Assembly: GCA_030737835.1 (NCBI GenBank)
Contig: CM060852.1
Coordinates: 9,902,507-9,966,506 of the forward strand
Direction of reading: 5' to 3'
DNA: 64,000 bases
Source: Acorus gramineus
Taxonomy: Eukaryota > Streptophyta > Magnoliopsida > Acorales > Acoraceae
The notes below the pieces were generated by a model. It ran no database searches, was not told the origin of the DNA, and was given only the letters and a program-made list of their open reading frames with translations. Position 1 is the first letter of the stretch; every line of letters starts with the position of its first letter. Made by a program: the position numbers and the translations under genes. Shown in pieces: positions 1 to 64,000 of the stretch.

Positions 1-3000
1 GACATGGTCAGTTGAAGTGAGAACAAGTGCCTTGCTGTCGGAGTCATTGACCTCATTCTGTCCGTTAAAAAAATTAATATCATGAATTTGAGAAAAAAAT
101 ATTTTCATTAGAAATCAGATTCTAATTTGATTGAAACGTTAGGTAGTACTTGTTTCCAAGGGAGGGTTTACCTGCTCACTTAGAACAGGAGGTGGAAGAG
201 CGCTCATTTTGGAAGCCTTCATAGGACTTCTTAAAGTACCCTGGGAATGGTCAACAAATCAGGTCAAATAATCACAATGAACAGAATAATCTAGCCAATT
301 ATCACATTGCACATCAAGTATCTAATATGTTAATCAACACTATGATAATAACCATATTAATAAATGATCAATGATTGGGGCTACTGGTGTACGTCTGCCA
401 AACAAGAACCAATATGGTCTGACCTTATAAAATAAACCACAACAAAGAAAGACAGACCACAGTTATAGCAATAAACAATTGTAGTAGTTTAGAGCCTTAG
501 TTTGCATTCAGGAAGGGACATAGAAAAGGTAAAACTAATAGTAAGGACATGATTATTCAAGCATCTATAACTTTTCCCAGACACCACTTCGACTCCTAGT
601 AACTAGGAGGTGCATTTTTATGTAATTGGAAAGCTGCTAACAACAGGGCAGTTATACTAAATATACATACTCTAACAAGGTTCCATAAAATATTCAATTT
701 ATTTTAGTACTTACAGTTCCTTTTTCTGTATCAGCAATATCAATTGTCAATAAAATCACTAATTACATTATGAAGTTATAAAATCATAAATAGGACTTTT
801 CCATCTTCAAAGTTCAGATGAGATGTGTGTGTTCCGTAGTACCTTTTTACTCAAGGATTTTAAAAAGATAAACATCAAAAAAGAGTTGCATTATGCATAA
901 ACTGTTCACACAAGTATGTAACAAATATAATATATGTTTATTTAAAAAATGAATGATTATTTTCCTCTAAACAAGAAAAAGAAAAAAATTAAATTCATTA
1001 TCAAACAGTATGCAACCATAACCAATTAACAAAGAGCGCTGAATCTGATGCATTCAGTCCGTTTTGCAATTCTATACACTATGATAGCGTAATATATACT
1101 ATGCTATCATAGTGCATGGGATTCTATTATAGTGTATGATAGTGCAAAAAAATGTCATATTTTTCAATGTGAAAAAAAAATACACTAATGTATCTCATTA
1201 CATACTTCAATTCATATAATTGCATGTACTTCTATGAGAGAGTACGATTTTTTTAAAAAAGAAAATTGGTGTGAACTGCAATTGGGCTGCACAAGGGGCT
1301 GGACACATCATTTTCCATTAACAAACCTTGTTGGCCCACATAAGCCCGCATGCATTGCATAGAGACCTTGGACCATTTGGCCCACGACGCATAGCTGGCG
1401 TGGACTTCTCCCCAACACCACAATTTTGGCACCTGCAGAATTGACATGGAAGATGAACATACACAATACTACTGAACATAGTCCCTCAACATATTTTGAT
1501 GATCACAATGACAAACATTTTCATGATTGAAAGATCCCTATATATAGGTGGTCAATAAAACTACAGCAGACCGAAGTACCCCTTAGTGATTTGTTGTGAC
1601 CCTAAATGATTCAGATAATCAGCACCTCACCCATGAAATCAGGAAAGAAATACTCTTCAACTAAACTTTTAAAAAATCAATTGACATCTTCAATTTAATC
1701 CAGTATCAAATTTATTAAAAAATTAAGATACAAATGATAAGACCATGAGAACAGGATTGCCAAAAACTAGCAAATAAAAGGAAATCTTAAAAATCACGTG
1801 CCACACAAGTATGTACTGCACACAGCAATTATTTCACAGGTTCATTAACATTTTTATCAACGTTATGCAATAAGTATATCACCATTTTGAACATCAATGA
1901 AGGTTGGCATAAGTGATGTCATTCCAACAAGATTAAAACAAAAACTAACTTGATTTCTTGGGCAGCATCTTCTTGGATGGAACCTTGAGTGGGATCACTA
2001 CTTGAAGTAGCTAAAGCACCTTGATCAGGGTTTGCCTTCCCCGCAAACTGTCCCTTCCTACGTTGCATCCTGAAATTGGTAAAGAATGAATAAAAAAAAG
2101 ATCAACAAATTGGTCCTTCAGTAAACAATAGAAATTCAACAAAAAAAAGGAAGTAAAGAGCTAAATAAAATTCTGTCATCATTGTTTAGATGAAAATCAT
2201 GCAGCTAATGATAACTGTGACCATAAAAAATAAGCATCAAGTACATGTCAGTCACATTAACCTTCATTCAAATTCAGGTGAGTCTTTTACACCAGGAATT
2301 GCATCATCAATGAGCCATTATTATGTTTTATTTATTCATTCACTTCTCCAATTATTTTTTTTTATTTTTTAATTTTTGGAGAAGAGCCATAACATTCTCC
2401 AATTAATTGTTATTTCAAGAAATATAATTCTTGAATCATGAAACACAACTTACATATAATACACGTGTATAGCAAGTTAGCAACCAAATTTTATGATTAT
2501 ATCCTCATTAATACTGACTATCCAAAGCAAATTAATTTCACATATGCTATTTATCGATGTCAAACGAAGAAAAGCCATGCAGATTTATTATTAACTAATC
2601 TCATCTTCCCATATAAGTTTTCTTATTGAATAGGACTATATATACTAAATTCCCAAATTTCAACTTTGGGAAGCTAGAGCAATTTTTTAGGGCAGTTCAT
2701 GTAACAGAATCTCATAATTCCCATTTGATCTCTCAAAATAAGTAGACAACATAAAAATTGTTTTAAATAAAAATTCATGACCAACCAATGTTCAATACAA
2801 TTTCTTTTTAACTACATATACAGTTATTCGTAAATTTTTTTGGTTTGTTATTCATCAACCATAGTAAATTTCTCATCCACACTTGCACTACATAGTGAAT
2901 TAATTCATACACTCCCAATCTCTAATTCAGATAATATATTACAAAAAGATTAGTTTAGTCATACCTTTACACGCTTCCAAGATGCGTGTAAATGTAACCC

Positions 3001-6000
3001 ACATGAGAAAATATTCTAACTTCTGACATCTCATCCCAATTATTAATTAGTTGCTTTCCTATGACTCATCCACATCCGAGCCACAATGAAAGAAACCAAA
3101 TTAATTCCATGCTTGTATAAGAAGCTGAACTTGCTCCAACACTAAATTAGACATATCCATACATATATGACTAAATATTTTTTTGTAGAAACAGTTATCT
3201 ACCTCAGAGCAACTTCTTTGCGAACAGCATACCGAATCTTCTTGTCAAAGCACCGCTCTTTCCGTTTTTCACGGAACCTAATAAGAGAAGCAACTCTCTT
3301 CGCTGGCATATTTGTGCGCCTTAAAATATCATCTAATCCCTGATGAACAATAGTGCAATCCAGATGAAGACAGTTAAATATAGATTATAATTTATTATCC
3401 TAAGAAAAAATTTAGTGGTCAATGAAATACCCTTGGATCCTGATGAGGTATAGCCAAAGCAGTCATGCTAGATGGTACTTCACACCCTCCTAATAATAAT
3501 AATACTGCTTGTACCTGCAGTACAAGTCCTTAAAATTATCACATTTGACATAAATATGATACCCATATACTCAAAAGAGGAAGGTGTAGTCCAACATGAG
3601 GAATATTAGAGTTGATGACAACAATATAAACCTTCAGCACAATAATGTAAATAAGACAAGAATAATGATTTCATAACCAAATGGTCCAAAACTCATATCC
3701 ATTATGCTAACCATGTCACATACTAAAGCAGTCATGCTAAATGGTACTTCACACCCTTCTAATAATAATAATACTGCTTGTAGCTGCAGTACAAGTCCTT
3801 AAAATTTCATGTACCAAATGGTCCAAACTCATATCCATCATGCTAACCATGTCATCCATCATACTAACCATGTCTGTATCGCACATCAGCAAACAAAGCA
3901 AACTAAAATAAGCAGGAGTTGGGTGTGCAATTCATCAGAGTTCTTACATAAGATATCTTGTTTGTGGTTTACTGAAATTGATACTAAATAGTAGTAGTTG
4001 ACACAATTGCATCAGTGATTCAATAACACGCTGTCCAACAAATTTACATTCACTGGCATGAATATACAGAGAGTCTGAAATGCAGCTAAGCTGAGAACAT
4101 GAACTGTATCATACCATTCCACACCTCCACGGTATCATATTTCAACCATGTGTGGATAGTAATATGCAAAACGACTACACATGCAAAGCTGCATCCACAC
4201 AATTTACCTACAGAATACAGTAAAATGTCTATTTGAAAATTACATGCAGTGCATATAGCTATAGACAGGCTGGAAATCTTCTGTGCAATAATATAGTGAA
4301 ATGCAAATATTTGTTGTAAATAAAGGACTTTGTTCCATAAATTTAACGACCTCTATAATTTATCCAAAAATTCTGGTGGAGTAAAGCACTTATGTGTGTA
4401 TACATATAGGACTTGGATCAATAAATTCATTGATTACCAAATAGTACTTTAAGATATATACACAGCCAAAGTTACAATTGTGTGGCATATTAAAGATGGA
4501 TTGACTTCATTAGTATCCGATTTGAAACCAGGATATTTTTTAAGGGAGCACAGTTTTACATTGAGAATATCTGGTCTAGTGTGAAATGTTTCATCAAGGA
4601 CGGGGAAAAAAATTGTGCCGGTGCTGGCATGGTGCATTTCATAGGAGGAAAACTGATGATTGATTAATCGTGCGGTGTTTGGTCATGGGGGACAATAGAT
4701 ATCTCTTCTACTGTCCTGCGTAGTAGTGTAGTGTGCAGGGTGTTTTTCTTTTCTTTATCTACCCTTTCTATCTGCCACCCTGATTTGTACTTGGTAGCTT
4801 GTCTACCAATTCTTTACAAAAAAAAAAAAAAGTGTCCCTGCTCAATGTATTGGAACAAAAAGTTTGTCAAACATTTTGGACCAGCAACACACTTGTTTAC
4901 TCAATGGGGCCACTTACATAAGCCCGTCTCTGGAAAAAAATTCATCTATTTTGTAAATGGTATTACAGAAGAAGCAACATAAGTTATACAACTTCATAAT
5001 TGAAAAGGCCATAAAGGCAACCATGCCTTCTTTAATATGGAAAAATCACCAGCCTCTACTGAAAGCACCATAATTTGAATGAACTAAACCAATTGATTTA
5101 CCTCAAACTAATCAACGATCGCAAATAATACAAAATCACCTCTACTAGGTAATATCCCAACACAGGTTCCTCATGCTACTTGTTAGTCGATTTGGCTAAC
5201 GCACAAGAGGGTGCCTTCATGCACAAAAGTATGTATTGGGAAAATACTTGGTTCACAATTTCTTCAATGTTATCGGATTGGGTCAAATTCATCTTAGAGG
5301 AGCCTTTGCCCAGTTCCATCATGGGAAACAATTGGGGGAGAGGATAGCTTAATATCTAATTGTATTTTCCTTTTCTTTAATTGTAAAGAGATCCCTCATC
5401 TCCTAAACCCGGGGGTTTCTTGAAATAAGATTCTCCTATATTTCCCTCAAAAAAAAAAAAAAAGAATCAGGGAGAGTCCCCCATCATTTTCAAAATATAT
5501 ATATCATGTGATAGGTATGATAAAAAAACCTGCCTATTAGTATCTCAAATGGGACCCAAATAAAAGATGACACTGACTATGAATTAAAATCTCAAAAAGA
5601 CAGTTATGATTATCCATCCAACCTGTTAACAGACCACAATATTAACCATCATTGTAAAATGTCCACAATTATTCTATAATAAATTGAGAATGCCATGATG
5701 AACATAAAAGAAACATAAAAAGAAAAATCAAGAGAATTCCCACTAAAACATTGAGGAGGGGAAGGAAACTAACCTTTTCGGGCGTGACGGAATCAAAGAC
5801 GTACACCTCGCCCTGGTAGAGGAGCGTGAGCTGGTTCGAGTTCATGTTCAGAAGAGGCGCCGCCGCCGCCTCAGAGTCCGCGAAGTTCTCCACCACCTCC
5901 GAAGACGGCGGAATCACCTCCACGATCGCCTCCATCTTCTCCCCTCCACCACCACCGCCGCCTCCGCCGTCTGAGTCCTCGAACACGTCACCACCATCCC

Positions 6001-6067
6001 CGTCGGTGGCTCGCCCCTGGACGTGCTTCCCTCGCTCGTCGCTCATGTGCTCGTCCTCTCCGTACAT
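1..6067 (-). CDS. TIFY/CCT/GATA zinc-finger transcription factor (ZML-type), 3' end outside window
   Basis: Nuclear DNA-binding regulator of the plant ZIM-like GATA class. Seven exons were read on the minus strand: 6067-5774, 3514-3431, 3339-3203, 2069-1950, 1432-1327, 240-172 and 57-1; phases all agree (289 codons visible). Domain order is typical: acidic and poly-Gly N-terminus, TIFY motif (TLLYQG, then EVYVFDSV across exons 1-2 into [10 protein letters not shown]), CCT domain ([20 protein letters not shown] in exon 3, ending [12 protein letters not shown] across exons 3-4), then a C-X2-C-X20-C-X2-C GATA finger (CQNC...CNAC) in exon 5, followed by GTLRS. The first ATG of the open frame is at 6067; the four codons upstream begin with TTG. 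Leader DNA carries AAACCCTA telo-box-like sequence. The family binds GATA-type sites; targets are unknown here. The C-terminus lies left of the window. A broken copy of exon 2 sits in intron 1. Confidence 0.93.
241..1326 (-). other. GATA-gene intron 5 with a palindromic MITE copy
   Basis: AT-rich intron of the GATA gene. The only structure I see is the TACACTATGATAG / CTATCATAGTG palindromic repeat at about 1040-1200, related to copies near 43.7 and 45.9 kb. Confidence 0.7.
1040..1200. repeat. Palindromic MITE, copy A
   Basis: Contains ACACTATGATAGCGT and ATGCTATCATAGTGCAT in mirror arrangement. Its reverse complement matches 45885-46050 over most of its length, with the same order of blocks: GAGATAC, GTGTATTTTTTTT, CTATGATAG, TATCATAGTGTAT, CGCTCTT. 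Confidence 0.6.
3515..5773 (-). other. GATA-gene intron 1 with retroposon-like insertions
   Basis: A 2.26-kb intron. Besides the duplicated exon it holds two poly-A-tailed tracts on the plus strand, about 4690-4831 (A-run at 4818-4831) and about 5300-5463 (A-run to 5463). The second resembles 10440-10577 (GAGATCCC...ATCTCCT...GGGGGTTTCTT) and looks like the 3' end of a truncated LINE or SINE. No protein-coding remnant was recognised. Confidence 0.5.
3725..3808 (-). pseudogene. Duplicated, truncated copy of the TIFY exon in intron 1
   Basis: This block repeats exon 2 and its 3' splice site (3457-3540) with few changes. It reads [15 protein letters not shown] then SMTAL and keeps the CTGCAG acceptor, but breaks off inside the exon before the donor, so it cannot splice as a normal exon. 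The flank at 3677-3724 (core CCAAATGGTCCA...) is itself repeated at about 3814-3860, so the region looks like local tandem duplication rather than retroposition. Confidence 0.8.
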
Positions 6068-9000
6068 TGCCCCGACCAACGCCTCCGATCGATAATTCCA
6101 AGAAACCCTAGATCGAATTCACCGGGGGAGGGGGGAGGGCTTCTTGCCTTCTTCCACTCCCCGAATTTGATAAACCCTCAATCGAAGAATAGAAAGGAAA
6201 ATTAGGGTTTCCTATCGAAAGGGGGATTCGGAATTGATATTCTCCAAAAATGGGAGCAGACGACGACGACGATGAAGATGATGAACGGAATTCATGATGA
6301 TTTGACGAGTACCGTAGGATTCGATGGATGATGTAAATCAAGACCGTCGGTTTCGATGTACCCGCAGCATACGAGGAAACGCTTTTGTGCACGTGGGACC
6401 CGATTCGCTGACACAGAGGACGGTAGAGCCGTTAAGGTGAGGAGGTGTTTTGACCGTTCGATTTGGATAGAACGGTTGAGAAGACTTTTGGGCGCGTGAG
6501 GACCACTGCTTCAGAGGGGGATCACGTGATTGTTTTGGAATGTGTTGTGATTGGTGCTGGTTCCCACAACGAGTAGCAGTTCTTGCCTTTTTTTTTTTTT
6601 TTTTTTTTTTTTGAAAAAGTAATTTTTATCGTTTAGAAGTCATACCACTTTTTTTTTTTTTTTTAACATAGTAAACATAATTTAATGAATTATATATATA
6701 TTTTGATAAAAAGTAAATATTCCTTTTATTTCGAATTGAATGAATCAATTTTTAGTAAGTGTAAAAAAATATTTACTGAGGTATATACATCGTCTAACAA
6801 GGTATACGTTTCATTGAATTTGTAATAAGATTATATGTCTTAGTGTAACAACTCCCTTTTCTTTTTCTTGGTCCAGATCCAAGTCTGGGTATTATCAATA
6901 CCATCACTATCGAACTATATAACTTATTAATCGAACTACACAACTTATGTTGTACTGCGTAGTTCGATTCATAGGTTATGTAATTCGATTAATAAGCTGT
7001 ACAGTTTGATATTGATAATACTCATAGTATCAAGCCTGATTGGATCTGACTTTTTTTTTTCAACTTTGTGTGTGTGTGTGTTTTTTTTTTTTTTGGGTAA
7101 GAGTGGCTGTGTCTAGCATCCGAAATTGAGTAGCAGTGATTCACAAGAGATTAACGTTAATGACGCTAGGGACATGGGGAATGTATATTGATTTTTTAAA
7201 ATAATAAATGATATCTAATTAGATATATGTATATACTTCATGATATATACCTCGATAATTATCCATCGTAATATATGTATTATCCTCAAGAGGAGTACTC
7301 CATGGATTGTGTGCAACAACGCTCTTTTTAAAATTTGACGTTTCAAATCCAACTATTGAAAAATATTATTTCCATAGCTTTTTAATTGAATCTTAACAAA
7401 GGAAATATGGATGGGTGAGTTTAGAAATTGTAAGTGGAAAATATATCTGGATCAACATTTGAGAATTTTCTGTTTCAAACATTGAATCAACTCAAATGCG
7501 AATCCAAACTAATGTGCAGTTGATTTTCAATAAAAAAAAAATATCTAATTTCATTTTTTAATTTCTAGAATACATATTTTATAAAAATAAACATACTATA
7601 CACTCATACAAATGATAACTAATGTCAAAGTATATGATTTTGGTAGAATTAAAAGTATGACCGAGTATAATAAAATTTGATTTTGTTAAAGTATATAGAA
7701 ATTGTATTGTATTAGCAAAATTCCTTAAATTATTGTAGTCTAGACTATGACACTGTAACTCAATGCGTACATATTTTACTAAGGCACTGTTTGAATCCAA
7801 ACGACTGCAACAACACTTTTTAAAAGCAGAGAAGGTTTTCAAAAAACCAGCGATTGAAACTCCATTTCAAAAAGGGCCTATCAGATACAAATGATTGGTT
7901 TTACTTATTTATTTTTCATGTTAATATTGTTAGTTCATGTATGCTACTTAAAGGTGACTATTGAGATGGATTGATAAAAACCTGTCCCAGGAGAAATTAA
8001 TTTAAATTCCACCACTATCCATGATGCTTCTCAATATCTACTTGTAACATTGAGTGGAAACCTAGCATCAACCAACTCCAAAAACAGTCTACTCCTTTGT
8101 ATCCCAAACATGGATGCACAATTGCCATGTCTGAAACTTAAACATCAACTGGTTTGGGAGATTTTTACCTTCCTCACATTACAACAATCCCAGAAAAAGA
8201 AAATCGAATCCAAGATCTATTTCCAGCCATGCGGTCTCCGTTCATCGGAAGTGGGTCACCAAATTACAACAGAAGTTGTCAAAGAAATAGTACATCCAAT
8301 GCAGCTGATGAGAAACAGAGAATTCCAATAATGTGGATAAGAACACTATAAAACAATCACATGTTTAAAGAAAAGAAGTGAAAACTTTGCATCTTGGGGA
8401 GAGACTAGCCAATATCACGTTAATATCCATCAGTCAAAAAAGGGAAAAGAATAGTTGTATCTTCAAAGGCAAAGCCCTTAATTTTATGGAAACCATGAGG
8501 TTTCATGCATGGCAAAATAACCCACCTGAACCAAGATTGATGGAATCATAACACAACTCATTCATGCTGCTTTACTTATTCTTGGATTCATAAACAAATA
8601 TTTAAAAGCCATTGTAAGATAAACTCACAGGTTCAGATGAAAACAGCCTTTGAAAGTGCAAGATCGGCTGCATGGAATGTAACATGGCCAATGGATCGTC
8701 CTGTTTCAAGCATATCTAACAATCCCAAATGTTTCATAGAGAATGACAGATAAGCTCAATACATAAAAGATTAGAGCATTCAATTCAACACAGATACTAT
8801 AAATGATTTGCTTTTATTGCTTTATGAATATAAGTAAAAAAATATGGATTCCATCAGTTCCCTTCTCCCCCTTTAGTCATGGGGAACTATCAAAATTTTA
8901 TAACACAACTGGTCCTAATAAACACAAATCCTTACCCTCTTCCGTAGTACATACAAGCAGATCTCCCTTCCACAGCTTCCCATGAGTGCAAGCCCATGCA

Positions 9001-9178
9001 TTTTATTCAGAACACCCAGCAACACATCTTGCCTCCATCTTCAGACATTGCTGGAGTTAATAAAGTTGGTCGACATCTCACTTTTGTGACCACCAAGTTG
9101 ATCAAACACTTTCTACAGACCCTTTACTCAGTCAAGGGTGCCACAGCTACCTGAGAAAAGATAATGGTTTGGTGCACT
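6068..9178. other. Spacer: GATA promoter/leader and SABRE 3' flank
   Basis: No gene recognised. From 6068 to about 6560 lies the GATA leader and promoter, including AGGGTTT near 6203 and CACGTG/ATCACGTGAT-type G-box cores near 6391 and 6531. Then come a T-run at 6589-6612, a 180-bp foldback at 6871-7050 and a GT repeat near 7067-7083. The stretch from 7.9 to 9.18 kb is downstream of the SABRE stop and probably includes its 3' UTR. Confidence 0.6.
6871..7050. repeat. Foldback MITE-like element
   Basis: Arms read GTCCAGATCCAA...GTATTATCAATA inward from the left and GTCAGATCCAAT...GTATTATCAATA inward from the right on the other strand. The inner parts (TCGAACTA, ATTAATCGAA) also mirror, so the whole 180 bp can fold. 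No clear target duplication was seen, because the right flank is a T-run. Confidence 0.65.
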
Positions 9179-12100
9179 CTAATCGTTAAAATCCTCATAT
9201 GAACCACTTGAGGAATCGCTTTGGAATGGAGTGGTTTCCCTTGGAGATGATGGGAGTGATTCTTTTGGTTGTGATGTTGAAGCTGAAAAAAGAAGTCAAA
9301 TGCAAGGACAACAGGTTGTCAGATTTTACTAAGCTTTTTGAGAACAATAAAAATAGATTTCCAGGGAAACATTCAATTGACTAACTCATTTAATTGATTG
9401 AAAACACCACACAGTTATCATTTGTCCATGCAGTAATCAAACACGACACACTTTAAGGCAAAAGGATGCCACAGGGCTAGACATGTTTCATGAAGGTTCA
9501 AAAGGCGGCAAAGGCAATGATATAGCTTGAGAACTGTTTTATGGATTTGTTTGGGCAGTTTCTGGCAGGAAGAGACTCAGCTAGCTCGATGAAACAGCAA
9601 TGAAGGGTGCAGCCCAAATTTGAGATTCCATTGCAGACCACTATGACCCAAGGTAAGTTAAAAATTAGTTTTATCCTTTTTCAAAAGAATAGATAGTGAC
9701 GGACATGATGAGAAATGCTACATGTTCCTTTATAGCTTTATGTTTAAAACCTATCATTCAAATGAGACATGAAATCACCTGATCCTCTTTGACCTCTGGA
9801 ACGGAACTTCTTCGTGTGATGCCTTATAAGTCTCTTGGCTTTTGTTATAGTTAGTTGTCTTGCAAAAGGAGGTACATCAACATCACTATCGCTCCACTCA
9901 CCATGGAATTCATTTTCTGCATCACCTTTCATTGTTCTCCTGACGAAGGCTGTAGCCTTGCGACGCTGGGAATTGAACAGCCCTCTTATGGAAGTGACAA
10001 ATCCATCACCAGCTCCATCACTAGGTCGCTTGAGCCATGAGATAGGAAACTGGTCAGATTCTCCTCCCTGTCCTCCATCACTATCACTTAAATTAAGATC
10101 ACTGTCAGGAACACTGCCCCCATTAGAGTCCCTGTGGCTTTGAGCTTTGTCCTTGAATTTTTTGCCCTACATATATTGACAATAAATAGAAGTGTTATTT
10201 TAATTGATGAAATCAAAATGCAAGACCAGTGAAATGTAAATAAATGCAAGCCAGAAACATGTTTGGCTCATTGAGAATAGCCAAGGGATCCACGAATACA
10301 TTAGTTTCACTGAAACAGATGAATTATCAATAAAGATTCATTTTCATCATGCTTCCAACCTCATTTCTCCATCATCCTTTTTTGGTCAGGTGAGTGGTGG
10401 AACTTGAACCTACGACCTCAGGGTTGCAAATTTTTAATTATTGAGAAATGAGTCTATGGCCCAATTTATCATCTTCCTGAGTTGTATTGATACATGAATT
10501 TTGTAGAGATCCCAAATCTCCTTTTCTTGGGGGCTTCTTTTTAATAAAATTGCTCCTACCTTTCTCTTAAAAAAAATGACACTTGAATTTAATTGCATAA
10601 ATTTTTGTCCCTTCACCGGTCTCAAGAGGTAGGCATCACAGATGGCTAAAATGATTTACTTACCTGCATGCCAGTCACGGATTTTAGGACGCCCCAGATA
10701 ATGTGTTTCTTGACTTGTGAAAAAAGCTTCCTCCAAGTACCAGTAAAGTCATCACGATAAAATGTATCCATCAACAAGCGGAGGTCATTGACTGCGAATC
10801 TTGATCCTTCGTAAGTAACAAGCAGTTCGACCTACATAATTATTAACAAAGAATTTTACCTGCAGCTACTACCATATTTTATTTAGTTTTATACATGGGA
10901 ATGAAACAAACCTGGCTAATTTTAATATTATGAAATTCCATCATCTTCCGAGCCCTAGATCTCTTCTCATCTTGTAGTTTTGTAACTTTCTTTTCTTCAT
11001 GAGACAAGCGACCGGATCTAATAGGCTTGGAGCCTTTTTGTTTGTTCTTGGAAGTCTCCTCATTGAGGACATTTTGAGGTTCAGTACCTGAATTGAGAAT
11101 GCCAGTTCTTGAGGAAGTGACACTCGAGGAATGAACTTGTAGTAAAAGTTCATTAGCCACTGACTCGACCACATTTTCTTCCCATGTTCCATCACATGAA
11201 GATGTTCGTCGGAGCTCAGAACTAGAACCACAGACCATATTTGCTTTTAGATTATGCAACTTTGACACCTGCATGAAAACCACCACAAAGTTTCTGGAAT
11301 TATATAAACATAAAATGAGTTTTTATTTTAGCTATGAAAATTTTTCCTTGCTGATGGAATGATATTGGAAATTTGCATCAGCAATAATGCTGTCAACATC
11401 TTGATCTAACACGTCACCCACAATGCATGGCCAAGGTGGGTCAGACCGAGAACAAGTTTAAGAGCCTTTTTGACCAAATTTTAATGCCCCATTATTCAAT
11501 AAGCCAAGGCTGCCAAGAAGACGAGACATAATTGAAAAATGGATCTAAGCCTAAACATGGACCAAACCCATGGCCTGACACAATTGGCAAAAAATCAACC
11601 AGATTTGGTGCATTTAAGAAGCAATACACCCTTGCTAGATACTAATGATATATGACACCATTCATAAAAACAATTAGCTTGACTGGAGTGGCTCTAAATA
11701 AACTCACTTGAGATGTGTCACTGTGAGCAAAAGTTTGTGAAACAGCACCAGCAACTGAAGCAATTGCAGAAGCACCCAATTTTGATGGAGCATCATTTTC
11801 TCTCACAGTGTGGCTAATTGAGGGATTTGATTCAGGCAGTGAGAAAATTTTTTTACCCCGTCTTGAGCTTGCCGTTGTTGAAACTTTCCATACCTCCTGC
11901 ATGTTGCCAAGGTTGTTAAGATGCAAGATGGACAAAAAAAAAGTTTAGGGACACCAAAAGAACACAGCTCACCTGTCGTCTTTGAGAATCTTGCTCTTCT
12001 TCAGGAAAAAAATACTCCCACATCATTCTGTACATTGTTTCTGTCAAATATATCTTTAATGGATAAATCTCAACCTACATGGAATAAATAAGTTAATGTA

Positions 12101-15100
12101 ATAAATACCTTCATCACCACAAATTATTCTAATGAAGACAAAAATAGAAAATAAGAATTTCTTCTAAAACTTAAAAATATATCAAGAAGACCATGTACAA
12201 TGATGGCAAACTTGCGAGAAACAAAACTTCGACAATGCAAAAGTCCACCACACCCCCAAGAAAATGTGTGCAGAATGCCCAGATGCACACAACTCATCAG
12301 ATATTAGTTTTTTGGGATTTTTAGTTTTAAGGCCCTATAAATATGCCTATTTAGAAATCGATCCGTCCCTTCTTCATATATTTTTTTTAAGTCCCCAACT
12401 TCAACCGCCTATTTCGTTTTTAGTCCTTTTGCCAAACGTTCTTCCATTACCATTAATACGTGAAATGTGATTTTTATTTTTAAGTCCATGTAAATTATAT
12501 TATTTAGTGATCACTCCCTCACTTCTTCATATTTCATTTTAAGTCTCCAACTTCAAACCCTTTTTTATCCCTAAACAAAATAATAATGAATGAATAACCT
12601 GTTACCAAAAAACAGAAGTTATTTAATGGTATCCACCAAACCAAAAAAAAATATTTTTGACTTTATAGATATTTAATGCATTTGATTGTGACTTACTGTT
12701 TTTCTTTTTTGCAATTGACAGATTGATTTAATGGATGATTTTAAAGTACAAATTTCATGCAAATTCAAAAATTAAAGTGTCATTTCTTTCAAAAATTTTT
12801 GTTAGAATTAGACAAACAATAGGTGGTGTTGAAACCAAAGAAAAGTTACCCCCCCCCCTTCTCTCTCTCCTCTTTCTCTTCTCCCTCCCTTTTTTATTAT
12901 GGGTGATGAGTTTGAAAAAAAAGTAGGGAATAACTCCTATATATTTTTCTTTCAGTATCAACTGAAATCCCATATATGTTGTCAACGATGTATACTCACA
13001 TTAACGACGTATATACCTCTTTAAAATTTTTCATATTTTGTATAAATGTATTATTTTAAACAAAATATATATAAAGGGTAAAGGGTGAAATTAAATTTTC
13101 TTAAACCCAAACTGCCCTAGGATTGCATTTAGGGTTGTAAAAATAATTGTGTATAACAACGTTCTATACAATAAGCAAACCTAATTTCACCCTCTACCCT
13201 TTATATTTAATTTGTTTAAAATAATACAATTATACAAAATACAAATTTTTTGAAGAGGTATATTCCTCGTTAATGTGAGTATAAAGCGTTACAATATATA
13301 TGAGATTTGAGATGATACAGAAAAAAATATATATATACCCAAGTACCCAACTATTGTTTGGGAGGAGTTATTCCCTACTTTTTTTTTAAATCCATCACCC
13401 ACAATAAAAGAGGGAGGGGGAAGAGAAAGAGGAGAGGGAGAGAGAGAGGAGGAGGATATCTTTTCTCTGGGTTAAACACATCACTCATTGTTTGCCTAAC
13501 ACGCAAACAAAAAATTTTGAAAGAAAGAACACTTCAATTTTTTACTCTGCATGAAATTTGTACTTTAAGATTTTTCAATAAATGAATCTATCAGTTGCCA
13601 AAAAAACAAAGAAAAGAAGTCACAATCAAATGCATTAAATATCTAGAAAGCCAAAAGTAATTTTTTTGGTTTGATGGATACCATTAAATAACTTCTGTTT
13701 TTTGGTAACGGGTCATTCATTCATTATTATTTTGCCGAGGGACTAAAAAGAAAAAGATGTTTGAAGTTGAGGACTTAAAATGAAATATGAAAAAGAGAGG
13801 GACTGATTATTAAATAACAAAGTTTACCAGAACTTAAACATAAAAATCACATTTCACAAACTAACGGTATATGCATGGACGTTTTGCATGTTTTGCAGAG
13901 GGACTAAAAACGAAATAGACAGTTGAAGTTGGGGACTTAAAACGAAATATGAAGAAGGGAGGGATCAATCCCTAAATAGGCATGTTCCCAGGGACTTAAA
14001 ACTAAAAATCCCTAGTTTTTTTATATTATACAAAAGAGTAGTGCATGAGGGTAATTTGTACCAAATATATAGATTATTAAAATTTGATTATTTGCAGGTG
14101 TAATATGTTGGTGCATGCAGCTATGTGATATGCTTCCTTACATGCTTTCCAAACCAGTGTTCCCTCTTGTTGGAGAAAGCTCATCCTCATATTTCTAAAT
14201 TCTCCATGTCATAATGCCCATTTTTACACCCTTTTCTCTAAAACATAATCATGCATTTCAGAGAAAATTTTGGATGATCGCACAAAAAGGATTGCCAGAA
14301 GTTGGACTTACATGGAAAAGTTCAAGAGGAGAATTTCCATGTTTTGGAGCTCCCTGCCTAGCATCCACACGAAGCATTACATTCCTGTCACACCAATAAC
14401 AAATATTAGGATACCGGAGTTTGCAATTTCTCTGGTATTATTTATTTATATATTTATTCTATTAGTCCCCTTGTATCCAATTAACATGAAGCAAACAAAA
14501 GAATTGACAGAATTGCCAGTCAATCATAACAATGGGAAGAGAGAAAAAAAACAACCCCTAAAAAATTTCTTCTAGTCATCATTTTCCCTGCTGGTAAGGA
14601 TATAGTCTTCAAGCTCAAAGGTTAACACCAAGATTATCCACTACCTTGCTTAGTCTTGGTCCTCCAAGATCAAAATAGTCATATACAGCGCTAAACAAAA
14701 CAAATTTGATTCACAGTTTTATATCAACACCTCAATCCTAAATTCAAGACCTTCCCTGTCAGAGGTCTCTTATTGATGATTTCTTTTTCTTTTCGATTTT
14801 GACACTGTAGTTGTCTAGAGATGACTTTACCCCCTTGGTCCAATCCAAAAAATAAAGTTCCTCATTTCATGAATTTGTAGGTCTTCATTTTCATTTTCCA
14901 CGGCCTAATCTTACGGCCTGTCATTTTCGTAGATTTTATAATCATGCTAACTCTGTAATTATAACACCAAGTGAATCAATTGACAGAAACCCAATACCAG
15001 TCAAGAAGAGCTTAATTGATTTGCTCTGATGAACAGAACCTCCTGCAAACTAATCTACTATCACATTGCATTGTGACCTATGTGATGGAAATCATGCTAA

Positions 15101-18100
15101 CTCTGTAATTATAACACCAAGTGAATCAATTGCCAGAAAACCCAAAACCAGTCAAGAAGAGCTTATAATTGATTTGCTCTGATGATCAGAACCTCCTGCA
15201 AACTAGTCCACTATCACATTGCATTGTGGCCTATGTGATGGAAACAGATGTTGAGTATGCCTCTCATGTGAATATGAGGCGTCCAACATAGGATTAGCAT
15301 AAGACCCAATAGGCAGAAACCATATCATGTAATAAAAAAAGGTATATGATAAGGCTGGCTTTGCAGAAAGCATCACAGCTGGGGACTGTCTAAAAGTATG
15401 CATGTGCGTGTAACTGTGTTTTCCTGTGCAACTGTGCAGGCATGTGGTGAAAATATCTCAATTTCTTAATACTGGATGAGCAGGCTGAAGTAAGGATCAT
15501 ACTTTCCCCATTCAGGAGGAGGATTCCAGGCTGACAGCAGCATATCAGATTTCGTTTTCGGTAGGCAGTTCCTCACAACAAAGAATTTTGTTGTAAACTG
15601 AGAGACGCCTATATCTTTATAATCACGATCAAAATCATAGATCTGTCAAATAAGTACAAGAAAATGTGAATGAGAGAAAATGTAAAATTAACTTTTAAAA
15701 ACAGTTTACATTAGCAATAATCACCAAAGCAAAGCCACTGGCCTTTTACATTTGAGGCTTGCAGAGATAAGCATAGGCAAAAGAAAGTACATAAAACAAA
15801 AAAAGAAAAAATTTCTAGGCCATAAAGTTAAATCAACTCTTCCAAGGAAAATAGTTAATGCAATGAATAACACATCAAAAAGGCCAAGTAAATTAGAAAG
15901 AGGATCATGACATCCCCTTAATGTCATTTGGTTACAAAGAAATTACTCAACATTTTAAAATTATGTTTAAAAGAGTATTCAGATTTGGAGGCCTAAATCT
16001 AGGACCATTTTTTAGTAGGGTTCAAATAGACATTTATGAAATGATTTCAAAGAAAGAATTTAAACTGGTTCCTGCATTCATCCCTGGAAGATTACCAGTC
16101 AAACAATCTTTTATACGCCAATTGGAAACAGACTTGTTCTGATGCAGAACCACTATAGAACGTTTGAATGGCTAATATTGACGAATTAGAGCCAAATCAA
16201 CGTAGAATAAATTTCATAAGAAAATCCTTCACCTGGGGATGACGAATTTCAAGAAAAGCCCTGGAATGGGGAACATGGCAGATAATAGCAATACATACAG
16301 CTATATCGAGTGTTTTTTACTACGTTGATCAATTGAACGGATAAAAAATCAGATAAACTAAGAAATCAAAGTCACTTACGTTTGAGTATGCATACTTATT
16401 CATCCTAAAAGATAGTTGAATACACAGATAGAGGTGTACCATCAGAGATTGCAGTTAAAACCAAATAATCAGAAAAGAAAGATAAAATTCAAACAAAGAC
16501 AAATTTATGAAAACCACTGTTACTGTACAGATTCCTTGTATTCCAACAACATTAAATGCTTCGTAGCCATAAAAACAAACCATGGTTTCTATAAATATTT
16601 GCATGTTTAAATTCTTAAGAGACTAAGCAGTCAAAACGCTTCATACACCAATGTGCCGATTAATTCCCTGTTGAAGATGTGTCAATCAAAATAGTCAAGC
16701 AAATTTCTATCTATTATTATGCACTCACCATGTTATTTATTTCAGCTTCAGCAAATGGTTTACCATCTGCAAACATACCCCATTCTACTTTGTCTATTCT
16801 CATAGAAATCCGCATGGCATAGGAGGGACTTTTGTTCTTCTCTTTCTCCATCAACCTTAACTGCGCAGCTTTTTGCAAAGCCACCCTTAAGGCAGCAATT
16901 GCAGCCTTTCTAGACTTCTGTATGTTTCCAAGGTCTTTCTTCAGTCCTTGCACCTGAGTATTATATAGAAATAGGTTTAAACTTTCATTGGAATCAAAGA
17001 CATACTGAAGCATATAAACAAACTAGATGATTCTTTCAAGTCTTTCAATCCACAAGTAATATAAAAATCCAAATCATGTCCAACAAAATGCAGACCACTC
17101 CAACAGTTCACTCTGAAATTAGATTAGTAACACTGAAATCATATGATTCAACTGATTTAGATGACATGGGGTAATATAATGACGACAAAGTCTCTGGTTT
17201 AAGATATACGTAATTAAAATAAGAACATTAAAAAATTGGTGGAAAAATAGGTTGTACAAGCATAAAACTTTGAATTGGATGCTTTTGTGGGAACTCAGAA
17301 AACATTCTTCCTAGACAAACTCACAAAATTATATGAGGTGCTTTGAGCATGTGAAGTGAAATTAGACCCTTCGAAAACGAGGAACATATTGTGATAAAAT
17401 AACTTAAGAGTAATACTTGACAAGAAGACAGGAGAGAAGTGATTTTATTTTTATTTTTTTGGGGAGGGTGGTTGTTGACAAAAGACGGGAGCCGAGCTCA
17501 GCACGTAGAATTTTATTAACAGTTGGTCATCTCCAACAAAGAGGGGGACATTAAGATCTTACCCCAGTAGAAAAATAACAAAACATTCTGAGAGACGACA
17601 GAAAGGTAATTAATTAAAAGAGGATTTGGTGGATTGTTCATAGTGAGGCCTTGCCCACTAAGTTTGCTTGCCAAAGAGAGAATTGAATGACCACATGGGT
17701 CATAAACAATGCATTTGTGAATTCCTAGAGAGCTTCCAGCCTACTTTTCATAGAATTGCTGTCTCACCAGTAATGATTTTCCATCAGTTATCATCCACAG
17801 GTCATAGTCCTTTTCTGCAGATGAGAAAAGGTCCCCTGAAAGATCACCAGATACTGAAAGAGTACGGATGTCATCAAGCAGCAACTTTCGTTCTCGCTCT
17901 CTCTGTTCCAGTTTGATTCTTGCAAGTTCAACCTCTTCAACGCCATCAGGAACTACCTCATCTGCCTCCTCTTCAATATCTTCATCATCCTCTGCAGGAT
18001 ATGTCAGACTGCTTTTTCGAGGTCTGGAAAGAGCATATAGTATTAAAGCCACATTAAAGATAAAACAACTATCTAAGCAACATCAATTTATAAATGGACA

Positions 18101-21100
18101 CCTATTAATATTTTCTGTGTAAATTAAACACAATAAAACATAAAAAGGAGTGTAGATACAAACTCCATAGAGCTACAACATGCAATATTTGACCAAGAAC
18201 ACACACATACACAGAGAAAAAATAAAAACAAAACATAAAAAAACTTCAGGAAAAAGAGCAGTTTAACCGCCATGGAACAGTAATGGCAACAAGCTTGAAA
18301 GAATTAGGATATGCGTGTGGGGTAAAAGCAGAAAAGGGAAAAGGAAGTTTTGTCTGGATATCTGTTGTGCAATGTGCTCAAAGAAGGCCCATGGGGGCAG
18401 CACTAGATGCTTTGGAGCTCAATGGATTCAATAGAGCATTGTTGGGGAAATGATTATGAAAGATGTTGACAGAACCTGAATTGGGTATAGGTAATAATGA
18501 GCATATGGTGCTATGCAAGACGGGAAGTTTGAAGTATTGCCATAATCATGTACTAGTTGTCCAAATTTCTGAGGAACGTGGTAAAAGAGATCCAACATTT
18601 TCAAAACGAGCTCCGTTTCAGAGTCTGCAATAGTAAGGAGGTGCCGTTCAAGATGGACAAATGGCTTCAGGGAAAGCCACTGACTTTCTGAGTTTTCAAG
18701 ACTGGCAGTATTGGTGGTGATTAGACATGGTGTACCAGACATTCGAAGAGGGGAGGATTTTTGCAATGTGATGCCCATGAAAGAGGAGGCATGTGAGGGG
18801 AGATCAAATGGTGTAGGTGGAAAGCTTTTCTGGGGAGGTTGTTAGACATATCTTTGAATTATTTTATGTGAAGACAAGGTTGTCTGGCCAAGGGGGGGAT
18901 AAGAGGGCATCTAGGTTAAATGGTTATGCTCTTGGCTGCTAGGAGCTGAAGTGATCATCCAGTACAAAGAAATTTAAGGGGATCTGAATAATCAAATAAT
19001 TTTTAAAGACACAAGTCTTCATTTGGTTGGTCTTACCAAAAAAAAAATCTCAACAAGAGAAAACAGAGATGACTTCTATATTAGACTATTAGGAGGTAGA
19101 GAGCATCAATCACCTTTTGATATACTGTCATTTCAGCCATAAGATTCAGACAGACTGAACACATTCTTGGGAAGTCACTTCATTCAGTGGCTATCATATA
19201 GGAATTTTTCCACAAATTCATAAGAGAAACTATGAATAGCATGAAAAGAAAAAGGTAGTTTAGGAGAGGCAAATCTACATGGAGAACACGTAGGAAGGGG
19301 CATTAGCTACCTTGGGGCTTGAGGTATACACAACAAGAGAGCAAACAATTCAATGATAAAAAGAGATAGGACATTTTGGAGGTTTTGGCATTATGGCAAC
19401 CTCCTTGTCTGGAGATCCCTCTGTCATTTATAATACAGGTGGTATGCTCCCACTTTCAATTCAGAAAAAAAAGGCATTTAACAAATAAACCTAAGATCCA
19501 AAACAGGAAGCAAAGATAATCAACATATAACAGCCACTTGTCAGCCATTCAATAAAATAATGGTCTTACTTGGGAAGCCTTGCAAAGAGAAGATTGCTCA
19601 ATACATCCAACATGACCTGAAACTGGCGAGATGTCATTGTAGCAGAGATGTTGGGAGAATTAAAAATGAGTTCCTTCAGTGGCTTCATCTGTGGCACAAA
19701 TTGCATTGCACATTAGAAAAAGGTTATGAATATTTTAGCCAAAAAAAGGGTTACTTATCATGCATGAATTTTTTAATAGCAATAACATAAAGGCAATGTA
19801 ATACCTTCAACTCTGGAGTTCCACCTTTGTGCCTCGTGTAGCGAAAGTACATTGTACATGGCATAAACACCCTCTCAAGCAGAGCACCAGTACGCTTTAC
19901 TTTTGGAGAGCTTCCAAGTATTTTAGGTAACCACTGCAATCCAGCTCCAGGATCAACATCAGTTGGTGCAACATGAGCTTGCACATGCTCCAACATAACA
20001 GAAAATTCAACACGCTTCCAAGGCAAATCAGGAGCAGACTCAGGGATACGTGTATTGCTGGTACCAAGGGCTCGTTCAATCATCTCATAACCAACATGGA
20101 GAACCGAATGAAATGAACGAGCTAAGACCCTGCCACTGGCTGCAGCAAGCAGAAATCTACCCTGGATGTTTTTTTTTTGCCAAAAAAAGGTCATCTTATT
20201 AAAAAGGTAGGGCGAACATCAACAATCAAATATCAGAGTAGGGCAAGTGTATAAAATCTACTGTATTCCCACTTCTAAATATGATAAAATAGAAGCCTGC
20301 AACCTCATTCATTGCCAATTAAGGAAATATAGAAATAATTAAATTTTGTGATGAACCAGAGGTTTCTGGTAAAAAGTGGTGCAAATCTAGTGCAAGTCCA
20401 TAACGAATTACAGAAATGCAGAACACAGAGAATTTTCACTATATTATTATCCAGCTGATTCGTGTCTACTAGTACAGAAAAAAGATTTTCTTCCTTTTTA
20501 TACTGGAAAAAAAAGGAAGCATAGTAAATGCTTGCACAGCATAGAAACAATCAAACTTACATTTGCATCTTCAGAGTGCAGATTAAACTGTGGTTCAATG
20601 ACATTCACCATGAAATGACGTTTTCCTTCCTCTTCCGAGCAGTCACTATTTCCATTTTTAACTGCTAAATAAGCATGATTAGGGCCACATTAATGTAACT
20701 TAATACGTGAATCTAGAAAATGTATTAACTAGAAGAGATTATATGTATAACAGAAACAAAATAAGTCAAGTAGCTATGCAACTTAAAAACCAGAGTATCA
20801 TAATATACAACTTTCTATTTAAAAAGATATTGGTTTGACAATATAATCTTGAAAATTCCTTCCCATGCTTAATTGGTTTAAATAGAAAAAATGTCATTTT
20901 CTGAAACATACCAGCTAGGCCAGAGGATGCGCATTCCACTTTAGATGATTGTGGTGGGGATGAAATTGAACCCAAATTCTCTAAATTCTGTGAAGGAGAT
21001 GTAGCACCCTGAAGAGTGGGAGAAGTGTTGCCCATGCTATCTTGAAGTGTTTCACCACTATCAATTAACTGTTGCTCCTCAACCAATTTTCTCTGTGCAT

Positions 21101-24100
21101 ACTGCCGAGAAGGTGAAGGTTTTGGTGGCTCAAATGCTTTGGATATTCCACCAACCCAGGACCAGACGGCATCCCTGTTTTCAATAGTCCATAACAGCTT
21201 CAGGCCATACACAAACACGCGCTGACAGTTGTCAGCTATTACGACATTAAATCCATCATCATCACTGGGTTCTGATCGTGTGTGATCACTTTCACTACCA
21301 TGTTCAAACTCAGATCTAACATAAGTCATCTCAAGGTTTTTCCTTCCTGCTTCTTGCCATGCTAGTAACCTCACAGGGTCAGCCTTTGGTGCCTGTCTTC
21401 TTATTGTAAAATAATCAGAATGCAAAAGAAAGCCATCATCACGAGGCTTCTCTGTACCACTCACACGGTTGCTTTTTTCATTGCTGACTCTATCTGATGT
21501 CTGAGAACTTTTCTTTATCTGAGTGCCTTGCTCTCTTCTTAAATATGCCTTTAAGACATGAAGGTCAAGACCATGGTAAACAAGGTCAAGGGGATCACGC
21601 TTGCATTCAAAAGTATACCGCATCTTACCACGACTGTAGCAGAGCTCATATTTAAGCTTTGTTGTTGTGAAAGTCAGTCCACTTGCAGGGTCATCAGTTC
21701 CTAAAGGCATATATTTTATGCAGCCAGGTGTTGCATCAAGACGGAGCATAAACTCTGTCATTACTTTGTCTAAAGACAAGTTGCCAGATCGGACAGCTCT
21801 TGGGATGCCAAAACGTGGCCATCGAGAGAAGGAACGCAACTTATAAGGAGGATTATAATTCATGTTCCACCATTTAAATATCCAAACCAAATCATGAGCT
21901 CCTACAGTCATTGTTGGAGAATCCTTGTAGTGGTTCTCCATCTTTCTTGAAGAACCACGAACTGGCTCACTTAGTAATGCACTTTCTAGCATGCCAGAAG
22001 AGGAAGGTTCGCTGTCACATGCGTTTATAGAAGGCCTTAGAGAGAAATTCCATTTAAGTGAAAGAGAAGTTGAACGGAATGGGTCATATACCTTCTTCCG
22101 AGGTTCTTTTTCATTAGGAAGAGCATGTAAATAATGATTAAGAGGACTACCAGATTCACATTCCCAATCCATGATAACTTCAAGACTGAAAGCAGGAGAC
22201 TCAAGAAAAGGGCCAGAGACACGAGTTGGAATCTCTAAGCTGCAACTGTTCATTAAACTTTCTGAACTACTTACGAAGATTTTGAATTCCTTTGCAAAAA
22301 CAAATACACGACCATCAGTTTGCTGGATCTCCATGTAACCAGAAACTATTTGTAGTCTATCCAACTTCTCATATGGGTTAGTGGTTGCAAGTAGGTTCCA
22401 TTTGATCTCTGAAAAACATAGACACACTTTGCCATGAATGTAATATCTTGTGTCATCCCACCATGGTAAGCTGCGTTCCTTTTTAGGCAACTCGGATTCT
22501 GGAGAATTGATATTCATGATTCCCAGGGAGCTTGAAGCAGCCTGATCCTTCATGTCCAAATTAGACTTCCTAATACTAAGATTTGCCCTGCGAAGAGCAA
22601 TAGTAAATGCATAACTGATATCAGCAAAGGCTGGCTCATAACCCACTCCAAATGAAACCTCTCCTCTGCGAAAAAATACTGGTAAATCAGAGTATGTTTT
22701 TAAAGGTGGTGTAGTTCCACTAGCTGATCGGAGCATGCGAACTCTCCTCCATCTCCCAATATAAACATCTTGTTCAATTTGGGGTTGGAAACATGTTGCC
22801 TGTAATCAACGCCAACCACATAAGAATGAAACTAAATGTCACACCATCAAACTGACAGTGACTTCAAACACAACCAGAGAAACCACACAGCCACTAAATG
22901 AACTTTCATATTCTAATTTAGATAACAAAAACAATATTTCCCAGGGTTCATAAGCTACCAGAATTATGTGATCTATATGCTATATGCAGGAGTTAAGACT
23001 ACTATATATAAACGAGCGCAAAACAAAAATTCCATGGATTGAATGTGTTAAAAACACAAGTTCATGGATGTTGTATGATTCATGGATCCTTGCATATGGC
23101 CAACCATCCATATTGAACATCTTAACTGAATGATTACTGCAGACTCCTTAGAAGTGAGAAATCATATTGCCTTAAAGGAGCTTTTATATTTGAAAAATAT
23201 TGAATAATGACATCAAAGTTGATGCTATTTGATATAATGGTAAAATTATATAATATTCGTAGCATAAACTATTTTTTTCAATAGTGATCATCGCAGCTAA
23301 TGAAGTCAATGAAAAATTCACAAAACAGGAAATCAATAGATACAATACATACTTCATTTTGACTAGTTTTTCTATTAGAGTGTGAGACCAATAGTCCCCT
23401 AAGAAATTCACTGTTGGTGTGCATAACAATAAAATATGTTGCAGGCTGATTTTCAAGCATTATGGGCTTTAAGGTAAAACTCAGCTGGATAGATAAACCA
23501 ATATTTTGCTAGTCAAAAGCAGAGAATGCATCATTCAGATAAAGATGTCATTCATTAATAAATAACTGTTCATCTGATTAATACGGTTATCAAGCTCTTA
23601 ATTTGCAACGCTATGATTGTATGAAATATGTTAACACCACAATAATGTAGGTTTTATCATTTCCCATAATCTGGATAGTGATCTTTGTGTTACTAATTAT
23701 CTTCCATGCTGGGGATAGGGAACAAAGATATCAAAAGAGAAAAGAACAGACAGTAGAAGGTGGGGTGGGGGGTTGGGAAGGGTGGTCTTGCAAATGTTTC
23801 AGATATTATATAATATCATAGACATATTAATGAGCAATAGCAAGAATTTCTTCATATTACAGTAATATATATTTAGTCATTTAAATGTAAATTTATATAT
23901 GTTTCTTCAAGAACTTGGATAAATTAAGACAGCGAAATTGTGAAAGATAAAATTAATTATGGTAACTCAAAATATAAATATTTGTCAATTTATGATGTTT
24001 TGTAATCAATTTTAAGGATTTCAGTATTTTTTTATTATCTTTGTTTGACAACCAAGTTATTTTTAACATTCAAACATATTGTGTGGGTTTTTTAACATAA

Positions 24101-27100
24101 TATTTTTTCCCGTCGCATGAAGGAATGTTTTATTTACTATAATCCATATCATAGCTTAAAAAGTCATAAAGTAATTAACATTCAATAAAATAAATCCATA
24201 AACTTGAGAAATATTAATATTTTGGCACACCATCTTTATTTTTCTAATTTCCTCCATGCTCTTCTCCAAGATCTCTCAAAATTCATATAAACAAATAAAT
24301 AAAAAAATTGAATATATATCTTTGTGACAAAAAAAAAAAAAAATTGTGGGAGGGAGAGGGTGTTCAATTTTTACATTCTTCATATTGATGAAGAGAATGT
24401 TGCTTGTCAGTAATATGGCTAGAATACATGAGATAGTTAAAAGGCACATTTAATATAAGAGTAAATGATTGATAGAAAGCCATAAAAAAAATGACAGAAT
24501 GTGGTCTCTTATTAAGTTAATAACTTAACATGGTAAAAAAATATGTATTAAAGAAATTTTAACAGATGCATCTCTTGATAGCCTAATAAAAGTCTTCAAT
24601 TTCTTTTTTGGAGAAAAACAACATAACGCCAAGTAATAGAACAAAGAAAACTAATTGGAAAAACAGAGAAAAAAATTTGAAAGGAATTAAGGGTTTATAG
24701 TTCTTCCATTTTTAGAATTTTTATCTAGTTTTTTCCCTCCATGACATGAGGAACCACATTTAAAGGAATCTACTGTGGCTAGCACTGACCTGTTTCACCA
24801 TTGTAATTTTCACAGTTCCAACTATGAGATATCGCGAATTCAAACTTAGGTCACTTTAATCTTGGCAGAGAGGATGAAAAACTATTAGCCACAGAAGGCA
24901 TCGAAGCTTTCTAAAAGAAGCATTCTCATAATGAAATTTTAAGCTGGTGTGACTAATGCCCTGAAGGATGTTGCAACTTTAGCATAAAGTTTTAAGGTTA
25001 GCAGATGGGGCCAAATAGACTCTCATAGGTTATGTAAGAGTCTATGAGATGCACACTCCTTGTCCATGTACAAAGTTAACATAAGAGTAGCCGATGGATC
25101 TTCCTTCTATGTATATTTATTTAAAAACATTATTGTGATGGCCTCTTTTTTTCCGATTAGGAAATAATTTGTCAATCAACTTTTCACGGTTAACAATAGA
25201 CAAACAATTATGAGAATGTCAATCTAGTGATGAAGCACATTAATGGTTTGCATAAGAAATATTCTAGCTATAGTTATAGTTCAAAGTATAGAAAAAGATT
25301 GAAATGTAACACAAGGTAACCACATGACAAGTTTATATCATTGGTTTTCAAATCTACATATAAAAATGATAGAGGGGAAAAAAATACATAACAGTAGATC
25401 AAGAAAAACATCACAGGTAAACACTGCCACCACGGTGAACATAAAAAATCCTGAAATAAACATACAGACAAAGAAATAAGGCTGAGATGAACAAAGCAGA
25501 AACCAAAAAAGACTAGCAATGGGAGACCTTACCTGCTGTGCAAGCACGATACAGCCTTCACATTTACCAGCAGTAGCAGAAAATATTGGGCGTGTGTAGT
25601 TTCTTAGTTGCACAACTAAAGAAGCTGTGCGTAGAACAACATTTCTTCCAAGAAGCCGAGAAAATGGTATGTCATTTTGTGATGCAACTGGGTCAAGTTT
25701 CTTAATAAATTCTATCATTCCAATTTCACCTCCCTCAATTTTAGTCAGAGTCACATCCAACTCCGTGGCACAAAGTGAGAGAAGTGAGGCTCTGTTAGAG
25801 CTTGACCTAAAACCAGCTTGAAATCCTCTTGTACAGGCTCCTGATCCTTCACAGAGCACCATATTCTGGCATGCTTGGTAGTAAGATTGAAAAGCCTGTT
25901 TATGAATCTCTTCTCGAAGTCTTTCCACAGCCGATATATCCGACACGTGAATCTCAACTCCATTGAACTGGATCTTCCTATCAGAGCATGGTTCATTAGG
26001 TTCAGAAATTCCAGGAGCCTTGCGGCTTTCAGAAACAAGTTCATCGAAAAAATTACACCGAACAAATGATTCACAAACCACACTCTTCATGATCTGATAA
26101 TGTTCATCAAGCCAACCTTGTATTGGCTCTTCCTCTACATCTGCTGTGAGTTTACGTATGTTAAATCTCACGGATCCAAAATTTGAGGACTTAGACTTTG
26201 CCTTTTTGACGCTGTCCTTTGAAGGGAATAGAATATTTACTTTGGCAGAGGTAATAAGCTTTAGACCTCTCCACATATCCTCAACAGCATCTTCTATTGC
26301 ACGTAATGGCAGCCGGTAAGGCATGCATATGTGAACATCAAAGCCTTGAATAACCCAATCCCATACTGTTGACATCTGTCCTTTTGCATCAAGCGAAATA
26401 TTTGAAATAGATCTAGGAATGCGAGAAATTTGGACGCGGGTGCTTTTAAAAACTCTAGCTCCATTAAAACTAAGCACAAGTCCTTCCAAAAGTATCCCAA
26501 TTTTGACATTTTCAGAAAAAATAGACTGCACTCGGACCAATGCCTCTACACCATCTGCAAGTTCAGCACTAACACACAACATTTCTACATCAACAGCAAA
26601 AACCGATTCCCCTTTCTTGCTATGCTTTTCTGATGGAAGTGGATCCACAATATGCTCTTTCTTTGACTCCATATTTTTCAAGCAGACAATATAATCATTG
26701 ATTTCATTGTCGAGACGCTGATTTTTCAGATTTTGAAGCAGAGATTTTATGCGCAGGATGAACTCATATACTGCCAAATGTACATCTGGCTCCCATCTAA
26801 CTGTAATATCAGTTGCACTAAAAAAAGAGCAGAGAGCAATTTCGTTCAGCCCGCCAGGACGGCGAACAAATTTTGCATTCTGCATTTCGAACAAAGTCAC
26901 TTTTGAGTCAGAAACTTGTTTCTCGGAATATTCCTGATAAACAGATTTCGCCCTTTCAAGTTCCATCAATGCAGACTTCTTTTCTTTGTTCAAACAAAGG
27001 CTGAAATGAAAAATGTCCAGTGATGTTGAGTATTTCAAATGCTTGCATCCAATAGAGTTTGTGGATGATATGCTTGCTCTGCGTGGCGTACCATCAGCAG

Positions 27101-30100
27101 ACAGATTGATTATGACTTCACCACCCTGTGATCCAAAATTGACGCGCTTTGGATCTGCAACAATGGCGTCTTCAACACCAAAATCACCGTAGAAAATTAT
27201 AAAACATCGTTGCAGATTAAGTTTCAAAATCCGCATCCCTTTCCCTCCTGATTCGCTGGAACGCACCCCCTTACTTGGTGTTGCCTTTTCTCCAGAAGCA
27301 TACATTCTTTTCAGAAGGGCTTTAAATGACATCACAGTTGATATAAGTGACTCAACATGATGAAATCTGAAGCACACACCCATTCCAGTTATATCAACAC
27401 AGAAAACCAACTTCCACCTTGAGGGATCATTTTCTACAGATGACTCAAATTCTTTGTTCCCCCAATCTAAACTTACACGATCAATGTGCATGAAGGATCC
27501 TGAATTACTTCCAGCAGCAAATAAGGTTTCCTCATGCATCAAAGAAACCGAGTTGCTTTCCGCACCAAATATGTTCTCCCTGAAAAATTCTTGATATTCA
27601 TCAGCCATGTGCAATTGCAACTCACCGAGTTCCATGTGCACTGCAATCCCCTTGCTTGCTATATTGTTTGCAAATAAATGTGAAGATTGTGAGCACACCT
27701 GCCTTATCAAGAGGTATAAATTAATCAATACGATTAACAAGAAAAGAAAATGAAATGAATATAAATGCATGGATAAAGCACCTTTCCAAACTAGATGAGA
27801 AAAAAGTCAATCAGTACCTACAATGCTTACTAATATTTTTAAACTTTGAAAGCAGGTTATACAGTTGCAAGAGCATCGATGAAGTGAATACAGAAAGAAA
27901 ATGAATCAATAAGATCATAATATATTTGCAGTCAATTGTGTCAATCCCCAAGTACAAATTGGCATCCAACTACCTCATCTAATAAATTGATTATATTTTA
28001 AAAAGGTTTTTGTCTTTCAATCCAATGTCTTCCCATTCGGTAAAATCATAACCATGCAGCAATACCTACCAAATAAGAACCATCATTTCATATATGTAGC
28101 GCCTATTTGAACATATTATGCTGTGCGATGTCTGAATAAATAAGTTTCCATTCTCCAACTGGTAAAGCAAGACAAATGAAGGTGAACTACCCATTTGTAT
28201 ACCATACCCAGATACTTCTGAATCAATAAAAGCAACCTGTCTAAATGTGACCCCCTTAAAAAGATTGGTTCCATTCTTCTAAATCACCAACATTTTTTAG
28301 ATCCTCAAAAAAATATGTAAATTAACAAAAACAAATGGTTGCAATACCATGTGCAATAACCATCAGAAACAAGGTGTTTTACTTTGTCAAACGTTGATTT
28401 TAAGGTAGGTTTCTAGAAGTCTGCATAATTCAATCACTCAAGTAGAACTGTAATCCTATTTAGATGACTAAAATCAATTTTATTGTCCTAGATTTGGAAA
28501 GAGAAGACTCTTTTATAAATTTAGATCTGTGTATCATGCATCCCTGGTCAAATTTGAATCAGGTCTTTACTCTTTACTAAATTCACAAAGATATGTAACT
28601 ATCACAGCCTGTCTCTTCATTTGTAAATCTCCTTTTACAGGCATTTTGAGAGGGGGAAGGCGAGAACAGACAGTGATGATAGATGCTGGCTGGTTGTTTT
28701 GTTGTATGCAATCAATTATCTGTGATGCAAAATCTGAAGAAACTGCATGCAGAGCTCAAGATAAACACAACACACAGGTGGGCCCCTAAGCTAACCACCT
28801 TGAATTTATTAAAAACAGAAAGAAGCTCCAACGGGACGGGAACATCAGTTCCAAACATCCAGAACAGGGCCCAAAAAAACATATTTCTAACCGATCAAGA
28901 TCATTCATTTCACTTTAAGATCAGATGATTTGGAAAATTTTACATCATTGACTGGAGGAGTACTGATTTACATCAAGATCCATGTATTTAGAGTTTCAGA
29001 TCTCAAGTGAATATCCTGATCATTTATAGAAAATGAATATAATTTGTGAGGAGTTTTCTTTTTAATCATATGCAACGGTTCAAATTTTGCTTTATGGTAG
29101 ACAATATGCTCTGTATTATGGACTAGTCCACTAGTAATCAATAACAAATCTAAACAATGTTACACGAAACAATGCTTTCATTATTTTCTCCAAAGCATGT
29201 CGATGGCATAAATGAAAGATGATAAGTAAGCTCAGCCAACAATTCTGCAGACCATGTTCTCCAATATTTTCTAAATACTATGAAACAGATGGAGGAAGCA
29301 AAGAGTGGAAGAGACAGGTGCATGATTGTTGACTTACATGGTATATTGGCAAGCCACTCAAACTGTAAAGCACAACAGTCATCTCTGGAGCTGAGACATT
29401 ACAAGTCCACATGATTTCTTTTGATGAAGTAATTTCAGACCTCCCATGGGAACGCTCATCCCTAAGGACCATATGCTTCTTTCTTGACAAGTGAAGGCAC
29501 ACCCATGGAATTAGCCTACTCGGAATGATATTGCATTGTGTACCACCAAGTTTCACATCAATTTCTGCTCTAATAGGCACTGCTGGCTGAAATGAAATGC
29601 ATCATTTATTTATGCAATATTTAAGAAACAAAAAGGTATGTACTATAGAACATCCATATTTCTGAAGGAAAAAGTGAAGATAATGGTAGGAAGGTCACAA
29701 AAAGTGTCCCCCCACCCACCCAAAAAAAACTTGTTTCTCCATCCAAAACATGGTTACCTTCGTATGGACGCGTGAATAGATCTTCCAAATTTTAAACCAA
29801 AGGTCACAAGTTAAGAATCACATCATAAGCATAGGTATTATAACAGAACTATTAATTTTTTCTTGAAGGTATGTGGGAACTCACCACCTGTACAGAACTA
29901 TTAGATTTGATTCACACACAACACAATATACATTCGGGTGGTATGTTAGGAATCAAATAGATCCCTAATTCCATATTTATTTCTAACCCCAAAAATATTA
30001 TCATCATTTCACCTTAAAAAATATCACAATTTAAGCAGTGAAAATCTAAGTCTGGGACACACTAAATCACACAAAAGTTAAACATTTGACAAATCTGGTA

Positions 30101-33100
30101 GTTTTAAACTTTTCTTTATTGAATTACCCAAAGACAGAATTAAACAAGGATTCAATGGAAATGCAACCCCTAAATAATAGATATATCCTTTAAATACTCA
30201 AATCTATACAGATAAAAAAGGGCTATCTGTATGTCTTCGGACTTCTAGCAAAGAACTTAGAGATTCTCTTGACAAATCTTACTATAAATATAGAGAGATT
30301 TACTCATTTGAATAACAACAATCTAAAAATAAGAAGTTTTACAGTCAAATGGCATGTAAACTGAGACCTTGGTTTACTTGAAAGGCATTCCTTACATCAA
30401 AATACATCATACAATTGAGCATTTTATGATCACAGTCCATGATACATTCAAAACACAAATAATATATTAAAAATGAAATAGCCTAATAAGAGGTGATACA
30501 ACATCGACAAATGACTTGAAAATGAAAGGATCTGAGATCATGACAAAATAATCCTAGTTTACAGCATCACCATATATCCTACAAGATCATACAATATGTA
30601 TCACTTTTTTGCACTTCACACTCTCTTTATATAAGATAAAATGCATGTAACATTTTTATTTTATTTTTCATTTCTGTCCTATTTTTTTTCTCTTTCTGTT
30701 TGTGTTCCCATATATAGGTCTCCAATACCTAAAATTTTATAAACAGTATAAGAGAAAATGAAGACGCCCAACTTCTTACAGATTTTGACTCAGACTGCTA
30801 TAAAATTGGATCACAAATCAGAAAACTTTGCAAGGCATCACCACAACTTGCTGATATAGCATATCTATCATATCAGTTTTCCAACTTGCTGATATAGCAT
30901 CCATCGTTAACAATCTAAACTGGATAAGGATCACACATTCACATACACCAAGTGAATCAACAGACGAGAATTTGTGGATCACTTGATTAGCAACGTTATG
31001 CTTATGTACATGCTATAGCTACTGGTATATGAGAATTTATACCGCATTTATCAAAATTATAGGCCCTTGAACAATTTCAAAGAAAATTTCTGCTAATCAA
31101 AATTAAAAAATTGACATACTAAAACAAAGCATATACTCAATTTCCAATTTCAATGCAAATGGAAGAGAAAAATATATTACCAGCATTGGAACATCAACAG
31201 AAGCAGAAATAACTGCTTTCAAAATTCCAAGGACAGATGTGGTATTTTCCCGAAGGAGCTGAAAAAATAAGAGAAGATTTTAATATTCATGATTGACTGA
31301 ACAAAATGAGAATCAAAGAAATTAGCTCAGCCACGTAAGTACATGAATTTCACTGAACTCCAATTGAACATCGAAGTGTGATACAGTTTCAGCAGATTCT
31401 TCAAGAAATTGAGATTTATTGCTCCTCAAATGAATGCCCATGACATTATTCTCGACAAAAAGGTTTTGCCTGCGATGCACAAACCTCACATCCAACTTTG
31501 GCAAATTGAAGCTAACCTTCCATAGAATAATTTTTTATTAGTAGCAGTAAGAAAACTAACATTCCAAACCTAATACATGTACTGTAGAACATTCCCACAA
31601 AGACATGATTATAGAGAGAGAGAGAGAGAGAGAGATTCCATTCAAAATTCACTAACCTTTTCTGGGAACCCAATAATATACTTTTTTAGAAAGAGAAGTG
31701 AACTTTTCTTCTCTGACTTTCTAGTTGCTGCTCTGTCCAAAACAACTGATTCTGTCTTACTAGTGACCAAAGAATCCTCGTCAAGGTTTATGACAATTTC
31801 TCCACATGTGATATCAAAGTTTTTTATCATGATGCCTTTTTCCCTGCCATCAAAGAAAGTAGTTGATGTGGGGACTATTAAAACAACAGAGAGCTTATAT
31901 AATCAAATGAATAATTTGCCATTAAAAAACACTAGAACGCAAAATTCTGAATGTCCACTACTAATCTATCTGCAACTCTGTGGTTCTCTAGAAATATATT
32001 CAAAGCTAAATAATAATAATAAATAACAACAAGAAGACCATACATCAGAAGCAAAAAGACCATTTTTATTATTTCAATCAGTTTTAAGCATCCACTGGTA
32101 CAAACCAACTTGAGTATTTATCATGCAGTATAAACTCAGCCTCACTGATGAAGCATAAATTCATCAAGCAGTAGAAGACATTTAAGATGTTTATGCCAAA
32201 CCCAACATCATATTTTAATTGAAACCACTCATGCATTATAACATTTTCAGAAGATTAAATATACTGTTCTTCAAACTTTGGAAATTTTGTCAGTATAAGG
32301 TGTCTTGCTTTGACAACTCTGGGAGTAATGTCCATGACATAGAGACCCCATTTTAATCCTCATTCTGGTGAATAAATCGATACCTGACGATACTCTGGGA
32401 GTATTGTCCATGACATAGATACCCATTTATCTCTGAATCTATGTTGCATCAAACCAGATTATTCCAATGGTCCAAGCCACATACTTCTGACCTGAGGGGC
32501 ACAGAGGAGGAGAATTTGAATTGTTGTGTCTCTAAAAATGTGCTAGACACTTTCCATGACCTGTGTCCATTTCAAGCTTAAAGGTCTATATGCATTAGCA
32601 GACAACAGCCATCATAAATATAATTTCTACTATACCACTATGTGAAGTAAGCCTAAAAGCTTCAGTTTACCTATCATTACCAAGGTTCGAAGTAGAACAT
32701 ATATCAAAAGAAGATGTACATAATAAGGTTGACTTTTTGATGTTGCTGGGAATAATGCTGCAAAAATAACCAATACAAGGGAAATACTACAATTTACAAA
32801 AGATAAAACATCTATTTGGATGCAAATGATTCCAAAGCCCACTGCACAAATTTTACAAATCCTAAATACTGATATAATGAAGAAATTCAATAAAAAAAAC
32901 AGAGGACATTTTAATTTTGCAGAGAGAGCAAATTAGAAAGAGAAATCTATTTAGAGAATCCAACCTGTCATGACCAAAGTCACAGATAAATGACAAGTCC
33001 TCACAAATGAAAGGAGCAGAGTTTTTTTCCATTGTTGTTGAATTAGCTTGTGCAGTGTACAAAAATACCCCCTCATTACAGTTGGAGGAGGTGTCATAAT

Positions 33101-36100
33101 AAAGGCGAGAATCACCCAAGTGAATAAGAAAAGGCTTCAAGTGCAGTTTAAATGATAGGATAGGAATGGATCCACCATCTTTAGATATGTCCAGTCTCAA
33201 ATCCTTGACTTCAATAGTAGCTTCTGGTGTCTGCAGCAATTAAGAAACAAAATTACACATTCCAGATTTTGGCGTCTGCCAACTATTTTTCCCATCATTA
33301 CAAATGCATTTTTTAAAAAATGCCTTCAGAGAAGAAGAAAAATAACATTTAATAGTCTTTAAAACATCAATTCACAGGTATATTCATGTAAAGAAATTAT
33401 ATCCAGAGAGAAGGTACCTTTACAACTAATTCCGTGACAGATACTGATAAAAACCTTGCCACATTAGTAAAGACCATCCACTTTCCCTTTCCTGGAGAGC
33501 GCTTCCTTGGAGTTTTACCCTTGCTTAGCTGCTGTTCTGAAGTCCTTGATATTACTTCCATATCACATATTAACAACTGCAACTTTGGATCCTTCGATAT
33601 AATACCAAACCCCAGTTTAACTAGGGACTGGCGCAGACTGAGTTTGATTTCACCAACAGATAAAGATTCCAGAGCACCCTGTAAATATCGCAGATCAAGA
33701 AAATCACTGCACTATCTAGCATCAGATGATTTATTAAATTATGGAAAATTATCAAGCTAGCATGGACAGCCATGTAATTGCTAAAGTAATGCATCCATAT
33801 GGGCTTGCCCAGCCCACATTACCTGGGTACAGGTATGGATCATAGATGGGAAGGATCAGGTATGGTGAGATTCTTAAATTTCTAAAGATACAGGCACAGC
33901 AAGATTTCGAATTTTTTTCCTAGCCCCAGGATGAGGTAAGGCATTTAGGTTTCTTTCACTAGTAGAATGCACATGTTCAAAAAAATGGGTCATACAGTAG
34001 TTGTATATTTCTTGATCAGAACTCTCGACAAAAAACATTATTATTTTCTTAAAGGGTTAGTGCAATTTTTATTGATGATTTCTTAAAATCGAGAATGAAA
34101 ACAGATTCTCATCATAAAAACAACAATCATTAATAATGAGATGAAAACAGATTTCTTAAAATTTTATCATAATCAATAAAAGGAATCTGTTAAAAAAAAA
34201 GCCTCAAATTAATGCATAGGCATAGCATCCATGCAGAAGTTACATATTCCCTTGTATCTTAACATTTAAAAATGGAGATGTCTTGTTAGATAGACAATGG
34301 TTTATATGTGACATTCTGAATGCTATTAAAACAAATGTTGTAGGAAACAAACCTTTCTGAATTTCAAATTTATGTCTCTTAAGCAGTTCCATCCAGCAAC
34401 TCGAAACCCAACCGATGCTCCCAATATCCGGCTGAGAAACCAAGCCAACAACCTGGACGCAAATCTGAAATTGAAGAACACAGACATGTCTCAAACTGAT
34501 GAATCAATGCCATGATAAAAGGAACACAGGGAATCAGGGATTCATAATGACTGACATAACAGCAGAAGCATATCAACCAACCCCACTTCTTGCACCCCAC
34601 AAGAGTTAAAGAAAAGTATGTTTATACCTTTTGATATAAATCGAGAATGCAACATATTCTCCACTATAACAACTTAATAAAAAGATAGCCTCACCAACAG
34701 AAAATATACTAGAAAGCATGCATTTTTTGAAACAGAAGTTCCACGCAGACACGATTTCTCTATTACAAAGGTGGGCAAACCAGACTCTGTGCATGTGTTG
34801 GGCATGCTGTACAGCAAATTGCAGGATGGCAATCTACCCCAGCCATGAGAACAAAGGACAAGGCCCCTTTATGATTTTGGAACATCCCAAAGCAACACAT
34901 TTTTTTTTACAATGTGGTAGGCATACGATCTTATATATGAAATAAAGAGTAGGCCCAAAGCAGATGCAACAGAGAAAAGAAGGAAAAGAACTTCAGAACA
35001 CACAAACTTACCCCGGTAGATAAGAAATCTACCAATAAAAGGCCTAAAATAAAACTAGAACAGGCTACTCATAGATAATTAAACGACCCTCGAACAGCCT
35101 AACCGAGTTTGCTCCAGCAGAAAACATCCCCCAATCCTGAATGTTCCTATTTGATGATCAATAACAAGCAAAAGGTAAACAAAAGATCATCCATCAGCAA
35201 TCACATCTGGAGTTCCAAAGAGATGATATATCTAATTAAAATGTCCGTCAGAAAGTATTCAAAGGCCATAATGCTGACTTTGCATTTTTAATTGATTTGA
35301 ACACCATAAAGATCTGCCACAACCATGTACACTTCAGTGAACTTTCGTATCAGTTCAACATTGCATCCAACATAACCTTCAAGGATCATATTTCAAAAAA
35401 ATTGGAAAGTTTCTTAAGAATGTGAAAGCCTAAACGGTTAATGATACTCCTTATGTATGAGTTACCCTAATGTGGCCGAGCAAGCTCCATCTAAATGCCT
35501 ATGCTACTTGTATGAGAATCATATCTTGGAACTTCTATCATGAGCAGATCTGTATTGACAAGACTGAGCCATCAAAAAATTTCCTCAATGTTTTTCTTTC
35601 GTTTCAACATGCTATGCATCCTAAACGTTCATCAGCGCTTCAACAGCTGCATTTACTCTTCGCAACAACTCCATTGGAACAATCATGAGGTCCTACCATT
35701 TTCTTAATGAAAGGTAGCAGACCACTGCAATTGCATTAATGGAAATATAAATAGCATACCAGAAAGGGTAAAACCTTCAAAACTAAACTCTCACTTGGCA
35801 ACAAGACTATCAGGACTATGTAAATAGGAAGAGCTCCCATATAACTCTCAAATTACAAAAGCCCCAAATTTTATATTCCACTGCACCATTCCCTTTTGAT
35901 TACAACAAGCCAAAACCAGATTTCTACAGCCTACCTGCCTCACAAATCTCGCTCTAGCCTCTAATACCCTGCTGACTAAACCAGCCCTCCTAAATGGTAG
36001 CCCTTCCAAGCTCTTTGCTTCGTTCTCCCATCATGCCTTTTTTTTCTTTGCTTCACTCGTGCGTGCTGTGTTTTCCCACCTTTCTTCTTTTTGTTTGTCC

Positions 36101-37051
36101 ATTAGATTCTTCAATGTCACAATAAAGTAGAAAAAAGAACATATTTTTTAGGAACAATCTCTGAGAACCAGACCTTTGGAATGTTCTCCAAAATTGATCC
36201 AAAACCAATTTCCCCCCAAACCAAGTCAAGAAATTAATTTCAAAACCCTACTCATTGCGCATTTAACTTCCTGCAACTACATCCATCTTTGAGGAAGTTC
36301 ATCAGCAGTAAAGACAAATTGAAACACAAGCCAAGATGACCTCAAACACTCCAGTGCTTCTTGCACTCCATAGAAAACTTGTTCATGTTTGGGCATAGTG
36401 GTGTAAATCATGTAAGATGCTACTTGTAATTTACTATAATATACGTATATAAATGTCTGTACACACACACACACGGGGAAGTACCTTGATGAGAATCATC
36501 CTTCCCTCTGAATTATTGTTCCAAAACTATCCTCCTAAAGCAAACAAAACCCGCATCCTCCGAATAGAGTTCACTTTTTCTTTTTTCCTTTCTTTTTGTG
36601 TTCATACTTTGTTCAATTCCCTCGTTCCGATATTAATACTACAGGAAAAACTATTTCCATTATATGCATCTATCCTCATTTTTGAAAAACACATCTAATA
36701 CCATCTTCCCTTCATTTATCCCTCATTAAACCCCCACATCGCAATGCACAACATACTCGCTCTTTAGTTTTCACCGCCATTCAAAGATTCACGTCACAAA
36801 TTCAATAGTTCATTCATGTATGTGTAACCATTGACTTAGAAAACCGAATCACAGTCTCTCATTCCTTTCTGGCTTCGCCAATCCATCTAGTTTCATTACA
36901 ATTAAACCACCCTTGAATCTATTTTCAACCTTTCCTACGATTTATCGACCAATTCAATAAAAGGGGATGGAAACACTCACACAAAGACGATCCATCCCGC
37001 AACGGAGACGAGGAGGAGAGCGAACAAGAACTTCACAGGCGAAGAAGCCAT
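9179..37051 (-). CDS. SAB: SABRE/APT1-type bridge-like lipid-transfer protein (23 exons, 2676 aa)
   Basis: Giant protein of the SABRE/KIP/APT1 (FMP27/BLTP2) family, which acts at membrane contact or Golgi/ER sites and affects cell expansion and pollen-tube growth. Exons, all minus: 37051-36981, 34464-34353, 33678-33418, 33230-32965, 31843-31657, 31516-31343, 31258-31181, 29586-29338, 27698-25533, 22799-20912, 20661-20561, 20161-19805, 19688-19570, 18023-17768, 16953-16729, 15642-15503, 14384-14312, 12074-11973, 11896-11708, 11268-10912, 10831-10664, 10166-9779, 9282-9179. They sum to 8031 nt with agreeing phases. The N-terminus MASSPVKFLFALLLVSVAGW is a hydrophobic anchor, followed by GASVGFRVAGWNCLRD. 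Other family landmarks are GKWMVFTNVARFLSVSV, NISLDAKGQ, RFGIPRAVRSGN, DEVVPDGVEEVE, WEYFFPEEEQDSQRRQ, FARQLTITKAKRL and the C-terminus ESLPSSPRETTPF...YEDFND. The length fits plant SABREs (about 2600). Intron 17 carries a 1.7-kb foldback element. Confidence 0.95.
10440..10577 (+). repeat. Poly-A-tailed retroposon 3' end (LINE/SINE-like)
   Basis: Lies in the SABRE intron between exons 21 and 22. It shares GAGATCCC, ATCTCCT, a GGGGGCTTCTTTTTAATAAA-type block and TTTCTC then A-run with the tract ending at 5463. The shared order and terminal poly-A suggest 5'-truncated copies of one retroposon family. Confidence 0.45.
12305..12313 (+). repeat. Left 9-bp target duplication TAGTTTTTT
   Basis: Identical to 14013-14021, immediately outside the foldback element in SABRE intron 17. 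Confidence 0.8.
12314..14012. mobile_element. 1.70-kb Mutator-like foldback element in SABRE intron 17
   Basis: Two long inverted arms, about 12314-13100 and 13180-14012, surround a short centre of roughly 80-100 bp. The ends are GGGATTTTTAGTTTTAAG and its exact complement CTTAAAACTAAAAATCCC. A 9-bp direct duplication TAGTTTTTT flanks it (12305-12313 and 14013-14021), the size typical of Mutator-like elements. Matching inner blocks include CACATTAACGACGTATA versus the GAGGTATATTCCTCGTTAATGTG side, and CAAATTTCATGCA versus TGCATGAAATTTG. No transposase is encoded, so it is non-autonomous. Arms differ by scattered mismatches and small indels. Confidence 0.85.
14013..14021 (+). repeat. Right 9-bp target duplication TAGTTTTTT
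   Basis: Exact partner of 12305-12313 at the right end of the foldback element. Confidence 0.8.
14941..15243. repeat. Tandem duplication of a 150-bp unit in SABRE intron 16
   Basis: The unit beginning ATCATGCTAACTCTGTAATT occurs at 14941-15090 and again, head to tail, at 15091-15243. The copies differ by a few substitutions and short insertions. No coding content was recognised. Confidence 0.9.
15643..16728 (-). other. SABRE intron 15, nothing recognised
   Basis: AT-rich intron with short random open frames only. Confidence 0.6.
16954..17767 (-). other. SABRE intron 14, nothing clear
   Basis: Contains a T-rich run near 17445 followed by a moderately GC-rich block (about 17460-17560) that could be an old insertion. 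No termini or coding remnant were identified. Confidence 0.5.
18024..19569 (-). other. SABRE intron 13, possible degraded insertion
   Basis: Less AT-rich than neighbouring introns from about 18250 to 19450, which hints at an old insertion. Every frame is interrupted and no family was recognised. Confidence 0.4.
22800..25532 (-). other. SABRE intron 9 (2.7 kb), nothing recognised
   Basis: Very AT-rich intron between the two largest exons. It contains an A-run near 24330 and no gene, repeat pair or terminal inverted repeat that I can support. Confidence 0.6.
27699..29337 (-). other. SABRE intron 8, nothing recognised
   Basis: AT-rich intron with only short chance open frames. Confidence 0.6.
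29587..31180 (-). other. SABRE intron 7, nothing beyond a short direct repeat
   Basis: AT-rich. The phrase CAACTTGCTGATATAGCAT occurs twice, at about 30844 and 30882. No other structure was seen. Confidence 0.6.
31613..31635. repeat. (AG)n microsatellite
   Basis: About eleven AG units in SABRE intron 5, roughly 20 bp past the exon 5 donor at 31656. Confidence 0.95.
31844..32964 (-). other. SABRE intron 4 with a short direct repeat
   Basis: The phrase CTCTGGGAGTA(A/T)TGTCCATGACATAGA occurs at about 32317-32344 and 32392-32418. Otherwise AT-rich with no gene. Confidence 0.6.
34465..36980 (-). other. SABRE intron 1 (2.5 kb)
   Basis: Long first intron directly after the membrane-anchor exon, a common place for intronic regulatory sequence in plants. 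An (AC)n tract lies near 36462-36473. No gene or mobile-element termini were identified. Confidence 0.6.
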
Positions 37052-38564
37052 CGTCTCGATCTCCCTTTTGTTCAACCCATCCAAATCCGAAGAACCCAGT
37101 CGAGGTTTCGAAGCGTCGTTGAAACGACTCCAACCGGGGAAAAAAAAACCCTAAATTTGCGAATGAATTTTGCGGTGGAAAATGTATTTGTTCGATGCGA
37201 GATCTGTTGAAGAGACTCCGAGAGGAGGGAAATAACGCCGGATCTGGTGGTGGGGGAGAGGACTACCCCCGACTTTTGACGGATTGACGGTTTTGTCCTC
37301 CGTTTCGATTCCCGAGTACGGACGTCGCGTGTTGATGTGTGGGGATACGATGGGGATTTTTGTGATTGATGAGGGTGTTTTTCGTGGTTTTGTTTAAGGG
37401 GTTCGTTTTGGGAAGGGTTGATGAGCGCGGGTGCACTGGTCAACTAAATCGACGCCCTTTTGAATGCCGACTTTTTTTTTTTTTTTTTTCAATTGCGGGA
37501 TTAGATTAATGAACGGAGATGATGATGTAATTTTGGAGTAACTGATGGCGGTTTGTTTTTAATGGTTGAAACTGCGTCTCACAGGAAAAAAAAAAAACAC
37601 TCTGTATTCATATTTGACCGCTAATACTGACAGTTGCCCCCATCCGGAAATAAGTTTGAGTTGGCTTTTCGAGAATAGAAAAATTTTGCTTGTGTTTTTT
37701 TAAAAATAAAGAAAGTGGACCTTTCAAGAATGGAAATTTCATTGATTTATTATTTGTATAAATCATACGATTTTGAAATGAGTTTTCAAACGGAATATCA
37801 AACCGTTTTGTGATTTGCATGCAGTTTAAAAATGATCTATAATTGTTTATACATTAAGATAGTATATTTTATATCGCAATGTAAGATTTTTAAAAAATTA
37901 AATAAAAAATATAATAGTGTATCTCAATATATGCTTCTTTTTTCATAACAGTATATATTTTTCAATGTGTGTGTATATATATTTTTTTTAAGATGAAGCT
38001 TGTGGATGAGGTTATAGATAGACGCCTCTTTGCACAATTACACTCCTCTTTTCTCTTGCACACCCATGGTGTGCAGGAGGAGGAGAGGGAGGGGTTGGCT
38101 AAGAGAATTAAAAGACAAAGAAGAGGGAAGGTCTGGGTGAGGGGGGGCATAAAGTGCGGAGAGGAGCGGGTGACGAATGGTGAACGATGGGCAGGGAGAG
38201 GGAGAGAGAAAGAAAAGGAGGGGGGTTGGGGCAGAGGAGGGTGAGACGAGAAGGATACAAAGAAAGAAACAAATGGTGAAAGAGAGGTTGAGGGCGGATG
38301 TTAGAGCCATCCGCAACAAAACCACTTTCGTCTACCTCCACCACTAGCATCATCTCTAGCTGGAGGAACATCTGCCCAGAACGAGTGGGTCGCGAACAAC
38401 GCACTTGCAAGGTTCATCTCCATCCTCTCCGCCACCAGTAGCCCCATATCCACCACCACCTTAAACCCCTCCCCATATCCAACCCTCTTTGACGCCTCCA
38501 TCAACACCATGGACTGCGGTGCTTGCATTGTTGCCCTATCCGACCTTTCTCTCTCTCCCTCTTT

Positions 38565-38831
38565 GGTAAAATATGAATAAAGTATGAATAAGGATTTATA
38601 AAATATGAAAAAATAATGATAATTGATTTGACAGTGGGTCCACGTATTATTTGGGTAAAATAACATAGGATAACTTTAATTTCAGGGGTTAGTTAGAATC
38701 CATATACCACTTTATACCAGTTTATTATACATAAGATATTTTAGGATATACCAGGTAAACCAATGGGTTAAAACCCCTATTCCAATCAATACCAGGTTAT
38801 CTGGGGGCTTATTCCCATTCTAAACGGTGCC
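38565..38831. repeat. MITE fragment related to the 58.3-58.7 kb element
   Basis: Matches 58435-58735 in order: ATGAATAAAGTATG, AAAAATAATGATA, TTGATTTGACA, ATCCATATACCACTTTATAC. It ends in TTATTCCCATTCTAAACGG, resembling the ATTCCCGTTTCAAACGGG end of the other copy. The left part of that copy is missing here. Confidence 0.65.
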
Positions 38832-38881
38832 TAAGTGTGTCGTAGATTCTTGTGGACCCGAATGAATGGGTCCTTCCCGTA

Positions 38882-39031
38882 AAGCCCAACTTATCTTGGG
38901 CCGTCCTCGTCTTCAATGATCCTAAAGGATCACCGATCTGACGGCCGCAATCTCTCGGACTCCCAAGTAAAACCCCACGACAAAAACCCTCCCATCCGCT
39001 TCTGCGCATCAGTTCATCCCGTTTAGGGTTT
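38882..39031 (+). promoter_or_regulatory. Site II plus telo-box promoter of the neuroguidin gene
   Basis: Upstream of the ATG at 39056 are two Site II cores: AGCCCA (TGGGCT on the minus strand) at 38882-38887 and TGGGCC at 38896-38901. A telo-box core TAGGGTTT lies at 39024-39031. This pair is characteristic of plant ribosomal-protein and ribosome-biogenesis promoters, which matches the predicted gene function. Confidence 0.6.
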
Positions 39032-39055
39032 CAACTCCACCGATTCAAAGCTCCG

Positions 39056-42000
39056 ATGACAGCAACAATGGAAGAGATTTCGAATTCGGCCCCAAACGAA
39101 GCCCTAATCAAGTGAGTCATCCCTCCGATCCGACCCCTACCTCTGTATTATCTCCTCAAATCGACTCACATTTCCGCTTATGCCATCCAGGGCCGAAGCT
39201 CCTAAACTGGTCTCTCTACTGAAAGAGATGAAGAACGGATTGGACGCCCTGAGGGTTAAAGTCGACATACTAGTGGAGAAAGTAAACCTTACAAAACCCT
39301 AGTTTCTTTTCTTCTTTGTTTCACTTTCGATAGATTTTGGGATTTTGATTGAATGGGTGAGGCGTTGGTTAGGTCAGGCAAGGCGGGTATCCGACGTCGG
39401 AGGGGATGAGTTATCTGGAGGCGAAGCATCTGTTGCTGCTGAGCTACTGCCAGTCCTTGGTGTATTATCTGCTCAGAAAGGCTAAGGGGCTCTCCGTCGA
39501 TGGCCATCCAGTCGTAAGGAACCTCATTGAGATCAGATTGTTCTTAGAGAAGGTCCTTTTTATGACTCTGATTTTATTTTATTTTTTAAAATAGTGTTTG
39601 CATTGCATTACAAGAACATAAAACTATTCAATATTCTAACTTTAGATGTTGCTGGTGGGCGCAACTTAGATATGAATATAATATTTATGGTTATGATGAT
39701 TTTATGGTTGGAATTTATGTGCTTCCCTGTAAAGAGATGGTTTAGATATGTTGAAATAAAATATCCATCTTCATTGTTGTTAGCACCTGAGTCCGGAATT
39801 GAACTAATTTTTTGCTAACTCCTATTTAAGGTTGTCGTATGAGTGTTTTTGAGCGAAGAAAAAGGATAACATAGATCACTTTAGATGAATAATTCCTTCA
39901 TCAACTTGGAGCAACTATGGGAGCCTGTGATGCACTTAAAGAGAAAAAAGGAACATGAGCATTAAGGCCAAGGTCTGATAAATTCTCATTCCAATCGGCT
40001 GTTGGGCTGTCTAGATGTCTAGGAACATGTTAGTTTTTAGAAAATCCAGATCTTCTGTTGAAAATATGGCCGAGTGCAGTGAGGTGCAGTGTGTTGGGGC
40101 AACTTGGGTGAGTTTTGATGAGTGTAAATTGGTGAGTATGTTGGGAGGGGGGGGGGGGGGGGGGGCGGGGTTCATTGTTGCAAGTTGAGTGGTTTATATT
40201 TACAAGCATTGAATTTTGTAAATTCTTCATGCAAATGTGTGTATTTGACCCAGCTGTTCAGATTCAAAATTAGAGTGATTTTATGGAAAACAAAGCACAC
40301 AAAGCCAACTCATATATTTCATTAATCCACTAGTTTTCTATAAGCTTGTGATGTTGATCTGAGAACTGTTTGAAGGTCTAGACTGATGAATGACATATTG
40401 AAATTGAACAATAATTCACACTTAATATCATGGCTAACTCATAATCAATAACTACCATTGGACAAAATGCACACAAATATATACAACTCTGTTTATGGGC
40501 TATTCCGTGCTCCTGGGGTTTTCCCCATCTTTTTATTGGGGTTTCCTCATTACTAATTTTTTTAATATTTTCTAATGAACCATGAAGATGTTAAAAGGGA
40601 TGTCCAACAATTGAGCCTGACAAAATTTGCATGGGTTTATCCATTCATACATATAATATATAATTTATATTATGGACCATGTTTGGGATGATAAATTGTT
40701 TGTGCAATTGGATTTTTGGTTCAGATTCGTCCAATTGATAAGAAATTGGAGTACCAGACACACAAGCTGATCCAAACTGCGAGTGCTGCACCAGAGAAAT
40801 CCACACACACCTCTGCCACAGAGAATGAGGCGGCAGCCCCCGAAGTGGAGGACCCATTGAGGTACCGGCCAAACCCTGACATGCTGATCAGAAAGTCTGC
40901 TCATTCGGGCGAGGTAATCATTCTTCATTTTCTGAAATATTAAGCTGTTATGGATGACCACTAATGTCAGTTGTTTTGCTTGTTTTTATTTATTATATTT
41001 GGGAGTTGGGTTTTCTAATGTTGTATACTCGAAATTAGGATACTGGAGCTGTTTATCGTCCCCCTAAATTTGCTCCAACGACAATGGATGATGACAAGAT
41101 GTCGAAGATGGAAAAGGTGGCACTTAGGAAGGAGAAACATAAGCTGCGGCAAGCCGGGCGGAGTGAATACGTGAAAGATTTGATCAATGATTTTGAAGGG
41201 AGACCCGAGGAGGTCTGGCCAAATTAATTTATTTTTGCCGACCCTTACCAATTGTTTGTTAAATTTATAATTAATCAATTTTCTTTTCACCATTAATGTT
41301 GCAGGTGAGAGATATAGTTGGATCAGAGAGTAGAGAACTTTCTATGTTCAGGGAAAAGATGGAAGAGCGTGCCAGACAAGAGGAAGAAATGTTTACTCGG
41401 GCTCCTCTCTCAAAGCTTGATAAAAAGAAAATGAAACACTTGAGGAAGTCAAGAAATGGGTATGTGTATCTAATAATGAGTTTGCATATCAATACTTGTT
41501 ATAACGCTGCAACAACTGCTCATTTTTTTAAGCTCGTGTAGTACTGCTGCATACTGAAATATAAAATTTTGTCTTAAGAAAGTTTGACTTGAGAAGAGAA
41601 AAAATTGATTTCTGCTTGCCATGATTCAACATGAACCATAGATCAAGAAAATATTTTTTAAATAACAATAATTGCATAAGATGCCCCTGCAATAACTTGA
41701 ATTATTCTTTAGATTGTTAATGAAAACACAACAAAAATGAAATGTGGAGGGGCACACGCTATAAGCAGTCCTCTTGACATGCAAATAGATGTTTTCCCTG
41801 TGAGGGGTTCAATTATTTGTGGCTTCTTATAATTTTTATAAACAAGATTTTGAAGGATACTTGAAAGGTTAAGGTTGAACTGATTTAGGTATAAAGAGAT
41901 GGAAAGAGCACTATAAGATGTATTTACTTTCAGATGGGATTCTTGTAAGTTGATTACTAAATATTTGGACCATTTAGGTTTGTTAAAATGCACGAAAATA

Positions 42001-43338
42001 TGTTAATTCATTTTACATATCATAGGAGACTTTGGTTGTGGCTATGAATTTGCGAGAATTTTATATATTTATGTGATGACAGATATTTGCTTGCAGATAT
42101 TTTGGCGATGCAAGCAACAATATTTAGATTAGCATTTTCCTCTATGCCCTGCACAATCATGATTTAGGCTATTATTCTCGCATTTGTGAAATTTATTAGC
42201 ATCCTGGTTAGGTATTGCTGTGGCTCACTTGTGTTTGTTTCCACAGATTGCTTAGCTTGACAGATGGTTTCCATGATGAGATTGGAACTTTTGGCATTGA
42301 AGGGAATGATGGCCCAAAGGAAAGAGGCTCTAAAAGCAGTGGCATGGGAGGAAGAAAGTCAAATAAGCGAAAGGTACAGTTGGTTAAATGGTCAAATTTT
42401 ATATGCACACCACTATAATTTATATATAACATATTTTGAGTTCCCATAAAATGACAGTGAATACTTTTTAAGTTTTGGATTCTTTATAACAGTTGTTTGA
42501 TCAACATACCATAGAAGGTTTTTTTAATTTGAGAAGTGGGACTTTCATATGGTGACTTCAAGAAACAGTAACCCAGAAAGTTCATCTGTCATACCAGGAG
42601 TTTCAATTTGGTATTCCTGAATAAATTTCAGTTTCAATTTTGATGAAGTATGCTCTGACTGTATCTGGGTGCAGTGATCAGAAACCCTTGTTGTTTGAGT
42701 TGACAAGTTATTGTAGCATTGTAGGAGGCATGCTACTAGCCTACTATAACATATGTAATCCTTCACAATCTTTTAGGATGAATCTCTCCATGAACATGTA
42801 TATTCTACCTTATTTTTTTGGTACTTTGATCTTTGATCCTTTTCAATTCATGAGGAAATGACTTGGGTGTCACTTTATTGTAGACCAGAAAGAAGTTTGA
42901 AATCAGAATAACCTCTAGCCTACCATCTTTGTATTACCAATGGTTATTGAAAATCATACGATGACCTGGAGATCTTTTGAGAATTTTCCAGAAAACTGAC
43001 CATGTGTAATTGGAATCAGGATAAAGGCAATATCATTCTCTCTGTGTCCACTGTTATAATAAAAAAAAAGTGTGCTAATAGTGCTATTTAAACTTTGCTA
43101 TTATTGCCCGAGATAGCAGACAAATGGTTTTCAGTCATGGGTACGCAACATGCAAAACCATTAGCAGGCTCAGACAATTTACTTTTCTCCACTTATGTTG
43201 TACATGCTATGCTTTTGTTCATATTTCGCCCTTCGTGGCATTTGCCCATCCGTGCATATCATAGTTATAGTTGTCATTGTTATTTATTTGCATGATGTAG
43301 CTGACATACTGGATTTCTATCTGCAGAGGAGGCACTGA
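39056..43338 (+). CDS. Neuroguidin/Lcp5-like Sas10/Utp3/C1D family protein (8 exons, 327 aa)
   Basis: Predicted nucleolar factor of the small-subunit processome for 18S rRNA maturation. Exons: 39056-39111, 39191-39281, 39373-39552, 40725-40913, 41039-41212, 41305-41459, 42247-42373, 43327-43338; phases agree over 984 nt. The Sas10/C1D domain covers roughly residues 18-110 (APKLVSLLKEMKNGLDALR, MSYLEAKHLLLLSYCQSLV). A middle region has LRYRPNPDMLIRK and VYRPPKFAPTTMDDDK, then a charged stretch KMEKVALRKEKHKLRQAGRS. The basic C-terminus GRKSNKRKRRH resembles a nuclear/nucleolar signal. The last exon is only 12 nt including the stop, after a 953-bp intron. It is not the other plant Sas10 protein (Thallo/Utp3), which is longer. 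Confidence 0.92.
40147..40170 (+). repeat. Poly-G tract
   Basis: Nineteen consecutive G at 40147-40165, then C and four more G, in intron 3 of the neuroguidin gene. Such tracts are rare and could form G-quadruplexes on the transcribed strand. The exact length could be a sequencing artefact. Confidence 0.85.
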
Positions 43339-43689
43339 AGACACTAAATCTCAGCATTCACATAGTTGGCCGGCCGAGATTATTCGTGAAGCACTTTAAA
43401 ATCCAAAAGAGAAGGCACCAACTGAAGCTTCATTGTATCGCCTAATCAAATGTTAAGAGTAAGAGCACCTTATGAAGATGTTTTTTTTTGGACAAAATCT
43501 TGACCCATTATCTCCACTGTATTAATAAATATATATATAATGGTTTGAAAGCTGATCCACAATACCAAACATATTACCATTTTTATTTTAAAAATGGAAA
43601 ATGATATGTTGTGCCCCGGTGTAGTCCCATTTACAGTTCATATGTCCCATTTACAGTTCATATGGTTCACCTTTTTTTAAAAGTAATGA

Positions 43690-43795
43690 TACAATAGTGT
43701 ATTTTTTTTTTCTCTTTACAAGATTGAAAAAAAAAATTGTTCTATACATTATAATAGTATATACAATACTATCATAATGAATGAGAGTATTTGAA
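43690..43795. repeat. Palindromic MITE, copy B
   Basis: Shares ATAGTGTATTTTTTTT and an ATAGTATATACAATACTATCAT palindrome with copies near 1.1 and 45.9 kb. Confidence 0.5.
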
Positions 43796-44019
43796 AAACC
43801 AACTTTCAAACACTTACTACCCCCACAACCTCTCATGCTGAACCCTCTACCAAAAAAAAAAAAAAAATTGGGTGGTGGGACGGGGACAAATATAAAAATG
43901 GGTTGAACACCACGTCAAACCCCACCATGTCAATCACCTGATTCCGCCGCCGATGGCCTGTGCCACCTCGCCTACACCTTCAGCTTCAATGTGATCCGGA
44001 AGAAGAGGTTCAACGGCCG

Positions 44020-44160
44020 CCTGATATCATGACAACGCGGACTTGGCACGGGAGGTCGTCCTCGGACATCGCGATGAGGCAGTTGTTGAAGAAGATGAGG
44101 CCCGCGTTGGCCACTCCGATGCCTTTGGAGGGGTCGACAAGGCCGCGTGCGTGGAACAAA
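44020..44160 (-). pseudogene. Fragment of a 9-cis-epoxycarotenoid dioxygenase (NCED)
   Basis: A minus-strand frame reads [20 protein letters not shown], then [19 protein letters not shown], before a stop near 44022. This is close to the conserved NCED stretch around VDPS-G-GVANAGL and [15 protein letters not shown]. NCEDs cleave epoxycarotenoids in abscisic-acid synthesis. Only about 45 codons remain, with no catalytic histidine region, no start and no continuation on either side. It is GC-rich (above 60 %) in an AT-rich spacer, consistent with a captured or duplicated gene piece. Confidence 0.7.
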
Positions 44161-45184
44161 GACCCCTTTCTCTTTTTCCCTATTTGTGTTTTGTCCCCGT
44201 CCTACCACCCAATTGATTTTTGGGTGGGGAACTCAGTATTGGAGGGGGTGGGGTTAGACCCACCCGTGTTAAAAAGGAGCAAATCAATGTTATGATTACA
44301 AGAATATGAGATAAATTACTAGAAAAGAGTGACATGAAGAGGATCGTACCAAAAACGTGGGATGGTGTTAGGTAATGGAAGATGTAGAAGAAACACAAAA
44401 TCTAGTTGAAGAATTTATTATTTTCTTGCATGGAAATTGAAATAACTAATAGTTGAGCATCATAAGAAATTTGATATAGGTATTATTTTGAATCAATTTT
44501 TCAAAGTAGATTAGAAGTTTTAAATGGATTAAAATACGCATTTTTTTTAAAAAAAAATGTTGAAATTTAAAAAATGCATGTTTGAGACAATCTGATTTTA
44601 CAATAGCAAAATTCATTTGACAATTCTTTTCAAACGGAGACTAGTTATTTTGGCTACCAAATATTACACCAACAAAAAAAGAAAAAAAAAAGGAATTTAC
44701 TTTAACCCTATTAAAAAAACAATGGCAGCATATGCGTTGCTGGCGAGAAGTAACATTCAAATTTCTTTTTTTACTAGCAAATGCATCCTATAAACATCCA
44801 ATATCACATCAAATGAAGGGCTTCTCTATACTTCAACCATTGAGAATTTGAGATGTAATTTGTAACAAAAAAAAAACGAGGATGCTGAAGTCCCAGCAAC
44901 ACAAAATAGTTTTTCCCTTCCAAAAAATTAAAAATAAAAATTAAAACTTAAAAAAAAAAATGAAGGGATGATTGTCATTTGTCATCAGATGGAGTGCGCA
45001 GATCCTTGCCAGCACTAACATCCTCTGGATTCTCTGATCATCTCACCTCCAATTCGAACTTGTAACCACTCTTTTAGCAATGGAAGTGATGGTAATAAGC
45101 TCCACCTTTTTCATTTTTTTTTAATAAAAAATCCTCCATTTTCTTGGAAGACCACGGGTTGCCAGTGAACCAATCCTTTTTACA

Positions 45185-48100
45185 TCAATCATATTTTGAG
45201 TTGTGATGGGCATGTTGAGGCAGGTTGTATAGTATCAGACCAAGCACAAGTAGTGCACTTCCTATGATGAAAAATGTGTTCAAGCTTGGCGCTTGAGGGA
45301 TGTATGGCAGAGGGAGCGTAAGAACGTATATAGAGATCGGTACTGCAAGTCGAGGACAAACACTGTTAGTTTATCTGCAGAAAAGAATCACGCTACGAAA
45401 AACAAATAGTGAAGCGGGAGAGCATACCTGATAGTGTTGCTGCAAGTGAAGCGACCACCGCAGAAGAGATCTTTACCAGATTCAGCAATGATATGTTGAA
45501 AGCCATATTCACAAATATGAAAAGTAAGGGCAGCAGTGGAGCTCCTTCACAACCTACGAGAAAAAAAAAAAAATCAGTTTCACTGTGAAGAAGATAGAGA
45601 CAAGATATATGTATTTAGAAACCGGGGATGCAAATGTTATTTGGATTATAAAATGCGCTTAAAAACTGGATTCAACAGCATTGCATATTTCAACCTACAC
45701 ATGTTTGAAGTAGAAGTATGCCAAAGCATGGGGGTAGTGTTTATGAAAGGTGCGAACCTACATTGACTGCAAAGCACACAATGTTTTCTAGTTCAATAAA
45801 CTATCTAGTCACATTCCGTAAAGGAAAAAATCATATACTCATCCTTTGAAGTGCACGCTGTTATATGAAATAAGTATAAACTGAGATACGGTAGTGTATT
45901 TTTTTTAATGGTGAAAAAATGAAAACTTTTTTTGGGTCATATATTATGATAGAACCACATGCGCTATGATAGTGCAGTATATACTACGTTATCATAGTGT
46001 ATGGGGCTGCAAAATGAGTTATAAAATGAACTGCATGTATCAACGCTCTTCCGTAAATAAGTTATCATATATGTAAAAATCACGTTGCATGAATTTACTA
46101 GATTCTTCTCCTGCCATTTTCTTCTTCCCCCCAAATTGTTTTAGTATTAGTTTTTATGATAACCTTACACTAGATCTTCATCGGACAAATTGGTTGTATT
46201 GCCCTTCTGACACAACACAAGGGTCAAGTCTAGTTCTGTAACAGTCTTTTCAGGATCATTTTGTTGGAATATATTTACTACTATATTATAGCTGAAATTA
46301 TGTACTGCTTATTTAAAATTACCCCCCTGCACCCTCATCACCAATACTAAAACTGCCTTCTCAATATTTTCTTTTACGGCAAAAACCTCCTCATTGATGG
46401 AGCATAGGGACATATTATTCGATTGCCAAACAGCAGAACACTCTTCCGTTGTGCCAGCAAAACCAGTTGCTAAAAGCAAGATCCACTCATCAGTTTCAGA
46501 TTCTTGTACTAGCTTGTGACTTGTGATAAATTGATCAACCTACTATTATGAGAGCACTCCAAGCCTCCCCGGTGATTTGGCTCCAGTGATCTATAAAATA
46601 TAGGCGTTCACTAAGGTTAAGGATTTTTCACCACCTCCTGTTAAGTGGGTGGACACTGAAACATCTGCCTAATAAGGAGACAGAAAGAACCATTCATCCT
46701 ATTTCTTATGCTTTCTAGATGTGCAAGTCTGGTCTCCCTCACGCTGCAAGCTATAAACCTTAAGTATCGAACTTCTTCTCAAAGATTGCACATTTCAAAT
46801 GACCAAATGGAACAGAAAATGCGAGAACAAGTTATCAATGCTCAATTTATTTGGTTACCGTGATTTTAAGGTTTAAGAACACTTGCCTTCCATTTTGGTT
46901 CCTGCATTTATAAAGCAAGCAGCACCATTTCTTAGGTAGGTAGGGAGCTCAGCAAGTGGAATTCCTCTCATATTTGAAAGAAAAGGAAGGAGAATTAGCA
47001 CAAAAAGGGCCTACATGGAACAAAAGAATAGTAAATTAATCACGCAAGTATCTTAGTAGTAGGAAGGGGACATTTTTTTACTAAAAAAATCAAGATCCAT
47101 AAATTAAGTACAGAGGTCACAGTACAGAAAATTTTAGATCACAAAAAATTGAAAAAGAAAGAGTCATATATACACAAAAAATCACCTGGAATGCAGAGCC
47201 AAAGGAGTTGACAACAAATATATCAACAGGCCTCCCCTGCATATTCATTTATTGATATTGAGTTATCACCCAATCATGATAACAACAAGCCATACATTGC
47301 TGCAGAAAAACTTATCTCCAGTACAAAAACATTTGGAATAAATCATATGAGAAAAGAGACACACCTGAAGGCGCCTTGTGGCATCAATGAAAATGAATTC
47401 CTGTTATACATAAATTGTTTGACTTAAACATCCATTGTTTTAATTTAATTTAAATTTTTTTATAAAGAAAACTCAAGTTAATGGACCATTCTGACCTTAA
47501 GAATTGACGCACCAGCTTGAAATGCAGAAGACACTACCATTAATGCTGGCCATTGAAATTCAATTTGGGATAGGAATTCACCACCAGTTGTTCCACTGCA
47601 GTTATAATCCAACACAAAATATTTTCGTATTAAATATAACCAAAATCCTAAGAAAAAAAAACAATGCCGTAAATTAAAAAAAATGCAAAAAAAAGGGGTG
47701 CTCACAGAGAGCACAATAAATGATACATTTTGCAGAGGCATGCTGTCTGCCTCAGAGTTCGGTCATTATATTATGGTAAATCCGCAAAGAGACCATTTAC
47801 ACAACATCTACACCATGATTGTGGCTGCTATACACTAACAAGTCACCACTTCAACTGTCTATTAGAAAACTGTATCAAACTTTAACCATAAAAAGAACCA
47901 TGGATGGTCAGACATACTAGACAGTTAATTAAATGCAAACACACTCCCCTCCAATTGATCAATCAGACAATGACTAATTAAATTGAATAAATGTTTAAGT
48001 AAAACTCACTTAATCTGACAAATATAATGATTGAGATATAAACTACTGATGAAAATATTTTTTTCTTATTAAAGGAATCTGTATTTGGTATGTCTAAGCA

Positions 48101-50144
48101 ATGTGACATCTGTCATCTTCAGCCAAATAATTTTCTTATTATCTGCTCTTTAATCTTAATCAAAATCCTGGAAAACTTTAAAATACATAATACTCTAGTA
48201 AGACTAACTGGAAAAAAATAAGTCAATCAATACAAAACATTTTATCTCATCAATATCTGCTGCATGATAAATTCGAGTATCTTATGATGTTTTACAATAT
48301 TTCAGATCTTCACCATTAAAAAAAAAAAAAAAACCAAAGAAAACAATCTTCACCTATAATATTAAACAAAAGGTACCTTGTCACAGCTATGACAACTCCA
48401 GCAGCTACCAGTAAACAACCAAGTATTTGATTCAATGAGTATTTCCTCCTCAGAATCAAGACAGAAAAGAGAAGTTGCCAGACCAAGAAAGTCTGCAAGA
48501 GAATGTGCACACAAACATAATGAGACAAAGGAATGGAAAGGTGGCCAGAAAAAAGGTACTGGCATCATTAAAAATATTGTAAAATCAAATACTATAACTT
48601 TTCGCTACATGAAAATTATATCCAAGCGAGGTGTTCTTTAATGTCTTCTTTGTAAGAGAATAAAGGGAGGGAAAACATCAAGAAAGTATGAGATAGGAAA
48701 GGTGCACTTAAGCAACTTGGTGCTTATAGAATGCGGTGTCATGCTGATAAAAGCTCTGTGACATTATTCAGGAGGCAACCCACTTATGCACATGCATATT
48801 GAGCTTGCACCACAGATTTGGGCAATTCATGAACTCAAAATTAATTGGGAGATATAAAAATTATAAAGCATTATTGCATAGAAAACTTAAAAATGTTTTA
48901 TGCTCCTAATTAGAAGGCAATTCATGCATATCCCCTACATATGACAACATAAACTCAACTCAGTGGAAGCCAAGGGACTCAAAATTAGCATGCCATTTTG
49001 CATAAGAAAAAGAAGGAACCAAAGCTATGACATATATTATACCTACTTAAACATGGACAACTAGAAGTCATCACCTGGGACAGGATAGGTATTGCAGGTC
49101 CTGGAAGCATTGCTGAAAATATAGTCAGACCAATCATCAGTATGATGAACATCATCCTTTCCAAGCAAACTTCCTGAAAATCATTCATGATCTTTTGGAG
49201 AAGGAGATAAATCCATATAAAATTAATTTATTATATTAAATAAAAATGTAAGCATCAATAAGCAAATATATCTTAAAACATTTCAGGTTCTCGTGCAGTC
49301 TTACTCTATTTTTCTATCCAGCATATAAACTTGTTTCTCATAAAAATTTGAAGGAGAGGTTCTTTCTAAACCTTTTAAAATGAGTTGCATAATTTACCTC
49401 CTGCAGACATCCCAGCAGCAACACCAAGGGCTTCTAACAAACCGATGGCAACAAAACTTGATTTTGGAAGGGCTAGCATCTCTTTAGTTATGATCCCCGC
49501 ACGAAACCGCACATATAGAATAGAGAAGTAAATCACCACATACCTAGAAAGAAAATTGTACAGTCAATAATTGTTACTCAATTGCCACCCAAAATTCTTC
49601 CAACCTAAAAAACACTAATTATTTTGTTCCTTTTTTTTCCTCCACAAATCTTCACAACCACATTACACAATAAACTCATAATGCTACAAACACGTTTGAG
49701 AGATAAAAAGACAAACAAACAATTCTACACCAAGCAAAAATTAAAAATAAAAGAAGAAAGTGAGATTGTATACCCAAAAGTGGTGACTTGGGCGAGGAAG
49801 AAGGGGTACTGCTTCATGGGCACGAGCGCCAGCTTGTACAGCACGCGATTCATCACCGCCAGGACCACAGTCACCGCCGATCCGACGGCGATCCTACTCT
49901 GCCTACCACCCTCTCCTCCGATAACCTCCGGCCCGCCCTCCGATGCCCCGGCTCGGACGTAGGGTTTGCGGGGAAGAAGCATGTCTCGTTCGCGCCAAAA
50001 ACGACCATTTGAGGAGCCTCTGAAGACCAGATTTTGACACCATGAAACGCTCAAGAAACTGGGTCTTCGGATTGGAGGGGGGATGTGAAGGCGGTGACGG
50101 CATGAGAGGGGTCTCAAAGAAAGCGACAGGGACGAGGTTGTCAT
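45185..50144 (-). CDS. CRT-like (CLT) chloroplast thiol transporter (10 exons, 421 aa)
   Basis: Drug/metabolite-transporter family member related to Plasmodium CRT; plant CLTs export glutathione and gamma-glutamylcysteine from plastids. Exons, minus: 50144-49774, 49543-49398, 49112-49075, 48492-48377, 47595-47496, 47400-47365, 47236-47186, 47010-46887, 45553-45428, 45342-45185; phases agree over 1266 nt. The Ser/Arg-rich N-terminus (MTTSSLSLSLRPLSCRHRL) suits a plastid transit peptide. Family marks: VLYKLALVPMKQYPFFLAQ, AMLPGPAIPILSQTFLVWQL, FIDATRRLQGRPVDIFVVNS, NLVKISSAVVASLAATLSVP. About ten membrane segments are expected. The first ATG is at 50144; a longer frame starts only with TTG at 50174. 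The exon 8 donor is GC (GAAG|GCAAGT), making intron 8 a GC-AG intron. Confidence 0.93.
45554..46886 (-). other. CLT intron 8, GC-AG type, carrying a MITE
   Basis: The donor at 46886 reads GGCAAGT after ATGGAAG and the acceptor is CGTAG before 45553. The flanking exon parts match the non-canonical GC donor consensus (AG|GCAAGT). It contains palindromic MITE copy C. Confidence 0.75.
45885..46050. repeat. Palindromic MITE, copy C
   Basis: Carries GCGCTATGATAGTGCAGTAT and GTTATCATAGTGTAT in mirror order. It matches the reverse complement of 1040-1200. Confidence 0.6.
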
Positions 50145-50400
50145 GGAAAAAAACAGGGAGGGTCTTTTTCGCAAAATTTGTTTCTTCTTCTGGGCCTGCT
50201 TCGAAGGTTGGAATAAGGTGAGGATAGGACCCTATGATGACCTCCCGGTGAGGATAAGCCAAAACCCGGCCCGACTAATCAACTCACCCTAGCAAACCGC
50301 ACAAGCCCAGCCCATAATAACCCGACCCCTTCTTCTCGTCTCTCCCGTCTCTCTCTCGAGAAGGGAAGATCCAATTTTTTTTTGTTTCAGAAACGAAGGA
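50145..50400. promoter_or_regulatory. Short divergent promoter shared by CLT (-) and YIF1 (+)
   Basis: Only about 240 bp separate the CLT ATG from the likely YIF1 leader exon near 50380-50404. Overlapping Site II cores occur in AAGCCCAGCCCATAA at about 50305-50319, with another TGGGCC at about 50192. A CT-rich block (TCTCGTCTCTCCCGTCTCTC) follows, as often seen near plant transcription starts. It probably drives both housekeeping genes. Confidence 0.55.
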
Positions 50401-50404
50401 CGCC

Positions 50405-51252
50405 TTTCGGTAAGGAATCCAATTTTTTTTTTTTTTTTGAAAACCTAGTATTAGATCTGTACATGGGTTTCTTGCAGATCCATAGATTGTTTTCGTTTTT
50501 GGGAGGGTTTGATTTGGTCATATGTTTCTTCATATTAACTCCTGAAATTGTTTTTTTTTTTTGTACAAAAACTGTCAAACTTAGATTTTGGGGTTTTGTA
50601 TTTCTTGTTTGGATGTGCGTGTGATCGGTGGGATTGTCTCTATCTCTTTGTTATTGACAGGGGAAGAAAGGCCTTTCCTTTTTTATTGTTTGAATTCCGT
50701 ATTAATGAGTGGAAAAAGGGTCATTGAAGAAATCCAAATCGGTTGTGTTAATTTAACAAAGAAATGGAGAATATAAGAGAAAAAGAAGATGGAGGGATTT
50801 TGTTTACTGATGTTGTTGTTGAGTTTCTATAGGGAAAAGGACTAAATATGTAGATAGAATTTCAAAAATTCTGTACATCTTTCTTATTTGTAAAAACAGA
50901 AGGTAAAATGAGAACGGTTGATTCAGAGACCCCATCTTTGCAGTTTGCACTCCGCGTTGGGTTCGCAAATTGAACAAATTAAGCTATGCATATGTATTTG
51001 TATACCATATAGAAAGAAAAAAAAAAGACTGGGGGCGTGATTCATTTTTGTTGAATTCAATTATGATCATATTTTATTGCTTGGAAAACTAATGGTGGTC
51101 GTATGAAAATAAGTATAAAATATTTACATCTCTCTGTGCCTGTCATCCGGATCAATTTCCACCTCTACTGTGTAACCTTGAATGGAAATGGTATGATTAC
51201 ATGATGAAGTTTTTTGACAGTTGAACTTGGATTGTAGTTTGTCTTATTGCAG
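50405..51252 (+). other. Probable 5' UTR intron of YIF1
   Basis: Opens with TCGGTAAGGA and ends TTATTGCAG at 51252, two bases before the ATG. Leader introns with a 3' end just before the start codon are common in plant housekeeping genes. Placement is by splice signals only. Confidence 0.55.
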
Positions 51253-51254
51253 AA

Positions 51255-52404
51255 ATGTATGATAATATTGGAAATCCGGCTGGGATGCAGAGACCCCCAA
51301 TGAATCCCCAGCCCAACCCCTTTGAAACCACGTTCTCTGGAGCTGGATCTGGATTCATCCGAGGCGGGTTAAGTGCCTATGGGGAGAAATTCTTGGGATC
51401 AAGTTCTGAATTTATGCAAAGTAATGTGGGTATTATGTTGGACATACATGTTAAGATTATACTGTAGATATGTGTCCATTATGATCTATTGTGGATGCAT
51501 ATTGCATAGTGGAATATAATTAGCCTTTTTTTGAATTTATGAACAGATAAGCAGGTATTTTTCAGATCCTCAATATTATTTTCAAGTGAATGATCAGTAT
51601 GTGAGGAACAAGTTGAAGGTGGTCTTGTTTCCATTCCTTCACAGGGTAAGATACATCTGTGTTGATTTATTGCTTTTAATCTTGCTTATTGTTGAAATTA
51701 CTGATCTTTAAGCGACCTAATGAGGTAAAAATAAAAATATTATTTGAATATTTTTCTTTTCTATTTGAATCCAGGGGCACTGGACCAGGATAACTGAGCC
51801 AGTGGGGGGCAGGCTGTCCTATAAACCTCCAATCTATGACATAAATGCCCCAGACTTATACATTCCTTTAATGGCGTTCGGCACATATGTTGTTTTCGCT
51901 GGCTTCTCATTGGGTCTTCGTGGAAAGTAAGCCATAGATTACATCATTCCTTTTTCTTATTCTTCTCTCACATAGCATTTGCTATCAATAACCATAATAA
52001 CTTCTTTTTCCTTTTGTAAAAAAATCAGGTTCAGCCCTGAGGCTTTGAGCCTGCTGTTCACAAAAGGACTGGCTGGCTGGTTCTTGCAAGTCCTGCTTCT
52101 AAAAGGGATACTGTATACTTTAGGCAGCGGGGAGGCTCCATTACTGGATATAGTAGCATATGGAGGGTATGCCTTCACAGGTATATCTTTAGCTGTATTG
52201 TTGAGGATCTTCTGGGGCTACTCATACTACTTTATGATGCCTTGGATGTGCGTATGCATGGGGGTGTTCTTGGTAAAAACAATGAAGAGGGTTCTCTTCG
52301 CAGAGATGAGGAGCTACGGCTCAAGCAGGCTGAATTATATGCTGCTCTTCATGGCTGCAATACAAATCCCTTTGTTCTTCTGGCTTGGTGGCTTTGGAGC
52401 TTGA
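51255..52404 (+). CDS. YIF1: YIF1/Hrf1 family ER-Golgi membrane protein (4 exons, 265 aa)
   Basis: Partner of Yip1 in ER-Golgi vesicle transport. Exons 51255-51425, 51547-51645, 51775-51926 and 52029-52404 give 266 codons with the stop. The N-terminus is Pro/Asn/Gln-rich and cytosolic ([20 protein letters not shown]). The hallmark core [35 protein letters not shown] and [19 protein letters not shown] follows. Four to five hydrophobic helices come after about residue 130, including [14 protein letters not shown] and [14 protein letters not shown]. Length and layout match plant YIF1 proteins. Divergent from the CLT gene. Confidence 0.95.
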
Positions 52405-53998
52405 ATTTTGTAATTTCCTTTCTTTTTAAAAATTTCCATATCTGTATTGAACTAATTAGTATCGTTAAGTCATGAACAAGTACTATTCTTCACTGGGTTT
52501 CTTTATGTTGCGTCACTTTAAGTTACTTCAGATACTATATATGGTAAAAATTGTACTTTAATTTGTGAGTTTTGACATCAGATAACATAAACGGTTCTAT
52601 ATTGACATCGTATGGGAATATTTTGTAGGATTTCTCCCTTTAAGTTTGATTATGAAAAAGTAAAATTCTCTTTACATGTTGTGCCCTTGTTTTGAATTTA
52701 TTCCACATTGCCTGTTGGAACATCTGCTGCCAAATGCATATCCATCTTCACATGATCATAAGACCACCTGTCACTATAGGCCTTCTATTAATAATTTTTT
52801 TTCATCTCTTTTTTCTAACCTCGAATGTTATATCTTACAACGATCCAAATGTTGAAATGTTTTTGTGTATAACAAAAAAAAAAATCAGGAGGACAGTTTC
52901 TTGTTCTACTTGAATTTTTATTTTAGAAACATCACCCCTATAGAGTCTCTGAAAATGATCAGATAAAGACTAGTTCTAATTAATTAAATATCAGAAGAAA
53001 ATATAACTGTACTTTTGATAAATATATAGATAAACTGACAGATGCTTGTGTTTTTCAGAATTTCAATTATATTGTAAAAACACTCCATGATACATTGTAT
53101 GACACCAAAATTCTATGATCTCCATTCGTATGCACCAATTTTGGTTTCTGCTCAGATTGGCGTATCTCATTGTCTTTTAATCCATGTCACTGTTTGGAAA
53201 GTATTAACATAGAAATTTTATCATCATCACTGAATCTAGTTTTATGACTGAGTGTTGCTATTCATGCAGGAAAATGTTGTACTGCATCATTCTGCAATCA
53301 CTTTTGCAAACCATTGAAGTTTTGATTTTTTTTAAAGCATATACATAGTTACATAGTACATATTTTTACGAAAATGAATTATATATTCGAATGAATTGAA
53401 TTTACCATTTCTTTTTTATATAATAGAGCATAATGACATGGTGTTAGTTGATTTATATATTGTATTAGTGATATGGTGTCTAATGACCGCAAAATCGTCT
53501 GATGAGTCAACATATGATAGGATTTTCAAAACAAGTTGGGGGCATTTGTTTAATCGGTATGTTTTCTGATAATAGGTTTGTCAATGGCCTGGTTAACTTG
53601 GGCACAAAGCAAGAACATCTAACCATTTTTTTAATCCAATACCCTGCTCCGCTGAGATCACCGCGGCTGATACGCGTTTTTGATGAGAAACTTCTCATTT
53701 CGTTCCCTGAGCTTTCTTCCTTCATGGTTGGCCCACCCAAACATTATTTAGCTCCCCACAAATCAAACTTTCCATAATGGCTTTCCATGGCTAGTCACAC
53801 TTAAAACTTCATCTTCTTCTATCCCATCTCCCTTTCCACTGATTCCCCATCATTCATCACAACTCTCAAGGCGTCCACCTAACCAAACGAACCACCACCA
53901 CCACTTCCACCTAAGCCCGTAGCACAATTCTACACACTTTGAGATCATAGGTTTTGATAGGGGCCGGAGGGGGTTGGGTGCCGTTATTCTGGTGAACC
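52405..53998 (+). other. Spacer between YIF1 and kinase 1
   Basis: YIF1 3' UTR then AT-rich sequence. From about 53.80 kb the C-rich leader of kinase 1 resembles the leader of kinase 2 (CCACTGATTCCCC versus CTACTGATTCTCC). No lectin-domain or signal-peptide coding sequence is seen in any plus frame upstream of the kinase. Confidence 0.6.
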
Positions 53999-55294
53999 AT
54001 GAGGAGCATGCTGACTAGAGGACGAGCGACAACAACAATAGATGATGATATCAACTTGGAGTTGGAGAGGTGGCCTCAGAAGTTCCCATATAGAAAATTA
54101 GTCACTGCGACAAATAACTTCAAGAAGGATCGCTGGCTTGGGCAGGGGGGCTTCGGTGTGGTCTACAGGGGTTTTCTTGATGATTTGGGGAGAGGTGTGG
54201 CCATAAAGAAGCTCTCATGGCAGGGTTCGAAGGAGTACCTGACGGAGGTGAGGGTCATGAGCCGACTGAGACACCGCAACGTGCTTCAGCTCTTCGGCTA
54301 CTGCCAAGAGAATGACCAGCCCTTGCTCGTATACGAGTTGGCCCCCAATGGGAGCCTTGACTCACAACTCTTCAAGTTAACGGGGTCGACAATGCTTTCA
54401 TGGGCGCGCAGGCGAAAGATCGTGCGTGGGTTGGCATACGCGCTGCGGTATCTCCAGGAGGAGTGCACGCAGTCCGTTGTGCACAGGGACATCAAGCCTG
54501 GCAACGTGCTCTTGGACAAGAATTTCGAGGTGAAGCTTGGGGATTTTGGCATTTCCATGCTTGCAGATGATCGCACTGAGTTGGATGAGGATGTGTACAA
54601 CCTAGGATACTCGGTTAGCGATGAGATCAGTACGCGTGTGTGCGGCACATTTGGCTACGTGGATCCCGAGTATGTCACCACTGCCCGGGTTAGCAAGGAA
54701 TCCGACTTGTATGGCTTCGGAATCGTTGTTTTACAGATTGCTTGTGGTAAAAAGGTCATTTTCGATGATACACATTTACCTAACTGGATTTGGGAGCTCT
54801 ATAAGAATGGGAAGTTGATGGAGGCAGTCGACCAGCGGTTGGGGACGAATTTCGATCACGAAGAAATGGAGAAGCTAATGATGTTAGGGCTGTGGTGCGC
54901 AAACTCGTCTCGTAAAAAACGGCCTTCAATAAGGCAAATCATTGGCGTTCTTGATTATGATGCTCCATTGCCAAAACTGGAAATACCTCATGACCTTCAT
55001 AGAGGGTCATCTGAGACCACCGCGGAGTCCCCTCAAACCCATACATTGCCATCGGCGATAGCCTTGGCATCATCATCCACTTCTTTGCCGTTTTGCACCC
55101 ACTCCAATTCTCAGCCATCATGCGCCGTGGCCAATTCTAAAAAAATCTTCATTGACTTGCAAGGACGGCACACCGATAAAACTTTTGCATCAAGTATAAT
55201 AAAAGATATGACAGGTGAAAGGGTGTGGAGCAAAACATATACGTATTCACGGGAGATCAAGACAAATACAAAGACGTTTTGTGGGAAAATGTAA
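53999..55294 (+). CDS. Lectin-less LecRK-type protein kinase 1 (intronless, 431 aa)
   Basis: Ser/Thr kinase whose catalytic domain is of the plant L-type lectin receptor-kinase class. It starts directly at the juxtamembrane block ERWPQKFPYRKLVTATNNF; there is no signal peptide, lectin domain or transmembrane helix, so it should be cytoplasmic. Motifs: glycine loop GQGGFG (48-53), VAIKK with Lys70, HRDIKPGN (162-169), DFG (182-184), DPE in place of APE (222-224), SDLYGFG, and KRPSIRQ in subdomain XI. The activation segment is about 14 residues longer than in its neighbour (ELDEDVYNLGYSVSDEIS). After about residue 325 comes a Ser/Thr-rich region and a tail (SKTYTYSREIKTNTKTF) shared with kinase 2. 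The ATG at 53999 is the first in frame. Catalytic residues are intact. Confidence 0.85.
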   Translation: MRSMLTRGRATTTIDDDINLELERWPQKFPYRKLVTATNNFKKDRWLGQGGFGVVYRGFLDDLGRGVAIKKLSWQGSKEYLTEVRVMSRLRHRNVLQLFGYCQENDQPLLVYELAPNGSLDSQLFKLTGSTMLSWARRRKIVRGLAYALRYLQEECTQSVVHRDIKPGNVLLDKNFEVKLGDFGISMLADDRTELDEDVYNLGYSVSDEISTRVCGTFGYVDPEYVTTARVSKESDLYGFGIVVLQIACGKKVIFDDTHLPNWIWELYKNGKLMEAVDQRLGTNFDHEEMEKLMMLGLWCANSSRKKRPSIRQIIGVLDYDAPLPKLEIPHDLHRGSSETTAESPQTHTLPSAIALASSSTSLPFCTHSNSQPSCAVANSKKIFIDLQGRHTDKTFASSIIKDMTGERVWSKTYTYSREIKTNTKTFCGKM

Positions 55295-57340
55295 AAGTCC
55301 CCCCACCACTACAGGGACAGCTCCAGCTCCATCCATGTCTATAGGACCAATAAGACCCAATTCTGAGTAGTGGTTATCATGTAATCCAGGTTTTGAATAC
55401 ATCCTTTGGTGGTAGATATGTAAAGCATATGTACCTACATTATTTTGTATCCTCTAAGCATGTTGGGAATGTTTGTTATGTTTGTCAGGAAGGGAAAAGT
55501 CAAAGAGTCATTGGTGCACTCTCTTTTATATATTTTGAATTTTTTTTTAAAGATATGCTTATGTAATTAAAAAAATGACCTTGTAAAAATATAGAATATA
55601 TTTTAATAAATTGAATAAGTAAATTTCAAATGCTACAAGTTATTGGAGTAAGACCACCGACCTTAATAAAAAGATAATGAACAAATCCATTCCATCCAAT
55701 TCAGTCTCATCCCCTGGATGAGAAAATTGTTAATATTTGAGAAAAAGCTAGTTCGATCATAAAATATACGGATATGATCCGTATCAGTATATCCTCTGAT
55801 TTGGATTGCGAATTTAAATTTTTTTAAAGCGGAGGTGAATCACAATCAAACATTAAAAAAAAAAAGTAAAATCAAAATCAAATCACCTAACCGACAAAAA
55901 AAGGGGTAGCCGACTAGGATTTCATGGACAAAAATTTCATGTCCATAAATTTGTAAATAAATCCTGTATTGTTTAATCAATGCATTTGAAAGAATAGATG
56001 ATCATGTGAAACCATGAAGAAGTGAATTTGTTTTCCAATGACAGCTACACTCACCTAAATCAATGAATGTGATCAAGAATCAGAATGAGTCACTGTATGC
56101 TGAACATGTTAAACTTCAAAAAAACAACAATTTCTGCATCCCGACAGATTTGAATATCACAAGAGTGGAAAATCTAAATATATCACATACTTTTTTAGGT
56201 GACGTTGCTTTTCATGCCGTCGTCAATGATTAAATATTGATCTTGATTCATCAAATGTTTTATGAAAATTACAAATGATAATATATAGTAAAAGATCAAA
56301 CCCATAATGAGATAAGCCACGATGAATCCATGAATAACGTTGCGGATATTATTTTTTCCATTCTCATTTTTAGTCTCCTTGCATATTGATTTTTTTTAAA
56401 AAATAATATACAACATCAATGAGGTATATAATTTTATGAATGAAAAAAAAATATATTTTAATAAATTATATAGACTTTTTTTTTTCCTTTTTGGGTTTGT
56501 TGCATATATATTATAAAAAAATATGTTATTTATTTTTATACCATCACAAATAACATATTTATTTTTATACCATTAGAATTTTTCTTAATGAAAAAAATGT
56601 GCCCTACACTTTTCCTTTTTAACAAAAATGAAATTTAATCATAGTTAGTTTTTAATAAAAAAGTGAAAATGATGAAAATAATTTTAACATAATTTTTGTC
56701 ATAATGTAAATAATTAAACATAATAACCTAATTAATATCTTGTTCTTTCCAAATCAACTGGGAGCCATTCAAACTTATTCTTTCTTTCCTTTTCTTCCAA
56801 TCAAGATCTATTTAAAAAACAAAAAATGTCATTTTGTAATATGTATGACTAATTATTATCAAAATAATTTTATTTCATTTTTATTAAAGTAAGTGTTAAT
56901 AATTACTATGTCTTAGCGCTAATCAATAGTTTGCGTATTTAATTTTTATGTTTGGATTTTAGATATAATTTATCATTTTCATGTTAATTTTTTTTATTTA
57001 TAAATATTGTATTTAATAAGGTAAAATATGAAAAATAAAAAAAATAAGGGTAATTTGGACATTTTTTCAAGACATCAGCGGTTTTAATAGAAATTTGGAT
57101 AGAAGTTAACCAGAATGGTAAATCTGCATAATTCTACATATTCCAATAGTATACAAATAAATAGGTTATTTGGAGTGGTATAAAAATAAATAGTATGATT
57201 TTAGATGATATACATGCAAAAAAATCCAAGTTAGCACCAACCTGGTCAAATTGACCCAGGTCCAATTTTGCAATTAAAACTGGTTTGGGGAAAAACATAA
57301 AATTTAATTTTTAGGGGGGTTAAAAGTAAAATTTCCATAA

Positions 57341-57349
57341 TTCATTCAT
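57341..57349 (+). repeat. Left 9-bp target duplication TTCATTCAT
   Basis: Exact partner of 58244-58252. Confidence 0.7.
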
Positions 57350-58243
57350 GGGTTAATTGTCGAGGTACCCTTGTAGCCAACCCCCAATGATTCCTGTGCC
57401 TCACCTTTTAAAAAAAAATTTTCTGTACCCTATAACAAACACTTAATTTTTTTTCTACACTCATCCCTTTAATTCTCTTAGTCCCAATAATCACAATTTC
57501 CCCCCTGTAAGTGCATATATGTTTTCTGTAACTTTCATAACACAAAATGCAATTTCTGTAAATATTATTTGTAAGTACATTATTATGCATGTCATGTAAA
57601 AATGTTAACTTGCAAAACATTAGAGAAATATACGTTAATGCATAACACTTGAAAAATATTTTATCACAATAAATAAATCAAAGCACTTGAATTCATCGAA
57701 TGTTTATATTCTGAAATTCTTTTCCTACCCTAATGAAGAAAGATGTTGTATTTAATCTGACCATCTTCATGTCATTTTGGTTGAAATCGAATCTACTGTT
57801 ACACCTTCAAGTTAGCAAGCATACATCATTAGAAAAAAAACGCAGTTCAAACTCTATTAGAGATGCAACAATTAGTCAAACACCAAAATAAATTAAATAT
57901 CAATAAGTGCGTACTTTATGACAATATGAGAATCATATATATATTAATGTTATGTATTAATGTATGTTTCCCTAGTGTTTTGTAAGTTGTCATTTTTACA
58001 TAACATAATAATGCATTTATAGATAATATTTACAGAAATTACATTTTGTGTTATCCAAGTTACAAAAAATACATATGCACTTACATGGGGAAAATTGCGA
58101 TTTTGTGGGGCAGGAAAAACTAAAGGGATAAGGATAAAAAAAAAATTAGGTGTTTACTGTATAGATACAATTTTTTTTTTTAAAAGGTGGGGGGCACATG
58201 AAAGAGTGGGGGTTGATTGTAGGGATATTTAGTCAATTCACCC
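57350..58243. mobile_element. 0.89-kb Mutator-like foldback element
   Basis: Inverted arms at about 57350-57650 and 57940-58243 surround a unique centre. The left end is GGGTTAATTG; the right end is CAATTCACCC, its near-complement. Mirrored inner blocks include CTGTAAATATTATTTG versus GATAATATTTACAG, and CCCCTGTAAGTGCATAT versus ATATGCACTTACATGGGG. The 9-bp duplication TTCATTCAT at both sides (57341-57349, 58244-58252) is typical of Mutator-like elements. It encodes nothing. Confidence 0.8.
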
Positions 58244-58252
58244 TTCATTCAT
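58244..58252 (+). repeat. Right 9-bp target duplication TTCATTCAT
   Basis: Exact partner of 57341-57349; it overlaps the first 26-bp direct repeat. Confidence 0.7.
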
Positions 58253-58784
58253 TTAAGTAAACAAAATAGGTAAACATCTTATTCATTTCTCTATTTGGAA
58301 CGGGAATATGACTTATTCTTGAGTATACATTTATTCCGGTATAAGTGAGTATAAATAAAGATAAAATGATTTTGTGTTTGGCTGTGTTTTGAATTATTCT
58401 CTTTGATAAACGTAAGAATAAATGTTTTATTGTTTGGGTAAAATGTAAATAAAGTATGGATAAAGATTTATAAAAGGTGAAAAAATAATGATAGTTGATT
58501 TGACAAAAGATTTATAAGAGGTGATGACAGTTGATTTGATAGTAGACCCACATATTCTTTGAATAAAATAACCTAGGATAATTTTAATTATTGGGATTGG
58601 TTGGAATCCATATACCACTTTATACTAGTTTATTTTAATATATTTTATCTCTAATTATTCTGTGTTTTTAAACACTCAAAATCCCTTATTCCCCTTTATC
58701 CTAAATTACCCATGGTTTTATTCCCGTTTCAAACGGGAGTTCAAGTCAACATCGTACCCATTCATTTAAGTAAACAAAACAGGT
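58246..58784. mobile_element. MITE-like insert bounded by 26-bp direct repeats
   Basis: A 26-bp phrase with core ATTTAAGTAAACAAAA occurs at 58246-58271 and 58759-58784 with one mismatch. Between them, the ends GGAACGGGAATA (about 58297) and ATTCCCGTTTCAAACGGG (about 58720-58737) are inverted-repeat-like. The interior matches 38565-38831. A 26-bp duplication is too long for a normal transposon footprint, so a local duplication is also possible. Confidence 0.6.
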
Positions 58785-58917
58785 GCCATCTGTCTGTGTT
58801 GATTTAAAGCTCACAGCCCACTTCTACCATCTCATCTCCTTCGAAAATTCCATTCACTTCTACTGATTCTCCACAATCGATCCCAACTCCAAAACCACTT
58901 CCAAGTACGAGTTGCCG

Positions 58918-60132
58918 ATGTGGGTTCAAAGAAAAACCAAAAAGGATCTCGACTTGGAGATAGAGAGGTGGCCCCAAAAGTTCCCCTACATCAAATTAGT
59001 CACCGCGACAAATAATTTCATGGCGGATCAAAAGGTCGGTGAGGGCGGCTTCGGCGTGGTCTACAAAGGTTTCCTGACCGACCTATCCATGGAAGTGGCC
59101 ATAAAGGCCATAAAGAGGTACTCTGATCTCCCAAGTCACGCTAAGACGCTATACGAAACAGAGGTCAAGATCACGAGCCAACTGAGACACCGCAACGTGA
59201 TTCGGCTCATCGGTTACTCCCACCACAAAGAACGGCCGTTGCTCGTGTATGAGTTGGCTCGCCATGGAAGCCTCAGTTCACATCTCTTCGAATCAAAGAG
59301 GCCACCGCTGTCGTGGGCGCAGAGACAAAATATCGCGCTTGGGTTGGCGCGCGGGCTGCGTTATCTCCACGAGGAGTGCGCGGCGTGGTACGTCGTGCAT
59401 AGGGACGTCAAGTCCGCGAACGTGTTGTTGGACGAGAATTATGAGGTGAAGATCGCGGATTTCGGCCTGGCCATGGTCGGCGATCACGGCAGGGACTTGC
59501 AGGAGACCGACGTGTGGGGTTCGGCGGGGTACGTGGCGCCCGAGTATCAGAGCACGGGCAGGTTCGGCAAGTGGTCCGACGTCTATAGCTTTGGAGTTGT
59601 TGTTCTTGAAATCGCGTGCGGTCGGAAGGCGATGGACTTGGTTAGGTGGGTTTGGGGGCTCTATGGGGCTGGGAGGATACTGGAGGCGGCCGACGCGAGA
59701 TTGGCAGGGGAGTTCGATACGCGAGTAATGGAGAGGTTGATGGTTTTGGGGCTGTGGTGCGCAAACCCGGATCATACGGAGAGGCCATCGATGAGGCAAG
59801 TCATCGGTGTTCTTGAGTTTTTTGAGGTTGCACTGCCGAAACTCGCTTTGGAAATGCCTTCGCCAAGATTTGTCGTGCCTAGGTCATCTGTGACCGCGGA
59901 AGAGGCCACTTCGCATCAAATTTTGTCGCTCACTGGTGCGTTGCCAGAGGAGTCCAGTTCTCAGTCCAATTCTAAAACATTGTCGTTCGACTCGAAAGGT
60001 TACACGCAAAAAGTTGTTTCATCAACCATGATAAAAAGTATGGGAGGAGAAGGGGCAAGGAGTACTAAAACATATGTGTATTCAGGGGAGATCAAGTCAA
60101 ATACAAAGACGTTCAATGTGACCAAATCTTAA
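58918..60132 (+). CDS. Lectin-less LecRK-type protein kinase 2 (intronless, 404 aa)
   Basis: Tandem paralogue of the kinase at 53999, in the same orientation. It starts at MWVQRKTKKDL (first ATG, 58918; upstream codons begin with TTG) and goes straight into EIERWPQKFPYIKLVTATNNF. There is no signal peptide, lectin domain or membrane helix. Motifs: GEGGFG (41-46), VAIKA with Lys63, Glu82 in helix C, HRDVKSAN (161-168), DFG (181-183), canonical APE (207-209), WSDVYSFGVVVLEIACGRK and ERPSMRQV. The activation segment has normal length. The C-terminal tail STKTYVYSGEIKSNTKTF matches kinase 1. The coding region is much more GC-rich than the flanks. Both copies keep an open frame despite visible divergence, so both are probably functional. 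Confidence 0.87.
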   Translation: MWVQRKTKKDLDLEIERWPQKFPYIKLVTATNNFMADQKVGEGGFGVVYKGFLTDLSMEVAIKAIKRYSDLPSHAKTLYETEVKITSQLRHRNVIRLIGYSHHKERPLLVYELARHGSLSSHLFESKRPPLSWAQRQNIALGLARGLRYLHEECAAWYVVHRDVKSANVLLDENYEVKIADFGLAMVGDHGRDLQETDVWGSAGYVAPEYQSTGRFGKWSDVYSFGVVVLEIACGRKAMDLVRWVWGLYGAGRILEAADARLAGEFDTRVMERLMVLGLWCANPDHTERPSMRQVIGVLEFFEVALPKLALEMPSPRFVVPRSSVTAEEATSHQILSLTGALPEESSSQSNSKTLSFDSKGYTQKVVSSTMIKSMGGEGARSTKTYVYSGEIKSNTKTFNVTKS

Positions 60133-61435
60133 ATGTCAATGTTCCATAGGAAATCTAAATTGTAACTTTTCATGGTTAGTTAAAGAATTCGCATCAAAGA
60201 GAAGGCTTAATATACATGGTTGATAATGAAGTCTTTAGTGAAAGCATGGAAGTTAGATGAGGAAAGAGGATTACTTTAACATAACAATACTAGAAATATG
60301 CATTCACTGATGTTTCCCTGACTTCCATTCATATTGTTTGCTTGACTGATCTTGTCAAAGGAGGGCCAATTAGAGTCCCTTTGGTCTCCAATTATTATTC
60401 CTCTCACCTACTAGCCAGCTTACAACCACCTTATAATAAGATTTTCAACCGCTGGGTAATCGCAAAACCGTGTATGACCAAGTCAACCAATGTTGGTACG
60501 CGTTTCTGAAGCGACTTTTGTCACTAACAGGAGTGATTTTGCTTCCCCGACTATAACAGTTGTGATTCAAACAAGAATTGTAATGGTTTACACTTTACAT
60601 ATTATAAACTTCAAATTTCTTTTTTCCTTTTGAACGATTCTTCATCCTCATGTTGTAAATTGTATTGTTTATCCCGATGAAAAGTGGGTTCCCCTGTATG
60701 GGTGTTTCACATGGCGCATATTTGTATGAAGGTTACTCATTGTATGTTTTCGGATAAAAATATATATCCTGGAACTTAAAAATATAATTAAAAATGAGTT
60801 CACATGTATTTTTCTATATCAAATCATCATCATACATCAAATCATGCCCTTCAAAAGAGAAGAAAAAGTGTTCACCTCACAACACAATAATTAAGTATTT
60901 AGGCCCACATTGTTAATATAAGCCAGCATTTGTGCCACATAGAGGATTCAATTGAAATCAGTGGAGCCCATTTTATTAATATATATAATATTGTACCACC
61001 AATAGAGTATAGATACTGTATAAACTGTATTGGTGGTACAATATACAATATATATTAGTGGTACAATTATTTTCAAGCTAGCCAACTGTCTTGCTTCAAA
61101 ATGGGCTCATTGATTATTTTTATTGTTAATTATTTTACTAGTCAAATCTATCGATATCAAATGGCGGTAAGAGGTCATCTCATTAAAGAGGGAGCTCTTC
61201 ACTGATTTTAATTGTATCATTTTAGTGGCACAAATACATACGTAGCCTCCACCGTTACAATAATATAATATATATTATATTAATTATCAGAAAATGATTC
61301 TCAGGTCCTATCTTAAAGGCCCCCATAAACTCCATGAGGTGGCACATGTGGTAATACCTATTATATCCTTAGAAACATTCTAGGTAACTATTCTTTATCA
61401 TTATAGACGGTTATTTTTTTCTTTTTTGACGTGTG
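60133..61435. other. 3' flank of kinase 2 and a foldback element
   Basis: AT-rich spacer. The only structure is the hairpin-forming repeat at about 60920-61240. Confidence 0.6.
60920..61240. repeat. Foldback MITE-like element
   Basis: Outer arms share ATTTGTGCCAC...AATCAGTG in opposite orientation. Inner arms AGCCCATTTT / AAAATGGGCT and ATTGTACCACCAATA / TATTGGTGGTACAAT also pair. Boundaries are approximate and no target duplication was assigned. Confidence 0.55.
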
Positions 61436-62025
61436 TCATTTTTTTCCTTTCTTTTGATTTTGGCTTATCCCAATTGAATTAATAATCGATAATTGAATCC
61501 AATCCTCAATTTTTTTTGTTGAATTTTTTATTTTTTTTAAAAGAAATTTGAGATGCATATTGGAAATTTGAAGAATTTTTTTAATAATCGACAATTGCAT
61601 CATCTGATTTAATGTTTGAAAGCTTTTCACCCTCTGATTAGATCGGAAAGCATAATTGAACAATTTTGGCATTCTTTTCAATGTGTGGCTACCTAGGTTT
61701 GGCGTTTTTTTTTTTTGAAATTTTTTACAATTTTTTTTTGGAATTTGATGTTTGTTGTTAATTATCCTAGTATCCGATCTGGCTATTCTGAATATAGGAT
61801 TCGATTTTTATCTTTTAATTCCTTTGATATTACATTATGAATCTGGCATTTGATATATATATATATATATGATTTTTTATATTGAATCTGGTATATTATA
61901 CTCATAATTAGTCACATTTGTGAAATGTAATATGAAACTGAATTACATTCAACAAATGTAACTCACAGTTCATCATTTATATGAAAATCAGTTATATTTT
62001 GCAAATGTAACTGACAGTTCATCAT

Positions 62026-62337
62026 TTGAATGTTGCTGAGACTGCTGTTGTTTCTCATGAGAAACTTGAGTATTGCAAAAAGTATTTGGACTCACTGCAT
62101 GCATCTCTGATGAACTTTTTCACAAAAATTAATAATTGTAGAACAGTTGGTGATGAAACGGTACAAGATTCAGTTGTTCACTCTCCGATCAAAGTTCGAA
62201 GTAAAGGGCGGCCACCATAAAAAATGAAGGCATCTAAGGTCTTCAAGTCAAGGAGAAAGCAAGTGAAGAATTCTGAAAGTGATAATGTGCAGAATGTTGG
62301 TGAAGTTGCTGGATATGCTGTCTGTGATGTTTTTTTA
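62026..62337 (+). pseudogene. FAR1/FHY3-related (MULE transposase-derived) C-terminal remnant
   Basis: The plus frame reads EKLEYCKKYLDSLHASLMNF, then SPIKVRSKGRPP, an in-frame TAA, and KMKASKVFKSRRKQVKNSES. The block V-S/T-KGRP followed by a Lys/Arg-rich run is the usual C-terminal linker of FAR1-related proteins and MULE transposases. The stop and the lack of transposase or FAR1 domains upstream mark it as broken. Confidence 0.5.
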
Positions 62338-62763
62338 TTTTTCAGTTATTTTTGTGTATTTCTTTTCCATCGACATGTGTTATACCCTTTTTGTTATATC
62401 TGAAGTTTTGTAATGGGCTTAATGTGGGACTGAGTTACATTTTATCATAATCTAGTTACATTTTAGAAAAGTCAGTTACATTGATAAAATAGTTAGTTAC
62501 ATATCTGTTTAAAACTAGTTATATTGTTACAAATATACATAGCAATGCTGTCACCTGCTATAGAATTCATATCATATAGCATAGCATAAATCACATACAT
62601 AAAACATTTGCATTGACCAATATTAAACGAATGGATCACATTGCTTTACATTTCTCAAAACAGCAAAAAATATAAAAAATTTCTAATTTCAGTTATACAA
62701 ATCAGTTCACATTTAAACTTGTATGGTTTTGCCAAATTATTTTGTATATACATATATGACAAA

Positions 62764-63313
62764 ACATCCACATTTATACATGACAGAATAACCTGTGTCA
62801 ATCATCAAAACACATTGTTTTGGTGATCAATTCCGTGTATGTCCTGGGGCTGTCGTTGACAAATATCTTGATGAGGCGTGCTTTATTTGAAATCTTGGTC
62901 AGCATTGCCATCCAATGTCTTTAGCAACTGTTTTTTGATATACAGAGCACTAGGTCTACTTATCGAAGCAAACCTCCTCTTAATGAACAGCTTGTCAGGT
63001 TTTGTTCCATAGTTCACTGTTAGCATAAATAACTTCTGTCAATCATCAAAACATCCACATTTATACATGACAGAATAACCTGTGTCAATCATCAAAACAC
63101 ATTGTTTTGGTGATCAATTCCGTGTATGTCCTGGGGCTGTCGTTGACAAATATCTTGATGAGGCGTGCTTTATTTGAAATCTTGGTCAGCATTGCCATCC
63201 AATGTCTTTAGCAACTGTTTTTTTGATATACAGAGCACTAGGTCTACTTATCGAAGCAAACCTCCTCTTAATGAACAGCTTGTCAGGTTTTGTTCCATAG
63301 TTCACTGTTAGCA
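62764..63313. repeat. Direct duplication of a 262-bp segment
   Basis: 62764-63025 and 63051-63313 are almost identical (the second has one extra T in a T-run), separated by 25 bp. The minus-strand frame of each copy reads NYGTKPDKLFIKRRFASISR then PSALYIKKQLLKTL before a stop, so a coding piece of the transposon was duplicated. Near identity implies a recent event, or an assembly overlap. Confidence 0.9.
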
Positions 63314-63318
63314 GAAAT

Positions 63319-63774
63319 TTAGACACAAAAATCAGTTATATTTGCATTGGTAACAAAAAAAATTGATAGGTAATTACCTTTCACTTCTTTTTTTCTAGAT
63401 TGTATGCCGAATATAATATCAATCTCATTCGAAGTGATTTTGAGACGTTTGCCATCAATCATGAAGGACTTGTTTTTTTGTTCATATGATTTTATTATCC
63501 AAAGGATATCATCATCATTCTTTTTGGTTTTGTTGAAGTCATATGACTTATGCATTAAACAATTGAACATATTCCAAAATAAAGTTTTTATGAGCATCTC
63601 TAAATGCCTATCCTTAACTGTGAGCTTGGAAAATGTTTCAAATATCCTGTGTAAGGATGATCTAAATTGTGGGTAATAGTTCTTCCCCCTTCTCTCTTTT
63701 GGTTTTTCTATTTTCTTTGGTCCTACACAAAGAAAACATACATATTGAAACCGGTTACAATGCTTAACATTCAA
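63319..63774 (-). pseudogene. Ulp1-protease-associated transposon protein, N-terminal remnant
   Basis: The 151-residue frame contains RHLEMLIKTLFWNMFNCL, IIKSYEQKNKSFMIDGKRLK and ITSNEIDIIFGIQSRKKEV. This resembles the N-terminal part common in plant Ulp1-type proteins carried by MULEs, where a '...KLKIT..DV.LIFGI-S' phrase precedes the protease. No His-Asp-Cys protease part follows; the frame stops and runs into the duplicated segment. Confidence 0.5.
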
Positions 63775-64000
63775 TTCTATGTCATATCATTGAATGCATC
63801 TTTTGATTTTGTCAGTTATATTTAAAAATGAGTAAATTTAGGGAAGAAAAAGTCAATTACATTTATCAAATAATGGATTTCTTTTATCATGCTAAATTAC
63901 ATATCAAATCAAAACTTATAAAAAGACATATACAAATAATCAGTTACATTTAACAATAGTGAGTTACATTGTACATCACGAACTACTCACAAATCATAAA

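What the first reader, a model, noticed from the sequence alone, without database searches (positions are those of the whole stretch)
12305..14021. Near-perfect 1.7-kb hairpin element inside a SABRE intron with exact 9-bp target duplication
Arms of about 0.8 kb with only a short loop would fold into a very long double-stranded RNA in the SABRE pre-mRNA, a natural substrate for DICER-like enzymes and a possible source of 21-24-nt siRNAs. Termini GGGATTTTTAGTTTTAAG and the TAGTTTTTT duplication place it with Mutator-like foldback elements. It encodes no transposase and may be an undescribed non-autonomous family.
Basis: partly seen in the sequence, partly recalled or inferred. Interest (0 to 1): 0.72.

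Follow-up and report, generated by a model that had tools for sequence, protein, structure and literature searches.

The report
Tandem-repeat foldback transposon in SABRE intron
A 1.7-kb non-coding jumping-gene copy that folds back on itself sits in an intron of a large plant gene; it belongs to a family with thousands of matching ends in the same genome and looks largely ordinary for plants.

Summary
The element is real: 1,699 bp (12314-14012) between exact 9-bp repeats TAGTTTTTT, in a 2.2-kb intron of a minus-strand Hobbit/FMP27 (SABRE) gene. It is not near-perfect: arms are 87% identical over 794 aligned bases, plus 111 gap columns; 30 of 849 left-half 21-mers have an exact complement in the element. 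The genome holds 3,258 matches to the family's 21-base end (reversed control 9). Of 22 delimited relatives, 14 have exact 8-9-bp target duplications at unshifted ends; 44 of 46 ends carry two tandem repeat units. A ~275-bp miniature form occurs too. This is the published architecture of tandem-TIR Mutator-like elements. The inner arm is rare: one sibling element, one single-arm locus without family ends, and one 88-bp piece. Equivalent arms of the two elements are closer to each other than the two arms of either, so the hairpin formed before both insertions and moved as a unit. No transposase was tied to these ends in 20 neighbourhoods. Small-RNA production is plausible but untested. New member of a known kind.

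The parts
12305..12313 (.). left target site duplication TAGTTTTTT
14013..14021 (.). right target site duplication TAGTTTTTT
12314..14012 (.). whole foldback element, 1,699 bp
12319..12426 (+). left external terminal repeat unit (89% to family unit)
12472..12565 (+). left internal (tandem) terminal repeat unit (82%)
13740..13845 (-). right internal (tandem) terminal repeat unit (76%)
13901..14007 (-). right external terminal repeat unit (91%)
12575..13117 (+). inner module, left arm; its stretch 12620-12990 was found elsewhere only in the C9 sibling, the C2 single-arm locus and one 88-bp piece on C43
13118..13734 (-). loop and inner module, right arm; start and end are the limits of the match with the single-arm locus L029:4588-5116
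12991..13051 (+). core of a second dispersed miniature element inside the left arm
13223..13283 (-). inverted copy of the same second-element core in the right arm
12075..14311 (-). host intron of the Hobbit/FMP27 (SABRE) gene
14312..14384 (-). upstream flanking exon
11973..12074 (-). downstream flanking exon

Best explanation
A non-autonomous Mutator-like foldback transposon with tandem terminal inverted repeats. Shown: ends shared by a large family, 8-9-bp target duplications, two terminal repeat units at each end, a rare interior held as an inverted pair, and a sibling element on contig 9 with its own target duplication. Inferred: a transposase made elsewhere recognised the terminal repeats and moved the already-formed hairpin as one unit into the SABRE intron, where it is spliced out with the intron. 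The interior was perhaps acquired as one single-copy stretch (like the locus at C2:31267087) and copied back on itself, possibly by template switching at inverted pieces of a second miniature element near the hairpin centre; that last step is a guess. A small-RNA role is possible but not needed to explain the element.
For: Terminus GGGATTTTTAGTTTTAAGTCC (up to 2 mismatches): 1616 + 1642 places in 398.6 Mb; reversed control 7 + 2. Of 22 relatives delimited (list): 9 exact 9-bp and 5 exact 8-bp duplications at unshifted ends, 3 exact 8-bp with ends shifted by 1, 2 in A-runs with a shift of 3, 2 with one mismatch, 1 none (which tried shifts up to 4 at each end). Not all are independent: L005/L007, L042/L045 and L043/L044 share both duplication and interior. 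Short form: 17 fetched, 9 exact 9-bp, 1 exact 8-bp, 5 with one mismatch, 1 with two, 1 with four of nine, that is none. Tandem unit at 44 of 46 ends. Sibling F = L030:3937-5476, duplication TTTTTAAAA. Arms: 29 sites group E_left with F_right and E_right with F_left, against 5 and 4 for the alternatives; the 5-sequence ML tree has that split at bootstrap 100 with 200 replicates. Inner arm: 6 of 6 first-look candidates scored; places are E, F, the C2 locus and one 88-bp piece.
Against: No transposase was tied to these ends. Of 8 MULE-domain loci (about 1.5 kb each side) none held family sequence. Of 12 stretches of 2.6 kb upstream of DBD_Tnp_Mut domains, 3 did (L080, L085, L088); I judged these to be neighbouring copies, because L080 holds a 275-bp form and the transposon beside L085 has its own, different ends, with no family right end in the 8.0 kb read. 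No empty site in a relative or paralog. One of 22 relatives and one of 17 short copies have no duplication, and L031, dropped before the count, had none either. Duplications are AT-rich, which makes chance matches likelier, above all for the shifted ones.
Confidence: 0.88

Rival explanations
1. The intronic hairpin acts as a regulator: its pre-mRNA stem is diced into 21-24-nt siRNAs that silence the transposon family in trans, as was proposed for maize Mu killer.
For: Predicted fold of the minus-strand transcript -917.5 kcal/mol against a mean of -420 (sd 32) for 12 other stretches of the window; 725 arm-arm pairs; 9 stacks of 21 or more pairs, wobble pairs included. It shares an exact 21-mer with 22 of 22 relatives and a 24-mer with 19 of 22. 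The 17 short copies also share one, but they were picked for an exact end that this element carries, so they prove nothing; a 24-mer is shared with 2 of those 17.
Against: Only 30 of 849 left-half 21-mers have an exact complement in the element. Introns are usually spliced and degraded quickly (general knowledge). No RNA data. For Mu killer itself, plants that silenced had short antisense transcripts and read-through transcripts went with failure to silence, although the authors leave a minor role for long hairpins open (PMC3440606, passages).
Confidence: 0.1
2. The structure is a local inverted duplication made in the intron rather than a transposon that arrived whole.
For: Composite make-up, including pieces of a second miniature element.
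Against: Exact 9-bp duplication at its outer ends, and a sibling on another contig with the same order, its own duplication, and arms that match arm for arm.
Confidence: 0.03
3. The single-arm locus at C2:31267087 is a decayed element copy, not the source of the interior.
For: It is closer to the E_right/F_left arms (0.151, 0.155) than to the others (0.187, 0.192).
Against: At 23 sites that separate the two arm groups it sides 12 with one, 9 with the other, 2 with neither, as an outgroup would. Its 9.9-kb surroundings hold no family end, and its match stops at the border of the family arm.
Confidence: 0.45

Closest known systems
Mutator-like elements with multiple (tandem) long TIRs, Ferguson and Jiang 2012 (PMC3310237; abstract and passages seen)
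   Same: Two tandem terminal repeat units at both ends, non-autonomous, a size peak at 1.3-1.4 kb in tomato; both-end tandem forms reported there in tomato and Arabidopsis
   Different: Their most copied tandem form had 29 copies in tomato; this family's end occurs thousands of times (short forms included). Units here are about 107 bp at a period of about 152 bp. 8 of 23 elements here are inverted repeats end to end.
Tm1 Mutator/Foldback family of root-knot nematodes (PMC3169594; passages seen)
   Same: Composite terminal inverted repeats, mostly 9-bp (8-10) duplications, MITE-like and larger forms
   Different: Nematode family with 13-15-bp tandem units; a transposase-bearing member is known there, not here
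FARE foldback elements of Arabidopsis (recalled; paper not held; the Tm1 passages call it a foldback element with a MULE-domain transposase)
   Same: Plant foldback shape with a MULE link
   Different: Not compared by sequence
Maize Mu killer (PMC3440606; passages seen)
   Same: Inverted duplication within a Mutator element, beside a host gene
   Different: Mu killer carries transposase sequence; the longest frames here have no Pfam match
5,892-bp element with an 886-codon frame holding a DBD_Tnp_Mut domain, C3:32342935-32348826 of this genome
   Same: TTTTTATTT on both flanks once each end is moved by one base (unmoved, one search found no match); its end shares 18 of 20 bases with positions 15-34 of this family's end (E 0.006 to 0.04)
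   Different: Outermost bases differ (AGGAAAAATCGATATAACTCCC); inverted repeats of 86 bp; nothing else ties it to this family

Membership tests
Mutator-like elements (MULE) | 8-9-bp (mostly 9) target site duplication | tested here: met
   for this copy; 14 of 22 relatives exact at unshifted ends; 10 of 17 short forms exact
Mutator-like elements (MULE) | long terminal inverted repeats | tested here: met
   family arms of about 260 bp; whole-element inversion in this copy
Mutator-like elements (MULE) | MULE transposase within the same ends (autonomous partner) | tested here: inconclusive
   20 transposase-domain neighbourhoods read, 3 with family sequence judged to be neighbours, none with the ends placed around the gene; the tool scored 150 of 1162 PF10551 and 150 of 471 PF03108 first-look candidates
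Tandem-TIR MULE | second terminal repeat unit in tandem at both ends | tested here: met
   both ends of this copy; 44 of 46 ends in 23 elements
Foldback element | inverted repeats making up most of the element | tested here: met
   arms cover the element except a loop of about 68 nt
Pack-MULE | captured fragment of a host gene | tested here: inconclusive
   rare interior with a single-arm genomic counterpart, but no coding match in the longest frames
MITE | short (under about 600-800 bp, recalled) non-coding element in high copy | tested here: not met
   this copy is 1,699 bp; the family's 275-bp form would fit
siRNA-producing hairpin locus | 21-24-nt RNAs from the stem | not testable with these tools
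   no RNA data available

The most novel reading that the evidence does not exclude
A captured single-copy stretch was turned into a hairpin by fold-back copying inside a tandem-TIR MULE, and the product now sits in a transcribed gene's intron, where it serves as a standing small-RNA source that keeps a family of more than a thousand related elements silent: a natural Mu killer made by the family itself.
Probability: 0.05. Interest if true: 0.7.

Novelty: new member of a known kind. Interest (0 to 1): 0.3.

Why it matters
It gives a clear example of a tandem-TIR MULE family with thousands of ends in one genome, from 156-bp miniatures to 1.8-kb elements, with one case in which the order of events can be read: the hairpin formed first, then spread. 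That makes two old questions testable: how foldback MULEs form their arms, and whether intronic copies feed the silencing of their own family.

Tried and rejected
Rfam scan of 11500-15000: two hits to a bacterial leader at 23.4 and 20.4 bits (cut-off 50), treated as chance. Exact 23-mer of the inner arm in viral contigs: 0. No tRNA in the window. Autonomous partner: of 12 stretches upstream of DBD_Tnp_Mut domains, L080 holds a 275-bp copy and L085 and L088 hold family fragments about 1.7-1.9 kb from the domain; L085 even starts with a family end, but it is followed by an inverted family piece, and the transposon next to it has its own ends. Compared by eye, 14 MULE-domain places (8 on C1, 6 on C2 below 20.15 Mb) lie nowhere near the 100 terminus places that one search printed, out of 3,258. 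I first took D for a relic of one arm; the site count (12, 9, 2) left source and relic open.

Rows dropped before the 23-element counts: L004 (no right end in the locus), L031 (no duplication found), L032 (several overlapping pairs) and the second, truncated pair in L041. L040 was too short for the interior comparison, which covered 22 elements. Relatives were taken from the best hits to this element's left arm, so they lean towards its subfamily; the 17 short copies were chosen because both ends matched the terminus exactly. The 12 fold controls were stretches of the same window, not shuffles.

Full report
Observation. The window holds a 1,699-bp inverted repeat at 12314-14012, flanked by exact TAGTTTTTT copies. 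Two random 9-mers of this window were equal in 2 of 200,000 draws. The arms have 690 identities, 104 mismatches and 111 gap columns, and 30 of 849 left-half 21-mers have an exact complement in the element; 'near-perfect' is therefore wrong. The element lies in intron 12075-14311 of a minus-strand gene; 7 of 10 frames tested match PF10344 (Hobbit/FMP27/BTLP2; SABRE is the plant name, recalled) over the cut-off and one under it. The flanking exons join in frame. Without the element and one duplication the intron would be 529 bp. The three longest frames touching the element have no Pfam match at E 0.1.

Family. The genome is held (398.6 Mb, 137 contigs). The outer 327 bases gave 50 matches with 40 of 2411 first-look candidates scored; only this element's two arms and the contig-9 sibling match over all 327, and the others stop at about position 269 or before. 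The end GGGATTTTTAGTTTTAAGTCC with up to 2 mismatches occurs 1616 times forward and 1642 reverse; the reversed pattern 7 and 2. I delimited 22 relatives of 636-1824 bp. Target duplications: 9 exact 9-bp and 5 exact 8-bp at unshifted ends, 3 exact 8-bp shifted by one base, 2 within A-runs shifted by three, 2 with one mismatch, 1 none. Three pairs share duplication and interior and are probably duplicated loci or haplotypes, so independent insertions are fewer. Many exact ends in the printed list lie about 275 bp apart; of 17 such short copies fetched (156-457 bp), 9 have exact 9-bp duplications, 1 exact 8-bp, 5 one mismatch, 1 two, and 1 none.

Anatomy. Each family arm of about 260 bp holds two tandem copies of a ~107-bp unit (84% alike in the consensus, period about 152). 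Both units were found at 44 of 46 ends; the left ends of the contig-9 sibling and of L048 lack the inner one. The 22 interiors compared fall into three groups; this element shares its own only with the contig-9 sibling. Eight of 23 elements, this one included, align to their own reverse complement end to end, so whole-length hairpins are a recurring outcome in this family.

Interior. Search with the inner arm (12620-12990) scored all 6 first-look candidates: this element, the sibling on contig 9 (L030:3937-5476, 1,540 bp, duplication TTTTTAAAA), a locus on contig 2, and an 88-bp piece on contig 43. The centre (12960-13320) gave the same three loci, a 73-bp piece of the loop on contig 129, and many copies of a ~60-bp dispersed repeat (58 matches, 40 of 242 candidates scored). 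The contig-2 locus D (L029:4588-5116) matches element positions 805-1421, the loop and one arm; no family end was found in its 9.9 kb. The dispersed repeat is the core of a second miniature element of about 300 bp, seen in an alignment of 13 other loci; the hairpin centre holds a degenerate copy of it and an inverted part.

History. In a four-way comparison 29 sites group this element's left arm with the sibling's right arm and vice versa (the sibling is read in the opposite direction), against 5 and 4 for the alternatives; both internal splits of the 5-sequence ML tree have bootstrap 100 with 200 replicates. The arms had therefore diverged before the two elements parted: the hairpin formed once, then moved as a unit, and arm divergence does not date the SABRE insertion. 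D behaves as an outgroup to both arm groups (12, 9 and 2 of 23 sites), which fits a source locus, but its raw distances lean to one arm and an early relic is not excluded.

Transposase. The genome is rich in MULE domains (1162 PF10551 and 471 PF03108 first-look candidates, 150 scored in each). None of 8 PF10551 loci holds family sequence. Of 12 stretches upstream of PF03108 domains, 3 do (L080, L085, L088), which I read as neighbouring copies: L080 has a 275-bp form, and the transposon beside L085 has its own 86-bp ends (93% alike) and no family right end in the 8.0 kb read. That 5,892-bp transposon carries an 886-codon frame with a DBD_Tnp_Mut domain, TTTTTATTT on both flanks after moving each end by one base, and an end in which 18 of 20 bases match positions 15-34 of this family's end (E 0.006 to 0.04). 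It is a weak lead to the mobilising lineage, not a demonstration.

Function. The folded minus-strand transcript has a predicted energy of -917.5 kcal/mol against -420 (sd 32) in 12 other stretches of the window, with 9 stacks of 21 or more pairs counting wobble pairs. It shares an exact 21-mer with 22 of 22 relatives and a 24-mer with 19 of 22, so siRNAs from it, if made, could reach the family; the 17 short copies were picked by a shared end and do not test this (2 of 17 share a 24-mer). There are no RNA data, and Mu killer, the analogue I know best, did not behave as a simple read-through hairpin in the study seen (PMC3440606, passages). I hold the plain transposon reading.

Comparison. Tandem-TIR MULEs were described by Ferguson and Jiang (PMC3310237, abstract and passages seen): mostly non-autonomous, with both ends doubled in tomato and Arabidopsis. 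This family meets that description. It differs in abundance, in unit size and in how often the element is a hairpin throughout. Papers printing the end sequence: 0. Verdict: new member of a known kind, modest interest.

Noticed in passing
window 12991-13051 and 13223-13283; L016-L028 at about 1501-1562: A second dispersed miniature element family of roughly 300 bp with ends like TGTTAC...TTTTTCAGCCCCAATT and GAGGCTGGAAAAAGAGACTGTACGTAACA; pieces of it lie inside the hairpin centre.
   Followed up: partly
window 14940-15244: A 153-bp tandem duplication (2.0 copies, 94% matches), apparently in the next upstream intron of the same gene.
   Followed up: no
window 5669-6115, minus strand: A frame with a tify domain (Pfam PF06200, E 2.3e-10) downstream of the SABRE gene; ZIM/GATA or JAZ-type genes carry it (recalled).
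   Followed up: no
L043/L044, L042/L045, L005/L007: Pairs of family copies with the same target duplication and interiors 95-100% alike, suggesting duplicated segments or uncollapsed haplotypes in the assembly.
   Followed up: partly
L034:1372-2392 and 6424-7448: Two related family copies (interiors 89% alike) 4 kb apart with different target duplications.
   Followed up: no
L085 with L091 (C3:32342000-32350000) and L088: Two transposase-bearing loci share an upstream stretch that holds a fragment of this hairpin family next to a different transposon.
   Followed up: partly
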